Below are positions 1-64,000 of a stretch of DNA of 64,000 nt, piece after piece. The stretch covers positions 62,001 to 126,000 of the forward strand of contig NZ_NRRU01000001.1 in NCBI RefSeq assembly GCF_016583785.1, written 5' to 3'. This DNA comes from Rubrivivax gelatinosus. Its GTDB lineage: Bacteria > Pseudomonadota > Gammaproteobacteria > Burkholderiales > Burkholderiaceae_C. Position numbers and translations under genes: made by a program. The notes below the pieces were generated by a model. That model saw nothing but the letters and a program-made list of their open reading frames with translations. It searched no databases and was not told where the DNA came from. Within the stretch, counting starts at the first letter, position 1. Each line of letters begins with the position of its first letter.

Positions 1-1
1 C

Positions 2-3559
<3,558 letters not shown>

Positions 3560-3561
3560 CA

Positions 3562-3598
3562 CCCCCGAAGCGACCGATGGTCGCCGCCCTCCGGGGGG
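3562..3598. repeat. Compound hairpin between rpoB and rpoC
   Basis: The intergenic DNA folds into an inner perfect 6-bp stem (GCGACC-GAT-GGTCGC, 3570-3584) inside an outer C5/G5-6 stem (3562-3566 with 3593-3598). No T-run follows, so it is not an obvious terminator. It may be a REP-like intergenic element or an RNA-processing site. The C-run/G-run style resembles the hairpins downstream of tuf. Confidence 0.4.
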
Positions 3599-3684
3599 CG
3601 GCGCCTGCGGACCGGCCTGGCCGGGACCGCGGCGTCCGCTTGACCCATTTCGCCCCGTTCGATACCAGGATCTAGGAGAACCCC

Positions 3685-7914
<4,230 letters not shown>

Positions 7915-7934
7915 TCGACCGTTCCCCGATGGCG

Positions 7935-7961
7935 AAAGGGCAGCTTCGGCTGCCCTTTTTT
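7935..7961 (+). terminator. Rho-independent terminator after rpoC
   Basis: A perfect GGGCAGC-TTCG-GCTGCCC stem-loop with a UUCG-type tetraloop, A residues extending the stem on the 5' side and a T6 tail on the 3' side. It starts 21 bp after the rpoC stop codon. This is a textbook intrinsic terminator and separates rpoBC from the reverse-strand PIN gene. Confidence 0.93.
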
Positions 7962-8010
7962 CATGGCCGCGCCGCGAACGGCCGGTCCGGCGCCCGAGGG
8001 GCGGGTTGTT

Positions 8011-8448
8011 TCAGCCGGCGGCGCGCCAGCCTGCCGGCGGGCAGACCGTCGTGCCGGCCGCACGCGCGGCGCGCGCCAGGCGCAGCAACTCCTTGTCGCG
8101 CGTGAGCAGCCAGGGCGCGTTGCAGGCCAGGGCGAGCTCGATGAACTTCTGGTCCGATGCGTCCCGGCATACCGGGATCGGCCGGTCGCAGGCCGGCATC
8201 TCGACGGTGCGCACCGCCGCGGCCGCACTTTCCAGGGCCTGCGCGCAACGCTCGCTCCAACGCTCGAGGCCCGGACGCGTCAGCACGTGGCGCAGTTCAT
8301 CGAGCATGGCCTCTGTCGCGATCCAGCTCAGTCGCCCGTCGGCCAGCGCGTCGGCCAAGGGCCGCACGGCAGGGTCTTCGAACACCAGCCAGTCCAGCAC
8401 GACGTTGGTGTCGAGCACGACGGCGGCTCCGCGTTCACTTCGCTCCAT
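8011..8448 (-). CDS. PIN-domain protein, putative toxin-like ribonuclease
   Basis: A 145-residue protein of the PIN fold, resembling the 'putative toxin component, PIN family' group. The acidic residues that would bind Mg2+ are recognisable: Asp13 in VVLDTN, Glu46, Asp96 and Asp99 in CRDASDQKF, and Asp118 in LLTRDKEL. The family cleaves RNA. It lies alone on the reverse strand between rpoC and rpsL, convergent with rpoC and divergent from rpsL, and no antitoxin-sized gene adjoins it. The ATG at 8448 is only about 10 bp from the rpsL promoter. It may be a solitary toxin or a domesticated RNase; the substrate is unknown. Confidence 0.85.
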
Positions 8449-8457
8449 GGCGCTTGC

Positions 8458-8486
8458 TTGCCCCTGCGCAAACCGCTGACTATAAT
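8458..8486 (+). promoter_or_regulatory. Sigma-70 promoter of the str operon (rpsL)
   Basis: TTGCCC (8458-8463), a 17-bp spacer and a perfect TATAAT (8481-8486). It is the only consensus-quality promoter in the PIN-rpsL gap and would start a leader of about 175 nt before rpsL. Confidence 0.8.
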
Positions 8487-8565
8487 GGAAGGCTTTTCGG
8501 CAGACTCTGCCTGCGCCCCGAGCTTGGCTTTCCGATGGAGAGTTGGGCTTTCAAGCGTCGGCGTC

Positions 8566-8597
8566 AGCCCGGGGTCCCATGGGTCGCCCGGGCTTTT
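8566..8597 (+). terminator. Attenuator-like hairpin in the rpsL leader
   Basis: The stem AGCCCGGG (8566-8573) pairs perfectly with CCCGGGCT (8587-8594) and is followed by a T4 run. It lies between the str promoter and the rpsL start with no gene in between, so it may act as an attenuator. The loop is 13 nt long and contains CCCATGGG. Confidence 0.5.
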
Positions 8598-8669
8598 GCG
8601 CGACGGCCCCGAGGCGGGGGCGGTTTCCCGAAAATAGAACGTGTAGCTTCAAACGGGAACAAGTTACCT

Positions 8670-9047
8670 ATGCCCACCATCAATCAGCTCGTGCGCCAAG
8701 GCCGCCAGGCCGAAGTCGTCAAGAGCAAATCTCCTGCGATGCAGAACTGCCCGCAACGCCGCGGCGTCTGCACTCGCGTCTACACCACGACCCCGAAGAA
8801 GCCGAACTCGGCTCTGCGTAAGGTCGCCAAGGTGCGCCTGACCAACGGTTTCGAGATCATCTCGTACATCGGCGGCGAGGGCCACAACCTGCAGGAGCAC
8901 AGTGTCGTGCTCGTGCGCGGCGGCCGGGTCAAGGATCTGCCGGGTGTGCGTTACCACATCGTGCGCGGCTCGCTCGACCTGCAAGGCGTCAAGGATCGCA
9001 AGCAATCGCGTTCGAAGTACGGCGCGAAGCGCCCGAAGAAGGCCTAA
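8670..9047 (+). CDS. rpsL: Small ribosomal subunit protein S12
   Basis: Ribosomal protein S12, 125 residues, part of the 30S decoding centre. The start [12 protein letters not shown] is the universal N-terminus. The two streptomycin-critical lysines are present in [10 protein letters not shown] and RVKDLPG, so the protein is of the sensitive type. It is the first gene of the str operon, behind its own promoter and a long leader. rpsG follows after 137 bp, which contains no further gene; in E. coli the equivalent gap carries the S7 control site. Confidence 0.98.
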
Positions 9048-9184
9048 TACAGGCGGTGCCGCCCCCTCGCCGGGGTGGTCTAGCGGAAGGCCCGCCGAGC
9101 GGGTCAAGTAAGTGAAGGGCCTCGATGACCCTTCGCGGTGCGGGCCAAGCGCCAGCGCCAACTGAATCGAAAAGGAACAGTCCC

Positions 9185-9655
9185 ATGCCACGTCGTCGCG
9201 AAGTACCCAAGCGCGAAATCCTGCCGGATCCGAAGTTCGGTTCCGTCGACCTGTCCAAGTTCATGAACGTCATCATGGAATCGGGCAAGAAGGCCGTCGC
9301 CGAGCGCATCATCTACGGTGCCCTCGAGCAGGTCGAAAAGAAGGCCGGCAAGGATCCGCTGGAAGTCTTCCTCGTCGCGCTGAACAACATCAAGCCGATG
9401 GTCGAAGTGAAGTCCCGCCGTGTCGGCGGTGCGAACTACCAAGTTCCCGTGGAAGTTCGCCCCGTTCGCCGGCAGGCCCTGGCCATGCGCTGGCTGAAGG
9501 AATCGGCGCGCAAGCGCGGTGAGAAGTCGATGGCTGCACGTCTGGCCAACGAACTGCTCGAAGCGTCCGAAGGCCGCGGCGGCGCGATGAAGAAGCGCGA
9601 CGAAGTCCACCGCATGGCCGAAGCGAACAAGGCGTTCTCGCACTTCCGCTTCTGA
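9185..9655 (+). CDS. rpsG: Small ribosomal subunit protein S7
   Basis: Primary 16S rRNA-binding protein of the 30S head, 156 residues, the usual length. The start is set at [12 protein letters not shown] because it matches the family N-terminus and follows an AAAAGGAAC ribosome-binding site. An upstream in-frame start 60 bp earlier would add residues that no S7 carries. It is the second gene of the str operon. Confidence 0.98.
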
Positions 9656-9669
9656 CCTACCCGCTTGAC

Positions 9670-9708
9670 GGCCGCCTTTGCGGGCTGACGACAGCCCCGA
9701 AGGCGGCC
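9670..9708 (+). promoter_or_regulatory. Two-tier hairpin between rpsG and fusA
   Basis: The outer stem GGCCGCCTT (9670-9678) pairs with AAGGCGGCC (9700-9708), and the inner stem GGGCT (9682-9686) pairs with AGCCC (9693-9697). It ends about 8 bp before the fusA ribosome-binding site, so it could be an intercistronic control or processing structure. There is no T-run. Confidence 0.45.
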
Positions 9709-9728
9709 CTGTATTTGGAGAACTGATC

Positions 9729-11831
9729 ATGGCCCGCAAGACCCCCATCGAGCGCTACCGCAACATCGGTATTTCGGCGCACATCGATGCCGGCAAAACC
9801 ACCACGACCGAACGCATCCTGTTCTACACGGGCGTGAACCACAAGATCGGCGAGGTGCACGACGGCGCCGCGACGATGGACTGGATGGCGCAGGAGCAGG
9901 AACGCGGGATCACGATCACCTCCGCGGCGACCACCTGCTTCTGGAAGGGCATGGACCTGTCCTTCCCGGAGCACCGCTTCAACATCATCGACACCCCGGG
10001 GCACGTCGACTTCACGATCGAAGTCGAGCGCTCGATGCGGGTGCTCGACGGCGCGTGCATGGTCTATTGCGCGGTCGGCGGCGTGCAGCCGCAGTCCGAG
10101 ACCGTCTGGCGCCAAGCCAACAAGTACAAGGTGCCGCGCCTGGCGTTCGTCAACAAGATGGACCGCACCGGTGCGAACTTCTTCAAGGTCTATGACCAGA
10201 TGAAGGCGCGCCTGAAGGCCAACCCGGTTCCCGTCGTCGTGCCGATCGGCGCCGAAGAGAACTTCCGGGGCGTCGTCGACCTCTTCAAGATGAAGGCCAT
10301 CATCTGGGACGAAGCGTCCCAGGGCATGAAGTTCAACTACGAAGAGATCCCGGCCGAGCTCGCCGAGGTCTGCCAGAAGTGGCGCGACAACATGATCGAG
10401 GCCGCCGCCGAGGCCTCCGAGGACTTGATGAACAAGTACCTCGAGACTGGCGAGTTGACCGAGGAAGAGATCAAGGCCGGGCTGCGCCAGCGCACCATCG
10501 CGACCGAGATCCAGCCGATGCTCTGCGGCACCGCCTTCAAGAACAAGGGCGTGCAGCGCATGCTGGACGCGGTCATCGAGTTCCTGCCCTCGCCGGTGGA
10601 TATCCCGCCGGTTGTCGGCACGGACGAAGACGAACAGCCGGCGTCGCGCAAGGCCGATGACAGCGAGAAGTTCTCGGCGCTCGCCTTCAAGCTGATGACC
10701 GACCCGTACGTCGGTCAGCTGACCTTCGTGCGCGTCTACTCGGGCGTGCTGAAGAGTGGCGACTCGGTCTACAACCCGATTCGCAGCAAGAAGGAGCGCA
10801 TCGGCCGGATCCTGCAGATGCACGCCAACCAGCGTGAAGAAATCAAGGAAATCCTGGCCGGCGACATCGCTGCCTGCGTGGGCCTGAAGGACGTCACGAC
10901 CGGCGAAACGCTGTGTGATCCGGACGCCGTGATCACTCTCGTGAAGATGGTGTTCCCGGAGCCCGTGATCTCGCAGGCCGTCGAACCCAAGACCAAGAGC
11001 GACCAGGAAAAGATGGGTCTGGCGCTGGGTCGCCTGGCGGCCGAGGATCCCTCGTTCCGCCTGCGCACCGACGAAGAGTCCGGCCAGACCATCATCTCCG
11101 GCATGGGCGAGCTGCACCTGGAAATCATCGTCGACCGCATGAAGCGCGAGTTCGGCGTCGAGGCCAACGTCGGCAAGCCGCAGGTCGCGTACCGCGAAAC
11201 CATTCGCAAGCCGGCGACCGACGTCGAAGGTCGCTTCGTTCGCCAGTCGGGCGGCAAGGGCCAGTACGGCCACGTCGTCTTCACGGTCGAGCCGAACGAG
11301 CCGGGCAAGGGCTTCCAGTTCGTCGACGCGATCAAGGGCGGCGTCGTGCCGCGCGAGTACATCCCGGCGGTGCAGAAGGGTGTCGAAGAAACGCTGCCCA
11401 ACGGCGTGCTGGCCGGCTACCCGGTGGTCGACATCAAGGTCACGCTGACCTTCGGTTCGTACCACGAAGTCGACTCGTCGGAAAACGCCTTCAAGATGGC
11501 GGCGTCGATCGGCTTCAAGGAAGCCTGCCGTCGCGCCAGCCCGGTCATCCTCGAGCCGATGATGGCCGTGGAAGTCGAGACGCCGGAAGACTACGCCGGC
11601 TCGGTGATGGGCGACCTGTCGTCCCGTCGCGGCATGGTGCAGGGCATGGACGACATGCCTGGCGGTGGCAAGGTCATCAAGGCCGAAGTTCCGCTGTCGG
11701 AGATGTTCGGCTACTCGACGACCCTGCGCTCGATGTCGCAGGGCCGCGCGACGTACACGATGGAGTTCAAGCACTACGCTGAAGCTCCGAAGAACGTCGC
11801 CGACGCGATCGTCACCGCTCGCGGCAAGTAA
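9729..11831 (+). CDS. fusA: Elongation factor G
   Basis: Translocation GTPase EF-G, 700 residues. The P-loop [12 protein letters not shown], the switch II region DTPGHVDF and the NKMD specificity motif are all present, followed by the normal C-terminal domains. The start [16 protein letters not shown] follows a GGAGA ribosome-binding site. It is the third gene of the str operon, and tuf follows after 123 bp with a hairpin in the gap. Confidence 0.98.
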
Positions 11832-11838
11832 CAAACGA

Positions 11839-11858
11839 CGCGGGGCATGCGCCCCGCG
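11839..11858. other. Perfect hairpin between fusA and tuf
   Basis: CGCGGGGC-ATGC-GCCCCGCG, an 8-bp stem with a 4-nt loop, begins 7 bp after the fusA stop. No T-run follows. It could be an mRNA-processing or stability element separating fusA from the more heavily expressed tuf. Confidence 0.4.
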
Positions 11859-11954
11859 GTCTCGCGCCCTCGAGGCGCCGGCTGCCCGTGGCCGGTGCGT
11901 GGTGCGAGACCTTAAACCTCCACGGGCTCTGCTCTTTCTCTGGAGATACGAAAA

Positions 11955-13145
<1,191 letters not shown>

Positions 13146-13165
13146 ACGTGGACCCCCGGCCGGCT

Positions 13166-13206
13166 GCGCGCGCTACGGCGCGCGCGACGGCCGCCCCCCG
13201 AGGGGG
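13166..13206. repeat. GC-rich intergenic hairpins after tuf
   Basis: GCGCGCG (13166-13172) pairs with CGCGCGC (13179-13185), and a C6/G5 stem follows (13194-13206). No poly-T tract is present. This looks like the short palindromic intergenic repeats common in high-GC Burkholderiales, similar in style to the rpoB-rpoC hairpin. The rest of the 164-bp gap shows no gene. Confidence 0.35.
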
Positions 13207-13309
13207 CTCGCGTCGTTCCCGGGAGACCCGTGAACGACGCGCTCTTCGGCCACCATTCGCGCGCCCGTCGCCCTAGCGGCGACGGGAACGCAGTGCATAG
13301 AGGAACACC

Positions 13310-13624
13310 ATGTCCACGAAGCAAAAGATCCGCATCCGCCTGAAGGCGTTCGACTACAAGCTCATCGACCAGTCGGCGCAGGAGATCGTCGAAACCGCCA
13401 AGCGCACCGGCGCCATCGTCAAGGGCCCGGTGCCGCTGCCGACGCGCCTGCAGCGCTTCGACATCCTGCGTTCGCCGCACGTCAACAAGACCAGCCGCGA
13501 CCAGTTCGAGATCCGCACCCACCAGCGCCTGATGGACATCGTCGACCCGACCGACAAGACGGTCGACGCGCTGATGAAGCTCGACCTGCCGGCCGGCGTC
13601 GACGTCGAGATCAAGCTGCAGTAA
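13310..13624 (+). CDS. rpsJ: Small ribosomal subunit protein S10 (NusE)
   Basis: 104-residue S10, a 30S head protein and, as NusE, a partner of NusB/NusG in antitermination. The N-terminus [20 protein letters not shown] is canonical. The ribosome-binding site AGAGGAAC precedes the ATG. Unlike the tight E. coli S10 operon, a 211-bp gap with a promoter separates rpsJ from rplC. Confidence 0.98.
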
Positions 13625-13635
13625 TCGCCGTCACG

Positions 13636-13663
13636 TTGCAGCGGCTCCGGCTGCTGCTACAAT
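13636..13663 (+). promoter_or_regulatory. Promoter of the rplC-rpsQ operon
   Basis: TTGCAG (13636-13641), a 16-bp spacer and TACAAT (13658-13663) preceded by TGC, giving an extended -10. It lies immediately after rpsJ and upstream of a strong leader hairpin. It suggests the S10 operon proper starts at rplC here. Confidence 0.65.
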
Positions 13664-13673
13664 CATCGGCTTT

Positions 13674-13707
13674 CCCCGACTCCGGTCTCAAAAGACTGGG
13701 CTCGGGG
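13674..13707 (+). terminator. Attenuator-like hairpin in the rplC leader
   Basis: A near-perfect hairpin: CCCCGA (13674-13679) pairs with TCGGGG (13702-13707), then, after one mismatch, eight more pairs (including G-U) close a CAAA loop. ATTT follows. The position just after the promoter suggests an attenuator or a ribosomal-protein binding target, in the way L4 controls the S10 leader in E. coli. That analogy is inference. Confidence 0.5.
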
Positions 13708-13835
13708 ATTTCGTCCACGTGGAACGTGCGGGGCAGTTGCTCGCAGGGACACGAGGACATCACCCCGGCCAATCGATGTCGGGATCGTGAACAAAGGCGT
13801 CCGCACCTGCTGGGTCGGGCGCTGGAGAATTGACC

Positions 13836-14507
13836 ATGAGCATGAGCGAAAAGCTCGGCTTGCTGGGCCGCAAGGTGGGCATGATGCGCATCTTCACGGA
13901 CGATGGCGACGCCATCCCCGTGACGGTGCTCGACGTGTCCAACAACCGCGTCACGCAAGTCAAGACGGTGGCCACCGATGGCTACAGCGCGCTTCAAGTC
14001 GCGTTCGGTGCCCGCAAGGCCAGTCGCGTCAACAAGCCGGCAGCAGGACATCTGGCCAAGGCCGGTGTCGAAGCGGGCGAGATCCTCAAAGAATTCCGCG
14101 TCGCCGCTGACGTCGCCGGCCAGTTTCAGCCGGGCGCCGTTCTGCCGGTGAACGTTTTCGCCGCGGGCCAGAAGGTCGACGTGCAGGGCACCTCGATCGG
14201 CAAGGGCTTCGCCGGCACCATCAAGCGCCACAACTTCGGCTCGCAGCGCGCGTCGCACGGCAACAGCCGTTCGCACAACGTGCCGGGCTCGATCTCGATG
14301 GCGCAGGATCCGGGCCGCGTGTTCCCGGGCAAGAAGATGACCGGCCACATGGGCGACGAGACCGTCACCACCCAGAACCTGGACATCGTCCGCGTGGACG
14401 AAGCCCGCTCGCTGCTGCTGGTCCGCGGCGCGGTCCCGGGTGCCAAGAACGGCCACGTCGTCGTGCGTCCCGCCGTCAAGGCCAAGCTGAAGAAGGGGGC
14501 CCAGTGA
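13836..14507 (+). CDS. rplC: Large ribosomal subunit protein L3
   Basis: Early-assembling 50S protein near the peptidyl transferase centre, 223 residues. The start [17 protein letters not shown] is chosen because a GGAGAA ribosome-binding site lies 8 bp upstream; a second ATG two codons later is too far from it. The stop overlaps the next start (TGATG), so rplD is translationally coupled. Confidence 0.97.
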
Positions 14508-15127
14508 TGCAACTCGAGCTCCTGAACGAACAAGGCCAGGCCACCGCCAAGGTCGACGCGCCGGACACCCTGTTCGCGCGTGACTACAACGAAGCCCTGG
14601 TCCACCAGGTCGTCGTCGCCTACCAGGCCAACGCGCGCCAGGGCACTCGTGCCCAGCTCGACCGCGGCGAGGTCAAGCACTCGACGAAGAAGCCGTTCCG
14701 CCAGAAGGGCACCGGCCGTGCTCGCGCCGGTATGACCTCCTCGCCGCTGTGGCGTGGGGGCGGCCGCATCTTCCCGAACCGCCCTGACGAGAACTTCTCG
14801 CACAAGGTCAACAAGAAGATGTACCGCGCCGGCATGGCGTCCATCCTGTCGCAGCTGGCCCGTGACGGCCGTCTGGCGGTGGTGGAATCGCTGACGATCG
14901 ACGCGCCCAAGACCAAGCTGCTGGCCCAGAAGCTGAAGGCGATGGGCCTGGAGTCGGTGCTCGTGATCGCCGACCAGATCGACGACAACCTCGCGCTGGC
15001 CTCGCGCAACCTGGCCAACGTGCTCGTCGTCGAGCCGCGTTACGCCGATCCGCTGTCGCTGGTCTTCTACAAGAAGGTCCTGGTGACGAAGGGCGCGATC
15101 GAGCAGCTCAAGGAGATGTTCGCATGA
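14507..15127 (+). CDS. rplD: Large ribosomal subunit protein L4
   Basis: 50S protein lining the exit tunnel, 206 residues. The extended loop with [14 protein letters not shown] is present. In E. coli L4 also represses its own operon, and a candidate leader structure lies upstream of rplC. The start overlaps the rplC stop and the end overlaps rplW by 4 bp (ATGA). Confidence 0.97.
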
Positions 15128-15441
15128 GCGCCCCGCAAAAGTTCGCTGAAGATCGCCTGGCCAAGGTTCTGGTCGCGCCGATCATCTCCGAGAAGGCCAC
15201 CAGCGTCGCCGAGAAGCACAACCAGGTCCTGTTCAAGGTTCTGCGCGACGCCACCAAGCCCGAGATCAAGGCTGCGGTGGAACTGATGTTCAAGGTCGAG
15301 GTGGCTTCGGTCACGACGACCGTGCAGAAGGGCAAGGTCAAGCGCTTCGGCCGCACCGTCGGCCGCCGCGATCACGTCAAGAAGGCGTACGTGGCGCTGA
15401 AGCCGGGCCAGGAGCTCAACTTCTCCGGGGAGGCCGCGTAA
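15124..15441 (+). CDS. rplW: Large ribosomal subunit protein L23
   Basis: Exit-tunnel rim protein that docks trigger factor and SRP, 105 residues. The family signature [11 protein letters not shown] is near the N-terminus. The gene overlaps rplD by 4 bp and rplB by 1 bp, in a tightly coupled string. Confidence 0.97.
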
Positions 15442-16265
15442 TGGCTGTCATCAAGGTCAAGCCGACGTCGCCCGGCCGCCGTGCCGTGACGAAGGTGGTG
15501 CACAAGCACCTGCACAAGGGCGCTCCGGAAGCTTCGCTGCTCGAGCCGCAGAAGCAGAACGCCGGCCGCAACAACCGCGGCATCATCACGATGCGGCACA
15601 AGGGTGGTGGCCACAAGCACCACTACCGCGTTGTCGACTTCGTGCGCAACAAGGACGGCATCCCGGCGAAGGTCGAACGTATCGAGTACGACCCGAACCG
15701 CACCGCCCACATCGCTCTGGTCTGCTACGCCGACGGCGAGCGCCGCTACATCATCGCCCCGCGTGGCGTCGATGCTGGTGTGACGCTGATGTCGGGCCCG
15801 GAAGCGCCGATCAAGGCTGGCAACACGCTGCCGATCCGCAACATCCCGGTGGGTTCGATCATCCACTGCGTCGAGATGCTGCCGGGCAAGGGCGCGCAGA
15901 TCGCGCGTTCGGCCGGCGCCTCGGTGACGCTGATGGCGCGCGAAGGCACCTACGCTCAGGTCCGCCTGCGCTCGGGTGAAGTCCGCAAGATCCACATCGA
16001 CTGCCGCGCCACGATCGGTGAGGTCAGCAACGAAGAGCACAGCCTGCGCCAATACGGCAAGGCCGGCGCGATCCGCTGGAAGGGCATCCGTCCGACCGTG
16101 CGTGGCGTCGCGATGAACCCGGTCGATCACCCGCACGGTGGTGGCGAAGGCCGCACCGGCGAAGGCAAGCCGCAGGTGTCGCCGTGGAACACGCTGACCA
16201 AGGGCTACCGTACGCGCAGCAACAAGCGCACGCAGACGATGATCGTCTCGCGTCGCAAGAAGTGA
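15441..16265 (+). CDS. rplB: Large ribosomal subunit protein L2
   Basis: The largest 50S protein, essential for subunit association and peptidyl transfer, 274 residues. The conserved region [17 protein letters not shown], containing the functionally important histidine, is intact. The TAATG overlap couples it to rplW. Confidence 0.98.
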
Positions 16266-16275
16266 GGCCACAAAC

Positions 16276-16551
16276 ATGGCACGTTCACTGAAAAAGGGTC
16301 CCTTCGTGGACCACCACCTGATGGCGAAGGTCGAGAAGGCCGCCGCCAACAAGGACAAGAAGCCGATCAAGACCTGGTCGCGCCGCTCGACGATCCTGCC
16401 CGAATTCATCGGGCTGACGGTCGCGGTGCACAACGGCAAGCAGCACGTTCCCGTGTACGTGACCGACCAGATGGTCGGCCACAAGCTCGGCGAGTTCGCG
16501 CTGACCCGTCTGTTCAAGGGTCACCCGGCCGACAAGAAGGCCAAGCGCTAA
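16276..16551 (+). CDS. rpsS: Small ribosomal subunit protein S19
   Basis: 30S head protein that pairs with S13 at the subunit interface, 91 residues. [15 protein letters not shown] is the universal start. The gene is 10 bp after rplB and 13 bp before rplV. Confidence 0.98.
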
Positions 16552-16564
16552 AGGGGCGAGAACC

Positions 16565-16894
16565 ATGGAAACCAAGGCAATCGTCCGTGGTGTCCGCCTG
16601 TCGGCCGACAAGGGCCGACTGGTGGCGGACATGATCCGCGGCAAGAAGGTCGACCAGGCGATCAACATCCTCGCGTTCACGCCGAAGAAGGCGGCCGTCA
16701 TCATCAAGAAGGCGGTCGAGTCGGCTGTGGCCAACGCCGAGCACAACGACGGCGCGGACATCGACGAGCTGAAGATCAAGTCGATCTACGTCGAACAAGG
16801 CGCCACGCTGAAGCGTTTCTCGGCCCGTGCGAAGGGTCGCGGCAACCGCATCAGCAAGCCGACTTGTCACATCTTCGTGACCGTCGGCAACTGA
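16565..16894 (+). CDS. rplV: Large ribosomal subunit protein L22
   Basis: Exit-tunnel protein of 109 residues whose beta-hairpin (around [12 protein letters not shown]) reaches into the tunnel. That tip is unchanged, with no macrolide-resistance-type insertion. A short spacer with GGGGCGAG precedes the ATG. Confidence 0.98.
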
Positions 16895-16910
16895 GGAGCT
16901 GGGAACAGAT

Positions 16911-17777
16911 ATGGGACAAAAAATCCATCCGACCGGCTTCCGGCTGAGCGTCACGCGGGCCTGGGGCTCGCGCTGGTTCGCCTCGAACCGCAACTTCGCC
17001 GGCATGCTGGCCGAAGACCTGCAGGTTCGCGACTACCTGAAGACCAAGCTGAAGAACGCCGCGGTCTCGCGCATCCTCATCGAGCGTCCGGCCAAGAACG
17101 CCCGCATCACGATCTTCTCGGCACGTCCGGGTGTCGTGATCGGCAAGAAGGGCGAGGACATCGAGAACCTGAAGGCCGAACTGACCAAGCGCCTGGGCGT
17201 GCCGGTCGCGGTCAACATCGAGGAAGTGCGCAAGCCCGAAGTCGATGCCCAGCTGATCGCCGACTCGATCACCCAGCAGCTCGAAAAGCGCATCATGTTC
17301 CGCCGCGCGATGAAGCGCGCGATGCAGAACGCGATGCGCCTGGGCGCGCAGGGCATCAAGATCATGTCGGCCGGTCGTCTGAACGGCATCGAAATCGCGC
17401 GTACCGAGTGGTACCGCGAAGGTCGCGTGCCGCTTCACACCCTGAAGGCCGACATCGACTACGGCTTCTCGGAAGCCAAGACAACCTACGGCGTCATCGG
17501 CGTCAAGGTCTGGGTCTACCGTGGCGACCGCCTGGCCAATGGCGAAGCGCCGCAACTCGCGAAGACCGAGGGTGACGACGACCGCCGTCCGCGCCGTGGT
17601 CCGCGTCCGGGCGGTGATCGTCCGGGTGCTGGCCGTGGCCGTCCGGGTGGCGACCGTGGCCCGCGTGCCGACGGTGCTCCGTCGGCCGCGCCGGCCGGCG
17701 ACGCCAAGGGTCCGGCCGTCAAGCGCGTGCGTCGCGCCGGCGCTCCGGCTGCCGGCGGCGAGACCAAAGGAGAATAA
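16911..17777 (+). CDS. rpsC: Small ribosomal subunit protein S3 with long basic tail
   Basis: mRNA-entry-channel protein of the 30S head. The KH domain motif [13 protein letters not shown] and the C-terminal core are normal through about residue 210. After that comes a low-complexity tail of about 70 residues rich in Gly, Arg, Pro and Ala. The total of 288 residues exceeds the 233 of E. coli. Such tails occur in betaproteobacterial S3 and are probably disordered and RNA-binding. Confidence 0.97.
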
Positions 17778-17779
17778 CG

Positions 17780-18196
17780 ATGCTGCAACCTGCACGTCGC
17801 AAGTTCCGCAAGGAACACAAGGGCCGCAACACCGGCATCGCCACGCGGGGCAACAACGTCTCGTTCGGTGAATTCGGTCTGAAGGCCACAGAGCGCGGCC
17901 GCATCACCGCACGCCAGATCGAAGCGGCTCGCCGCGCGATCTCGCGCCACATCAAGCGGGGCGGTCGCATCTTCATCCGCATCTTCCCGGACAAGCCGAT
18001 TTCGCAGAAGCCGGCCGAAGTCCGGATGGGTAACGGCAAGGGCAACCCCGAGTTCTACGTCGCGGAAATCCAGCCGGGCAAGGTGCTGTACGAGATCAAC
18101 GGTGTTCCGGAAGCGCTGGCGCGCGAGGCGTTCACGCTGGCGGCCGCGAAGCTGCCGCTGCGTTGCACCTTCGTCGCCCGCCAGGTCGGCCTGTAA
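17780..18196 (+). CDS. rplP: Large ribosomal subunit protein L16
   Basis: 50S protein that organises the A-site region, 138 residues. [17 protein letters not shown] is the classic start. It lies 2 bp behind rpsC, and its ribosome-binding site AAAGGAG overlaps the end of rpsC. Confidence 0.98.
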
Positions 18197-18213
18197 CGCC
18201 AAAGGAAGCGAAG

Positions 18214-18411
18214 ATGAAAGCATCCGAACTGCGTTCCAAGGACGTCGCGGCGCTGGAGAAGGAAGTCTCCGATCTGCTCAAGGCCCATTTTGGCCTGCGC
18301 ATGCAGAAGGCGACCCAGCAGCTGACCAACAACTCGCAGCTGGGCAAAACCCGCCGCGACATCGCCCGCGCCAAGACCGTTTTGGCCGAGAAGAAGAGGG
18401 CCGCGAAATGA
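18214..18411 (+). CDS. rpmC: Large ribosomal subunit protein L29
   Basis: A 65-residue helical-hairpin protein at the exit tunnel near L23. The start [10 protein letters not shown] follows an AAAGGAAG site. The stop overlaps the rpsQ start by 4 bp (ATGA). Confidence 0.97.
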
Positions 18412-18689
18412 GCGAAACCCAGACCACTGCTCCGGTGAAGAACACCCGGACGCTGATCGGCCGAATCGTCAGCGACAAGCGCGCCAAGACCGTCACGGTC
18501 CTGGTCGAGCGTCGCGCGGCGCACGAGCTCTACGGCAAGATCGTCGCTCGTTCGCGCAAGTACCACGCGCACGACGAGAACGGCGACTACAAGCTGGGCG
18601 ACCTGGTCGAGATCGCCGAAGGGCGCCCGATCAGCAAGACCAAGAGCTGGGTCGTGACCCGTCTCATCGAGAAGGCCAAGCTGGTCTAA
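18408..18689 (+). CDS. rpsQ: Small ribosomal subunit protein S17
   Basis: Primary 16S rRNA-binding OB-fold protein, 93 residues, with the signatures [19 protein letters not shown] and SRKYHAHDE. The ATG at 18408 overlaps the rpmC stop. In E. coli rpsQ is the last S10-operon gene and rplN follows directly; here a terminator and a peroxiredoxin gene intervene. Confidence 0.97.
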
Positions 18690-18709
18690 GACCCGCCTCG
18701 CCGCTCGCG

Positions 18710-18747
18710 AACGGCCGTCGCTGGATACTCCGGCGCCGGCCGTTTTT
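18710..18747 (+). terminator. Rho-independent terminator after rpsQ
   Basis: AACGGCCG (18710-18717) pairs with CGGCCGTT (18737-18744), with a 19-nt loop and a T5 tract (18743-18747). It probably ends the S10-operon transcript before the peroxiredoxin gene. Confidence 0.75.
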
Positions 18748-18778
18748 CATTGGCCGGCGCGAACGAGGAGGAGTAGCA

Positions 18779-19297
18779 ATGCTCAAGCCAGGAGACCGCC
18801 TGCCCGCCGGGCAGCTGTACGAATACGTCGACGTCGCCACCGAGGGCTGCGCGCTCGGACCGAACGTGGTCGACATCGCCGCGGCTGCCGCCGGCAAGAC
18901 GATCGTCGTCTTCGGCCTGCCGGGCGCGTTTACGCCGACCTGTTCCGAGAAGCACGTGCCGGGTTACATCGCCCGGGCTGCTGAGCTGCGTGCCGCCGGC
19001 GTCGACGAGCTGTGGTGCGTGTCGGTCAACGACGCCTTCGTCATGGGGGCCTGGGGCCGTCAGCTGGGCGCTGCCGGTGCGGTGCGCATGCTGGGCGACG
19101 GCAGTGCCGATTTCGCGCGCGCCACCGGGCTGACCCTGGACCTGACATCGCGCGGGATGGGGGTGCGTTCGGCGCGCTACGCGATGCTCGTTGTCGACGG
19201 CGTGGTGCGCACGCTCGACGTCGAGGCTGCAGGCAAGTTCGAGGCGAGCGACGCCGACTCGATGCTGCGCCGACTACGCGAAGCCGCGGCCGCCTGA
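18779..19297 (+). CDS. Peroxiredoxin (Prx5-like)
   Basis: A 172-residue thiol peroxidase of the AhpC/TSA-redoxin fold that would reduce hydroperoxides. The active-site signature PGAFTPTCSEKHVPGY places the peroxidatic cysteine at Cys55, as in the Prx5 subfamily. Cys24 and Cys80 are the other cysteines and possible resolving partners. An active-site arginine candidate lies in MGVRSARYAML. A very strong GAGGAGGAG site precedes the ATG. The gene sits between rpsQ and rplN, with a terminator upstream and a promoter downstream, so it is a separate unit inside the ribosomal cluster. The electron donor is unknown. Confidence 0.93.
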   Translation: MLKPGDRLPAGQLYEYVDVATEGCALGPNVVDIAAAAAGKTIVVFGLPGAFTPTCSEKHVPGYIARAAELRAAGVDELWCVSVNDAFVMGAWGRQLGAAGAVRMLGDGSADFARATGLTLDLTSRGMGVRSARYAMLVVDGVVRTLDVEAAGKFEASDADSMLRRLREAAAA

Positions 19298-19315
19298 GCC
19301 CCTCGATTCTTTTGC

Positions 19316-19345
19316 TTGACGTGCCGGCCATAACGCCGGCATAAT
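19316..19345 (+). promoter_or_regulatory. Promoter of the spc operon (rplN)
   Basis: TTGACG (19316-19321), an 18-bp spacer and CATAAT (19340-19345). The spacer carries two copies of the self-complementary GCCGGC (19323-19328 and 19335-19340), which may be an operator. A small CGCC-GAAAG-GGCG hairpin followed by CTTTT lies at about 19355-19373. The leader of about 155 nt holds no gene. Confidence 0.75.
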
Positions 19346-19508
19346 CCATGGCTTCGCCGAAAGGGCGGCTTTTCTCAGGTGCCGACAGGTGCCAACGGGC
19401 AAAAGCAGTCCATTCGGATCAGCCCAGATCTACCCAGACCACGGGCCCAAGACTGACCAGCAAGACCCGAACGATCGGGTGGCGCGGGGAGAAGTTGGGG
19501 TACGAACA

Positions 19509-19877
19509 ATGATCCAAATGCAATCGCGGCTCGACGTGGCCGATAACACGGGTGCCAAGTCCGTCATGTGCATCAAGGTGCTCGGCGGGTCCAAGCGGCG
19601 CTATGCCGGCATCGGCGACGTCATCAAGGTCAGCATCAAGGAAGCCGCACCCCGCGGGCGTGTGAAGAAGGGCGAGGTCTACTCGGCCGTCGTCGTTCGC
19701 ACCGCCAAGGGCGTGCGTCGCCAAGATGGCTCCCTGATCAAGTTCGACGGCAATGCCGCCGTGCTGCTGAATGCCAAGCTGGAGCCGATCGGCACCCGCA
19801 TCTTCGGGCCGGTCACGCGCGAGCTGCGCAGCGAGCGCTTCATGAAGATCGTGTCGCTGGCGCCGGAAGTGCTCTGA
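19509..19877 (+). CDS. rplN: Large ribosomal subunit protein L14
   Basis: 50S interface protein of 122 residues. The start is set at [17 protein letters not shown], the invariant N-terminus; earlier in-frame starts would add unconserved leader sequence. The ribosome-binding site is weak (GGGGAGAAG is about 14 bp upstream). It is the first gene of the spc operon. Confidence 0.97.
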
Positions 19878-19907
19878 CGCGGCCGACAGATTCGAGGTTC
19901 GACACTC

Positions 19908-20222
19908 ATGAACAAGATTCGTAAAGGCGACCAGGTCATCGTGCTGACCGGCCGTGACAAGGGCAAGCGCGGCACCGTGACCCAGCGCGTCGACGAGGAT
20001 CATCTGATCGTCGAAGGCGTGAACATGGTCAAGAAGCATGTGAAGCCGAACCCGATGAAGGGCACGACCGGCGGTGTTGTCGACAAGACGATGCCGATCC
20101 ATCAGTCCAACATCGCCATCTTCAACGCCGCCACCGGCAAGGCTGACCGCGTCGGCATCAAGATCGACGGCGACAAGAAGACCCGCGTCTTCAAGTCCAG
20201 CGGCGAAGAGATCAAGGCGTAA
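19908..20222 (+). CDS. rplX: Large ribosomal subunit protein L24
   Basis: Assembly-initiator protein of the 50S subunit with a KOW motif ([19 protein letters not shown]), 104 residues. It is 30 bp after rplN and 5 bp before rplE. Confidence 0.97.
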
Positions 20223-20227
20223 GCACC

Positions 20228-20791
20228 ATGGCAAAGACTCAAGCTACGGCGACCTCGCGCCTGCAGGCGCTCTACCGCGAGCAGATCGTTCCCGAGCTGA
20301 TGACCAAGTTCGGCTTCACCTCGGTGATGCAGGTTCCGCGTCTCGAGAAGATCACGCTGAACATGGGCGTGAGCGAAGCGGTCGCGGACAAGAAGGTGAT
20401 GGACCACGCCGTCGGCGACCTCACCAAGATCTCCGGCCAGAAGCCGGTCGTGACCAAGAGCCGCAAGGCCATCGCGGGCTTCAAGATCCGCGAGAACGTG
20501 CCTATCGGCTGCATGGTCACGCTGCGCGGCGTGCGCATGTACGAATTCCTGGACCGTTTCGTCACGGTTGCGCTGCCGCGTGTTCGCGACTTCCGCGGCA
20601 TTTCCGGCCGTGCGTTTGACGGCCGCGGCAACTACAACATCGGCGTCAAGGAACAGATCATCTTCCCCGAGATCGAGTACGACAAGATCGACGCGATCCG
20701 CGGGCTGAACATCAGCATCACGACCAGCGCGAAGAGCGACGACGAGTGCAAGGCACTGCTCGCCGCGTTCAAGTTCCCGTTCAAGAACTGA
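20228..20791 (+). CDS. rplE: Large ribosomal subunit protein L5
   Basis: 5S rRNA-binding protein of the central protuberance, 187 residues, slightly longer at the N-terminus ([16 protein letters not shown]) than the usual 179. Conserved segments [25 protein letters not shown] and [16 protein letters not shown] are present. Confidence 0.97.
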
Positions 20792-20800
20792 AGGCAAGCC

Positions 20801-21106
20801 ATGGCCAAAACGTCCCTCAAGCAGCGCGAGGAAAAGCGCGAGAAGCTGGTCGCCAAGTACGCCAAGAAGTACGCCGAGCTGAAGGCCATCATCGACGATG
20901 CGCAACGTTCTGACGAGGAGCGCTACGTCGCCCGCCTCGAACTCCAGAAGCTGCCGCGCAACGCGAACCCGACCCGTCTGCGCAATCGTTGCGCCCTGAC
21001 CGGTCGTCCGCGCGGCACGTTCCGCATGTTCGGCCTGGGCCGCAACAAGATCCGCGAGCTCGCCTTCAAGGGCGACATCCCCGGCATGGTCAAGGCCAGC
21101 TGGTGA
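20801..21106 (+). CDS. rpsN: Small ribosomal subunit protein S14, zinc-independent form
   Basis: A 101-residue S14 of the long form without the CxxC zinc ribbon, ending in [15 protein letters not shown] and GMVKASW. It belongs to the 30S head. It lies 9 bp after rplE. Confidence 0.97.
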
Positions 21107-21134
21107 CCCCGGGAAGCCGCGAAGGAGATTTGTT

Positions 21135-21530
21135 ATGAGCATGAGTGATCCCATCGCCGACATGCTGACCCGCATTCGCAACGCCCAAAGCGTTGAGAAG
21201 GCCGTGGTCACGATGCCGTCGTCGAAGCTCAAGGTCGCGATCGCCCAAGTCCTGAAGGACGAAGGCTACATTGACGGCTTTGTCATCCGTGGCGAAGGCG
21301 GCAAGAGCGAACTCGAGATCTCGCTGAAGTACTACGCCGGTCGCCCGGTCATCGAGCGCATCGAACGCGTCAGCCGCCCCGGCCTGCGCATCTACAAGGG
21401 CCGCGACGCGATCCCTCAGGTCATGAATGGCCTGGGTGTTGCGATCGTCACGACCCCCAAGGGTGTGATGACCGACCGCAAGGCTCGCCAGACCGGTGTC
21501 GGTGGCGAAGTGCTTTGCTACGTGGCCTAA
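21135..21530 (+). CDS. rpsH: Small ribosomal subunit protein S8
   Basis: Primary 16S rRNA-binding protein and, in E. coli, the repressor of the spc operon; 131 residues. The start [17 protein letters not shown] follows GAAGGAG. The C-terminal [11 protein letters not shown] carries the RNA-contacting residues. Confidence 0.97.
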
Positions 21531-21546
21531 ACCAAGGACGAACGAC

Positions 21547-22080
21547 ATGTCCCGCGTAGGAAAGATGCCGGTCGCCGTCCCGCAAGGCGTGGACGTCGCG
21601 ATCTCGGCCGAAAAAATCACCGTCAAGGGCAGCAACGGCACGCTTGTGCGTGACCTGAACCCGCTCGTGACGATCACGAACGAAGCCGGCAAGCTGAGCT
21701 TTGTGCCCGCCAACGACAGCACCGAAGCCGACGCGATGAGCGGCACGATGCGCGCGCTGGTGGCCAACATGGTCAACGGCGTCGGCAAGGGCTTCGAGAA
21801 GAAGCTGAACCTGGTCGGCGTCGGTTTCCGTGCTCAGGCACAGGGCCAGAAGCTGAACCTGCAGATCGGTTTCTCGCATCCGGTCGTCAAGGAGATGCCC
21901 GAAGGCATCAAGGTGGCGACTCCGACCCAGACCGAAATCGTCATCTCCGGTGCCGATCGTCAGCGCGTCGGCCAGATCGCCTCGGAGGTTCGCGCCTTCC
22001 GTCCGCCCGAGCCGTACAAGGGCAAGGGCATCCGCTATGCGGACGAGCGCGTGATCCTCAAAGAGACGAAGAAGAAGTAA
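21547..22080 (+). CDS. rplF: Large ribosomal subunit protein L6
   Basis: 177-residue 50S protein near the sarcin-ricin loop. The start [15 protein letters not shown] is chosen over an upstream in-frame start within rpsH because it matches the family and has AAGGACG upstream. The C-terminal [14 protein letters not shown] motif is intact. Confidence 0.97.
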
Positions 22081-22090
22081 GGAGCGCACC

Positions 22091-22447
22091 ATGATGACGA
22101 AGAAGGAACAGCGCCTGCGTCGTTCGCGCCAGACCCGCCTGCGCATTGCGCAGCAAGGCGTGGCCCGGCTGAGCGTCTTCCGCTCCAACCTGCACATCTA
22201 CGCCAGCGTGTTTTCCGAGGACGGCAGCAAGGTCCTGGCGAGCGCGTCGACGGCCGAGAAGGAAGTCCGCGAGCAGCTGGCCAAGGGCAGCAATGCCGAG
22301 GCCGCCGCGCTGATCGGCAAGCGCATCGCCGAGAAGGCCAAGGCTGCCGGCGTCGAGAAGGTCGCGTTCGACCGCGCGGGCTTCGCCTACCACGGCCGCG
22401 TCAAGGCGCTGGCCGAAGCGGCTCGCGAAGCCGGCCTGCAGTTCTGA
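22091..22447 (+). CDS. rplR: Large ribosomal subunit protein L18
   Basis: 5S rRNA-binding protein, 118 residues. Two consecutive ATG codons (22091 and 22094) are possible starts. The GGAG at 22081-22084 is 6 bp from the first and 9 bp from the second, so the choice is open. [20 protein letters not shown] is the conserved C-terminus. Confidence 0.97.
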
Positions 22448-22469
22448 CGGGCGCAAAGGAAGACTCGAA

Positions 22470-22988
22470 ATGGCAAAGTTCACTCCCCGCCAGCAGACCG
22501 AAGGCAATGACGACGGTCTGAAGGAAAAGATGATCGCGGTCAACCGCGTCACGAAGGTCGTCAAGGGTGGCCGCACGCTGAGCTTCGCGGCGCTGACCGT
22601 GGTCGGTGACGGCGATGGCCGCATCGGCATGGGCAAGGGCAAGGCCAAGGAAGTGCCGGTCGCCGTGCAGAAGGCCATGGAAGCGGCTCGCCGCAACATG
22701 GTCAAGGTCGCGCTGAAGAACGGCACGATCCACCACAAGGTCGACGGCGAACACGGTGCGGCCAAGGTCCTGATGGCCCCGGCCAAGCCCGGTGACGGCA
22801 TCATCGCCGGCGGCCCGATGCGCGCCGTCTTCGAAGTGATGGGCGTGACCGACATCGTCGCCAAGAGCCACGGCTCGACGAACCCGTACAACATGGTGCG
22901 CGCGACGCTGAACGCGCTGAAGCGCTCCACCACGCCGGCCGAAGTGGCCGCCAAGCGTGGCAAGTCGGTCGAAGACCTCTTCAACTGA
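22470..22988 (+). CDS. rpsE: Small ribosomal subunit protein S5
   Basis: 30S fidelity protein, 172 residues, with the S5 RNA-binding domain around [20 protein letters not shown]. The loop VKGGR that gives spectinomycin resistance when altered is wild type. GAGMGKGK-like elements ([12 protein letters not shown]) are intact. Confidence 0.97.
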
Positions 22989-23008
22989 CACCGCGCCGGA
23001 GAAGCCTC

Positions 23009-23191
23009 ATGTCCGACAAGAAGACCCTCAAGGTCAAGCTGGTCCGCAGCGTCGCCGGTACGCGCGAGTCGCATCGCGCCACCGTCCGCGGCCTGGGCCT
23101 GCGCAAGCTCAACAGCGAACGCGTGCTTGAAGACACGGCCGCGGTGCGCGGCATGATCAACAAGGTCTCGTACCTGGTGAAGGTGCTGTAA
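23009..23191 (+). CDS. rpmD: Large ribosomal subunit protein L30
   Basis: A 60-residue 50S protein with the conserved [20 protein letters not shown] and ending [12 protein letters not shown]. The stop codon overlaps the rplO start by one base (TAATG). Confidence 0.96.
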
Positions 23192-23622
23192 TGCAGATCA
23201 ACAACCTCAAGCCCGCCGAGGGCAGCAAGAAGGCGCGTCGCCGCGTCGGCCGCGGCATCGGTTCGGGGCTGGGCAAGACCGCGGGCCGTGGCCACAAGGG
23301 CCAGAAGTCCCGCGCCGGCGGCTTCCACAAGGTCGGCTTCGAAGGCGGCCAGATGCCGCTGCAGCGTCGCCTGCCCAAGCGTGGCTTCAAGTCCCAGCAG
23401 CTGAAGTACAACGGCGAGATCACGCTGGGCGAACTCGAGGCGCTGGGCGTCGACGAGGTCGACCTGCTGTCGCTGAAGGCTGCCGGCCTGGTGCGCCAGA
23501 TCGTCAAGCACGTCAAGGTCGTCAAGAGCGGCGAGCTCACCCGCAAGGTGACGCTCAAGGGCATCGGCGCGACCGCCGGCGCCAAGGCTGCGATCGAGGC
23601 CGTCGGCGGCACGTTCGCCTGA
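23191..23622 (+). CDS. rplO: Large ribosomal subunit protein L15
   Basis: Late-assembling 50S protein, 143 residues. The N-terminal Gly/Arg-rich stretch [20 protein letters not shown] is the family hallmark. It directly precedes secY, the usual arrangement. Confidence 0.97.
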
Positions 23623-23636
23623 GGGACACCTAGCCC

Positions 23637-24947
23637 GTGGCAACCTCCGCTAACCAGCTGGCCAAAAGTGGGAAGTTCGGCGACTTGCGTCGCCGGGTGA
23701 TCTTCCTGCTGCTGGCCCTGGTGGTCTACCGCATCGGTGCGCACATTCCCGTGCCCGGTATCGATCCGAACCAGCTGCAGCAGCTGTTCAAGGGTCAGGG
23801 CGGCGGCATCCTGAACCTGTTCAACATGTTCAGCGGCGGCGCACTGTCGCGCTTCACCGTCTTCGCGCTGGGCATCATGCCCTACATCTCGGCGTCGATC
23901 ATCATGCAGTTGATGACCTACGTCGTGCCCTCGCTCGAGGCGCTGAAGAAGGAAGGCGAGTCCGGTCGACGCAAGATCACGCAGTACACGCGCTACGGCA
24001 CGCTGTTCCTGGCGATCTTCCAGAGCCTGGGCATCGCCCTGGCGCTCGAAGGTTCGCAGGGCCTGGTGCTGTCGCCCGGCTTCGGCTTCCGCATGACGGC
24101 GGTCGTCAGCCTGGTGGCCGGCACGATGTTCCTGATGTGGCTGGGCGAGCAGATCACCGAACGCGGCCTGGGCAACGGCATCTCGATCCTGATCTTCGCC
24201 GGCATCGTCGCCGGTCTGCCGAGCGCCATCGGCGGCCTGTTCGAACTGGTTCGCACCGGTGCCATGAGCATCATCGCCAGCCTGTTCATCACGGCAGTCG
24301 TGATCGGTGTGACCTACGTCGTCGTGTTCGTCGAACGCGGCCAGCGCAAGATCCTGGTGAACTACGCCAAGCGCCAGGTCGGCAACAAGGTCTATGGTGG
24401 CCAGTCGTCGCACCTGCCGCTGAAGCTGAACATGTCGGGCGTGATCCCGCCGATCTTCGCGTCGTCGATCATCCTGCTGCCTGCCACCATCGTCGGCTGG
24501 TTCGCCACCGGTGAAGGCATGCGCTGGCTGAAGGACATCTCGAGCGCGCTGTCGCCGGGGCAGCCGATCTACGTCCTGCTGTACGCCAGCATGATCGTGT
24601 TCTTCTGCTTCTTCTACACGGCGCTCGTGTTCAACAGCCGCGAGACCGCCGACAACCTGAAGAAGAGTGGCGCGTTCATTCCGGGCATTCGTCCGGGCGA
24701 ACAGACGGCCAAGTACATCGACCGTATCCTGTCGCGTCTGACGCTGGCCGGCGCGGTGTACATCACGGCTGTGTGTCTGCTGCCCGAGTTCCTGGTCCTG
24801 AAGTACAACGTTCCGTTCTACTTTGGTGGCACGTCTCTGCTGATCATCGTGGTTGTGACGATGGATTTCTGGGCCCAGGTTCAGAGCTATGTCATGAGCC
24901 AGCAGTACGAGAGCCTGCTCAAGAAGGCGAACTTCAAGGCGGGCTGA
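23637..24947 (+). CDS. secY: Protein translocase channel subunit SecY
   Basis: Central pore of the SecYEG translocon in the inner membrane, 436 residues with ten hydrophobic transmembrane segments. The GTG at 23637 is the start: [20 protein letters not shown] matches the betaproteobacterial N-terminus. The cytoplasmic loops with [15 protein letters not shown] and the C-terminal [16 protein letters not shown] are conserved. It is co-transcribed with the spc ribosomal genes. Confidence 0.98.
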
Positions 24948-24953
24948 TGCGAG

Positions 24954-25172
24954 ATGGCCAAGGACGACGTCATTCAGATGCAGGGGGAGATCCTTGAAAA
25001 CCTCCCCAATGCCACCTTCCGGGTCAAGCTGGAAAACGGGCACGTGGTGCTCGGGCACATCTCCGGAAAGATGCGGATGCACTACATCCGCATCCTTCCG
25101 GGTGACAAGGTGACCGTCGAGCTCACCCCCTACGATTTGAGTCGCGCGCGGATCGTGTTCCGCGCCAAGTAA
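24954..25172 (+). CDS. infA: Translation initiation factor IF-1
   Basis: 72-residue OB-fold factor that blocks the ribosomal A site during initiation. [20 protein letters not shown] and [20 protein letters not shown] are diagnostic. It lies 6 bp after secY, which is where betaproteobacteria keep infA. Confidence 0.97.
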
Positions 25173-25188
25173 GGTCAAGGAGAAGACC

Positions 25189-25302
25189 ATGAAAGTCGCA
25201 GCTTCGGTCAAGAAGATGTGCCGCAATTGCAAGATCATCCGACGCAAGGGCGTCGTGCGCGTGATCTGCACCGACCCGCGCCACAAGCAGCGTCAAGGCT
25301 GA
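25189..25302 (+). CDS. rpmJ: Large ribosomal subunit protein L36
   Basis: A 37-residue protein with the zinc-binding residues Cys11, Cys14, Cys27 and His32, so it is the zinc-containing form. [15 protein letters not shown] is the conserved start, behind AAGGAGAAG. It sits between infA and rpsM. Confidence 0.95.
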
Positions 25303-25318
25303 TAGTCAGAGGAAGAAC

Positions 25319-25684
25319 ATGGCACGTATCGCCGGCATCAACATCCCGCCGCATAAGCATGCGGAAATCGGCCTGACCTCGATCTACGGCGTCGGCCGTA
25401 CGACGGCGCAGAAGATCTGCGACGCAGCGGGCATCCCGTACTCGAAGAAGGTCAAGGACCTGAACGATGGCGAGCTCGAGAAGATCCGCGAGGAGATCGG
25501 CCGCCTGACGATCGAGGGCGACCTGCGCCGCGAGCTGTCGATCAACATCAAGCGTCTGATGGACCTCGGCTGCTACCGCGGCTTCCGTCACCGCCGCGGC
25601 CTGCCGGTGCGCGGCCAGCGCACCCGCACCAATGCCCGCACCCGCAAGGGTCCGCGCAAGGGTGCCGCTGCGCTGAAGAAGTAA
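25319..25684 (+). CDS. rpsM: Small ribosomal subunit protein S13
   Basis: 30S head protein at the subunit bridge, 121 residues. It shows [14 protein letters not shown], the helix-two-turn-helix region [18 protein letters not shown] and the basic C-terminus [17 protein letters not shown]. It begins the alpha operon, 16 bp after rpmJ with no separate promoter visible. Confidence 0.97.
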
Positions 25685-25718
25685 GCCGCCGCCTCGCACG
25701 AGACAGGAAGATCCACAC

Positions 25719-26123
25719 ATGGCCAAGTCACCCGTCAACAACGCCGCGCGCCGCGTCAGCAAGAAGATCCGCAAGAACATTGCGGACGGCATTGCCCACG
25801 TGCACGCGTCGTTCAACAACACCATCATCACGATCACCGACCGCCAAGGCGGCGCGTTGGCGTGGGCCTCGAGCGGCGGTCAAGGCTTCAAGGGCTCGCG
25901 CAAGAGCACGCCGTTCGCCGCGCAGGTCGCTGCCGAGAACGCCGGTCGTGCCGCGCAGGAACAGGGCATCAAGAACCTGGACGTGCGCATCAAGGGCCCG
26001 GGCCCGGGCCGTGAGTCCAGCGTTCGTGCGCTGGCCTCGCTCGGCATCCGCATCACGTCGATCAGCGACGTGACGCCGATCCCGCACAACGGCTGCCGCC
26101 CGCAGAAGCGTCGTCGCATCTGA
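25719..26123 (+). CDS. rpsK: Small ribosomal subunit protein S11
   Basis: 30S platform protein, 134 residues, with [20 protein letters not shown] and the C-terminal [17 protein letters not shown] that contacts mRNA at the E site. It is followed by a 231-bp gap with a hairpin, unusually long for the alpha operon. Confidence 0.97.
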
Positions 26124-26133
26124 GCGGTGAACG

Positions 26134-26163
26134 CCGGCAGGTTGTTCCTGCCGGTGATAGAAT
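26134..26163 (+). promoter_or_regulatory. Hairpin and possible extended -10 promoter before rpsD
   Basis: CCGGCAGG (26134-26141) pairs perfectly with CCTGCCGG (26147-26154) around a TTGTT loop. TGATAGAAT (26155-26163) next to it has the form of an extended -10 box, but no good -35 is present. The remaining leader to rpsD (about 190 nt) holds no gene. It may be the S4-controlled leader of rpsD-rpoA-rplQ; this is inference. Confidence 0.4.
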
Positions 26164-26354
26164 TCGCGGTTTCCCGTAAGCCGGCGGCACGGACAAGTGC
26201 GCGCCGGCTGTTTTCCTCAAGGCAAGCAGCCTTGCAACCCAAGCCCACCGTCCGCACCTCATGCACGACTCCGGTCGTCGGTGCAGGACTTGCGCGGGGC
26301 TCCGCCGTCTGACGGCTGGGTCCGCCGCGTCAGCATAAGACAAGGACAAAGCAA

Positions 26355-26978
26355 GTGGCACGTTATCTCGGCCCGAAGGCCAAACTCTCCCGCCGTGAAG
26401 GCACCGACCTGTTCCTGAAGAGCGCTCGCCGCTCGATCGGGGACAAGGCCAAGTTCGACAGCAAGCCTGGCCAACACGGCCGCACCAGCGGCTCGCGCAC
26501 CTCCGACTACGGCGTCCAACTGCGCGAAAAGCAGAAGGTCAAGCGCATGTACGGCGTGCTCGAGCGCCAGTTCCGCCGCTATTTCGCCGAAGCCGAGCGC
26601 CGCAAGGGCAATACCGGCTCGACGCTGCTGGCGCTGCTGGAATCGCGCCTGGACAACGTCGTCTACCGCATGGGCTTCGGCTCGACCCGTGCCGAATCGC
26701 GTCAGCTGGTGTCGCACAAGGCGATCACGGTCAACGGCCAGGTCGTCAACATCCCGTCGTTCGTGGTCAAGGCCGGTGACGTCGTCGCGGTGCGCGAGAA
26801 GTCGAAGAACCAGCTGCGCGTCCAGGACTCCCTGAAGCTCGCGCAGAGCGTTGGCCTTTGCGACTGGGTGCAGGTCGACGCCACCAAGATGGAAGGCGTG
26901 TTCAAGAAGGTCCCGGACCGCGACCAGTTCGGCGCCGAGATCAAGGAAGCGCTGATCGTCGAACTCTACAGCCGCTAA
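26355..26978 (+). CDS. rpsD: Small ribosomal subunit protein S4
   Basis: Assembly-initiating 16S rRNA-binding protein, 207 residues, with an S4 RNA-binding domain ([32 protein letters not shown] region). It uses a GTG start (26355) giving [20 protein letters not shown]. In enterobacteria S4 represses the alpha operon. A GC hairpin just after the stop (26988-27005) lacks a T-run. Confidence 0.97.
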
Positions 26979-27139
26979 AGCCCCCGCGGCCGGCACCTGC
27001 CGGCCGTCGCGCTTGCGGCCGTTCCCAATACCGGGCGTTTCGCCTGCCGGGCGCGAAGCGGCTCCAGGACAAAGCCCGGCGGTCCATCAGCCTTATCGGT
27101 GTAACGAGCCGAGGGTATTGACAGGAAACCAAACACTCC

Positions 27140-28126
27140 ATGCAAACCACTCTTCTGAAGCCCAAGGCCATCCACGTCGAGCCGCTCGGCGGTTACCGCG
27201 CCAAGGCGGTGCTCGAACCGTTCGAGCGTGGCTTCGGCCACACGCTGGGCAACGCGCTGCGGCGCGTGCTGCTGTCGTCGATGGTGGGCTATGCGCCGAC
27301 GGAGGTCACGATCGCCGGCGTGCTGCACGAGTACTCCGCGATCGACGGCGTGCAGGAAGACGTCGTCCACATCATGCTCAACCTGAAGGGCGTGGTGTTC
27401 CGTCTGCACAACCGCGATGAAGTCACGCTGGTGCTGCGCAAGGAAGGCGAAGGCGCGGTCACCGCGGCCGACATCCAGACCCCGCACGACGTCGAGATCA
27501 TCAACCCGGATCACGTGATCGCGCACCTGTCGCAAGGCGGCAAGCTCGACATGCAGATCAAGGTCGAGAAGGGCCGCGGCTACGTGCCGGGCAACCTGCG
27601 CCGCTACGGCGACGAGCCGACCAAGGCCATCGGCCGCATCGTGCTCGACGCTTCGTTCTCGCCGGTGCGCCGCGTCAGCTACGCGGTCGAAAACGCCCGC
27701 GTCGAGCAGCGTACCGACCTCGACAAGCTGGTGATGGAGATCGAGACCAACGGCGCCATCACGCCGGAAGAAGCGATCCGCCAGTCGGCCAAGATCCTCG
27801 TCGAGCAGCTCGCCGTGTTCGCGCAGCTCGAAGGCCAGGTCAGCGACATCTTCGAGCCGCAGCCGCAGCGCACGCCGAACTTCGACCCGATCCTGCTGCG
27901 TCCGGTCGACGAGCTCGAGCTGACGGTGCGTTCGGCCAACTGCCTGAAGGCCGAGAACATCTACTACATCGGCGACCTGATCCAGCGCACCGAGACCGAG
28001 CTGCTGAAGACCCCGAACCTGGGTCGCAAGTCGCTCAACGAGATCAAGGAAGTGCTGGCCTCGCGCGGCCTGACGCTGGGCGCGCGCCTGGAAAACTGGC
28101 CGCCGCAAGGTCTCGACAAGCGTTGA
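27140..28126 (+). CDS. rpoA: RNA polymerase alpha subunit
   Basis: Assembly scaffold of RNA polymerase, 328 residues. The N-terminal dimerisation domain ([20 protein letters not shown]) and the C-terminal domain with the UP-element and activator contact region ([16 protein letters not shown] sequence, here [18 protein letters not shown]) are both intact. The ATG follows ACAGGAAACC. Confidence 0.98.
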
Positions 28127-28267
28127 GATCGACGGGCCGTGAGCGGCCCGTTGCCGTCATACCGCTGCGGCTCCCGTACGGGAGCCGCGGTGTCGATAGG
28201 GGCCCAGTGCCCCGGTCCCGCCCCGGTACCTGATACGGCCGGGGTCTGATAACCAAAGGAACGCGCC

Positions 28268-28663
28268 ATGCGCCACCGCCACGGACTCCGCAAACTCAAC
28301 CGCACCAGCAGCCATCGCCTGGCGATGCTGCGCAACATGGCCAACTCGCTGATCCGCCATGAAGCGATCAAGACGACCGTGCCCAAGGCCAAGGAACTGC
28401 GCGCCGTCGTCGAGCCGCTGATCACGCTGGGCAAGACCCCGACGCTGGCCAACCGCCGCCTCGCCTTCGACCGCACGCGTGACCGCGAAGTCGTGACCAA
28501 GCTCTTCAACGAACTGGGCCCGCGCTACGCCGCGCGTCCGGGCGGCTACACCCGCATCCTGAAGATGGGCTTCCGCGTCGGCGACAACGCGCCGATGGCT
28601 TTCGTCGAACTGGTCGATCGTCCGGAAGTGGCTGAAGAGACCACGACCGAAGCGGCCGAATAA
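28268..28663 (+). CDS. rplQ: Large ribosomal subunit protein L17
   Basis: 131-residue 50S protein near the exit tunnel, starting [17 protein letters not shown]. It has a short acidic Glu/Thr-rich tail. It is the last gene of the alpha operon. A GC-rich hairpin follows (about 28,679-28,702) but without a T-run, so termination there is uncertain. Confidence 0.97.
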
Positions 28664-28899
28664 GGCTGCATGCACGGCGGGCGGCCTTCGGGTTGCCCGC
28701 GGTGTCCAGCAGCGCCGCGCAACGCGGCGTTGCGCCGGCCCCCAGCCGGCCGCGGGTGGTGCTCATGCCCTCGCACGCGTGCCTCGCGGCAGCATCCAGC
28801 GCTGCTTCCACCTCCCGGCAAAACCGTCACGTTTGTTCTCCGTCTAGGTGTAGCTCAGCCAGCCGGTGAGAATGCGTCGCAACCGCAACTCTATCCATC

Positions 28900-29880
28900 A
28901 TGGCTAACCTGAGCGGAGCAGCTGACCGGCTCGACCTGCGTGCATCCGGTGACGGTGCGGCGGCGTGTTGGCGGACGCTGGTCGCTGCCGTCTCGGCGCG
29001 GCTGCGGCGCCCGGCGCGCGTGTTCGTGGTGCTGGCGCTGCTGATGCTGGCGATCGTGCTGCCGGTCGTCCTGCCGCAACCGCAGGCCGAGTTGCGCTTG
29101 TTCTCGGACGGCTGGGGCGCGGCGAGCTTCATGGCCGGCGAGGTCTGCTCGCCGGACGACGCCGGCGGCCTGGCTGCGCCGGACGCGGTGCTACCCAAAC
29201 CCGCCGCCCGGGCAGACGCCGGCGACCGTGCGCTGCTCGTGCTGCGCTACCTGGCCTGGGGACTGATGGTTCCGGTGCTGTTGCCCGCGCTGGCCTTGCA
29301 GCGGCGCGTGCGCGAGCAGCAAGCGCTGCTGCTCGTCGCCACCCTGTACGGCCTCGCCCCGGCCTGGTTCCAATCGACGCTGAATCCCGGCTTCGTTGCC
29401 CTGCGTCAGGCGCTGGCCGAGTTCTGGCTTGCGCGCTGGCCGATGCAGCCCAGCGACTTCGCCTGGCTGGATGGCCTGAGCTTCGCCGCCTGGATGACTG
29501 CCGGCGCCGCGATCGGCGCAGCAGTGTGTGCCGTGCTGACGGCAGCCGGGCGCCTCGCCGGCTGTGACCGGCGGGCGTTGGCGCGCAGCCTGCTGCCGCT
29601 GGCCGGCGTGCTGCTCGTTCTGGGCCTGACCCAGCCGACGGCGCTGTACCTGCGCGGTGAAGGCCTTGCACTCGACTGGCTGCCGTCAGCGCGGGCCGCT
29701 CTGCTGGCTGCGGGCTTGTGCTGGACGTCCTGGCTCGGCGCGCGTGTCATCGGCGCGGCGCCGCGGGCCGGTTGGCCGGGTCGTGCCGCAGCGTTCGCGC
29801 TCTGGCTGCTGCCGGTGGCGCTGGCCTGCCTGCACGTGTGGGCGATGTACTTCCACTGGGTCAGCCGCTACAGCGTCTGA
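28900..29880 (+). CDS. Uncharacterised polytopic membrane protein
   Basis: A 326-residue protein that I do not recognise. After a basic N-terminal stretch there are about six to seven hydrophobic helices (roughly residues 40-58, 114-132, 138-155, 192-214, 228-245, 265-284 and 296-317), separated by Arg-rich loops, which suggests an inner-membrane location. A soluble, probably periplasmic segment of about 55 residues with one Cys follows the first helix. It stands alone between rplQ and tRNA-fMet. Codon use is like the chromosome rather than the prophage cargo. The 236 bp upstream show no clear promoter. Confidence 0.7.
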   Translation: MANLSGAADRLDLRASGDGAAACWRTLVAAVSARLRRPARVFVVLALLMLAIVLPVVLPQPQAELRLFSDGWGAASFMAGEVCSPDDAGGLAAPDAVLPKPAARADAGDRALLVLRYLAWGLMVPVLLPALALQRRVREQQALLLVATLYGLAPAWFQSTLNPGFVALRQALAEFWLARWPMQPSDFAWLDGLSFAAWMTAGAAIGAAVCAVLTAAGRLAGCDRRALARSLLPLAGVLLVLGLTQPTALYLRGEGLALDWLPSARAALLAAGLCWTSWLGARVIGAAPRAGWPGRAAAFALWLLPVALACLHVWAMYFHWVSRYSV

Positions 29881-29920
29881 GGCTCAACCCGGGGCCAATA
29901 AGACGAGCGCGATGCAATAC

Positions 29921-29950
29921 TGGCGCGCTGCACCGAAACCGTGTTATAGT
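29921..29950 (+). promoter_or_regulatory. Possible tRNA-fMet promoter
   Basis: TATAGT (29945-29950) lies 12 bp before the mature tRNA 5' end and could be a -10 box. The -35 region (TGGCGC at about 29921) is weak. It is proposed from position only. Confidence 0.35.
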
Positions 29951-29962
29951 CACTTTCTCAGT

Positions 29963-31601
<1,639 letters not shown>

Positions 31602-31727
31602 CTGGGGCGTTCATCGAAACGGGGGAGGAGGCCAGTAGCTCGCGCACGATGTCCGCGGCCAGCATCTCAACGAGCTGGCGCGTGGCGGCGTGGCGGGCTA
31701 CTGGATCTCGGGACATCGTAGCGGGGG

Positions 31728-31985
31728 TCACAGGTCGCCGGCGGCGGCCCGCCGGGCGTCGAAAGACGGCAGCGGCCGCAACGGCACCGCCGCGGTGCGC
31801 GGTCGTGCCGAGGCCTCGCGCAGCCTGGCGCTGGCGTGGCAGCGGATCAGCTTGTGCCAGGTTGGGCTGGCCAGCGCCTCGTCCAGCGACGCCGGCATGC
31901 GCGGTGCGCGGTGCCGAAGCTCGGCCAGCGAGACCTGCAGGTCGTCGCGGGTCGGCTGCCACGTTTGCTGCACGGTGCTCGCCAT
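31728..31985 (-). CDS. Hypothetical phage protein
   Basis: An 85-residue protein, MASTVQQTWQPTRDDLQVSL onward, with no domain I recognise. A GAGGAG site 8 bp upstream of the ATG supports this start. The sequence is Arg/Ala-rich and probably helical. It is divergent from the forward-strand small gene at 32072. Confidence 0.6.
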   Translation of the reverse strand: MASTVQQTWQPTRDDLQVSLAELRHRAPRMPASLDEALASPTWHKLIRCHASARLREASARPRTAAVPLRPLPSFDARRAAAGDL

Positions 31986-32071
31986 CAGAAGGGCTCCTCG
32001 CAGACCCCGTGCCCATACCTCCAAGGCGGACCGCTACATTCCGCGGGAGGCCCTCCCAGAAAGGAAATGAG

Positions 32072-32278
32072 ATGACCACCATTCGCCCCATTACCCCGCT
32101 GCAGCAGCTGCATGCCGCCATCCGCAGAGTCCGGCGTGACATCGATGAGAAGACGCTTCTTGCCTCCGTCAACGGCTCCAAAAAGCATCGCTATCGGGTC
32201 TTCCACTTGTGCCAAGAGCACCGACGCCTGCTGGACAAGCTCACGAGCATGACGGGTGCGCGCTGGGTGACGCGGTAA
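32072..32278 (+). CDS. Small forward-strand phage protein
   Basis: A 68-residue basic protein (MTTIRPITPLQQLHAAIRRV...) and the only forward-strand gene in the early module. An AAGGAAATGAG site precedes the ATG, and a short GGGAG/CTCCC hairpin lies just upstream. TACATT at 32035-32040 could be a -10. No family is recognised. Being opposite to the lytic genes, it may be expressed in the lysogen. Confidence 0.55.
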   Translation: MTTIRPITPLQQLHAAIRRVRRDIDEKTLLASVNGSKKHRYRVFHLCQEHRRLLDKLTSMTGARWVTR

Positions 32279-32289
32279 GGCGCGGCTGA

Positions 32290-32943
32290 TCATCGTGCGC
32301 CTCGTAGTGCTTCCTGCGCGGCATGCCAGGCGACGTTGATCGCCGCCATCTCTCCGGCGTCGCCGCCCCGGTCCGGGTGCCGCAGCGCCGCGAGGCGCCG
32401 GTACGCGGCCCGGGCCTGGTCCAACGAGCAGGAGCGCGCGACGCCCAGGATCTCCCACCACTCGCGTGCTGCACCAGTTGCCGGCAGCGCCGTGAAGCCC
32501 GTGAAGGCCCGTTCGAGGATCGCGGCGCCGCCGTGGCGCTCGATCGCGCGCATGGCGTCCAGCGTCGCGGCGATCACGGCGAGGTTGTGCTCCACGCGCA
32601 GGTACTGGTCGACGGCGATGCAGCGGCGCGCGCCAGTCGGCTCCTGCCAGTAGACGGCTGCGCCGGGGTCTTGCGGCGCACGTTCGCCGGCGCGCGGCAG
32701 GCCGTCCAGGCGCGTGCGCACGTTCGTGCTGATCACGACGTCCTGGCGGTCGATGCCCATGCGCTGCAGTTCCTCAAGCACGCGGCGCACCGCCTCGGTG
32801 ACCGTGAGGTCCTCGAGCATCGCGTAGCCGCCGTTGCGCTGCTGCCGGCGCTTGCCGAAGTGACCGGGCCGGCGGCCGCCGGTTGTGGTGCGCTTCCAGC
32901 CTTCAGGCCAATGCAGCGGGTAGGCGCTCAGCGCGTCAGCCAT
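32290..32943 (-). CDS. J-domain (DnaJ-like) phage protein
   Basis: 217 residues. The C-terminal 55 residues form a J domain with the HPD tripeptide (residues 189-191) that stimulates DnaK-type chaperones. The N-terminal YPLHWPEGWKRT is a motif seen in many prophage J-domain proteins. The central part is unassigned. It probably recruits host Hsp70 for phage replication or assembly. It overlaps the upstream gene by 8 bp. Confidence 0.8.
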   Translation of the reverse strand: MADALSAYPLHWPEGWKRTTTGGRRPGHFGKRRQQRNGGYAMLEDLTVTEAVRRVLEELQRMGIDRQDVVISTNVRTRLDGLPRAGERAPQDPGAAVYWQEPTGARRCIAVDQYLRVEHNLAVIAATLDAMRAIERHGGAAILERAFTGFTALPATGAAREWWEILGVARSCSLDQARAAYRRLAALRHPDRGGDAGEMAAINVAWHAAQEALRGAR

Positions 32944-33304
32944 GGCGCTCTCCCTTCTCTACCGTCCACCCGTGCCGCCGCAGCAGCGCGGCCGCGGCGA
33001 GCAGCTGCGCGTGCAGGTCCTCGTCGTAGTTTCGGTTGATCTCCCAGACCGCGAGGTCGGCCAGGAAGCGAACCTGGTCGCGCTGGCGCGGGCCGTCCAG
33101 CAGGTTCCGCACCGCCTTGACCGACAGGCCGGCGGCATCGGCCAGGTCGCGCGAGGGCATCGCGCCGTTGCGGTCCAGCATGTCGAGCAGCATGGCGGTT
33201 CGTGTGCCGTCGGAAGCCTCATCGAAGCGCTGCCGCAGCCCTTCCCGGTGGCACTGACGCCGCGTCAGAGCCTTGGCGATCGAGGCAAAGGCGCTCGTCT
33301 GCAT
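32936..33304 (-). CDS. Helix-turn-helix-like phage protein
   Basis: 122 residues starting MQTSAFASIAKALTRRQ. A helix-turn-helix pattern is visible in SRDLADAAGLSVKAVRNLLD, so DNA binding is likely. The ATG overlaps the stop of the preceding gene (TGATG), showing translational coupling. It may be a phage regulator; the family is not recognised. Confidence 0.65.
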   Translation of the reverse strand: MQTSAFASIAKALTRRQCHREGLRQRFDEASDGTRTAMLLDMLDRNGAMPSRDLADAAGLSVKAVRNLLDGPRQRDQVRFLADLAVWEINRNYDEDLHAQLLAAAALLRRHGWTVEKGERHG

Positions 33305-34509
33305 CACGCGCCTCCCTTCTCGTCCGTGGCGCCGAGGCCGAGCGAGGTGACCAGCGCCTTGAAGCTCGCTTTCATCGCCTTCAAGTAGCCCGCGTCGTAG
33401 CTGTCGCCGTTGGCCTCCGCGGTGGCGATCCTGCTGTCGAAGCCGTCCAGCAACTGCGCCACTCTTTCCGCCAGGGCGGGCCACGCCGCCTCCGCGTCGG
33501 CAATGACGGCGCGGGCCGTACCTGCCTGTTGCGTGAAGCCGTTGGCTTCAAGCGCCTGGTGCGCGCCTCGCAGTTCGGACAGCAGCCGCGCATTCACGGC
33601 CTCGGGCTTGTCTTCGGGCGCCGGCAGCGCAGCCTCGCTGGCGGCAAGTGCCGCACGGGAGAGCGCGCCGCCCAGACGGAGGACTGCGGCCGAGCTGCAC
33701 TTGGCACCGGCCGCCTCCGAGTCGGCCCCTCGCCGCCGCAGGTCGGCGGCGTACTCGCTCAGCATGTCGACCGCCTGGGCCAGCAGTAGCGCGTCTTCCT
33801 CGTACAGCTGTGGCGCCTTCGGCTTGGCCTGCAGCGGCAGCGCCTGGCCGGCTCTACGCAGGACGCCGGGGTGCCTTTCGACGACCATAGTGAAACGCGG
33901 CTGGTGGAACCTCGACTTCAGCTCCTGTTCGCTCAGGTGCAACTGCGTGCCGACGTCGGTGACCACGCTGTAGAAGGGCGTTCCGTTGGCCTCCTTGCTG
34001 CCCGTCACCACGGCGTTCCCAGTCACGCGGCCGTCTTTCGTGCAGAGCTGTGCGCCGATGGCGGTCCAGTCATTCGTCATGCCGGCAACCCATTCGGGCT
34101 TCGTGGCGTCGAAAAGCTCGCGCTCGAAGTCGTTCAAGATCTCGTCGCGTTCCGCCACCTGCTCGGCCTGCGCCGCCTGCGGCCGGCCCATCTCCTCCCG
34201 GATCGCCCGGTCCAGGTCCTCGCCGTTGAGCACGACGTTGTCGGGCACGCGGCCGGCGAAGACGCCGCCCTTGGCCAGAGCGATGGTGTCCAGCGGGCGC
34301 GTGCGCAGGTGCTCGTAGAGCTCGGCGTGCTCGAGCAGCGCTGGAGCCGCCTCGGCGGCGAGATCGACGTAGGCCTGCGCGGTCTTGCCGAAGCGCCGGC
34401 CGCCCATCACCACCTGGAGCGTCTGGCGATCGAGCGGCCAGGCGCCGGGCGGCAGCGCCGCGATCGCGGCGCGAAGCCGCGGGATCAGGATCGAGAGGTC
34501 AGATGCCAT
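33304..34509 (-). CDS. Hypothetical phage protein, paralogous N-terminus with next gene
   Basis: A 401-residue protein of unknown function. Its first 60 residues (MASDLSILIPRLRAAIAALP...AAEAAPALL) match the spacing of conserved residues in the adjacent 125-residue gene, which suggests duplication. The middle holds a long polar region, and the C-terminal third is helical and Ala-rich. It may be a phage recombination or DNA-metabolism accessory protein, but no motif supports this. The upstream in-frame extension is rejected because it is Arg-rich noise inside the neighbour. Confidence 0.7.
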   Translation of the reverse strand: MASDLSILIPRLRAAIAALPPGAWPLDRQTLQVVMGGRRFGKTAQAYVDLAAEAAPALLEHAELYEHLRTRPLDTIALAKGGVFAGRVPDNVVLNGEDLDRAIREEMGRPQAAQAEQVAERDEILNDFERELFDATKPEWVAGMTNDWTAIGAQLCTKDGRVTGNAVVTGSKEANGTPFYSVVTDVGTQLHLSEQELKSRFHQPRFTMVVERHPGVLRRAGQALPLQAKPKAPQLYEEDALLLAQAVDMLSEYAADLRRRGADSEAAGAKCSSAAVLRLGGALSRAALAASEAALPAPEDKPEAVNARLLSELRGAHQALEANGFTQQAGTARAVIADAEAAWPALAERVAQLLDGFDSRIATAEANGDSYDAGYLKAMKASFKALVTSLGLGATDEKGGA

Positions 34510-34876
34510 CTTGGGCCTCCTGGGTGTTGTCGCTCTTCGCCGCCGCCTTGACGGCCGCCGCCTGGTAGCCGGCGATCCAGCCGTCATGCGCCGCGGCGCG
34601 GGTCGCGACTTCGGGCGACTTGCAGAAGAGCAGGGTGTGCTTGATCAGCTCGTCGAGGTCCTTCTCGGCGGGCTTGGGGTCGCCGTGCTGGTCCAGCTCG
34701 GCGAGCAGCGCCGGCGCGGCCTGGGTGGCCGCTTCGATGAAGCGGCGCAGAGCGCGGCCGACGGCGACGCCCTCCAGCGCACGCTGCACCGCCGCCGTCG
34801 CCTGCGTTGCGCCGCCCGGGAAGGCCGCGAGGACCTGGCGCAGCTCCGGGAGCAGGATCGACAGGTCAGTCGGCAT
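34499..34876 (-). CDS. Hypothetical phage protein, short paralogue
   Basis: 125 residues beginning MPTDLSILLPELRQVLAAFP, closely parallel to the start of the 401-residue neighbour. It has no recognised domain and is helical. It overlaps the neighbours by 11 bp on both sides. Confidence 0.7.
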   Translation of the reverse strand: MPTDLSILLPELRQVLAAFPGGATQATAAVQRALEGVAVGRALRRFIEAATQAAPALLAELDQHGDPKPAEKDLDELIKHTLLFCKSPEVATRAAAHDGWIAGYQAAAVKAAAKSDNTQEAQDGI

Positions 34877-35132
34877 TCGAGGCCTCGCCGCCGGGGATCA
34901 CCAGATCGATCTGGCTGGGGAACAGCAGATGCTCGGCGCCGCCTTCGTCGGTGCACAGCACCATCCCCGCAGGGCCGACCTGCTGGTAAACCATGCTTCG
35001 GCCGTCGCTCATCTTCACGACGTCGCCCCTGGCGGGAAGGCTCTTCCAGTTGAAACGGAATCCGCCCTTCGGGCCTCGCTCGACGGTCACCTGCGGGCGT
35101 GCGCCGGCGGTCTTCTTCATCGCATCGGACAT
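34866..35132 (-). CDS. Hypothetical phage protein
   Basis: 88 residues starting MSDAMKKTAGARPQVTVE, beta-rich, with GDVVKMSDGRSMVYQQVGPAG in the middle (KOW/SH3-like feel). The ATG at 35132 is preferred over a GTG at 35153 because GAGGAG lies 6 bp upstream. That site also overlaps the stop codon of the previous small gene. Function unknown. Confidence 0.65.
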   Translation of the reverse strand: MSDAMKKTAGARPQVTVERGPKGGFRFNWKSLPARGDVVKMSDGRSMVYQQVGPAGMVLCTDEGGAEHLLFPSQIDLVIPGGEASNAD

Positions 35133-35142
35133 GGATCGCTCC

Positions 35143-35313
35143 TCAGCGCGCACTGGCCAGCAGCGCGGCGGGTTGTTGATCAGCCTCGTGCGCGGGCTCG
35201 TCGCCCGCCTCGAAGGCCCAGATGAAGCGGCCGGCGCCGACGGCCGACAGCAGCGCGGCCACGACCGTGAGCCAGCCGATCGCCGCCGCGGCGGCGTTGA
35301 GCAGCCTCAGCAC
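35143..35313 (-). CDS. Small single-pass membrane protein
   Basis: A 56-residue protein with one hydrophobic helix (about residues 8-28) and an acidic tail. The GTG at 35313 has AGGAG 8 bp upstream and overlaps the preceding gene by 7 bp. No family is recognised. Confidence 0.5.
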   Translation of the reverse strand: MLRLLNAAAAAIGWLTVVAALLSAVGAGRFIWAFEAGDEPAHEADQQPAALLASAR

Positions 35314-35645
35314 GGCGTCGTCTCCTGGTGCACGACCTCGGTGCCGGCGCGCAGGCGGCCGGTGAAGGGGACCGCCAGCGCGGCGGCGGGGTCGCAGCCG
35401 AAGCTCATCAACACCCGGTTGGCGATGCCACGCAGGAACGCGGCCTGCTGCGCCTCGGGCGCGAAACCTGCCGCAGCGATCCAGGCCGCGCGGCCGGCTT
35501 GCTCGACGAGCCACTCGTCCGTCATCTGCTCGCCGCCAGCAGGTGGCTGCGAGAGGGCGGCGCCGAGCGCGTTGACGGCGTCGACAGCCGCGGCGGTGTT
35601 GGCGTTGGCGCAGCGGCAGGCGCCGCTGCAGGTCTTCTTGCACAT
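35307..35645 (-). CDS. Cysteine-rich hypothetical phage protein
   Basis: 112 residues. The N-terminus MCKKTCSGACRCANAN clusters four cysteines and could bind metal; a fifth and sixth Cys occur later. GAGGGAG precedes the ATG at 35645. An upstream in-frame extension was not used because it lacks a ribosome-binding site and overlaps the next gene. Function unknown. Confidence 0.65.
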   Translation of the reverse strand: MCKKTCSGACRCANANTAAAVDAVNALGAALSQPPAGGEQMTDEWLVEQAGRAAWIAAAGFAPEAQQAAFLRGIANRVLMSFGCDPAAALAVPFTGRLRAGTEVVHQETTPC

Positions 35646-35670
35646 CGTGTGGACTCCCTCTGTTGTGCGG

Positions 35671-35898
35671 CTACAGCCGCGATGGCTTGCGGATTCGGGC
35701 GGCCTTGGCCGGGTCGCTGGGGACGCCGAGGCCGGCGACGGCGCAGCTGGCGTTCCAGCGCTGGGCCGGGTCATCGGACGTCAGCTGCAGCTCGCGCCGG
35801 CGGCGCGCCGCGCGCGAGGCTTCGGCGCGGGCGCGGCCGGCGGGCGAGGTCAGCTCGGCAGCGAGCTGGCCGCGGTAGTTCGGGTCGAAGGGGCTCAT
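35671..35898 (-). CDS. Small phage protein coupled to the cytosine methylase
   Basis: 75 residues starting MSPFDPNYRGQLAAEL, Arg-rich and helical, with no known domain. Its ATG overlaps the stop codon of the methyltransferase gene (TGATG), so it is translated with it. It could be an accessory of the methylases, from position only. Confidence 0.6.
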   Translation of the reverse strand: MSPFDPNYRGQLAAELTSPAGRARAEASRAARRRRELQLTSDDPAQRWNASCAVAGLGVPSDPAKAARIRKPSRL

Positions 35899-36812
35899 CA
35901 GGCGGCCCTCCGGATCGCTTCGATCAGCTGCGCGGCCTGGGGCGGGCAGACGGCGTTGCCGATCAGGTGCCAGGCGGTCGCTTCGTTCGCCGGCAGTAGG
36001 TAGCCGTCCGGCAGGCCCATCAGCTCGCGTCCCTCGGTGGCGAGCACCATCCGCATGCGTTCGCCGTCGACCACGGCCCAGCGCGCGCGCGTCGTCAGGG
36101 TGCCGATCGGTCGGTCCAGGCTGCGGCCTGTCTCGCCGCTGCCGCTGCCGTAGTACGGAGCGACGAAGCGAGCGCCGAAGCGGCGACGGCCCGCGGCAAT
36201 GCGGGCCAGCGTGCGGGCGCTGCGTCCCGGGCGCTGCACCGGCGACCAGCGGCCGGCGGTGAAGTCGATCGCCGCGGCGGCGGGCCGGTGCTCGCGCTGA
36301 TGCATCTGCAGCTCGATCGGATGACGCGAGCGCGTCGCGACGACGAAAAGGCGGCGGCGCTGCTGCGGGACGCCGGCGTCGGCGGCGTCGAGCACCATCG
36401 GCGCCAGCGCGTAGCCGAGCGCGTGCATCGCGGCGCACCACGCCGGGTAAAGCGCCCAGTTTGAAAAGGCCGGGACGTTCTCGATGACGACGACCGGCGG
36501 CCGGTGGACCTCGGCGCATGTGACGACGGCCCAAGCGGTCGCGCGTTGCGCGTCGTGGTGCGGGCGATCCTTGCCGCGCGCCGGGCTGTGGCCCTGGCAC
36601 GCCGGCGACGCCAGCAGCAGGTCGTGCGCCGGCGCGGCGCGGAAGTCGGCCTGCTGCAGGTCCTGGCATTCGTGCTCGGTCTCGGGGTGATTGGCGGCGT
36701 GCCACTCGACGGCGACTGGCCAGTGGTTCGCGGCCCATAGCACGCGGCAGCCGGCCAGCACCGCGCCGGTGCTGAAGCCGCCGGCGCCCGCAAAGAGGTC
36801 GATGGCGCGCAT
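35898..36812 (-). CDS. DNA (cytosine-5) methyltransferase
   Basis: 304 residues, a Dcm-type enzyme transferring methyl from AdoMet to cytosine C5. Motif I is DLFAGAGGFS (residues 5-14). Motif IV is SPACQGHS with catalytic Cys72 (most relatives read PPCQ). Motif VI is ENV (111-113), motif VIII is QQRRRLF (150-156) and motif X is GNAV near the end. The target-recognition region is short. The gene is coupled by TGATG overlaps to the adenine methylase before it and the small gene after it. No restriction nuclease is nearby, so protection of phage DNA against host restriction is likely. Confidence 0.92.
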   Translation of the reverse strand: MRAIDLFAGAGGFSTGAVLAGCRVLWAANHWPVAVEWHAANHPETEHECQDLQQADFRAAPAHDLLLASPACQGHSPARGKDRPHHDAQRATAWAVVTCAEVHRPPVVVIENVPAFSNWALYPAWCAAMHALGYALAPMVLDAADAGVPQQRRRLFVVATRSRHPIELQMHQREHRPAAAAIDFTAGRWSPVQRPGRSARTLARIAAGRRRFGARFVAPYYGSGSGETGRSLDRPIGTLTTRARWAVVDGERMRMVLATEGRELMGLPDGYLLPANEATAWHLIGNAVCPPQAAQLIEAIRRAA

Positions 36813-37663
36813 CAGGCTGCCTCCTCGAACAGGCCGCCGCGGCTGCGCGCCAGCGCGGCGCTGCAGGCGGGGTTGAGCCATACGACCTCGGTGCGGATCG
36901 CAGCGCAGTCGGCGATGGCCCGGCGCTCGTGGCGCTCCCAGCCTTGCAGGGCCTCGTCGTAGAGCGCGCTCGGATAGCCCGAGAGCACGACCATGCCGAC
37001 GGCCGCCCGCATCCGCTCCAGCAGCGCTGCGTGGTCGTCGTCGGACATCTCGTGCAAGTAGCCGTTGCTCCCGGTCTTGCCGGAGCGGGTGGAGTGCAGG
37101 TACGGCGGGTCGGCGTAGAAGAGCGTGCCAGGCCCGTCCATGCGGTCAACGATGCGCTCCGCGCGGTCGTTCTCGATCAGCACGCGCATGAGGCGATCGC
37201 GCATCGCCGGGATGCAGTCCGCCCAGGTTGCCCACTCCGCGGAGTTCAAGGCACGGCCGTCGGTGAGCCGGGCCCGAAAGCCGGTGCGCGAGACGCGCGT
37301 CGCGGAGTCCGACCCGTGGCCAAGAAACGACCGGACGACCAGCCGGTGCGCGGCGTCGACATCGTCGGTGGGCTCGCCGAACGACCACTCCAGCTCGGCG
37401 CGCGCATACGGCGTTAGCGAGCAGCGGCGCTGCAACTCGGCAGACTTCACCGGGTCCCGGAGCACGCGGAAGTAGTTCACGACGCGCGCGTCGAGGTCGT
37501 TGTAGACCTCGGCGGGAACCGGCGGCTTGAGCAGCAGCAGCGACGCCGCCCCGCCGAACAGCTCGGCGTAGGCCGAGTGCGGCGGGAAGAACTGCGCCAC
37601 CCACGGGGCAAGCCTGAACTTTCCACCGTGGTACCGGAGAGCAGGCCGTCTGATCGCGGACAT
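36812..37663 (-). CDS. D12-class DNA adenine N6-methyltransferase
   Basis: 283 residues, Dam-like. YHGGK (11-15), AELFGGAASL (AdoMet motif, about 33-42), NDLD and the catalytic DPPY (185-188) are all present. It methylates adenine N6; the target is unknown. It begins MSAIRRPALRYHGGK and overlaps the neighbours by one base at each end, in a coupled cassette with the cytosine methylase. Confidence 0.92.
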   Translation of the reverse strand: MSAIRRPALRYHGGKFRLAPWVAQFFPPHSAYAELFGGAASLLLLKPPVPAEVYNDLDARVVNYFRVLRDPVKSAELQRRCSLTPYARAELEWSFGEPTDDVDAAHRLVVRSFLGHGSDSATRVSRTGFRARLTDGRALNSAEWATWADCIPAMRDRLMRVLIENDRAERIVDRMDGPGTLFYADPPYLHSTRSGKTGSNGYLHEMSDDDHAALLERMRAAVGMVVLSGYPSALYDEALQGWERHERRAIADCAAIRTEVVWLNPACSAALARSRGGLFEEAA

Positions 37664-38181
37664 CAGGCCGCCTCCGCAAGTGCCGGGCGTTGCGCCGCAG
37701 GCGCCTGGTGCTGGCGCTTCAGGGGCTCCAGCATCCGCGCGCACTCCAGGGCGCACGCGATCGCGGTGCCCTGGTCGACGGCCTCCGCTAGCGCGTCCAT
37801 CCAGTCGATGGCCTGGCGCGCCTGGGTCAGCTCGGGGCCCCGGAAGACGATCCGGCCGGTGGCCGACCAGCGCTTCACCACGCCGAGGGCCGTCTCCAGG
37901 TGCGCACGCATGCCGGCGGCGGCCTCCTCGAGGTCCGCGTTGTCGGGGTGCTGCTGGCGCAGCGCGTCCGCCACCAGGCTCCACTGCAGCGCGGCCTCGG
38001 CCAGGTCCCACATCACGCCGGCGTCGGCGCGGCCACGCGCGATTGCGTCGACGTTCGTCAGGTGCGCCAGCGCCAGCGCCTTGATCTGGTCGGGCGTCAG
38101 GTGCCGCCGCCGCGCCTGTCTCAGCTCCATGCGGTGCAGCAGCTCTTCCCGCGTGTGGCGGAACTGCGGGCGGCGGCTCAT
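37663..38181 (-). CDS. Hypothetical phage protein
   Basis: 172 residues, mostly helical, beginning MSRRPQFRHTREELLHRM. No motif is recognised. It lies between dNMP kinase and the adenine methylase, with 4-bp and 1-bp overlaps. Codon use matches the phage. It is probably part of the DNA-modification/nucleotide cassette, by context only. Confidence 0.65.
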   Translation of the reverse strand: MSRRPQFRHTREELLHRMELRQARRRHLTPDQIKALALAHLTNVDAIARGRADAGVMWDLAEAALQWSLVADALRQQHPDNADLEEAAAGMRAHLETALGVVKRWSATGRIVFRGPELTQARQAIDWMDALAEAVDQGTAIACALECARMLEPLKRQHQAPAAQRPALAEAA

Positions 38182-38903
38182 CGCGCGGCTCCCGGCAGCA
38201 CGTCCAGACCAAACAGGCGGGCGACCAGGTCGACGACGTCGAGCGCCAGCGCGTCGAGCGTTCCGTCGTTCACGAGGTGAGCGTTGACGGGCAACCGGCC
38301 GAGCCGGTTGCTCTCGTGGTCCGCCGTGTCGGGCGTCAGCGCCTCCAGCTCGCGGCGGTACACGCGCACGATCAGCGCGCCCGCCAGCTGCAGCATCGCT
38401 GCCTCGTTGACGAACCGGACGTCGGTGACGACGAAGCGCGTCTCGCCGGCGGCCATCAGGTCCAGCATCCGCAGGCGCACCTGGCGCACCCAGTAGTCGG
38501 GATCGCGGTCGCGGGTGAACTCGGTCGCGTAGCGCTGCATCAGCCAGCGCGGGCTGCGCGGGGCGGCGAGGTCCAGGCCTTCGCGGCGGGCCCAGCCGAT
38601 GAACGCCGGCTCGGCGCAGCGGCCGATGGCCAGAGCGCCCAGCGGCAAGCCCTTCGTGCCGCGGTCCTGCAGCAGGCGGACGTCGACGCCCCAGGCCTCG
38701 CAGATCTCGGCGCGCAGCGCGTCGGCGAAGGCGATGCGGCGCCAGCCGTAGCGCTCCAGCACGTCTGCGCAGGCGTCCTTGCCGCAGCCCGGCAGTCCGC
38801 ACAGGCCAAGGATGGCCGGCGCGGTGCGAGTCGGCCGGGGGATCGTGATGCTGGCGTCCGGCTTGCGGGCCAGGTCGACGCCGGTGGTGTAAGGGTGGTT
38901 CAT
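38178..38903 (-). CDS. Deoxynucleoside monophosphate kinase-like protein
   Basis: 241 residues with a P-loop GLPGCGKD (36-43) followed by CADVLERYGWRRIAFADALR and LMQRYATEFTRDRDPDYWV, the layout of phage dNMP kinases. It would phosphorylate dNMPs to feed phage DNA synthesis. The ATG at 38903 gives MNHPYTTGVDLARKPDAS. A 25-bp gap separates it from the preceding small membrane gene. Confidence 0.82.
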   Translation of the reverse strand: MNHPYTTGVDLARKPDASITIPRPTRTAPAILGLCGLPGCGKDACADVLERYGWRRIAFADALRAEICEAWGVDVRLLQDRGTKGLPLGALAIGRCAEPAFIGWARREGLDLAAPRSPRWLMQRYATEFTRDRDPDYWVRQVRLRMLDLMAAGETRFVVTDVRFVNEAAMLQLAGALIVRVYRRELEALTPDTADHESNRLGRLPVNAHLVNDGTLDALALDVVDLVARLFGLDVLPGAAR

Positions 38904-38928
38904 GGTCAAGTCCTCGGGGACGGGTGAA

Positions 38929-39072
38929 TCAGCGCGCCGGCCAGAGCAGCGCGACCTGGAAGACGACCGCCATGACGGCACCGCCGCCGGCGACGCCGTA
39001 GAGCAGCCCGAGGCGAAAGCCGATGCCCCAGGCGGTGACGTAGTGGCGCTGCACGCGCTGGACGCTGGCCAT
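38929..39072 (-). CDS. Very small membrane protein
   Basis: A 47-residue protein (MASVQRVQRHYVTAWGIGFR...) with a hydrophobic stretch of about 27 residues ending in ALLWPAR. The ribosome-binding site GGAGG lies 8 bp before the ATG, and the start overlaps the stop of the preceding gene. Function unknown. Confidence 0.55.
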   Translation of the reverse strand: MASVQRVQRHYVTAWGIGFRLGLLYGVAGGGAVMAVVFQVALLWPAR

Positions 39073-39278
39073 CACGACGCCCTCCAGGCGCGCAGCAGGC
39101 GGGGCATGCCGAAGCGGTCGACGGCGCGGTCCTCAGCGGCACGCGCCGACGGCGCCAGCTCGCTGTAGGCCCGGCGGCGGCCGTCGTCATCGACGTGCAC
39201 GACGTCGAAGCGCTGCAGCGCCGGGCCCGGCACGGCCGCCGCGGCGGTCGGGGACGAATGGACGAGTGCGAGGTGCAT
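39072..39278 (-). CDS. Hypothetical small phage protein
   Basis: 68 residues, MHLALVHSSPTAAAAVPGPA onward, with a strong GGGAGG site 4 bp upstream. It carries a basic, Arg-rich C-terminus. It lies between the primase-helicase and the small membrane protein. No family is recognised. Confidence 0.6.
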   Translation of the reverse strand: MHLALVHSSPTAAAAVPGPALQRFDVVHVDDDGRRRAYSELAPSARAAEDRAVDRFGMPRLLRAWRAS

Positions 39279-39297
39279 GAAGCCTCCCTGGTGGTGG

Positions 39298-42015
39298 TCA
39301 GTGCTTGCCGGTGGGCTTGACGCCCGGCTTGAGGAAGCGGTGGCAGAACAGCACTGCGGCGACGTTCTCGCCGCGCGCGCGGATGCCGCTGTTGACGTTC
39401 TTGCTGTCGAGGTAGAGCCGCGACCGGCTGGTCTTCAGCACTTTCTTCAAGTCGCCGAGCAGGGGCAGCGTCTGCCCGTGCTCGCGGGCGACCTCGTAGA
39501 GGTGGTTGAGGTTGACGGCGATGACGTCGTCGTCGCGCGCGTGGTTGAGCGCCTGGAAGTTCTCGAGGTACTCGAACACCTCCCAGAAGCCGGCGACCAT
39601 CGGGTGGTCGGCGCTGATCGCGGCCTGACGCTCCACTGCCATCGTGTCGATCTGGGCGTGCAGCGCGGCGAGCTGCTCCTCGCTGATCGGCGCCACCAGG
39701 CGCAGCGCGTCGGCCAGCGCCTTGATCTGCGCGTGGTTCTTCGCGATCCGGGTGCTCTTCACGAGGCCCTGCAGGTGCGCCTCGTGCACCGGCGTGCGCT
39801 CTGCCACCGTCGACAGGACCTGTGCCTCGCGCATCGCGGCGCGCAGCACGAAGCCGCTCACCTGCTCTACCGGCATGCTCTCCAGCGTGATCGCCGCTTC
39901 GCGCGTCGCCGGCGTCTGCCCCTTGCGGTCGAAGTCCAGGTGGACGATCCGCTGCAGGATCGCGTCCGAGGCCTGCACCTCGTTGTTCTGGCTGATGACG
40001 ATCGCGCCGCGGAAGGGCGGCTCATAGGTCTCGTTGCCGCCGGTGGCCATGCCCCGGGCCCGCACGCTGCGGCCATTGAAGCAGGTCTTCAGCTCGTCCC
40101 AGTCGAAGCTCTTGACGTGCGGGTTGTCGCCCGTGCGCTCGCGGTCGCTCTCGATCAGCACGACCGGCAGGTTGGACACCTGGGCGAAGTTCCGGGCCCG
40201 GGCGGCCAGCGATGACTTCGACGGGTCGAAGCCTTCGTAGTCGCGCCGACCGACGAGCTTCCACAGGAACTCGATCAGCGTCGACTTGCCCGCGCCGGCC
40301 TCGCCGACCACCTCGAGGAAGGGGTAGCTCTTCTGCGAGCCGCGGATCTGCTCGGCGAACAGCGCGCCGAACCAGAAGGTGAGGGCGGCCAGCCCCTTGG
40401 CGCCGAAGCAGCGCCACAGCAGGCCCAGCCAGTCGGCGCGGTAGGCCTGGGCGTCCCGGTTGATGCTGAGCGCGACCGACTGGTTGAGGCTCTTCAGCGC
40501 GAGCTTGTTGCCGAGGTCGAAGAAGTCTTCGGCGTTGATCTCGTGCACCTGGCCGCCCTGCACCGCGACGTCGCCCAGGACGTAGGCGCCGTGGGTGGCC
40601 GAGTAGCCGATGAAGTCGACGGTCTCGACGCGCTTGATCGCGTAGAGCTGCCTCTCCATCATCCGCTCGAGCATCTGGCTCGAGCCGGTGAAGACGGCGC
40701 CCGGCGCGATGCCCAGCAGGCGCTTTTTGAACTCCGCCGCGGCGCTGAGCTGCGCTGCGCTGAAGGTGTTCTTGACCGGCGCCGCGTCGTGCGGGAACTC
40801 GACGCGGAAGTAATACCAGCTCTCGTCGGTGAGCTTGTTCTCCTGGAAGTACAGCGGCACCGGGTAGCAGTTGGCGATCGGCCGGATGACGTGGCTCTTC
40901 TTCAGCGCCTCCTCGCGCAGCTCGTCCTCGCTGTGCTTGCCCTCGTCGTCTTTCTCCAGCTGCTGCAGCGCCCTGTTGAAGGCCTCGACATCGAGCCGGA
41001 ACCAGTACAGCCGGCGCTTGAACTCGAAGTCGAACTCGGTGCGCGCGCCGCCGCTGTGGCGGTACATCAGCAGGCCTTTGGCGCTGGCGCTCTCGGCAAT
41101 CAGCAGCGCGCCGTGGTAGCGGTACTCCTCGAGGTCCTTGGCCTCCAGGCGGCCGCGCTGGTGCAGGTCGTTCCAGTCGAGCTTGCCGCGGCCGGTCTGC
41201 GGGATCTGCGCGGCCTCGCACACCCAGCCAGCCTTGCGCGCCAGGTCCACGTGCTTGACGGTGAAGCGGCGGCCGGCGGCGTCGCCGTCCAGCGCCCAGA
41301 CCAGCTTCAGCTCGACGCCACGGGCCGACACCGCGATGCGCAGGTCCTCGAGGCTCTTGTCCGGGTAGTTGTTGCTGCTCAGCGCAGCGACTGCCGGGAT
41401 GCCGTGATGGAAAAGCGCGATCGCGTCGAAGATCCCCTCGACGATCCACAGTTCCCGGCCCTCGGCCGGCAGCATGCCGGTCGGCTGCCACCAGCGGCCC
41501 TTGTACGAGCTGCCCGCCTTGAAATGCGCCTTCTTCTTCCCGAAGCGCTCGGGCCTGTCGATGATCCGCTGCCAGTAGTCGGCGCCGACGGCGAAGCGGA
41601 CGGTGGCACTGCCGGCGCCGCGGCCGTTGTCGGCCTCGGGGTCGAAGTAGGTGTCCTGGCTGTACCAGCCGTTGATCAGCGCGAGCTGGAAGCCGCGCCC
41701 CTCGGACATGTACAGGTCCGCCGCGGCCCGCGGGTTCGGCGGCACAGCCGGGTTCGCGGCGGCCTGGTCGCGCGCGCGCTTCGTCCAGTCGCTGAAGAGG
41801 CCCGGATACAGCTCTTTGACGTGCGCCTCGTAGCCGCAGTTGTTCAGGCGACCGCAGCGCAGCACCCATGGGTGCTCGGCCTTCGTGTACAGCTCGCGCT
41901 TGCCGCAGCTCGGGCAGGTGCCCTTGCGCAGCCAGCGCTCCTCGCCGGAGCCTTCTTCCTTGAACCCGAACTCGCCCAGCTCGCGCAGGACGGACTTGAG
42001 CAGGTCGGGACTCAC
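39298..42015 (-). CDS. Toprim-type primase/helicase (phage replication protein)
   Basis: 905 residues combining a primase and a helicase. The N-terminal zinc finger uses Cys34, Cys37, Cys54 and Cys60. A Toprim domain (about 185-265) contains WIVEGIFDAIAL and VWALDGDAAGRRF. A helicase/ATPase domain carries the Walker A motif GEAGAGKST (about residue 572). A GTG at 42015 starts the protein by overlapping the previous stop (GTGA). It is the main replication gene here. P2 itself uses the rolling-circle nickase gpA, which is absent from this window. Confidence 0.88.
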   Translation of the reverse strand: MSPDLLKSVLRELGEFGFKEEGSGEERWLRKGTCPSCGKRELYTKAEHPWVLRCGRLNNCGYEAHVKELYPGLFSDWTKRARDQAAANPAVPPNPRAAADLYMSEGRGFQLALINGWYSQDTYFDPEADNGRGAGSATVRFAVGADYWQRIIDRPERFGKKKAHFKAGSSYKGRWWQPTGMLPAEGRELWIVEGIFDAIALFHHGIPAVAALSSNNYPDKSLEDLRIAVSARGVELKLVWALDGDAAGRRFTVKHVDLARKAGWVCEAAQIPQTGRGKLDWNDLHQRGRLEAKDLEEYRYHGALLIAESASAKGLLMYRHSGGARTEFDFEFKRRLYWFRLDVEAFNRALQQLEKDDEGKHSEDELREEALKKSHVIRPIANCYPVPLYFQENKLTDESWYYFRVEFPHDAAPVKNTFSAAQLSAAAEFKKRLLGIAPGAVFTGSSQMLERMMERQLYAIKRVETVDFIGYSATHGAYVLGDVAVQGGQVHEINAEDFFDLGNKLALKSLNQSVALSINRDAQAYRADWLGLLWRCFGAKGLAALTFWFGALFAEQIRGSQKSYPFLEVVGEAGAGKSTLIEFLWKLVGRRDYEGFDPSKSSLAARARNFAQVSNLPVVLIESDRERTGDNPHVKSFDWDELKTCFNGRSVRARGMATGGNETYEPPFRGAIVISQNNEVQASDAILQRIVHLDFDRKGQTPATREAAITLESMPVEQVSGFVLRAAMREAQVLSTVAERTPVHEAHLQGLVKSTRIAKNHAQIKALADALRLVAPISEEQLAALHAQIDTMAVERQAAISADHPMVAGFWEVFEYLENFQALNHARDDDVIAVNLNHLYEVAREHGQTLPLLGDLKKVLKTSRSRLYLDSKNVNSGIRARGENVAAVLFCHRFLKPGVKPTGKH

Positions 42016-42476
42016 GCTGCACCCGCTCCGGTCGCTGCCTTCGGCTTGTTGGCGTTGAAGCGCACGGTGCAGCGGCGGCGCTCGACGGTGGTCGTCAACT
42101 GCACCGCCTCGTAGCTGCCGCCGTCTCGGCACTCGACGAGCTTCCAGCCCAGCTCGAGCAGCGCCGCCTTGAGCCGCATGCCCCAGTCGCCGTCGAACAT
42201 TGGTTCGGTGAGATAGACGGCCTTCTCGAAGGTGCCGGTCGTGCTGACCTGGCCGTAGGAGACCTTCACGCCCTTCGCCGCCAGCGCCGGACGGAAGGTG
42301 TCCAGCACCTGCAGCTGTCCAGCGAGGCGTTCCAGCACTGCGACCGCTGTGCGGTGGCGTTCCAGCTCGTGCTCGAGCGCCGCTGCAGCCAGGGGGGCGG
42401 CGTCGCGCCGGGCGAGCTGTTGCATGACGCCCTCGTGGGAGGACTTGGCGGGTGATCGGCGAGTCGTTGTCGGCAT
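42012..42476 (-). CDS. Hypothetical phage protein before the primase
   Basis: 154 residues, helical N-terminus and a beta-rich C-terminal half ending in a basic tail. An internal ATG at 42425 (MQQLARRDAAPL) has a better ribosome-binding site (GAGGG) and may be the real start, giving 137 residues. It is translationally coupled to the primase-helicase. Function unknown; the 119 bp upstream show nothing. Confidence 0.65.
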   Translation of the reverse strand: MPTTTRRSPAKSSHEGVMQQLARRDAAPLAAAALEHELERHRTAVAVLERLAGQLQVLDTFRPALAAKGVKVSYGQVSTTGTFEKAVYLTEPMFDGDWGMRLKAALLELGWKLVECRDGGSYEAVQLTTTVERRRCTVRFNANKPKAATGAGAA

Positions 42477-42595
42477 GGCGTGGATCTCGTAGGCGTGAGC
42501 TGATCCGCAGGGGCCTCCGAACAGGCCCTGCAGCGGGTGGTTTTGGGTGGTGTCAGCCGGTCAGGCGGGGCCTGCGCGGCTCGGGTGGTCGTCGT

Positions 42596-42943
42596 TCATC
42601 CGGTCGCCTCGAACAGGTCGCCGGTGGGGTCGCTGGCGGCTTGGCCAGCGGGCCATTCGTCGGCGCCGCGCGCGGGCGGCAGCGCCGAGATTTGCGCGGC
42701 GATGGCGCCGCGGCGGATGTGCGTCGAAAGCGGGATGTGCACGTCGCTTCGTGGCGTCGACGACAGGCCGATCGTGCGCACCGCCTCGACCGAGACGACG
42801 AAGCGGTGGTTGCAGTCGGGGTTCGTGCAGAGGTAGTCGACCTCGGTCAGCACGCGCGAGATGCGGCGATCGCGCTGGCCGACGCACCGCGCATCGCAGT
42901 GCGGGCAGCGGACACCGAGGCGTGCAGCGCGCGGGCGGCTCAT
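42596..42943 (-). CDS. ogr: Ogr/Delta-like zinc-finger late transcription activator
   Basis: 115 residues. Four cysteines are spaced C-x2-C-x22-C-x4-C (Cys13, 16, 39, 44), the exact zinc-finger pattern of P2 Ogr and P4 Delta. Those proteins bind late promoters and recruit RNA polymerase through alpha. It presumably switches on the O-to-D late operon. The start MSRPRAARLGVRCPHC overlaps the stop of the upstream gene by 4 bp. The C-terminal 45 residues are longer and more acidic than in P2 Ogr (72 residues in total). Confidence 0.85.
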   Translation of the reverse strand: MSRPRAARLGVRCPHCDARCVGQRDRRISRVLTEVDYLCTNPDCNHRFVVSVEAVRTIGLSSTPRSDVHIPLSTHIRRGAIAAQISALPPARGADEWPAGQAASDPTGDLFEATG

Positions 42944-43146
42944 CGGGTGCCTTCCGGCTTCGGCGCCGCTACATGCACCAGGTTCAGAGCGCGGCCGCGG
43001 CCGGTGCTGGCGCGCGCTGCGCGGCGCAGCCTCACCTTGGCCAGCCATTCCGCAGCCTGGTGCACGTCGGCAAGGCCCTGCGACTGGCGCACGCGCTCGA
43101 GCATGTCGAGGTCGGCGTCTGAGAGCGTGATTGCGTGCTCGGGCAT
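42940..43146 (-). CDS. Small phage protein coupled to the Ogr gene
   Basis: 68 residues, MPEHAITLSDADLDMLERVR onward, helical and resembling a short DNA-binding or ribbon-helix-helix type protein with a basic tail (RLRRAARASTGRGRA). It overlaps the Ogr-like start by 4 bp. Function unknown. Confidence 0.6.
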   Translation of the reverse strand: MPEHAITLSDADLDMLERVRQSQGLADVHQAAEWLAKVRLRRAARASTGRGRALNLVHVAAPKPEGTR

Positions 43147-43216
43147 GTGTGCTGCTTTTCGTCTGCCGAATCGGTGGCGGATCGGGGGCGCTTGGGGCGC
43201 CTGTATGCGCCTGGCC

Positions 43217-43402
43217 TCAGCCTTGGCGGCGGTCGAAACTCGCGGCCAGCACCTGCTGGGCCTCGCGCATCACGAGTTCACGCAGGAGCGTGCTGAGCTG
43301 CTCGCCCTGGTAGTTGGCCAGCGCAGTCAAGAGGTCGTGCTCGTAGTCGTCGAGCCGCAGGGTGACGCGGTTGTCGCGGACGCGCTTCGGGTCGGGGTAC
43401 AT
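43217..43402 (-). CDS. Ribbon-helix-helix small protein
   Basis: 61 residues. NRVTLRLDDYEHDLLTALAN followed by GEQLSTLLRELVMREAQ fits the Arc/CopG ribbon-helix-helix fold (one strand, two helices), so DNA binding is expected. It lies in the early operon near the immunity region and may be a Cox-like or early regulator. Confidence 0.7.
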   Translation of the reverse strand: MYPDPKRVRDNRVTLRLDDYEHDLLTALANYQGEQLSTLLRELVMREAQQVLAASFDRRQG

Positions 43403-43422
43403 GACTTTTTCCTCGGTGATGG

Positions 43423-43638
43423 CTACTCAGGGAGGACCTTCTGGTCGGCGCGGTAGGCCTGCAGGCCGCGCAGGAAGAGCAGCCGCGCGAGTGCGGCCGT
43501 CGACCGCGACTCGCGGGCCGCCGCTGCTTCCAGCTCGGTCTTCTCCTCTTCGAGTAACCGGAGCGCCACCGGCGTGCGGGAGAGCACGCCGTTGGGCGAG
43601 CGCTTGCGCGTCGACTGCGAGTTAGCGGGTGCGGGCAT
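43423..43638 (-). CDS. First early-operon protein, possible ribbon-helix-helix/Cox-like regulator
   Basis: 71 residues from MPAPANSQSTRKRSPNGVLS. A segment RTPVALRLLEEEKTELEAAA and the following helix suggest a ribbon-helix-helix DNA-binding domain. It is the first gene transcribed leftward from the early promoter and faces the repressor gene, the position of Cox/Apl in P2-like phages. Assignment is by position and shape. Confidence 0.6.
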   Translation of the reverse strand: MPAPANSQSTRKRSPNGVLSRTPVALRLLEEEKTELEAAAARESRSTAALARLLFLRGLQAYRADQKVLPE

Positions 43639-43664
43639 GCGGCAAGGGCGCCGAGGGCACACGG

Positions 43665-43726
43665 TGTGTATCCTCGTACGCGGTAGTGGATACACAACTT
43701 TAGGTTGCCGAAACACTACTTGTCAA
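43665..43726 (-). promoter_or_regulatory. Early promoter and operator-like inverted repeat of the immunity region
   Basis: Leftward promoter: TTGACA (43721-43726 read in reverse), an 18-bp spacer and TAAAGT (43697-43702). Directly downstream lies an inverted repeat, TGTGTATCC (43665-43673) and GGATACACA (43688-43696), with 14 bp between the arms. The inner arm covers the predicted transcription start. The stretch is AT-rich (about 45% GC at 43681-43740). This is the expected layout of a repressor-controlled lytic promoter. The repressor's own promoter is not evident. Confidence 0.7.
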
Positions 43727-43742
43727 CAACGAAAGTGGCTTT

Positions 43743-44072
43743 GTGTCTGATCTTGCTGATCGCCTACGCGAAGAACGCGCACGACTCGGACTCACGCAGA
43801 CCGAGTTCGGAGCCCTTGGCCATGTCTCGAAGGACGCGCAGTTGAGGTACGAGCGCGGGGATCGCGTACCGGATGCGGCCTACCTCGCCGCCGTGGCGGG
43901 CCACGGTGTCGACGTGCTCTACGTCGTGACAGGTGTCCGTTCGGCCACCTTCTCCGATCGCCTCAGCTCAGAGCAGGTCTCGCTGCTTGAGCACTACGCC
44001 GCAGCCACCGAGGAGGGCAAAGCGGCAGTGCGATACGTCCTCACTGCGCTCGCTCAAGTCGCAAAGCGCTGA
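43743..44072 (+). CDS. XRE-family phage repressor
   Basis: 109 residues with an N-terminal helix-turn-helix (LTQTEFGALGHVSKDAQLRYERG). The C-terminal part would dimerise; it has no LexA-type peptidase, so SOS cleavage is not expected. It starts with GTG at 43743 with a poor ribosome-binding site. It diverges from the early operon across the operator region, so it is the lysogeny repressor (C-like). Confidence 0.85.
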   Translation: MSDLADRLREERARLGLTQTEFGALGHVSKDAQLRYERGDRVPDAAYLAAVAGHGVDVLYVVTGVRSATFSDRLSSEQVSLLEHYAAATEEGKAAVRYVLTALAQVAKR

Positions 44073-44147
44073 GCCGGTGGCATGGTCGCCGGTTCGCCGT
44101 CGCACTCGCGGCGGCGTAGATCCAGCGCTTTGACGAAGGGAGCGAAG

Positions 44148-44669
44148 ATGGCGCTAAAGCCATGCAAGGAATGCAAGCAGGAAGTCTCGACCAGCGCGAA
44201 GACGTGCCCGCATTGCGGGGTCAAGAACCCCACGGTGACCTTGAAGCAGCAGCTCTTGATGGTGCTCGGGCTGTTCATAGCAGCAGTCATTACGCCGACG
44301 CTTCTCTTCGGTGGCGGCGGGGGTGACCAGGCCAAGACCGCCGCGCCGACGAAGAGCGATGCGGACTGTCGCAAGGACCTCGCCTGCTACGCCGAGAAGG
44401 GCGTGGTGGCTGCCGGGGTTTACTGCAAGGATGATGTCGAGCGGCTGGCCAAGCACTCGGTGAAGTGGGTGGACGGCACCTTCGAGCAGAAGTTCAGCCA
44501 CTACCGCTGGGCCGACCAAGCGCAGGGGATCGTCACCTTCATCGGGGATAAGGCCGAGTTCCAGAATGGCTTCGGGGCCTTCGCGCGCGTGATCTACGAG
44601 TGCGACCTCAACGTCGCAACGAACAAGGTGATCGACGTGCGAGCCCGTGAGGGCCGTCTTCCGCGTTAA
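44148..44669 (+). CDS. Zinc-ribbon membrane protein, lysogenic cargo
   Basis: 173 residues. An N-terminal zinc ribbon (Cys6, Cys9, Cys20, Cys23: CKECKQEVSTSAKTCPHCG) is followed by one transmembrane helix (about 35-54), a Gly-rich linker and a soluble domain of about 110 residues with three Cys. The ATG at 44148 follows AAGGGAGCG. It is transcribed with the repressor, away from the lytic genes. That suggests expression in the lysogen, for example in exclusion or cell-surface change; the actual role is unknown. Confidence 0.7.
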   Translation: MALKPCKECKQEVSTSAKTCPHCGVKNPTVTLKQQLLMVLGLFIAAVITPTLLFGGGGGDQAKTAAPTKSDADCRKDLACYAEKGVVAAGVYCKDDVERLAKHSVKWVDGTFEQKFSHYRWADQAQGIVTFIGDKAEFQNGFGAFARVIYECDLNVATNKVIDVRAREGRLPR

Positions 44670-45082
44670 CCGCGGGCCCGGTTGCTGCGGCTGATGGCCT
44701 CGACGGCGACGCGCTGCAGCCACCCGGAGCGCGACTCACGGGCGCGGTGCGCCGCTTCGTCGACCCTGCGCAGCACGCGGGACGGCAGGGAGATGTTCAC
44801 CCGCTCCACGCGGTCTTCCAGCACGCTCTGATCGACGTCGGCCAGCGCCCAGATGGCGCTGGCGAACCGCTCGCGTTCGCGGTGCAAGTCGATCGACCTC
44901 GGCAGCGGAACGTCGCGCCCTTCTGCTGCCGCTTCGTCGATCCAACGTGCGATCGCGGCGCTCGCGGCTCGGATGGCGTCGTCGACGCCGGCGCCCACAG
45001 CGCTGCAGCCCGGCAGGTCAGGCACCGTGACACGCCAAGTGGTCCCTGGCCTGTCGGGCTCGATGGCGATCGGATACTTCAT
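44666..45082 (-). CDS. HicB-like antitoxin without HicA (1)
   Basis: 138 residues. The N-terminal HicB fold (WRVTVPDLPGCSAVGAGVDD) is a degraded-RNase-H-like domain that normally inhibits the HicA RNase. A C-terminal ribbon-helix-helix (VERVNISLPSRVLRRVDEAA) would bind DNA. No HicA-sized gene adjoins it. It may act as a regulator. It is convergent with the zinc-ribbon gene, overlapping by 4 bp. Confidence 0.82.
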   Translation of the reverse strand: MKYPIAIEPDRPGTTWRVTVPDLPGCSAVGAGVDDAIRAASAAIARWIDEAAAEGRDVPLPRSIDLHRERERFASAIWALADVDQSVLEDRVERVNISLPSRVLRRVDEAAHRARESRSGWLQRVAVEAISRSNRARG

Positions 45083-45360
45083 TCTTCGCGTCCCCCTGCT
45101 TCTGCGCCTACGAGGATAGCCGCGTCGTTGGCGGCCAGCAGACGGTCTGCTCCGTCATCCCCGAAGAGGACGTCGGACTAGCAGGCGGGCACGTCGCCGG
45201 CATTGTGCCCGGCGCCACATTGCGCCCTGTCATGCGCAGGCGAAGTTGGTTCCGAGCCGCGCACGCCGCAGCCAACTGTGTATCCACTTTCTACATAAAG
45301 TAACGGCCACCGCACCGCCGAGGCAATGCCGAGTGCGGCCGTCATGCATGAAAGGGAACG
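45083..45360. promoter_or_regulatory. Intergenic region with third operator-like site
   Basis: A 278-bp stretch between the divergent HicB-like and RexA-like genes without a coding sequence. TGTGTATCCACT (45277-45288) repeats 12 bases of the inner immunity-region arm and its flank (reverse complement at 43685-43696). TACATAAAG follows (45292-45300) and could be a -10. ACGGCC...GCAC pairs with GTGC-GGCCGT (about 45303-45345) to form a leader hairpin before the ribosome-binding site AAAGGGAACG. Confidence 0.5.
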
Positions 45361-46179
45361 ATGAGCGTCAAGAAGACGAGCCCCGTCTATTTCTACGGCA
45401 GTAACGTCGGCGCCCGCGAAGGTAGTCCGTTGGGGCCGTACCTCCAGCGGCTGCATCGCGAACACGGCGCACACTTGCCCCCGGTACCCTTGTCGGCAGG
45501 GTTGTTCCAGGTCCGGGACCTGGCGAGCAGCGGCCGCACGACGTGGCGCGGTACGTTTGCCCATCTTCGAGACGATGCACCGCACATCGTGGTCGACGGT
45601 GTAGAGCGCAGGCTCAGGGTCGGGGACGACACCCGATTCGTCGAGAAGTGCCACTTCATGTACTTCGGCCGTGCCAACGTGATGGCATGGCAGTTCGTGA
45701 AGGGCATCGGTACCAACTCCAGGTTGCAGGATTACCTGAGCGAGGTGATTGGGGAGGCCGTTCTCCTGCCCTGCCGGATGAATGCGCCAGAACTTGATCG
45801 GGTTCTCAGGAAAGAGATCAAGGAGATCGAGTTCTGGTACCAGAGGTTGGGGGAGCCCGACACCGGTGCCCCAGAGTGGAGCAACAAGGCCCTACGGATG
45901 CTGTCGAGCGTGGGGGCCGGAAAGGCGAAGTTCATACTGCAGGCAGATCGCGGCGAGCGCTTGGCGCAGGTCGCTAAGCAGTACCTGATGCAGATGGTCC
46001 AGGGGACCGAGTTCTCGAAGGTGAAGGTCAAGTTGACTGACGAGGTGGACCCCATCGAGTTGTTCATGGCGCCGGTGAGGGACAGCCTGACCTGCGAGTT
46101 GATCGGCCGGTATCCTCTGCCCGACGACGTGTTTCGGGGGCTGTTCGAAGCCTTCAACCGACACTTCGACTTGACATAG
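45361..46179 (+). CDS. RexA-like protein, candidate phage-exclusion gene
   Basis: 272 residues. I recall lambda RexA as 279 residues; the order of elements looks alike, with a beta-rich N-terminal half, RFVEKCHFMYFGRANVMAWQ in the place of the RexA FVEGDTIGFAR segment, then TNSRLQDYLSEVIGEAVLL and a helical C-terminal half. This resemblance is by eye and weak in identity. The next gene, 16 bp on, is a four-helix membrane protein of RexB size. Local GC (about 58%) is well below the phage average, which indicates recent acquisition. In lambda RexA is a DNA-binding sensor that triggers RexB on superinfection. Alternatives include other two-gene exclusion systems such as Kiwa. Confidence 0.55.
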   Translation: MSVKKTSPVYFYGSNVGAREGSPLGPYLQRLHREHGAHLPPVPLSAGLFQVRDLASSGRTTWRGTFAHLRDDAPHIVVDGVERRLRVGDDTRFVEKCHFMYFGRANVMAWQFVKGIGTNSRLQDYLSEVIGEAVLLPCRMNAPELDRVLRKEIKEIEFWYQRLGEPDTGAPEWSNKALRMLSSVGAGKAKFILQADRGERLAQVAKQYLMQMVQGTEFSKVKVKLTDEVDPIELFMAPVRDSLTCELIGRYPLPDDVFRGLFEAFNRHFDLT

Positions 46180-46195
46180 ACGACGAGGAGCGAAC

Positions 46196-46624
46196 GTGAG
46201 GCCCTGGCTGGTGCCGACCCTGGCTTGTATTGCGGCAATGCTCGCCGCGACTTGGGGGGGAGTGCGTCCGGTGCCGGCGGACACCGAGAGCACGCGTGCC
46301 ATCGCCGGCGCAGCCACATCGGTGGGTGCGACGCTGCTTGGCTTCATGCTTGCCGCGCTCGCCGTGCTGGCCAGCGTGAATAACACGCACCTGGTCCAGA
46401 TGATGCGTCGCAGCGGTCACTACCGTGATCTCCTTGAGACGCTGTTCGCCGGCTGCGCCGTCATGCTGGCATGCACCGTCCTCGGCTTTGGCCTGCTTCT
46501 TGGCATCACTCCCTCGAAGCTCGTGATCAGCCTTCTGGTGGCTGTTCATGTGGGCGCCCTGGCTTCTGTCTTGGACGCGGGCCGCAAGTTCTGGCTCTTG
46601 CTCGCGCACCTCTCGCAGGACTGA
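46196..46624 (+). CDS. RexB-like four-helix membrane protein
   Basis: 142 residues against 144 for lambda RexB. Four hydrophobic helices lie at about 5-20, 40-60, 81-103 and 108-126. The cytoplasmic loop between helices 2 and 3 is basic (HLVQMMRRSGHYRDL), matching the basic loop of RexB. GTG start with a GAGGAG site 7 bp upstream, 16 bp after the RexA-like gene, so the two form an operon. In lambda RexB is proposed to form ion channels that depolarise the infected cell. Function here is inferred. Confidence 0.55.
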   Translation: MRPWLVPTLACIAAMLAATWGGVRPVPADTESTRAIAGAATSVGATLLGFMLAALAVLASVNNTHLVQMMRRSGHYRDLLETLFAGCAVMLACTVLGFGLLLGITPSKLVISLLVAVHVGALASVLDAGRKFWLLLAHLSQD

Positions 46625-46651
46625 CGCCTGACCGCGCGAGGCAGAAAGGCG

Positions 46652-47044
46652 ATGCAGTACCCCGTTGTGCTTCACACCGAAGATGGCGTCCGCTACGGCG
46701 TCACCGTCCCTGACCTGCCCGGCTGCTTCTCGGCCGGCGACACCTTCGATGACGCGCTGTCCAGCGTGCGCGAGGCGATCGACTTGCATCTCGAAGGGCT
46801 AGCCGAGGACGGTGAAGAACTGCCGGTGGCTGCGCCTGTTGCCAGCCATCTTGGTAATCGCGATTACGCCGGCGGCGTCTGGGCTGTTGTCGACGTCGAT
46901 ACGGGCCGTTTCGACGGCCGGGCGGAGAAGATCAACATCACCGTTCCCCGTCGCATCCTGCAGAAGATCGACACGTTCGCCAAGGCGAACGGGAAGACCC
47001 GCTCCGGCTTCCTCGTCGACGCGGCCGTGCGCGCAATGCGCTGA
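46652..47044 (+). CDS. HicB-like antitoxin without HicA (2)
   Basis: 130 residues with the HicB fold (YGVTVPDLPGCFSAGDTFDDAL) and a C-terminal ribbon-helix-helix (INITVPRRILQKIDTFAKAN). It lies 27 bp after the RexB-like gene on the same strand, so it may share its transcript and regulate it. No HicA is present. It is only about 30-40% similar by eye to the other HicB-like gene, and both flank the Rex-like pair. Confidence 0.82.
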   Translation: MQYPVVLHTEDGVRYGVTVPDLPGCFSAGDTFDDALSSVREAIDLHLEGLAEDGEELPVAAPVASHLGNRDYAGGVWAVVDVDTGRFDGRAEKINITVPRRILQKIDTFAKANGKTRSGFLVDAAVRAMR

Positions 47045-47056
47045 GCCGCCAGCGCG

Positions 47057-48100
47057 TCAGCCGACGTCCTCGACCGTCGCCCCAGCGGTTCCCTCGGGGA
47101 TTCCGGTCTCCAGTTCGACGGCAGTCGTGAAGCCGCTGCTGTCGCTGATCGAGTGGGTGACCTTCACCGCCAGCCAGTCTGCTGCGTCGATCGGCGCCTT
47201 GAACCCCGCCACCTTCACCGGCGTCTGCGGCGCCAGCGCCGGCTGGCCGTGGGCCAGCGTCAGCTCGAGCGTGGCCGCGCCGCGCTGGATGCGCGCCCAC
47301 TCGGCGCGGGCGCCGGCAAGCGCGTCTGCCTCGCTGGCGAAGGTGTCGGCCAGGCGCTTGGCGTTGGCGTCCGTGCCGACGGTGACGCCGCGGCGCTTGG
47401 CGCGCTTCGGGTCGTGCCAGTAGGCGCGCACGCCTGTGTAGGCGTCTCGTTCCGCCGCATGCCACCGGTGCGTGTCGCCGTCGGAACGCCTGATCGTCAG
47501 CTGCTGCATCGGCGCGCCGGCGGCGCTGCGGGCGCCGACGATCGGGAGGAAGAGGAGCCGCGCCGCTTTCACCGTCGCGACCGCGTCGTAGCGCCGCGCC
47601 AGGCGGTTGATGAAGGCAATGTCGCTCTCCTGCGTCTGGTCCACGTGCGCGATTGCGCGGCTGGCCAGCGCATCGGCCACCTTGGCTTCCAGCGAATGCC
47701 GCTTCGCGACCGTGGCGACGATCGCGCCCAACGTCGTGCCATGCCAGGAGGCATCCCGGCGCGTGCGCAGAGTGCCGGACAGCTCGGCACTGCGACCACG
47801 GATCACCACTTTGTCCGGCGGTCCGCTGTGCTCGGCCTCGTCGACGATGAACGTGCCCTTGTCGACCAGCGGCTGCCCGGCCCAGCCGATGGCGAGGGTG
47901 AGCGTCACCCCGCGCCGCGGGATCTCGAGCTGGCCGTCGTGGTCGGTCAGCTCCAGGTCGAGCTGGTCAGCCTGGCCGCCGCGGCACTCGGTGAGCGTGA
48001 GGCTGCCCAAGCGTGGCTCGATGGCCCGCGTGATGTCGCGGCCGCCCAGGCTGATGCGGTAGTCGGGCGCCCGCAGCGCCGCCTGCTGCTCGCCGCTCAT
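47057..48100 (-). CDS. D: Late control protein D (tail hub protein)
   Basis: 347 residues of the P2 gpD family, a baseplate hub that links the tail tube to the spike. MSGEQQAALRAPDYRISLGG starts the protein. The family order is seen through ELTDHDGQLEIPRRGVTL, the middle VDQTQESDIAFINRLARRYD and the LysM-like C-terminal part. It is the last gene of the late operon, with its start overlapping gene U by 4 bp. Confidence 0.92.
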   Translation of the reverse strand: MSGEQQAALRAPDYRISLGGRDITRAIEPRLGSLTLTECRGGQADQLDLELTDHDGQLEIPRRGVTLTLAIGWAGQPLVDKGTFIVDEAEHSGPPDKVVIRGRSAELSGTLRTRRDASWHGTTLGAIVATVAKRHSLEAKVADALASRAIAHVDQTQESDIAFINRLARRYDAVATVKAARLLFLPIVGARSAAGAPMQQLTIRRSDGDTHRWHAAERDAYTGVRAYWHDPKRAKRRGVTVGTDANAKRLADTFASEADALAGARAEWARIQRGAATLELTLAHGQPALAPQTPVKVAGFKAPIDAADWLAVKVTHSISDSSGFTTAVELETGIPEGTAGATVEDVG

Positions 48101-48516
48101 GACGTCGTCGCGGTGCGCTGCCCGATCGAGTCGGTCAGGTCGTCGTCGAAGCGCTGCAGCGTGATGCCGAACTCGATGCGTCGCGCGACGCCGGTGTCGG
48201 TGAAAAGCGTGCGGGTCTCGCTGATGTCCTCGATCACGTAGGCGCCGAAGACGCGGCCGGCGCCGTCGACGAGCGGCCAGGCCTTGCCGCTGTTGGCCAT
48301 CTCGCGCAGCTGGTCGAGCGACGCCGCCTTGCCGGCGAACTCGGGCACGACGACGCCGGACAGCGTGATCGTGTCGTCGCCGGGACCGACGTACTGGCGG
48401 CCGGCGCGCGCGCCGACGCGGGCGTTGCTGGCGTGTCGCCAAGCGGTCCTGCGCTGCAACTCCTGGTAGGCCAGCGTCTGCAGCGAGAAGACGAACTGGC
48501 CGAGGCCCATCATCAT
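48097..48516 (-). CDS. U: Tail protein U
   Basis: 139 residues of the P2 gpU family, a tail-terminator or tube-associated protein. MMMGLGQFVFSLQTLAYQEL is typical. Three successive ATG codons occur; the first (48516) has GGAG 8 bp upstream. It overlaps gene D by 4 bp. Confidence 0.9.
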   Translation of the reverse strand: MMMGLGQFVFSLQTLAYQELQRRTAWRHASNARVGARAGRQYVGPGDDTITLSGVVVPEFAGKAASLDQLREMANSGKAWPLVDGAGRVFGAYVIEDISETRTLFTDTGVARRIEFGITLQRFDDDLTDSIGQRTATTS

Positions 48517-48532
48517 GGTCGGGTCTCCGGTG

Positions 48533-50932
48533 TCAGTAGTCGGTGAGCGTGGAGCGCCGGCGCGATCTGGCAGCCGCGTCGCGGCGGTCCAGCTCGGCGG
48601 ACACAGCCCGGGCGATCGCCTGGGGGTCCATGCCGGGCAATGGGTAGATCGCGATCTGGTGCGGTCCGCCAGCGCCGGCCGCGGTGGCGCCGCGGCTCCC
48701 CGCGGTGAGCGGCGCGGTCCGCTGCGTGCTGGCCTTTGCGGTCCCGGCGCTTGCCGTGGGTGCGCCTTCCCCGGCAGCTTCGGCCAAGCCGAGGGCCGCA
48801 CGGCGCACGTCCGCCTGGCCCTGCTCGATGCCGATGGCCGCCCCGGCTGCGACATCGCCGCCGGCGGCGATGAAGACCCGGCTCGGGCTCTTGATGCCGA
48901 GCTTTGCCTTGAACCAGTTCAGCGCGACGTCGGCGACGCCGCCCACGGCCTCTCGGACAGCCGCGATCGAGTTGGTGATGCCGTTGGCCAGGCCCAGGAC
49001 GATCTCGCGCCCAGCGGCCGCGAACCGCGCCGGCAGGGTCGTGAAGAGCGTGCCCACACGGTCCCAGTTGCTGTACAGCAGCCAGGCGCCGGCGGCCAGG
49101 GCGGCCACGGCCAGCATGACCGGGTTGGCCAGCATCGCGCGGCCCAGCATCAGCATCGCCGAGCCGATGCCCTGGATGACACCCATCAGGATCGGCCCCT
49201 GCAGGCCGAGCATCGCCCAGCTGTAGCGCAGAAGGGCGAGAGGGCCCAGCACCGAAGCGACGGCCAGAAGCAGGCCGCCGGTCACGACGAGCAGCACGCC
49301 GACGACGGCGCCGGTCTTCAGGATCGCCGCGGTGAGCTGCGGGTGCGCGTTGGTCCAGGCGCTGACGCGCTCGAGCACCGCGCTGGCCGTGTCCATGACG
49401 CTGACGAGCGCCGGCCGCAGGCTGCGGCCCATCGTGCTGGAGGCCTCGAACATCCGGTTGTTGGCCATCTGCCAGCGCGCCGAGAGCGTGTCGACGCGCG
49501 CAGCGAACTCGCGCGCCATCGAGCCGCTGGCCTCCATGCCGTTGGCGAGCTGCATCTGGCGCCGCAGCTCCTCGGGCTTCGTCACCAGCTTGGCCAGCGT
49601 GTCGCTGTGCTCCATGCCGACCAGTTCGACCATGACGCCGACGCGCTTGGACTCGGGCAGCTTGCGGATCGCCTCGACGACGCTGAGCAGCGTGCCGGTG
49701 GCGTCCTTCGCCATCCCGGACTGGATCGCGCCGCTGTTGAGGCCGATCTCGGAGACGGCCTCCTGGAACTTCTTCGTTCCCTTCGTGGCGGCCGCCAGCT
49801 TCTGGGTGATCGCGTTGATGGCGGTCGCCGCAGCCTCCGGCCGCTCGCCGAGCGTGAGCAGCGTGCTGGCCAGCGCGGCGGCGTCCTTCGACGACATGGC
49901 GACGGTGCTGACGACGCCGCTAATGCGGTTCAGCACGTCGATGATTTCGTTGCCCTTGCTGATCGCGTTGTCGTCGAGGTAATTGATCGCGTCGGCCAGG
50001 CCTCGGATGCCGGTGATCGGGATCTGGAAGTTCTTGGCGACCTTGCCCATCTGCTCCGAGATCTCGGCGGGCACCGCGTCGAAGGCGATCGCCAGCTGCG
50101 CGGCGAGCCGGGTGTACTCGGCGAGCTGCTCGGTGGGCACCTCCATCCGCGCGCCGGCGGTCACCATGTCGGCGATCTCGGTCGTCGCAAGCGGGATCTC
50201 GCGGCCGAGCTGGTGGATCTGCCGTGCCATGTCCCAGTAGAGGGACGTCAGCTCGCCGGTGGGGCTGCGGGCGCCGTTGACCTGGCGGGCGATGCCCAGC
50301 ATCGCGTCCTCGAAGCGAGAGTATTCGCGCACGGCCTGGCCGATGGGCGTCAGCGTCGCAGCGCCGGCGGCTGTGGCCCCGACGCCAGCGGCGGCGATCT
50401 GGCCGGCGCGGGCCTGGATCTGGTCGCGCCGCGCCGCGATCGCGTCGATCTGGCGCTGGCGCGCGGCGAGCGCCTGCAGCTTCGCCGTCTGCTGTGTGAT
50501 GGCGGCGTTCGCCTTCTCGGTCTCCGCCGCCAGCCGCGCCTGGGCCTCGGCGACGTTGCCGATGCCCATGCCGTTCATGCGAGTGCGCAGCTGCACCAGC
50601 GCCTGGCGCTGGGTCTCGTAGGCGGCCGTCTGCTTGGCGATGGCGCGCTCCTGTGCCGCGATCTGCCGCGTGGACGCGGTACCAGCCGTGCGCATGCTGT
50701 CCAGCTGGGCTCGGAGCACCTTGAGCTTGTTGGTGGTCTCGGCGAGCGCGGCCTGCTGCTGGCGCATGCCGTCGATCGCACGCTGCTGGGCGTTGAGCTC
50801 GGCGACGCGATCGCGCGCGGCCTTGAGCGCCGTGGCGGCGCCCTTGGAGCCGCGCTCGATCGCGCGCAGCGGCGCCGTCGCCTTGTCGAGGGCCTGCAGG
50901 ATCACCTGCAGGCGAAGATCGTTCGCCGCCAT
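48533..50932 (-). CDS. T: Tail tape measure protein T
   Basis: 799 residues that set tail length. The N-terminal 150 residues are coiled coil (RAIERGSKGAATALKAARDR), followed by a phage-minor-tail domain (about 250-480) and hydrophobic segments (about 520-620) typical of tape measures. It lies between E+E' and U, as in P2. Confidence 0.93.
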   Translation of the reverse strand: MAANDLRLQVILQALDKATAPLRAIERGSKGAATALKAARDRVAELNAQQRAIDGMRQQQAALAETTNKLKVLRAQLDSMRTAGTASTRQIAAQERAIAKQTAAYETQRQALVQLRTRMNGMGIGNVAEAQARLAAETEKANAAITQQTAKLQALAARQRQIDAIAARRDQIQARAGQIAAAGVGATAAGAATLTPIGQAVREYSRFEDAMLGIARQVNGARSPTGELTSLYWDMARQIHQLGREIPLATTEIADMVTAGARMEVPTEQLAEYTRLAAQLAIAFDAVPAEISEQMGKVAKNFQIPITGIRGLADAINYLDDNAISKGNEIIDVLNRISGVVSTVAMSSKDAAALASTLLTLGERPEAAATAINAITQKLAAATKGTKKFQEAVSEIGLNSGAIQSGMAKDATGTLLSVVEAIRKLPESKRVGVMVELVGMEHSDTLAKLVTKPEELRRQMQLANGMEASGSMAREFAARVDTLSARWQMANNRMFEASSTMGRSLRPALVSVMDTASAVLERVSAWTNAHPQLTAAILKTGAVVGVLLVVTGGLLLAVASVLGPLALLRYSWAMLGLQGPILMGVIQGIGSAMLMLGRAMLANPVMLAVAALAAGAWLLYSNWDRVGTLFTTLPARFAAAGREIVLGLANGITNSIAAVREAVGGVADVALNWFKAKLGIKSPSRVFIAAGGDVAAGAAIGIEQGQADVRRAALGLAEAAGEGAPTASAGTAKASTQRTAPLTAGSRGATAAGAGGPHQIAIYPLPGMDPQAIARAVSAELDRRDAAARSRRRSTLTDY

Positions 50933-50936
50933 CGGT

Positions 50937-51056
50937 TCAGTCGCTCCGCTGTTCGGCCCGCTCGCGGGCCAGCTCGTGCCAGTCCATCAGCTCGTCGAGG
51001 TACATGGCCGACATCTCGGACGGTGGCCAGTGAAAGACCACCGCCAGGTCGGCCAT
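50937..51056 (-). CDS. GpE family tail protein (E' extension)
   Basis: A 39-residue sequence (MADLAVVFHWPPSEMSAMYL...) that is the conserved GpE domain. It can be read from its own ATG (51056) and is also the C-terminal part of the E+E' fusion made by the -1 frameshift at 51110-51116, since the frame is open from that site. In P2 the fusion acts in tail assembly with the tape measure. The fusion would be 153 residues. Confidence 0.85.
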   Translation of the reverse strand: MADLAVVFHWPPSEMSAMYLDELMDWHELARERAEQRSD

Positions 51057-51079
51057 GACCGCATCAACCCGGTGGGGGA

Positions 51080-51397
51080 TCAGGCAGCCGCCCGGGCCGC
51101 CTTCGGCACCAAAAAACCGGCTACCTCCGTGCCCAGCGCCACCAGGTCGGCCGGGTCGAGCTGATCGACCTCGGCACGGGTCAGGGTGGGCATCGTGATG
51201 CGCGGCAGCACCGCCTGCAGCGCGCCGACGTCCAGCTGCAGCAGGTGGGTCAGCGAGACGCCGCGCAGCTCGCCGGCGCGCGGGCGGCGCAGCACGATGC
51301 TGGTGATCCGTTGCTCGCCGTGCATCAGCGGGCTGTCGAGCTGCACCTCGCAGGTGGAGCCGGTGACCTGGGTCGGAGTGGTGGTGTCGTTGCTCAT
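51080..51397 (-). CDS. E: Tail assembly protein E
   Basis: 105 residues of the P2 gpE/Mu gp41-type tail chaperone family, ending AARAAA. It precedes the tape measure, as in all P2-like phages. Its frame contains the slippery heptamer at codons 94-96. Ribosomes that do not slip make this short form. Confidence 0.9.
   Translation of the reverse strand: MSNDTTTPTQVTGSTCEVQLDSPLMHGEQRITSIVLRRPRAGELRGVSLTHLLQLDVGALQAVLPRITMPTLTRAEVDQLDPADLVALGTEVAGFLVPKAARAAA
51110..51116 (-). other. Programmed -1 frameshift site (T TTT TTG)
   Basis: The reverse strand reads GCC GGT TTT TTG GTG in gene E, so T TTT TTG sits exactly in the zero frame. After a -1 slip the frame is open for 57 codons through GAEGGPGG into the GpE domain and ends at 50937. 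This is the P2 E to E+E' arrangement. Confidence 0.85.
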
Positions 51398-51413
51398 CGT
51401 GTGCTCCAGTGCT

Positions 51414-51923
51414 TCAGACGCCCAGCGCCGACTTCACGGCGGCCATGCGGTCCACGCCGCCGACGTTCTCGATCATGTTGACCAGGTCGATCTCGATCAG
51501 GACCTCGCCGTTGAGCGTGAGGCGGTAGTAGCTGATCGCGGTCTTCACCTTGATCTCGGTGTTATCGCCGGCCTTGGCCGTGCCGAAGTCGATCTCGGTG
51601 TGACGGCCGCGCACGACGATCTCGACCGGCGTGACGGTGTCGGAGTCGCCGGCCTCCAGCGCGCCGGCGAAGCGCAGTTGCACGCCATCGTGCTTGAGCA
51701 CGCCGAACTGCGCGAAGACGCCGCGCAGGTAGCCGGCCGCGGTCCACTCCATCTCCATCGCTTCGAGGCCCTGGTCGAGCTTCACGGCGCCGCCCATGCC
51801 GCCGGCTCGGTAGTCCTCGGTCTTGCGGCTGAGCTTGGGCGGGACCACCTCGGGGATCTCTCCCAGGAAGCTGGTGCCGGCGTGGAAGAGGACGAAGTTC
51901 TTGAGCTTCTTCGGGAGAGCCAT
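51414..51923 (-). CDS. FII: Major tail tube protein FII
   Basis: 169 residues. MALPKKLKNFVLFHAGTSFL and the GLEAMEMEWTAAGY segment are conserved in P2 FII. It builds the inner tube of the contractile tail. It lies 30 bp after FI in transcription order. Confidence 0.94.
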   Translation of the reverse strand: MALPKKLKNFVLFHAGTSFLGEIPEVVPPKLSRKTEDYRAGGMGGAVKLDQGLEAMEMEWTAAGYLRGVFAQFGVLKHDGVQLRFAGALEAGDSDTVTPVEIVVRGRHTEIDFGTAKAGDNTEIKVKTAISYYRLTLNGEVLIEIDLVNMIENVGGVDRMAAVKSALGV

Positions 51924-51953
51924 TTCTGTTCCTTCTGGTCAGGGTGAGGGGCC

Positions 51954-53138
51954 TCAGGCGGCCGAGGTGGCGACGCTGCTGGCGAAGTCACCGTAGTAGC
52001 GGTCGGTGATGCGCTGGCGGAAGGCCAGATCCTCGATCGGCGGCACCGGCGTGTAGTCGTAGTCGATGACCAGCTTCCCGGCCTTCAGGCGGTCAGCGGT
52101 GTTGATCTCCTCGTCCAGCCAGGCCTTGCCATCGAGGATGTAGCCGCCGGTCTTCAGCTCGCGCAGCTTGGCGTTGACGCCGTCCAGGATGTCGCGCACC
52201 GAGCCCGGCAGCAGCGGCAGGTCGACGGCGGCGAAGTGCGCCTCGGCGATCGTGTCGGCCAGGACCTGCGCGGTGCGGGTCGACGACTCGAAGGCGAAGT
52301 TGGTGTCCTCGCTGCAGGTCCGGCTGCCCCAGAAGCGGTAGCCGCCCTGGTTGATCAGCGTGGTGATGCCGGCCGCATTCAGCACGCCGGCGTCGGTCGA
52401 CTCGCTCTGCAGGTCGAAGAAGACGTCCTTCGTGAGGCCGTTCGGCCCGTTGACGACGACGTTGGAGATCGTCTTGTGCCAGCCGAACTCTTCGTCGATC
52501 TTGGCGCGTAGGCCGAGGGCATAGGCGACGGCCGGCGCCGCAGCGGTGGCGCTCGCGGTCTGGTCCCAGGCGGTGAAGTCGGGGTAGATCAGCATCAGCT
52601 CGCGCTGGCCGAACTGCTTGCGGTACGTCACCGCCTCGGGGATGGTCGCCGCCCCGTGGCCGGAGGCGTAGACCATGCTGCGCAGCTGCTGGGCGATCGC
52701 TACGATGGCAGCTGTCACCTCCTGCGTGTCGAGGCCCGGCGCGCCCAGGATTCGCGGCTTGACGCCGAGCTGAGCCTGCGCCGCCAGGAGCGCCTTGGCG
52801 CCGGTGTACTTTCCATCTGCGCTGACGCCGCCGATGACGTTCGTGGTGGTCTTCGCCGCGGTCTCGCCCTCGGCGACGCGGACGACCACGACCACGGGCC
52901 GCGCCTGGTCCGCGATCGCCGTCAGCGACTTGGCCAAGGTGCCCCGCGAGCCGGCTTTGCTGATGCCGGCCCAGATGTTGGTGACCAGGACGGGCGTGTC
53001 GAGCGGGAAGACTGCAGCGTCGGCGTCTTCGGCCGTGGCCACGAGGCCGATGATGGCCGTCGCGACGGTGCGAATGGTGCGGGCGCCTTCGCTGAGCTCG
53101 AAGACGCGGACGCCGTGGTGGTAGGTGGTCAGGGACAT
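51954..53138 (-). CDS. FI: Tail sheath protein FI
   Basis: 394 residues of the P2 FI contractile sheath family. It begins MSLTTYHHGVRVFELSEGAR and carries the conserved subtilase-like sheath core, with the AWDQTASATAAAPAVAYALGL region and the C-terminal PPIEDLAFRQRITDRYY. A 35-bp gap precedes it. Confidence 0.95.
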   Translation of the reverse strand: MSLTTYHHGVRVFELSEGARTIRTVATAIIGLVATAEDADAAVFPLDTPVLVTNIWAGISKAGSRGTLAKSLTAIADQARPVVVVVRVAEGETAAKTTTNVIGGVSADGKYTGAKALLAAQAQLGVKPRILGAPGLDTQEVTAAIVAIAQQLRSMVYASGHGAATIPEAVTYRKQFGQRELMLIYPDFTAWDQTASATAAAPAVAYALGLRAKIDEEFGWHKTISNVVVNGPNGLTKDVFFDLQSESTDAGVLNAAGITTLINQGGYRFWGSRTCSEDTNFAFESSTRTAQVLADTIAEAHFAAVDLPLLPGSVRDILDGVNAKLRELKTGGYILDGKAWLDEEINTADRLKAGKLVIDYDYTPVPPIEDLAFRQRITDRYYGDFASSVATSAA

Positions 53139-53173
53139 GGAGGTCTCCAGGTGAGTTGGCGGCGGCGCCGCGG

Positions 53174-53659
53174 TCAGGTTTCGGTCGGGGAGGTGGCGTC
53201 GATCGCCGGCAGCTCGACCAACTGCTCGGCGGCCGCCTCAGGCGTCAGCTCGCCGGCGGCGACGCGGTTGATGACGGGCAGCGCAAACGCCCACACGCGG
53301 GAGCGCCAGGCGCGCAGGCGCACGCCGTCGGCTTGGTACTGCGGGACCGCAGGCTCGTCGGCGTAGCTGACGGCGCTCTTGATGTCGTCGTAGCCGGCAG
53401 CCTGGGCGGCTTCGTCGAGGCGAATCTGCACCGATGCCTTCAGGTCGGCGCAAGACTGCTCCAGCGTCGGGCCAGGCCTGGCGGTGAGGATGGGGCGGCC
53501 GTCAACGCCGGCGCTGATCAACTGGCCAGCGGACTGACCGTCCAGCAGTGCGCGATAGGTCTGCTCGTCGATATCGACGACGTCAACGGGTCGCGCGTCC
53601 TCGCCGTGGATCGCGTCGTCGTAGAAGCCGCCCGTGGATGCGGAATAGAAGATGCTCAT
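53174..53659 (-). CDS. Tail fibre assembly protein
   Basis: 161 residues. MSIFYSASTGGFYDDAIHG is the usual N-terminus of this family of fibre chaperones (P2 G position). The ATG at 53659 is chosen; a TTG four codons earlier overlaps the fibre stop codon but is less likely. It directly follows the fibre gene. Confidence 0.82.
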   Translation of the reverse strand: MSIFYSASTGGFYDDAIHGEDARPVDVVDIDEQTYRALLDGQSAGQLISAGVDGRPILTARPGPTLEQSCADLKASVQIRLDEAAQAAGYDDIKSAVSYADEPAVPQYQADGVRLRAWRSRVWAFALPVINRVAAGELTPEAAAEQLVELPAIDATSPTET

Positions 53660-53671
53660 GGTGGTGGGCAA

Positions 53672-55360
53672 TCAACGGCCGAGGACGATGACGAAGGCGG
53701 TGGCGCTGTTGAACGCCGAGCGGATCGTGCCGCTTGTGGTGTAGGCCGCCGAGAGGGCGATGCCGCCGTCCGCATTCGTGGCGAAGGCGTAGGCGTAGGA
53801 GACGACGCCGCCCAGGCACAAGTTCGGGAACGCGATCGGCCAATAGACGACGTTGTTGCCAGACGAGAGGCCGCTGAAGGTGCCCCACTGGATGATCAAT
53901 CCGCTGGGCAGGCGCTGATACCCGTTGCCCGCCAGAGACGCCAGAAAGTTCCCCGCCTGCATGAATGATTCGGCGTGCAGACCATCCAGCGTGTCGGCAT
54001 TGCCGGCGCTAGCCGCCCAGCCTGACGAGCTCGCATAGGCAACGCTGAAGTTGGAGGGGCTGTAGACGTACATCTCTTTGCCGTCTGACCCGCCCCACAC
54101 CCAGGGCGGTTGGCCGCTTTGCCCCGACCAGTTGAAGTTGATCGCCCCGCCGTCGGATCTCCGTGGGGCGGCACGATCGGCGCTATCCGCGTAGCCCGCG
54201 TAGGCGACATAACAGGGCGCGTGGAATGCGTCGCTTGAGTCATAGCCCCGAAGCGACCAGTGGGCGGCGCGGTCCTGTGACCAGGACGCCTGCACGCTGT
54301 AGCCGCTGTCGTCATCCCTGCGGTACAGGCGGTAGGGCCCCGGTCTGACCTGGCTCGTCCACATGCCTGCCTGACCCGTGATGCCGGAGGCGGACACGGC
54401 CCCGGCTGACCCTGCCGCCCCGGCGTTCACGGCGTATGCGACGCGCTTCTGGGCGTCTGCCGTGTTGTCGACGGCGTTGAGGCCGACGTCGCCCTTCGAC
54501 AGCGTGACAGCGCCAGTCCTGCCAGCGACCGAAGTCACGGCGTTGGCCTGGGCTCCGGCAGAGATGCCGTCGAGCTTCGCCTTGTCGGCGGCCGACATGA
54601 AGCCGGCGGCTGCCGACGTCGCCGCACTGTGCTCTTTGCCCCCAGCGCCGACGTGAGAAGCCGGGGCGGCATCGTTGATGCCGTAAGCCGCGAGGGTAGT
54701 CCCCTTGTTGGCCTTGGCCGCGAGCGCGGTGTCGACGGCCGTTCGCGTGTAGGCGTCCTCGATGCCGTAGGCAGCGAGCGTCTTTCCCCAGGTTGCACGG
54801 CCCGCGATGGCCTGGGAGAGGATCGCCGCCACGGAGGCTAGGCCGAGGGGGGTTACCGCGCGCGCTGAGTCGTTGCCGGCGACAGCTTCGTCGGGCGTCG
54901 CCAGCTCCACGACGCCGGGGCGATCGGTGGTCGCCGGCGGGTTCATCCAGTCGGCGTTGCCGAACTGGATCGCGCCGGCCGGGACGGCGCTATCGACGAA
55001 GCGCAGGTCGGTCGACAGCAGCATCAGCGCACGGGCCGACTTCTCGACGATGACATCGGCCTGGCCGAACGAGCCCAGCAAAACGCCGTTGTCGAGGTAC
55101 AGCCCGAAGCCCCGCACCGAGTAGACGTCTGCCGTCTCGTCGCGGATCGTGACGTGCACCGTGTCGTCGCCCACGGCGGCGCCGCTGATCGTCGCTAGGC
55201 GCTTGATTTCGTTGGGCACCGCAGCCAGGCCTGCGCTCGGCGCGAACGCGGTCGCGGTGATGCCCACCGACACCACCGCGCGCGCGACGGTGCCGGTGTT
55301 CGACGGGTTGACGAAGGCGGCGCGGCCGGCGTCGGTGAGCTGGAAGACGATGGCGGTCAT
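53672..55360 (-). CDS. H: Tail fibre protein
   Basis: 562 residues, the host-receptor fibre. The N-terminal domain (MTAIVFQLTDAGRAAFVNP) attaches to the baseplate. The shaft has the fibre repeats TLAAYGIEDA and TLAAYGINDA about 28 residues apart, and VTSVAGRTGAVTLSKGDVGL. The C-terminal 250 residues, rich in Ser, Gly, Tyr and Trp, form the variable receptor-binding tip. The next gene is its chaperone. Confidence 0.9.
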   Translation of the reverse strand: MTAIVFQLTDAGRAAFVNPSNTGTVARAVVSVGITATAFAPSAGLAAVPNEIKRLATISGAAVGDDTVHVTIRDETADVYSVRGFGLYLDNGVLLGSFGQADVIVEKSARALMLLSTDLRFVDSAVPAGAIQFGNADWMNPPATTDRPGVVELATPDEAVAGNDSARAVTPLGLASVAAILSQAIAGRATWGKTLAAYGIEDAYTRTAVDTALAAKANKGTTLAAYGINDAAPASHVGAGGKEHSAATSAAAGFMSAADKAKLDGISAGAQANAVTSVAGRTGAVTLSKGDVGLNAVDNTADAQKRVAYAVNAGAAGSAGAVSASGITGQAGMWTSQVRPGPYRLYRRDDDSGYSVQASWSQDRAAHWSLRGYDSSDAFHAPCYVAYAGYADSADRAAPRRSDGGAINFNWSGQSGQPPWVWGGSDGKEMYVYSPSNFSVAYASSSGWAASAGNADTLDGLHAESFMQAGNFLASLAGNGYQRLPSGLIIQWGTFSGLSSGNNVVYWPIAFPNLCLGGVVSYAYAFATNADGGIALSAAYTTSGTIRSAFNSATAFVIVLGR

Positions 55361-55365
55361 GGTTG

Positions 55366-55914
55366 TTACTGGACGGCCAGGTCGAGCCTGGCGTAGGCGG
55401 CAGGTCGGCCCGCGGCGACGATCGACGCGCCCGCCTGGGCGGCGAGCCCCTGCACGAAGGTGAAGTGGCTGCGCAACGGCTTGGTCCGATTGACCTCGGC
55501 GATGACGTCGTCGACGAAGGCGGCGCTGGTCTCGGCGCCGCTGGCGTCTGTGAGCGTGAGCACGAGTTCGAAGGTGTGAGGCGTGCCCTTCGGCGTCGTC
55601 TGCCACCACTCGCGCAGAGCAATCTGCCCGCCAAAGCTCTCGACGACCCGGCGCACACTGGCCACTGAGCCCTTGGTGCGCGAGATCTCGATCGCGCGGC
55701 GCACGCGCTCGCGCTTGAGCGCTTCGGGCCAGTACGAGCGCCAGCCCTCGACACCCACGGCCCAGGCCAGCCAGGGCAGCAGGTCGATCGGGCAGCGGTC
55801 TGGCGACCACAGATCCCGATGCGGGATCGGTATGGTGGCGATCGCATTGACGACGGCCGACTCGGCGGCCCGGTCCAGCGCGCCGGCGTTGGGCGGCAGG
55901 AGCGACTTAGTCAC
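55366..55914 (-). CDS. I: Tail/baseplate protein I
   Basis: 182 residues of the P2 gpI family (LLPPNAGALDRAAESAVV, then WSPDRCPIDLLPWLAWAVGV). GTG at 55914 with GGGGG upstream is preferred; an ATG four codons earlier (55926) is possible. It overlaps gene J by 8 bp. Confidence 0.9.
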   Translation of the reverse strand: MTKSLLPPNAGALDRAAESAVVNAIATIPIPHRDLWSPDRCPIDLLPWLAWAVGVEGWRSYWPEALKRERVRRAIEISRTKGSVASVRRVVESFGGQIALREWWQTTPKGTPHTFELVLTLTDASGAETSAAFVDDVIAEVNRTKPLRSHFTFVQGLAAQAGASIVAAGRPAAYARLDLAVQ

Positions 55915-56809
55915 CCGTGCCCCCATAGGTGATCGAGATCTCTTCGCACCACGAGGCCTGGGTCGGGCCGATCGCGACGTCGGCCGCCGGCGACGTCAGC
56001 ACGACGCGCTGGACGCCGTCGATGTGCAGCGCCGCGTAGATGCCGGAGAGCGTCGGCTGGCGGCCAATCCGGTGCTGCGCCAACGCGTAGGCGCGGATGC
56101 GGGTGTCGATCGTGGACAGCACCGTCGACGAGTCGGGCCCGTAGAGCGTGTACACGGTCGCCTTGATCCGGTAGGGGACGATCGCCGCGCTCTGCACGAC
56201 GACCTCGTCGGTGATCGGCCGCACGTCCTCGGCCGACAGCGCCGCGGCCACGGTGGCCAGCAACTCGGCGCTTGCCGTGCCGTCGCCGGCGCTGGACAGC
56301 ACGCTGACCAGGACCTGGCCGGGCGTCGGGCTCGTGGCCGAGGCGTCCAGCACCTGGCCGGAGGCCGAGCGTGCGTGGTAGACGTAGGCGCCTACCGGGC
56401 CGGCAGTCGTGTAGCCCTGTGGTGATAGCTGGATGCGCTCGCGCAGCGCGTCGTCGAGCTCCATCACGGCTTCCACCGGAGGAATCGCTTCGACGTCGGC
56501 GGGCGTGACGACCAGGCGTTCGACGCCGAAGAACGCGCCGAGCTGTTCCAGATCGCTGCCGGTGGCGTAGGCCAGCATGACGGCGCGCGCGGCGTCGTTC
56601 ATCTGGCTGCGAAGCAGCAGCACCTCGTAGGCGGTGCGCTGCAGCCAGATCGTCATCGGCTCGGACTCCAGCTCGAGCACGTCGGCTGCGGCTGGGTTGG
56701 CTGCGACCAGGTTGGCCTTCAGCTCCGCGAAGATGGTCTCGAAGTCCAGCGTCTGCACGACCGTGGGGGCCGGCAGCTTGGACATGTCGATGAGCTGAGC
56801 GTTGCTCAT
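55907..56809 (-). CDS. J: Baseplate wedge protein J
   Basis: 300 residues of the gpJ family. It contains LAAYATG-like elements (VMLAYATGSDLEQLGAFFGV) and PTPGQVLVSVLSSAGDGTAS, characteristic of baseplate J proteins. It overlaps gene W by 4 bp and gene I by about 8 bp. Confidence 0.94.
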   Translation of the reverse strand: MSNAQLIDMSKLPAPTVVQTLDFETIFAELKANLVAANPAAADVLELESEPMTIWLQRTAYEVLLLRSQMNDAARAVMLAYATGSDLEQLGAFFGVERLVVTPADVEAIPPVEAVMELDDALRERIQLSPQGYTTAGPVGAYVYHARSASGQVLDASATSPTPGQVLVSVLSSAGDGTASAELLATVAAALSAEDVRPITDEVVVQSAAIVPYRIKATVYTLYGPDSSTVLSTIDTRIRAYALAQHRIGRQPTLSGIYAALHIDGVQRVVLTSPAADVAIGPTQASWCEEISITYGGTGD

Positions 56810-57168
56810 ACGGCTCCCGCTGCGAGGATCGGCACGCGCAGCGCGAGGAGCTGCTGCTCACCCGACGAGCGGATGTAGGTGCCGGTGATGTCGACGATGA
56901 CTTGCCCGGCGCGCGTGCCCGTGGTGACGGCCGCGCTGGACAGGCGGATGCGCGGCTCCCAGCGCATGAGCGCCGCGGCGATGGCTGCGTGCAGGCGCAC
57001 GCGCGTGGCGCCGTTGTCCGGCTGGTCCATCAGCTCGGGCAGCAGGCTGCCGTAGTCGCGGCGCATCAGCCGCGAGCCGAGCGGCGTGCCGAGGATGTCG
57101 GCGATGCTCTGCTGCAGGTGGGCGGCGTCGGAGATCGCAGCGCCGCTGGTGCGGTTCATGCCCTGCAT
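56806..57168 (-). CDS. W: Baseplate protein W
   Basis: 120 residues of the gp25/W lysozyme-like baseplate family. LQQSIADILGTPLGSRLMRR is the signature, followed by DYGSLLPELMDQP. The ATG at 57168 overlaps the PAAR stop codon (TGATG). Confidence 0.92.
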   Translation of the reverse strand: MQGMNRTSGAAISDAAHLQQSIADILGTPLGSRLMRRDYGSLLPELMDQPDNGATRVRLHAAIAAALMRWEPRIRLSSAAVTTGTRAGQVIVDITGTYIRSSGEQQLLALRVPILAAGAV

Positions 57169-57455
57169 CAGCCCCCCGCGAAGACGCTGTCGCTGCCGAC
57201 GGCGACCGCCGAGCCGCATGCGACCAGGTCGCCGATGCGCGCGAGCGGCAGGCCGTTGGCGCGGACGGTGGCACTGCCGCCGGCGAGCTGCGAGGCGTGG
57301 TGCGAGTCGCCGCAGCTGTGCACGGCCCAGCCGTCGCCATGTCGGTGCGCCGGTTTGGCGTTGATGAAGACGCTGCCGCTGCCGCCCGTGCTGGCGCGCG
57401 GGGGGAAGCAGCCGTGCCCGGTGCAGGTGTCGCCCAGGCGGCTAACGGCGGGCAT
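57168..57455 (-). CDS. PAAR-repeat spike tip protein
   Basis: 95 residues with PAAR-like repeats (SRLGDTCTGHG, ANGLPLARIGDLVACG). PAAR proteins cap the membrane-piercing spike of contractile tails and bind metal through Cys/His. P2 V carries its own apex, so this is a separate tip. It lies between V and W. Confidence 0.88.
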   Translation of the reverse strand: MPAVSRLGDTCTGHGCFPPRASTGGSGSVFINAKPAHRHGDGWAVHSCGDSHHASQLAGGSATVRANGLPLARIGDLVACGSAVAVGSDSVFAGG

Positions 57456-57912
57456 CGATCGCCTCCTGCAGGGTGTCGCGGCCCAGGCTGTAGTTGGCGT
57501 AGACGCGGATGACGTAGTCGGCGGCGGCCGTCAGCCCGGCCCGCGTCTTTGCCGCGACGCGGAACACGAAGTCGCGCATCGAGCGCGTGTCCGGCCGGTA
57601 CGCGACGACCTCGTCGGCGTCGGCCGGCAGGTCGATCCAGCGCGTGCACGAGGCGATCTCGCCAGCGCGCAGGAAGCGGATCTCGCGGATCGGGAAAAGG
57701 CCGGCGAAATGCGGGATCGTCAGCGTCAGCGACGGGACGGCGACGACGACGCTGCACTGCGGCGGCAGCGGCTCGGGCACGCTCCAGGTCACCTCGGTGA
57801 CGGGGTCCTCCGGGAGGTCGCTCGCAGCCGTTACGGTGGCGACCTGGCCGACCTCGTTCTCCTGGGCCAGGATCAGCGGCAGGTCGGTCGCGGGGGTGAG
57901 GGTGACGGCCAT
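57442..57912 (-). CDS. Hypothetical baseplate-region protein
   Basis: 156 residues starting MAVTLTPATDLPLILAQENE, with a beta-rich middle and no known domain. It sits between V and PAAR and has no counterpart in P2. It overlaps PAAR by 14 bp. It may be a spike adaptor or chaperone. Confidence 0.7.
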   Translation of the reverse strand: MAVTLTPATDLPLILAQENEVGQVATVTAASDLPEDPVTEVTWSVPEPLPPQCSVVVAVPSLTLTIPHFAGLFPIREIRFLRAGEIASCTRWIDLPADADEVVAYRPDTRSMRDFVFRVAAKTRAGLTAAADYVIRVYANYSLGRDTLQEAIDARR

Positions 57913-57916
57913 GCGC

Positions 57917-58369
57917 TCAGTTCAGGTCGATGCGCGGCGCCGTGATGCGCGCGCCGTCTGAGTCGAGGACGAGGCTGGAGGGGCCGCAGCGCAGCGTCAG
58001 GCTGCCGCCAGCGGCGACATCGATGAGCAGCTCGCGCGCGGCGAAGTCGTGCCGCAGCACCGTGCCGTCGGGGAAGCGCACGAGCGCGACCTGGACGTCC
58101 TGCTCGGGGGCCGGGACCGCGGTGCTGTAGATGCCGGCCAGCACGACGGCCGCGGCGAGGTCGCCGCCGGGCGACAGCAGCAGGCACTGCTCGCCCACCG
58201 ACGGCGCACACCAGGTGACGACGTCGCCGGCGCGCTGCACCAGCCAGGGCAGCCAGTCTGTGAGCAGCTCTCCGCTGCGCACACGCACGCGCGCAGCAGC
58301 GCCGTCGACCTGGTCGACGACGCCGGCGCGGATGACGTTTGCGAGGCGGCGGGACAGCTCCGATTCCAT
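57917..58369 (-). CDS. V: Baseplate spike protein V
   Basis: 150 residues of the gpV family: an OB-fold-like N-terminal half (LPWLVQRAGDVVTWCAPSVGEQCLLL) and a beta-helical C-terminal spike (LRCGPSSLVLDSDGARITAP). It forms the trimeric central spike. The gene begins 58 bp after S, across a GCGCGCG hairpin. Confidence 0.92.
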   Translation of the reverse strand: MESELSRRLANVIRAGVVDQVDGAAARVRVRSGELLTDWLPWLVQRAGDVVTWCAPSVGEQCLLLSPGGDLAAAVVLAGIYSTAVPAPEQDVQVALVRFPDGTVLRHDFAARELLIDVAAGGSLTLRCGPSSLVLDSDGARITAPRIDLN

Positions 58370-58427
58370 CCGGCCGATGGTGCCGGCCGGGCGCGCGCAA
58401 GTCGCGCGCGCGAGGTGCGGCTGGCCG

Positions 58428-58865
58428 TCAGCCGCGCGCGGTCAGGTGCCGCAGGAGCAGGTCGCGGACGAGCTCGACGTCGGCGGGCGTGAAGCCGAGC
58501 AGCTCGCGGCGCGCGTAGAGGTGGGTCGGGCCGCCGGGCTGGACCTGGTCGCGCAGGCCGAGCTGGTGAACGCGGGCGATGCGCGCCGTGCGTCCGGTGA
58601 AACCGACCGCGGCCCCCTCGGGGTCAACCAGCATGCGCAAACGAGAGGCGGTGCGCAAGCGCGGGAACATGCGCTCGCGCAGCCGTCGGCGGTCCAGCCG
58701 CGGCTCGTATAGCGAGCCGTCGGGGTTTCGCTGCTGGCCGATGCGTCCCGCCTGGCTGCGGCGCAGCTCGCGCGCCACGGTGCGCGCCAGCTTGCGCTGC
58801 TCGGCCTGGCTCAGCTGGCGCAGCAGCGGCTCCGCCCAGTCCTCGAGCGCGCGGAGGCTGTCCAT
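58428..58865 (-). CDS. S: Tail completion protein S
   Basis: 145 residues of the P2 gpS/Mu gpG family, basic (REL RRSQ AGR IGQQ RNPDGS region). It is needed to join tails to heads. Its start overlaps gene R by one base. Confidence 0.88.
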   Translation of the reverse strand: MDSLRALEDWAEPLLRQLSQAEQRKLARTVARELRRSQAGRIGQQRNPDGSLYEPRLDRRRLRERMFPRLRTASRLRMLVDPEGAAVGFTGRTARIARVHQLGLRDQVQPGGPTHLYARRELLGFTPADVELVRDLLLRHLTARG

Positions 58866-59356
58866 CAGCTGGCTGGCAGGTCCCAGGCCGCGAGTAGCTG
58901 GTCGCGCAGGTACAGCTCCCAGTGCTCGGCCATCGGGCGGTCGTCGAGCAGGGCGGGCTCAACCGGGTGGCGCGCTTCAAGGCGGCCGGGCTTCTCCGCG
59001 GAATCGGTGACGATGACGCGCTCGGACAGGTCCAGCTCGATCTGCAGGTCGACCGTCTTCGCGTTCAGGAAGTCGACCTCGAAGCGCACCGCGCGAGCGC
59101 GCAAGTCCGGGTTGTCCAGCAGCTCGGGCTGGTGCCGGCGCAGCCAAGCCAGCAGCGGCACCACGATCGCGTCGACGTGCCCGGCGTAGTCCAGGAAGAG
59201 CAGGCGCAGCGTGTACTGCAGCAGGTTCGACAGGCCGGCCGCGGCCGTCGCCTGCACCGTGCCCTTCTGGATGCTGATCGCCAGCTTGTCGGGGTCGCGC
59301 CGCAGGTCCGGCAGCGCCGACGTCAGGTGATCGCGCAGGCTGGCCGGCTTGTACAT
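58865..59356 (-). CDS. R: Tail completion protein R
   Basis: 163 residues of the P2 gpR family. MYKPASLRDHLTSALPDLRR and LRLLFLDYAGHVDAIVVPLL are characteristic. It overlaps S and the Rz gene by one base each. Confidence 0.9.
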   Translation of the reverse strand: MYKPASLRDHLTSALPDLRRDPDKLAISIQKGTVQATAAAGLSNLLQYTLRLLFLDYAGHVDAIVVPLLAWLRRHQPELLDNPDLRARAVRFEVDFLNAKTVDLQIELDLSERVIVTDSAEKPGRLEARHPVEPALLDDRPMAEHWELYLRDQLLAAWDLPAS

Positions 59357-59895
59357 CAGCGCGCCTCGGTCAGCTGCTCGCCCGCGAGCCGGGCCCGGGC
59401 GCCGTTGTAGGCGTCGATGCAGGTGTTGAGCTGCCGGATTGCGTCGTCGCCTTCGTCGGCGATGGCTGCAAGAGCGAGTCCAGCCTCTGGCGCAATGTCG
59501 GCTCGCGCTTCGTGGCGATCTCCGGCGGAAGCGGCGGCAGCTGCACTGCAGGCGGCTCCACCAGGCGCAGCGGCGGCGACGGGGATTGACAGGCGCACAG
59601 CACCAGCACGCACAGCAGCAGCAACAGCAGCGCGAGAAGATCTTTCACGGTCGAAGTCCTTTCGAAGTGCGGCGGCCAGGTCGTCGAGCTGCTGGCGCAC
59701 GTCGCGCTCGGTGTAGAGCACGCCGGTGGCTGCCGACGCTGCGGCCTCGGCGTGGGTGGCGGTGGTCCGGTCCTCCGCGGCGGAGCAGGCGATGCGTGCG
59801 TCGGCCGCCCCGGATGCCGACCCGAGGCCCCAGGCAATGAGGCCGCTGGAGAGCGTTGCAAGCGCCGCGATGGCGACGATGGTGAGACGATTCAT
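59356..59895 (-). CDS. Rz-like inner-membrane spanin
   Basis: 179 residues with an N-terminal transmembrane helix (about 5-24) and a long helical periplasmic part. It is the i-spanin that bridges to the outer membrane during lysis. A second lysis gene (Rz1) is nested inside in another frame. It overlaps the lysozyme gene by 4 bp. Confidence 0.8.
   Translation of the reverse strand: MNRLTIVAIAALATLSSGLIAWGLGSASGAADARIACSAAEDRTTATHAEAAASAATGVLYTERDVRQQLDDLAAALRKDFDRERSSRAAVAAAVRAGAVRLSIPVAAAAPGGAACSAAAAASAGDRHEARADIAPEAGLALAAIADEGDDAIRQLNTCIDAYNGARARLAGEQLTEAR
59370..59648 (-). CDS. Rz1-like outer-membrane lipoprotein spanin, nested in Rz
   Basis: 92 residues from a GTG at 59648 (AAGGA site about 9 bp upstream), entirely inside the Rz-like gene in another frame. 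A signal peptide of poly-Leu ends in the lipobox LVLCAC, giving Cys20 as the lipidated residue. The mature part begins Pro-rich (PSPPLRLVEPPAVQLPPLPP), as o-spanins do. Confidence 0.75.
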   Translation of the reverse strand: MKDLLALLLLLLCVLVLCACQSPSPPLRLVEPPAVQLPPLPPEIATKREPTLRQRLDSLLQPSPTKATTQSGSSTPASTPTTAPGPGSRASS

Positions 59896-60470
59896 CGCGG
59901 GCCCCTGGCTACGGCGCGCCAGTCCTCGCCGCGGAACATCGCGCGCTCGGCGCGGCGCCGGCGCGTCAGCCCGGGCAGCGGCTGCAGGACGCCGTCGACG
60001 CGGGCTTTGTCCCAGACGAGGAACTGGTCCGCCGCGCCGGCGGCGTCGCCAGCGTTGAGCCGCGCGAGCAGCGTGGATCTGGCCAGAGCCTGCGCACCGA
60101 GGTTGAAGGCGAAGCTGACCAGGGCGCCGAACTGGCCGTCGGACAGCGGCACCGTCACCAGGCGCTGCACGTCGCGGCTTGCGTCGAGCAGGTCGGCCCG
60201 CAGCAGAGTCTCGGCCTGGGCCTTCGTGATGCCGCCCAGGTACAGCGCGCGCGCCTGGGCGGCCGCCGCTGGCCCGCGCAGCCAGCGCCCGGCGCCGTCG
60301 GCGATCGCGTGCCCCCAGCCGATGGTCCAGATCCCGACCGGGTCGAGGTAGGGGTCGAGTTTCACCGTGCTCGGGTCGCCGTCGGTGCAGCCTTCGAACG
60401 ACTTGACCAGCTCCAGGCCGTCCGCCGGCATCTCGCGCAGCGTGGGCAGCTTCCTGATCGCGCTCACCAT
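59892..60470 (-). CDS. Phage lysozyme (GH24 endolysin)
   Basis: 192 residues. The T4-type catalytic pattern is clear: Glu26 in SFEG, Asp43 in YLDPVG and Thr49 in GIWTIGWGH. It has no signal or SAR segment, so a holin must release it. It degrades peptidoglycan. Confidence 0.93.
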   Translation of the reverse strand: MVSAIRKLPTLREMPADGLELVKSFEGCTDGDPSTVKLDPYLDPVGIWTIGWGHAIADGAGRWLRGPAAAAQARALYLGGITKAQAETLLRADLLDASRDVQRLVTVPLSDGQFGALVSFAFNLGAQALARSTLLARLNAGDAAGAADQFLVWDKARVDGVLQPLPGLTRRRRAERAMFRGEDWRAVARGPR

Positions 60471-60763
60471 GAGCGGCGAGCCGTCAGCGGCCGGCGAGTG
60501 GCGCCGCGCTTACGGTGGCGCCAGGCGTGGGCACTCCACAGCGCGGCCGCCAGCGGCAGCAGCAGCGCCAGCCAGCGCTCGGCGCCGGCCTGGGCGCCGT
60601 CGATGCCTAGCACCAGCAGGCCGACGCCGCTCAGCGCGAGCGCGGCCGCCGCGGCGGTGCGCAGCGACAGCTCGCGGCGGGCCGAGGTACCGAGGATCAC
60701 GAGGGCCAGCGTCATGACGACGCCGGCGACGAGGATGCAAGTGAGGCCGAACAGCAGGTCCAT
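60464..60763 (-). CDS. Small membrane protein of the lysis module
   Basis: 99 residues with three hydrophobic helices (about 4-25, 34-54, 61-80) and a strongly basic C-terminus. It lies between the holin and lysozyme genes, overlapping lysozyme by 7 bp. It may be an antiholin or second holin; neither is proven. Confidence 0.7.
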   Translation of the reverse strand: MDLLFGLTCILVAGVVMTLALVILGTSARRELSLRTAAAAALALSGVGLLVLGIDGAQAGAERWLALLLPLAAALWSAHAWRHRKRGATRRPLTARRSW

Positions 60764-60765
60764 GG

Positions 60766-61167
60766 TCACTCCTCCGAGGCCGCCCGGGTGGTCTTGCGCT
60801 GCAGCCAGGCGGTGGCGGCCGACCAGGCCAGGGGCGCGAACTTCCGGACGCTGGCGGCGATCACGCCGGCCAGGGCCCACTCTGGCGCGCCGGCGATCGG
60901 CGCCAGCACGCTCTCCGGATGCGCGGCGATCGCCAGCGCGATCGCGGCGAGCGCGATGCCGGCGGCGGCCGAGACGATGACGCGCAGGGCGGCGCCGCCG
61001 ACCCAGCGCAGGCTGATCGAGATCTCGTCGCTCTGCTCCATCCAGACCGCGATGAGGCCGCCGACGATGGCGGCGGCGATGGTGAGGCCCGAGGGCATGC
61101 CGGCAGCGATCGCGGCGAGGGAGCCAGCCGTCAGGCTGGCGGTGTTCGGGACGGTTTCCGGAGGCAT
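60766..61167 (-). CDS. Putative holin
   Basis: 133 residues with two to three hydrophobic segments (about 15-42, 57-83, 95-108), resembling the LydA-type holins. It sits between tail gene X and lysozyme, the holin position of P2. It would form membrane lesions that release the endolysin. Confidence 0.75.
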   Translation of the reverse strand: MPPETVPNTASLTAGSLAAIAAGMPSGLTIAAAIVGGLIAVWMEQSDEISISLRWVGGAALRVIVSAAAGIALAAIALAIAAHPESVLAPIAGAPEWALAGVIAASVRKFAPLAWSAATAWLQRKTTRAASEE

Positions 61168-61173
61168 GTCGGG

Positions 61174-61380
61174 TCACTCCCAGAGCTGGACGGTCGAGCG
61201 GGTGGTGGTGGTGCTGGCCGCCGGCTCGGCCAGCTCGACCAACTGCCCGGCGGCGAGCACGCTGCTCGCGGCCAGGCCCTTGTTCAGTTCGAGCGTCGCT
61301 TCGACGACGCCCTGCGTGCGGCCGAGGTGCCGCCAGCACAGCGCATCGACGGTGTCGCCCTGGAGCGCGCGGACCTTCAT
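61174..61380 (-). CDS. X: Tail protein X (LysM-like)
   Basis: 68 residues: MKVRALQGDTVDALCWRHLG and the following LELNKGLAA fit the short gpX/LysM family of P2. It overlaps L by one base. Confidence 0.9.
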   Translation of the reverse strand: MKVRALQGDTVDALCWRHLGRTQGVVEATLELNKGLAASSVLAAGQLVELAEPAASTTTTRSTVQLWE

Positions 61381-61850
61381 CAGATCAGCTCCACCGTCGT
61401 GCGCCGGCGGCCGACGAGATCCGCGATCGCCCACTGGCTGTCGCGGCGCAGCGCGTCGGCGCTGAGCTCGAGCTTCTCGGCGCGCTTGTCGCCGGCGCCG
61501 GTCGTGTCGAAGTCCCGGTAGGCCTCCACGAGGCCCGCATGCGCCGAGGCGTACACGGCGCGCAGGTAGGCCAGGACCGCAGCGCTCTGCTCGCCCAGCC
61601 GAGGGCAGGGGACCTCGGCGAGTGTGTCGTAGCCGGCCGCCCGCTGTGTGGATCGCCAGTCGGCGATCGCGGCGTTGACCTCCAGCACGGCGGCCGTGAC
61701 GGCATGGCGCAGGCGCGGCGGCGTCACGGTGCCATCCAGGCGGATCGCCGCGCGCACCGCCTGCAGGTCGATCGCGGGCGCGAAGCCGTCGTTGGCCAGC
61801 GGCGGCTCTTCTTCAGCCGTGGGGGGGATGGTGCTGCCGAGGAAGCTCAT
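61380..61850 (-). CDS. L: Head completion/stabilisation protein L
   Basis: 156 residues of the gpL family. Conserved are PPRLRHAVTAAVLEVNAAIA, YLRAVYASAHAGLVEAYRDF and ADLVGRRRTTVELI near the end. It completes the head after packaging. Confidence 0.9.
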   Translation of the reverse strand: MSFLGSTIPPTAEEEPPLANDGFAPAIDLQAVRAAIRLDGTVTPPRLRHAVTAAVLEVNAAIADWRSTQRAAGYDTLAEVPCPRLGEQSAAVLAYLRAVYASAHAGLVEAYRDFDTTGAGDKRAEKLELSADALRRDSQWAIADLVGRRRTTVELI

Positions 61851-61944
61851 GGTGTAGGTCGGGGGTGATCGGGCGTCAACGTCCTCGGCTGCTTGCGCCG
61901 CCCTGGACTCAGCCCGAGCCCCCGGGGCGCGGGGCCGATCGGTA

Positions 61945-62652
61945 TCACGCGCCGTCGCCGCCGGCGGTCTTCAGCCGGCGTTCGAGGCGCTCGATGTCCT
62001 TCTTCACGCCAACGCCCTCGAACAGCTCGAGCGCGCGGCGCAGGGGTGGCAGGGCAGCCTGGGCGACTTCCGCCGGCAGCGCCGCGATGTCGACGTCGCT
62101 GGCCCACAGCCGGCCGATCAGCGCGTAGCCGATCGCCTTCTGCAGCTTCGCGCGCGCCTGGTCGGGCGCGTCGTGCTCTGCGGTCAGCGCCTCGACCTGC
62201 TGCAGCACCTGCAGGGCGGTCTCCGCCGGGATCTTCCCGGCCAGCGCAGCGCCGGCAACTTCGTCCAGCAGCAGCGTCGGCAGCTTGCGGTCGTACTGGT
62301 CGGGCAGCGTGAGGCCGTGGCGGATGGCGTACTCGGCGACGGCCAGGCCGCGGGCGAAGTCGCCCACGTCCAGGTACCACACGAGCACCGTCATCAGCAC
62401 CAGGTCCTGCGCGCCGCGGCCGTGCTCCAGCGCGGCGGTCACCCAGGCGTCGTAGACCGGCAGGAAGCTGCGCTTCGCTTCGATCTTGCGCTCGACGCTC
62501 TGGATGTCCTTCAGCGCGCGTTTGTGCTCCACCAGCTGCGCCAGCATCAGCTCGTAGGCGCTGCCGGTGACGGTGGCGCCATGCGGCGTAGTCGCCGCCG
62601 CCCGCTCCGCGAGCTTGCGCTCGCGGGCGAGCATGACCGGGCTCTTGGCCAT
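61945..62652 (-). CDS. M: Terminase endonuclease (small) subunit M
   Basis: 235 residues of the P2 gpM family, which cuts cos DNA with the large subunit. GSAYELMLAQLVEHKRALKD and EHGRGAQDLVLMTVLVWYLD are family segments. The 94 bp between M and L hold only GC-rich sequence. Confidence 0.9.
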   Translation of the reverse strand: MAKSPVMLARERKLAERAAATTPHGATVTGSAYELMLAQLVEHKRALKDIQSVERKIEAKRSFLPVYDAWVTAALEHGRGAQDLVLMTVLVWYLDVGDFARGLAVAEYAIRHGLTLPDQYDRKLPTLLLDEVAGAALAGKIPAETALQVLQQVEALTAEHDAPDQARAKLQKAIGYALIGRLWASDVDIAALPAEVAQAALPPLRRALELFEGVGVKKDIERLERRLKTAGGDGA

Positions 62653-62663
62653 GCGATTCCCCG

Positions 62664-63674
62664 TCAGGCGAGCTGCTCGATCTTCTCGACCAGGCCGACC
62701 AGACCGTAGTCCTCGACGACGTAGGCGTCGTTGCTGGACTCGTAGTTCTCGATCCGGTCGCGCTTGGCGTTGTCGACCACCGTGCGGCGGCGGCCACCTT
62801 CCTGCCAGTAGATGGACAGGTTCTTGAAGGTCGAGATCAGCACCGTGCCTTCGGGGAAGTAGGGCACCTGCACCGGCTGCAGGCCACCCAGCCGCTTGGC
62901 GCCGATGAGCACGTCGGCGGCCACCTTCTCCGTCGCTTCCTGCGAGTCGTTTACCAGCGGGAAGAGCTTGTCGTGCATCAGGTCGCGCGAGACGAACGCG
63001 CGCAGGCCCGGGTCTTCGCGGTACCAGGGGTCGAGCAACTGCACCGCGTCGTAGACCAGGGCGTCGAGGTTCTTGTAGTCGGCGCCGGCGCCGGGGCCGA
63101 AGGTGACCTTGCCGGCGGTCTTGCCGCTGTCCAGCACGCGCGGATCGGCCGCGTCGCGGATCTTCTGCAGCCAGCCGATGTTGACGTCCTGCAGCAGCGG
63201 GTGCGTCGAGAGGTTGGTCTCGTTGGCTGCTGCGACACCGTGGAAGCCGATGATCATGCGGTCCAGCGCTTGGCGCTGGATGATCGCGTCGCGCACCCGC
63301 TGCTGGAAGTCGGGGAACTTGGCCCAGGCGTCGAGTTTCGCGTAGGAGAGGAAGGTGTCGAAGTCGGTCTTCCGGCAGATGTAGCCGTCGGCGTCCATCG
63401 TCGAGATGTCACGCGGTGCGCGGTCCTTCTGCGTCGTGTCGGTACGACTGGCCGCCGGGCCGCTGACGCCCAGGCCGAGCTTTTCGCCCTGCAGCTCGCG
63501 CACGCCGACGATGTTGATCTGCGAGAGGAACGCGCTGGATTCCTGGATCTTCGTCTCCAGCGTCTGCTGGACGCTCGGGGCGACGGTGAACTGCTTCTCG
63601 GCGCTGTCGACGCCGGAGAGCTTGGCGAGCTGGGAGAAGTAGGCGTTGACGACCGCGCGGGTTTCGTTGCGCAT
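62664..63674 (-). CDS. N: Major capsid protein N
   Basis: 336 residues of the P2 gpN family, HK97-fold. It starts MRNETRAVVNAYFSQLAKLS; P2 N is cleaved near residue 31 by the O protease. Further family marks are FPDFQQRVRDAIIQRQALDR and MIIGFHGVAAANET. Confidence 0.95.
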   Translation of the reverse strand: MRNETRAVVNAYFSQLAKLSGVDSAEKQFTVAPSVQQTLETKIQESSAFLSQINIVGVRELQGEKLGLGVSGPAASRTDTTQKDRAPRDISTMDADGYICRKTDFDTFLSYAKLDAWAKFPDFQQRVRDAIIQRQALDRMIIGFHGVAAANETNLSTHPLLQDVNIGWLQKIRDAADPRVLDSGKTAGKVTFGPGAGADYKNLDALVYDAVQLLDPWYREDPGLRAFVSRDLMHDKLFPLVNDSQEATEKVAADVLIGAKRLGGLQPVQVPYFPEGTVLISTFKNLSIYWQEGGRRRTVVDNAKRDRIENYESSNDAYVVEDYGLVGLVEKIEQLA

Positions 63675-63719
63675 GGGGTGGGTGCTCCTGGAATGTGAGG
63701 GGGTGCCGCGGGCGGCGGA

Positions 63720-64000
63720 TCAGCAGTCGGTGACGACCTGGCCGGCTCCGCCGGTCGCCGGCGGGCGCTGCGTCGAGTGGTTCTCGGTCGTGTCGACCTT
63801 GGCCAGCAGGTCCTGGGCGGCCTTGAGCTCCGCGCTGAGCTTCGTCACCGTGCCCTCCAGCGCGGCCAGGCGGTCGGTCGCGGCGCTGAAGGTCTTGGCC
63901 TGCTGGTCCAGCGCTTCCTCGAAGGCAGAGGACATGTCGCCGAGCGCGGTGACGACCTCGCCGAAGCGGGCGTCATCGGTCTTGCCGCGCGTCTTGAAGC
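63720..64000 (-). CDS. O: Capsid scaffolding protein/protease O, C-terminal part
   Basis: Only the last 93 codons are in the window; the frame stays open to the right edge. The helical coiled-coil region (MSSAFEEALDQQAKTFSAAT, LAALEGTVTKLSAELK) is the scaffold part of P2 gpO. The N-terminal protease part is beyond the window. An internal ATG at 63935 is not the start. Confidence 0.85.
   Translation of the reverse strand, partial: FKTRGKTDDARFGEVVTALGDMSSAFEEALDQQAKTFSAATDRLAALEGTVTKLSAELKAAQDLLAKVDTTENHSTQRPPATGGAGQVVTDC

Follow-up and report, generated by a model that had tools for sequence, protein, structure and literature searches.

Genomic context of the gene pair

The window (the whole 64,000-nucleotide stretch of Rubrivivax gelatinosus DNA analysed here) carries a P2-like prophage, recognised as such in a first-pass annotation of the sequence and borne out by PHROGs matches to tail sheath, tape measure, tail protein, major head protein, small terminase and primase genes (Table 1). 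The integrase is of the serine-recombinase type, and its gene overlaps at one end the 3' end of a tRNA-Met gene (29963-30039); P2 itself has a tyrosine integrase. The right end of the prophage and its attR site were not found, the contig stopping first at window-equivalent position 69471. The prophage also encodes a DNA methyltransferase (35898-36881; phrog_116), and a Dam-like frame was seen by eye past the window end at about 67649-68452.

Between the tail protein gene and the repressor-like HTH gene, which are on opposite strands, lie two ORFs encoding proteins of 272 and 142 amino acids and separated by 16 bp. Both starts are preceded by purine-rich stretches that by eye resemble ribosome sites. 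The tight operon described in the first-pass annotation is therefore found at its expected sites, on the repressor strand and, as proposed, some 1.3 kb downstream of the repressor, the HTH gene ending 1289 bp ahead of the pair. The pair has a GC content of 62.7% compared with 70.3% in the prophage part of the window (30001-64000); a pocket of about 58% GC, as first reported, exists in its lowest 300 bp (57.7%; 59.4% in the lowest 500 bp) but does not extend to the pair as a whole.

Genes for HicB-like proteins flank the pair on both sides, one of them beginning 27 bp 3' of the RexB-like gene. Both products also have weak ribbon-helix-helix matches, and no HicA was recognised beside either gene. 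No HicB was recognised by eye 3' of the pair in the other loci read, and the downstream HicB-like gene is probably a neighbour outside the core pair. A third HicB-like frame was seen by eye near the contig end (L035, window-equivalent 68513-68983).

Table 1. Features of the prophage and of the gene pair, in window positions
Feature	Position	Strand	Basis
Serine-recombinase-type integrase	30018-31601		phrog_95, DNA invertase match
Primase	39298-42132		PHROGs
Transcriptional regulator	42596-43048		PHROGs
Possible repressor operator, inverted pair GTGTATCC ... GGATACAC upstream of repressor	43666-43695	+	Rarity in window
Repressor-like HTH protein, 109 aa	43743-44072	+	HTH_31, E 6.3e-8 (Pfam)
195-aa protein, zinc-ribbon-like at its start, lying between repressor and pair	44082-44669		phrog_13160
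Second HicB-like protein, other flank of pair	44666-45082	-	HicB_lk_antitox
12-bp copy of candidate operator half-site, TGTGTATCCACT, 72 bp 5' of RexA-like start codon	45277-45288	+	Exact match
RexA-like protein, 272 aa (DUF6731 relative), ATG start	45361-46179	+	ORF call
RexB-like four-helix membrane protein, 142 aa, GTG start	46196-46624	+	ORF call, profiles, AF2 model
Most conserved stretch of RexB-like protein (helix 2 and following loop, residues 46-81)	46331-46438	+	Alignment A6
HicB-like antitoxin, 3' of RexB-like gene	46652-47044	+	HicB_lk_antitox, E 1.8e-46
Tail protein	47057-48442	-	PHROGs
Tape measure	48533-50932		PHROGs
Tail sheath	51954-53138		PHROGs
Small terminase	61945-62652		PHROGs
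Major head protein	62664-63674		PHROGs

The membrane protein is a RexB homologue

The 142-aa protein is a four-helix homologue of RexB. The PADLOC RexB profile matches it at E 1.1e-4, and within its family 23 of 26 members are matched at E 0.01 or better (best 5.2e-8); the Pfam RexB model (PF15968) gave no match to it at E up to 1. A control HMM built from six lambda-clade RexB proteins only listed 25 of the 26 members at 4.1-23.7 bits (P0030 being absent) and scored the window protein at 11.5 bits, against at most 2.6 bits for reversed sequences and at most 3.1 for unrelated membrane ORFs of the loci. The profile-profile comparison suggested at the outset supported the relationship to RexB, with a probability of 55% (E 1.2e-4 local, 1.9e-5 global) that dropped to less than 1% when the RexB alignment was reversed; the probability for the family against lambda RexB alone was only 4.5%.

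The AF2 model of the protein (pLDDT 89.9) has long helices at residues 5-20, 30-60, 75-101 and 108-140, and the basic loop previously noted after helix 2 is occupied by a short helix (65-73). Conservation peaks in helix 2 and this loop (Table 1), and the residues invariant in the family are T46, G49, F50, A56, L66 and G74 (alignment A6).

The soluble protein has a predicted RexA fold and belongs with DUF6731

Comparison of a structural model of the 272-aa protein with RexA had been named as a check, and RexA (8TWQ) was indeed its best PDB match, followed by RdgC (Foldseek), which is described as a known structural relative of RexA (PMC11077077). The Foldseek TM-score was only 0.35. The protein is accordingly predicted from its model to have the two-domain, RdgC-related fold of RexA.

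The by-eye sequence resemblance to RexA reported in the first-pass annotation did not hold up. An hhalign comparison of the family with RexA, represented by one or by seven sequences, gave probabilities of 1-2%; hmmsearch in both directions scored hardly above shuffles, with reversed and shuffled controls; and neither the Pfam RexA model (PF15969, E up to 1) nor the PADLOC RexA profile (E up to 10) matched the protein. The PADLOC profile recognised none of the five RexA-like proteins tested. As there was no RexA profile match, and hhalign gave 2% against seven RexA sequences, we left the protein out of the RexA sequence family; its relation to RexA is consequently one of fold, partner and gene order and not one of sequence. 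Aligned by eye only, FSDISLRAKDE of lambda and FSKVKVKLTDE of the window protein place R219 of lambda RexA, described as a DNA contact, opposite K224, and K221 opposite T226.

The closest sequence relatives of the 272-aa protein are DUF6731 (PF20505) proteins, which are 34-44% identical to it. The window protein itself has no Pfam match to DUF6731 at E up to 1, and its homology to the family runs via P0002, which shares 42% identity with it over 97% of the query length and reaches 46.6 bits with the model (cut-off 27). Because it falls below the model while its close relatives pass, we consider it a divergent DUF6731 member.

Conservation of the pair across phages and prophages

Further loci were collected by protein and profile searches, giving 16 distinct candidates with the window included. 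L012 (DUF6731 match, E 9e-4) was dropped before counting as its match lies inside an 808-aa frame judged unrelated, leaving 15. No locus was counted twice: Aaphi23 and its copies are L001, L008 and L009, the window's own entries are L003 and L030, L038 and L039 repeat AUS531phi, and L040 and L041 are at the sites of L010 and L011, respectively; none of these last four was counted again. A membrane partner was defined as an ORF of 116-196 aa with at least three hydrophobic segments, whose possible start lies no more than about 140 bp from where the RexA-like gene ends. A membrane ORF follows the RexA-like gene directly in all 15 loci (14/14 tested, plus L042 by eye, where hydrophobic segments were not part of the count), always with the RexA-like gene first. 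By comparison, a closely similar test on 97 other ORFs of at least 250 aa (14 loci, shadow frames included) succeeded once. Since homologues exist for both proteins (27-63% identical in the case of the 142-aa protein) and the arrangement recurs so much more often than among the control ORFs, both ORFs are genes and not chance frames.

The 26-member family profile scored 12 of the 14 partners at 33.8 bits or more, the best reversed control reaching 12.4. Eight of these 12 were themselves in the profile; those independent of it are the partners in Aaphi23 (118.2 bits), AUS531phi (60.2), L037 (36.2) and L031 (33.8). The L011 partner (15.3 bits) only just exceeds the best reversed control and that of L010 (9.9 bits) falls short of it, so neither is clearly RexB by profile. 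The RexA-like gene of L011 (1139-1929, minus strand) is broken, with an open fragment of 133 aa, and a membrane ORF still follows it. In a viral structure library, a single phage, Siphoviridae sp. ctylc9, supplies the best match of either model: A0A8S5S8L2 for the soluble protein (E 1.2e-16) and A0A8S5S8H0 for the membrane protein (E 1.9e-3, probability 1.00; no match of the latter model was below E 1e-3).

An unrelated, conserved function in the neighbourhoods of homologues would have spoken against a Rex-like system. Instead the pair is kept, and nine of the 15 loci have a repressor-like gene upstream on the same strand (the window, called by Pfam; Aaphi23 and AUS531phi, by annotation; L005, L006, L007, L014, L031 and L042, by eye). 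Nothing lies between repressor, RexA-like and RexB-like genes in Aaphi23, AUS531phi, L006, L007, L031 and L042, as in lambda. This proximity, together with the described ability of lambda RexA to bias the bistable switch independently of RexB, would suit a soluble protein that mainly tunes the lysis-lysogeny switch of the prophage by non-specific DNA binding, exclusion being minor. However, no repressor was recognised in the stretches read, some of them short, of the other six loci (L015 and L037 among them), and the membrane partner is kept in every locus. We therefore regard such a role as improbable.

The pair is found in very different genomic settings. One copy (L037) is in the tailless Vibrio phage 10N.286.54.F4_PE001 (Varidnaviria) and is 25% identical to L031 (E 1e-5), suggesting that the pair may have crossed viral realms; it sits beside a putative integrase (L037:1389-2896). 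In Brachymonas the pair (L015:2386-3706) lies between gapA and a nitrilase-like gene, as read by eye, and no phage genes were recognised on this 5.3-kb contig. The L010 pair is probably in a Mu-like prophage, judging from a neighbour read by eye. Genome G063 contains two different pairs (L010/L040 and L042), each adjoined by a gene which, by eye, we take to be like phage Gp37/Gp68 (DUF5131). The pair is rare, being detected with alignment A5 in 2/399 genomes of the order and with A9 in 3/369 genomes of the class (one of them, G389, broken), the own genome included in both counts. The Pfam model gave 3/369 for the class, one being the L012 match, and 0/61 for the relatives, a set that includes the own genome, which the Pfam model also misses.

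Comparison with described Rex-like systems

Rex exclusion, by which lambda RexA-RexB keeps other viruses from multiplying in its host cell, was reportedly first met about 70 years ago in the T4 rII observation of Benzer. The sizes, order and position shared with lambda rexA-rexB, on which the first-pass annotation was based, are confirmed: the proteins have 272 and 142 aa (279 and 144 in lambda), the genes are 16 bp apart (15 bp in lambda) with rexA first, and the pair is on the repressor side; to these can be added the predicted RexA fold and the four-helix RexB homologue. The window pair differs in its P2-like host phage, in having no detectable RexA sequence similarity and in the other genes and 1.29 kb that separate it from the repressor. 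It is possibly a separate transcription unit, whereas lambda rexAB is transcribed with cI.

Five RexAB-like systems have been described so far according to a 2026 paper (PMC12894663). The same paper describes RexABpp (PP_5643-PP_5644) of Pseudomonas putida prophage P1, in which both genes are required for defence and deletion of either sensitises the host to phages; RexApp is a DNA-binding protein, its over-expression leads to membrane damage by RexBpp, and the two-hybrid tests described there showed no interaction between them (PMC12894663). RexApp was not explained by BLAST and was linked to RexA by HHpred at 98% (PMC12894663). By this published description, RexABpp resembles the window pair in its BLAST-invisible relation to RexA, its four-helix membrane partner and its place downstream of a repressor, in that case CI-like and with two genes between. 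Judging by locus tags, hicAB2 is close to RexABpp with HicA-HicB complete, whereas the window has HicB-like genes and no HicA was seen. The systems also differ in that hhalign, in contrast to HHpred for RexApp, did not link the window family to RexA.

Sbash gp30/gp31 and CarolAnn gp44/gp43 are likewise described as two-gene prophage defence systems in which a four-helix membrane protein is the proposed channel. Defence fails when Sbash gp31 carries R70A or D73A, between helices 2 and 3 (PMC6426596), and this functionally important loop corresponds in placement to the conservation peak of the 142-aa protein. A Sbash protein of 165 aa ranked sixth (E 0.33) among the structural matches of the membrane model. 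The RexA-like partners of Sbash and CarolAnn are larger (372 and 370 aa, as described). A DUF4747 motif has been reported for Sbash gp30 and lambda RexA (PMC6426596) and was not found in the window protein by Pfam search. Haemophilus phage Aaphi23 has the same pair, annotated as hypothetical (ORF16/ORF15), directly after cI, and hhalign relates these to the window families with probabilities of 98.7% and 95.4%. Its RexA-like protein is about 20% identical and has no Pfam DUF6731 match of its own.

A literature search that left aside bioRxiv preprints and most subscription papers found nothing on DUF6731, nothing linking Aaphi23 with RexA and nothing linking a Rex-like pair with a P2-like prophage. 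The earlier statement that no Rex pair was known in P2-like phages is in keeping with the last of these results, but RexAB-type systems outside lambda had already been published. What is added here to these known systems is the P2-like prophage, the DUF6731 family and a RexA that is invisible to profiles.

Proposed function of the pair

We conclude that the P2-like prophage very probably carries, as a cargo operon on the side of its repressor, a diverged system of the RexAB type, which would act by exclusion (abortive infection). The diverged Rex-like pair envisaged in the first-pass annotation is thus upheld by the top PDB match to RexA, the RexB relationship and the neighbourhoods of homologues. 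The RexA/RdgC fold, the RexB homology and the gene order were computed here; sensing, activation and exclusion are carried over from other systems, above all RexABpp and then lambda, Sbash and CarolAnn. By analogy with these systems, the 272-aa protein is proposed to be a DNA-binding sensor and the 142-aa protein a channel or pore effector. A dimer of the RexA-like protein would clamp DNA, as inferred from all four systems, and sense intermediates of phage invasion, either DNA or DNA-protein. It would then switch on the RexB-like protein via its cytoplasmic loop, and a RexB-like oligomer would open the inner membrane, leading to growth arrest and so stopping the infection. DNA binding and exclusion are described as not strictly linked in lambda RexA mutants, which makes the sensing step uncertain and the weakest part of the proposal.

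Sequence does not reveal which of the two proteins acts first, and the roles might be reversed as described for mycobacteriophage Butters gp30/gp31 (PMC12894663), the soluble protein being the antiviral effector that the membrane protein holds inactive. We consider this quite improbable, as conservation in the membrane protein peaks in helix 2 and the loop, where the Sbash changes abolish defence (PMC6426596), and in four of the five described systems it is the membrane protein that acts as effector (PMC12894663). The pair might instead be another two-gene membrane defence or toxin system, either Kwa-like or a HicB-linked toxin-antitoxin, that merely resembles RexAB. The HicB-like gene close behind the pair, the commonness of four-helix membrane proteins, whose structural matches are weakly specific, and a weak match of the 142-aa protein to PDC-M53B, a PADLOC candidate defence family (E 0.0053; 4/26 family members, best 0.0026), are in its favour. 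Against it, neither protein matched a Kwa profile of PADLOC at E up to 10, the other loci read showed no recognisable HicB beside the pair, and the best PDB match of the soluble model is RexA. No Kwa chain was among the structural matches listed, a listing that still allows a Kwa fold. Overall this explanation seems very unlikely. A decayed, non-functional remnant, as might be suspected from a 272-aa protein that scores below the DUF6731 model when its close relatives pass and from the broken copy in L011, is just as hard to credit in view of two full-length open frames with conserved core residues and start signals.

A candidate operator and its implications

The RexAB-type system proposed above may have its own link to the repressor. 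The motif GTGTATCC occurs three times in the 64 kb, a number reached in 0/100 shuffles, and two of the copies form an inverted pair (43666-43673 and 43688-43695) adjoining a leftward promoter-like site upstream of the repressor. The half-site copy TGTGTATCCACT ahead of the RexA-like gene matches 43685-43696 exactly over 12 bp on the other strand. Such a 12-bp match common to both upstream regions arose in 4/300 shuffles, for a copy that was spotted in hindsight; if two mismatches are tolerated, the 12-mer has three matches, a number equalled in 14/100 shuffles. A search ahead of the pair found no sigma-70-like promoter, and no operator copies like those of the window were found in L005 and L014. 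As an operator element the half-site copy is suggestive only. If the operator is real, the repressor would control the pair as a transcription unit in its own right, in contrast to lambda.

A wider reading takes DUF6731 to supply the RexA-fold half of a Rex exclusion family so far unrecognised, spanning lambdoid, P2-like, probably Mu-like and tailless Varidnaviria phages and a bacterial chromosome, and the pair in the window to be separately regulated by the operator half-site copy. Taken jointly, we regard these two propositions as doubtful because no promoter-like site was detected before the pair and the mismatched half-site is not rare. Were both true, exclusion would be tied to the state of the repressor without being co-transcribed with it as in lambda. 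Should DUF6731 proteins be the partners of RexB with the RexA fold, the family would be larger than sequence tools make it, and its natural variants in several distinct kinds of phage could be used to find both trigger and channel. This would also provide a testable function for a Pfam family that has none assigned.
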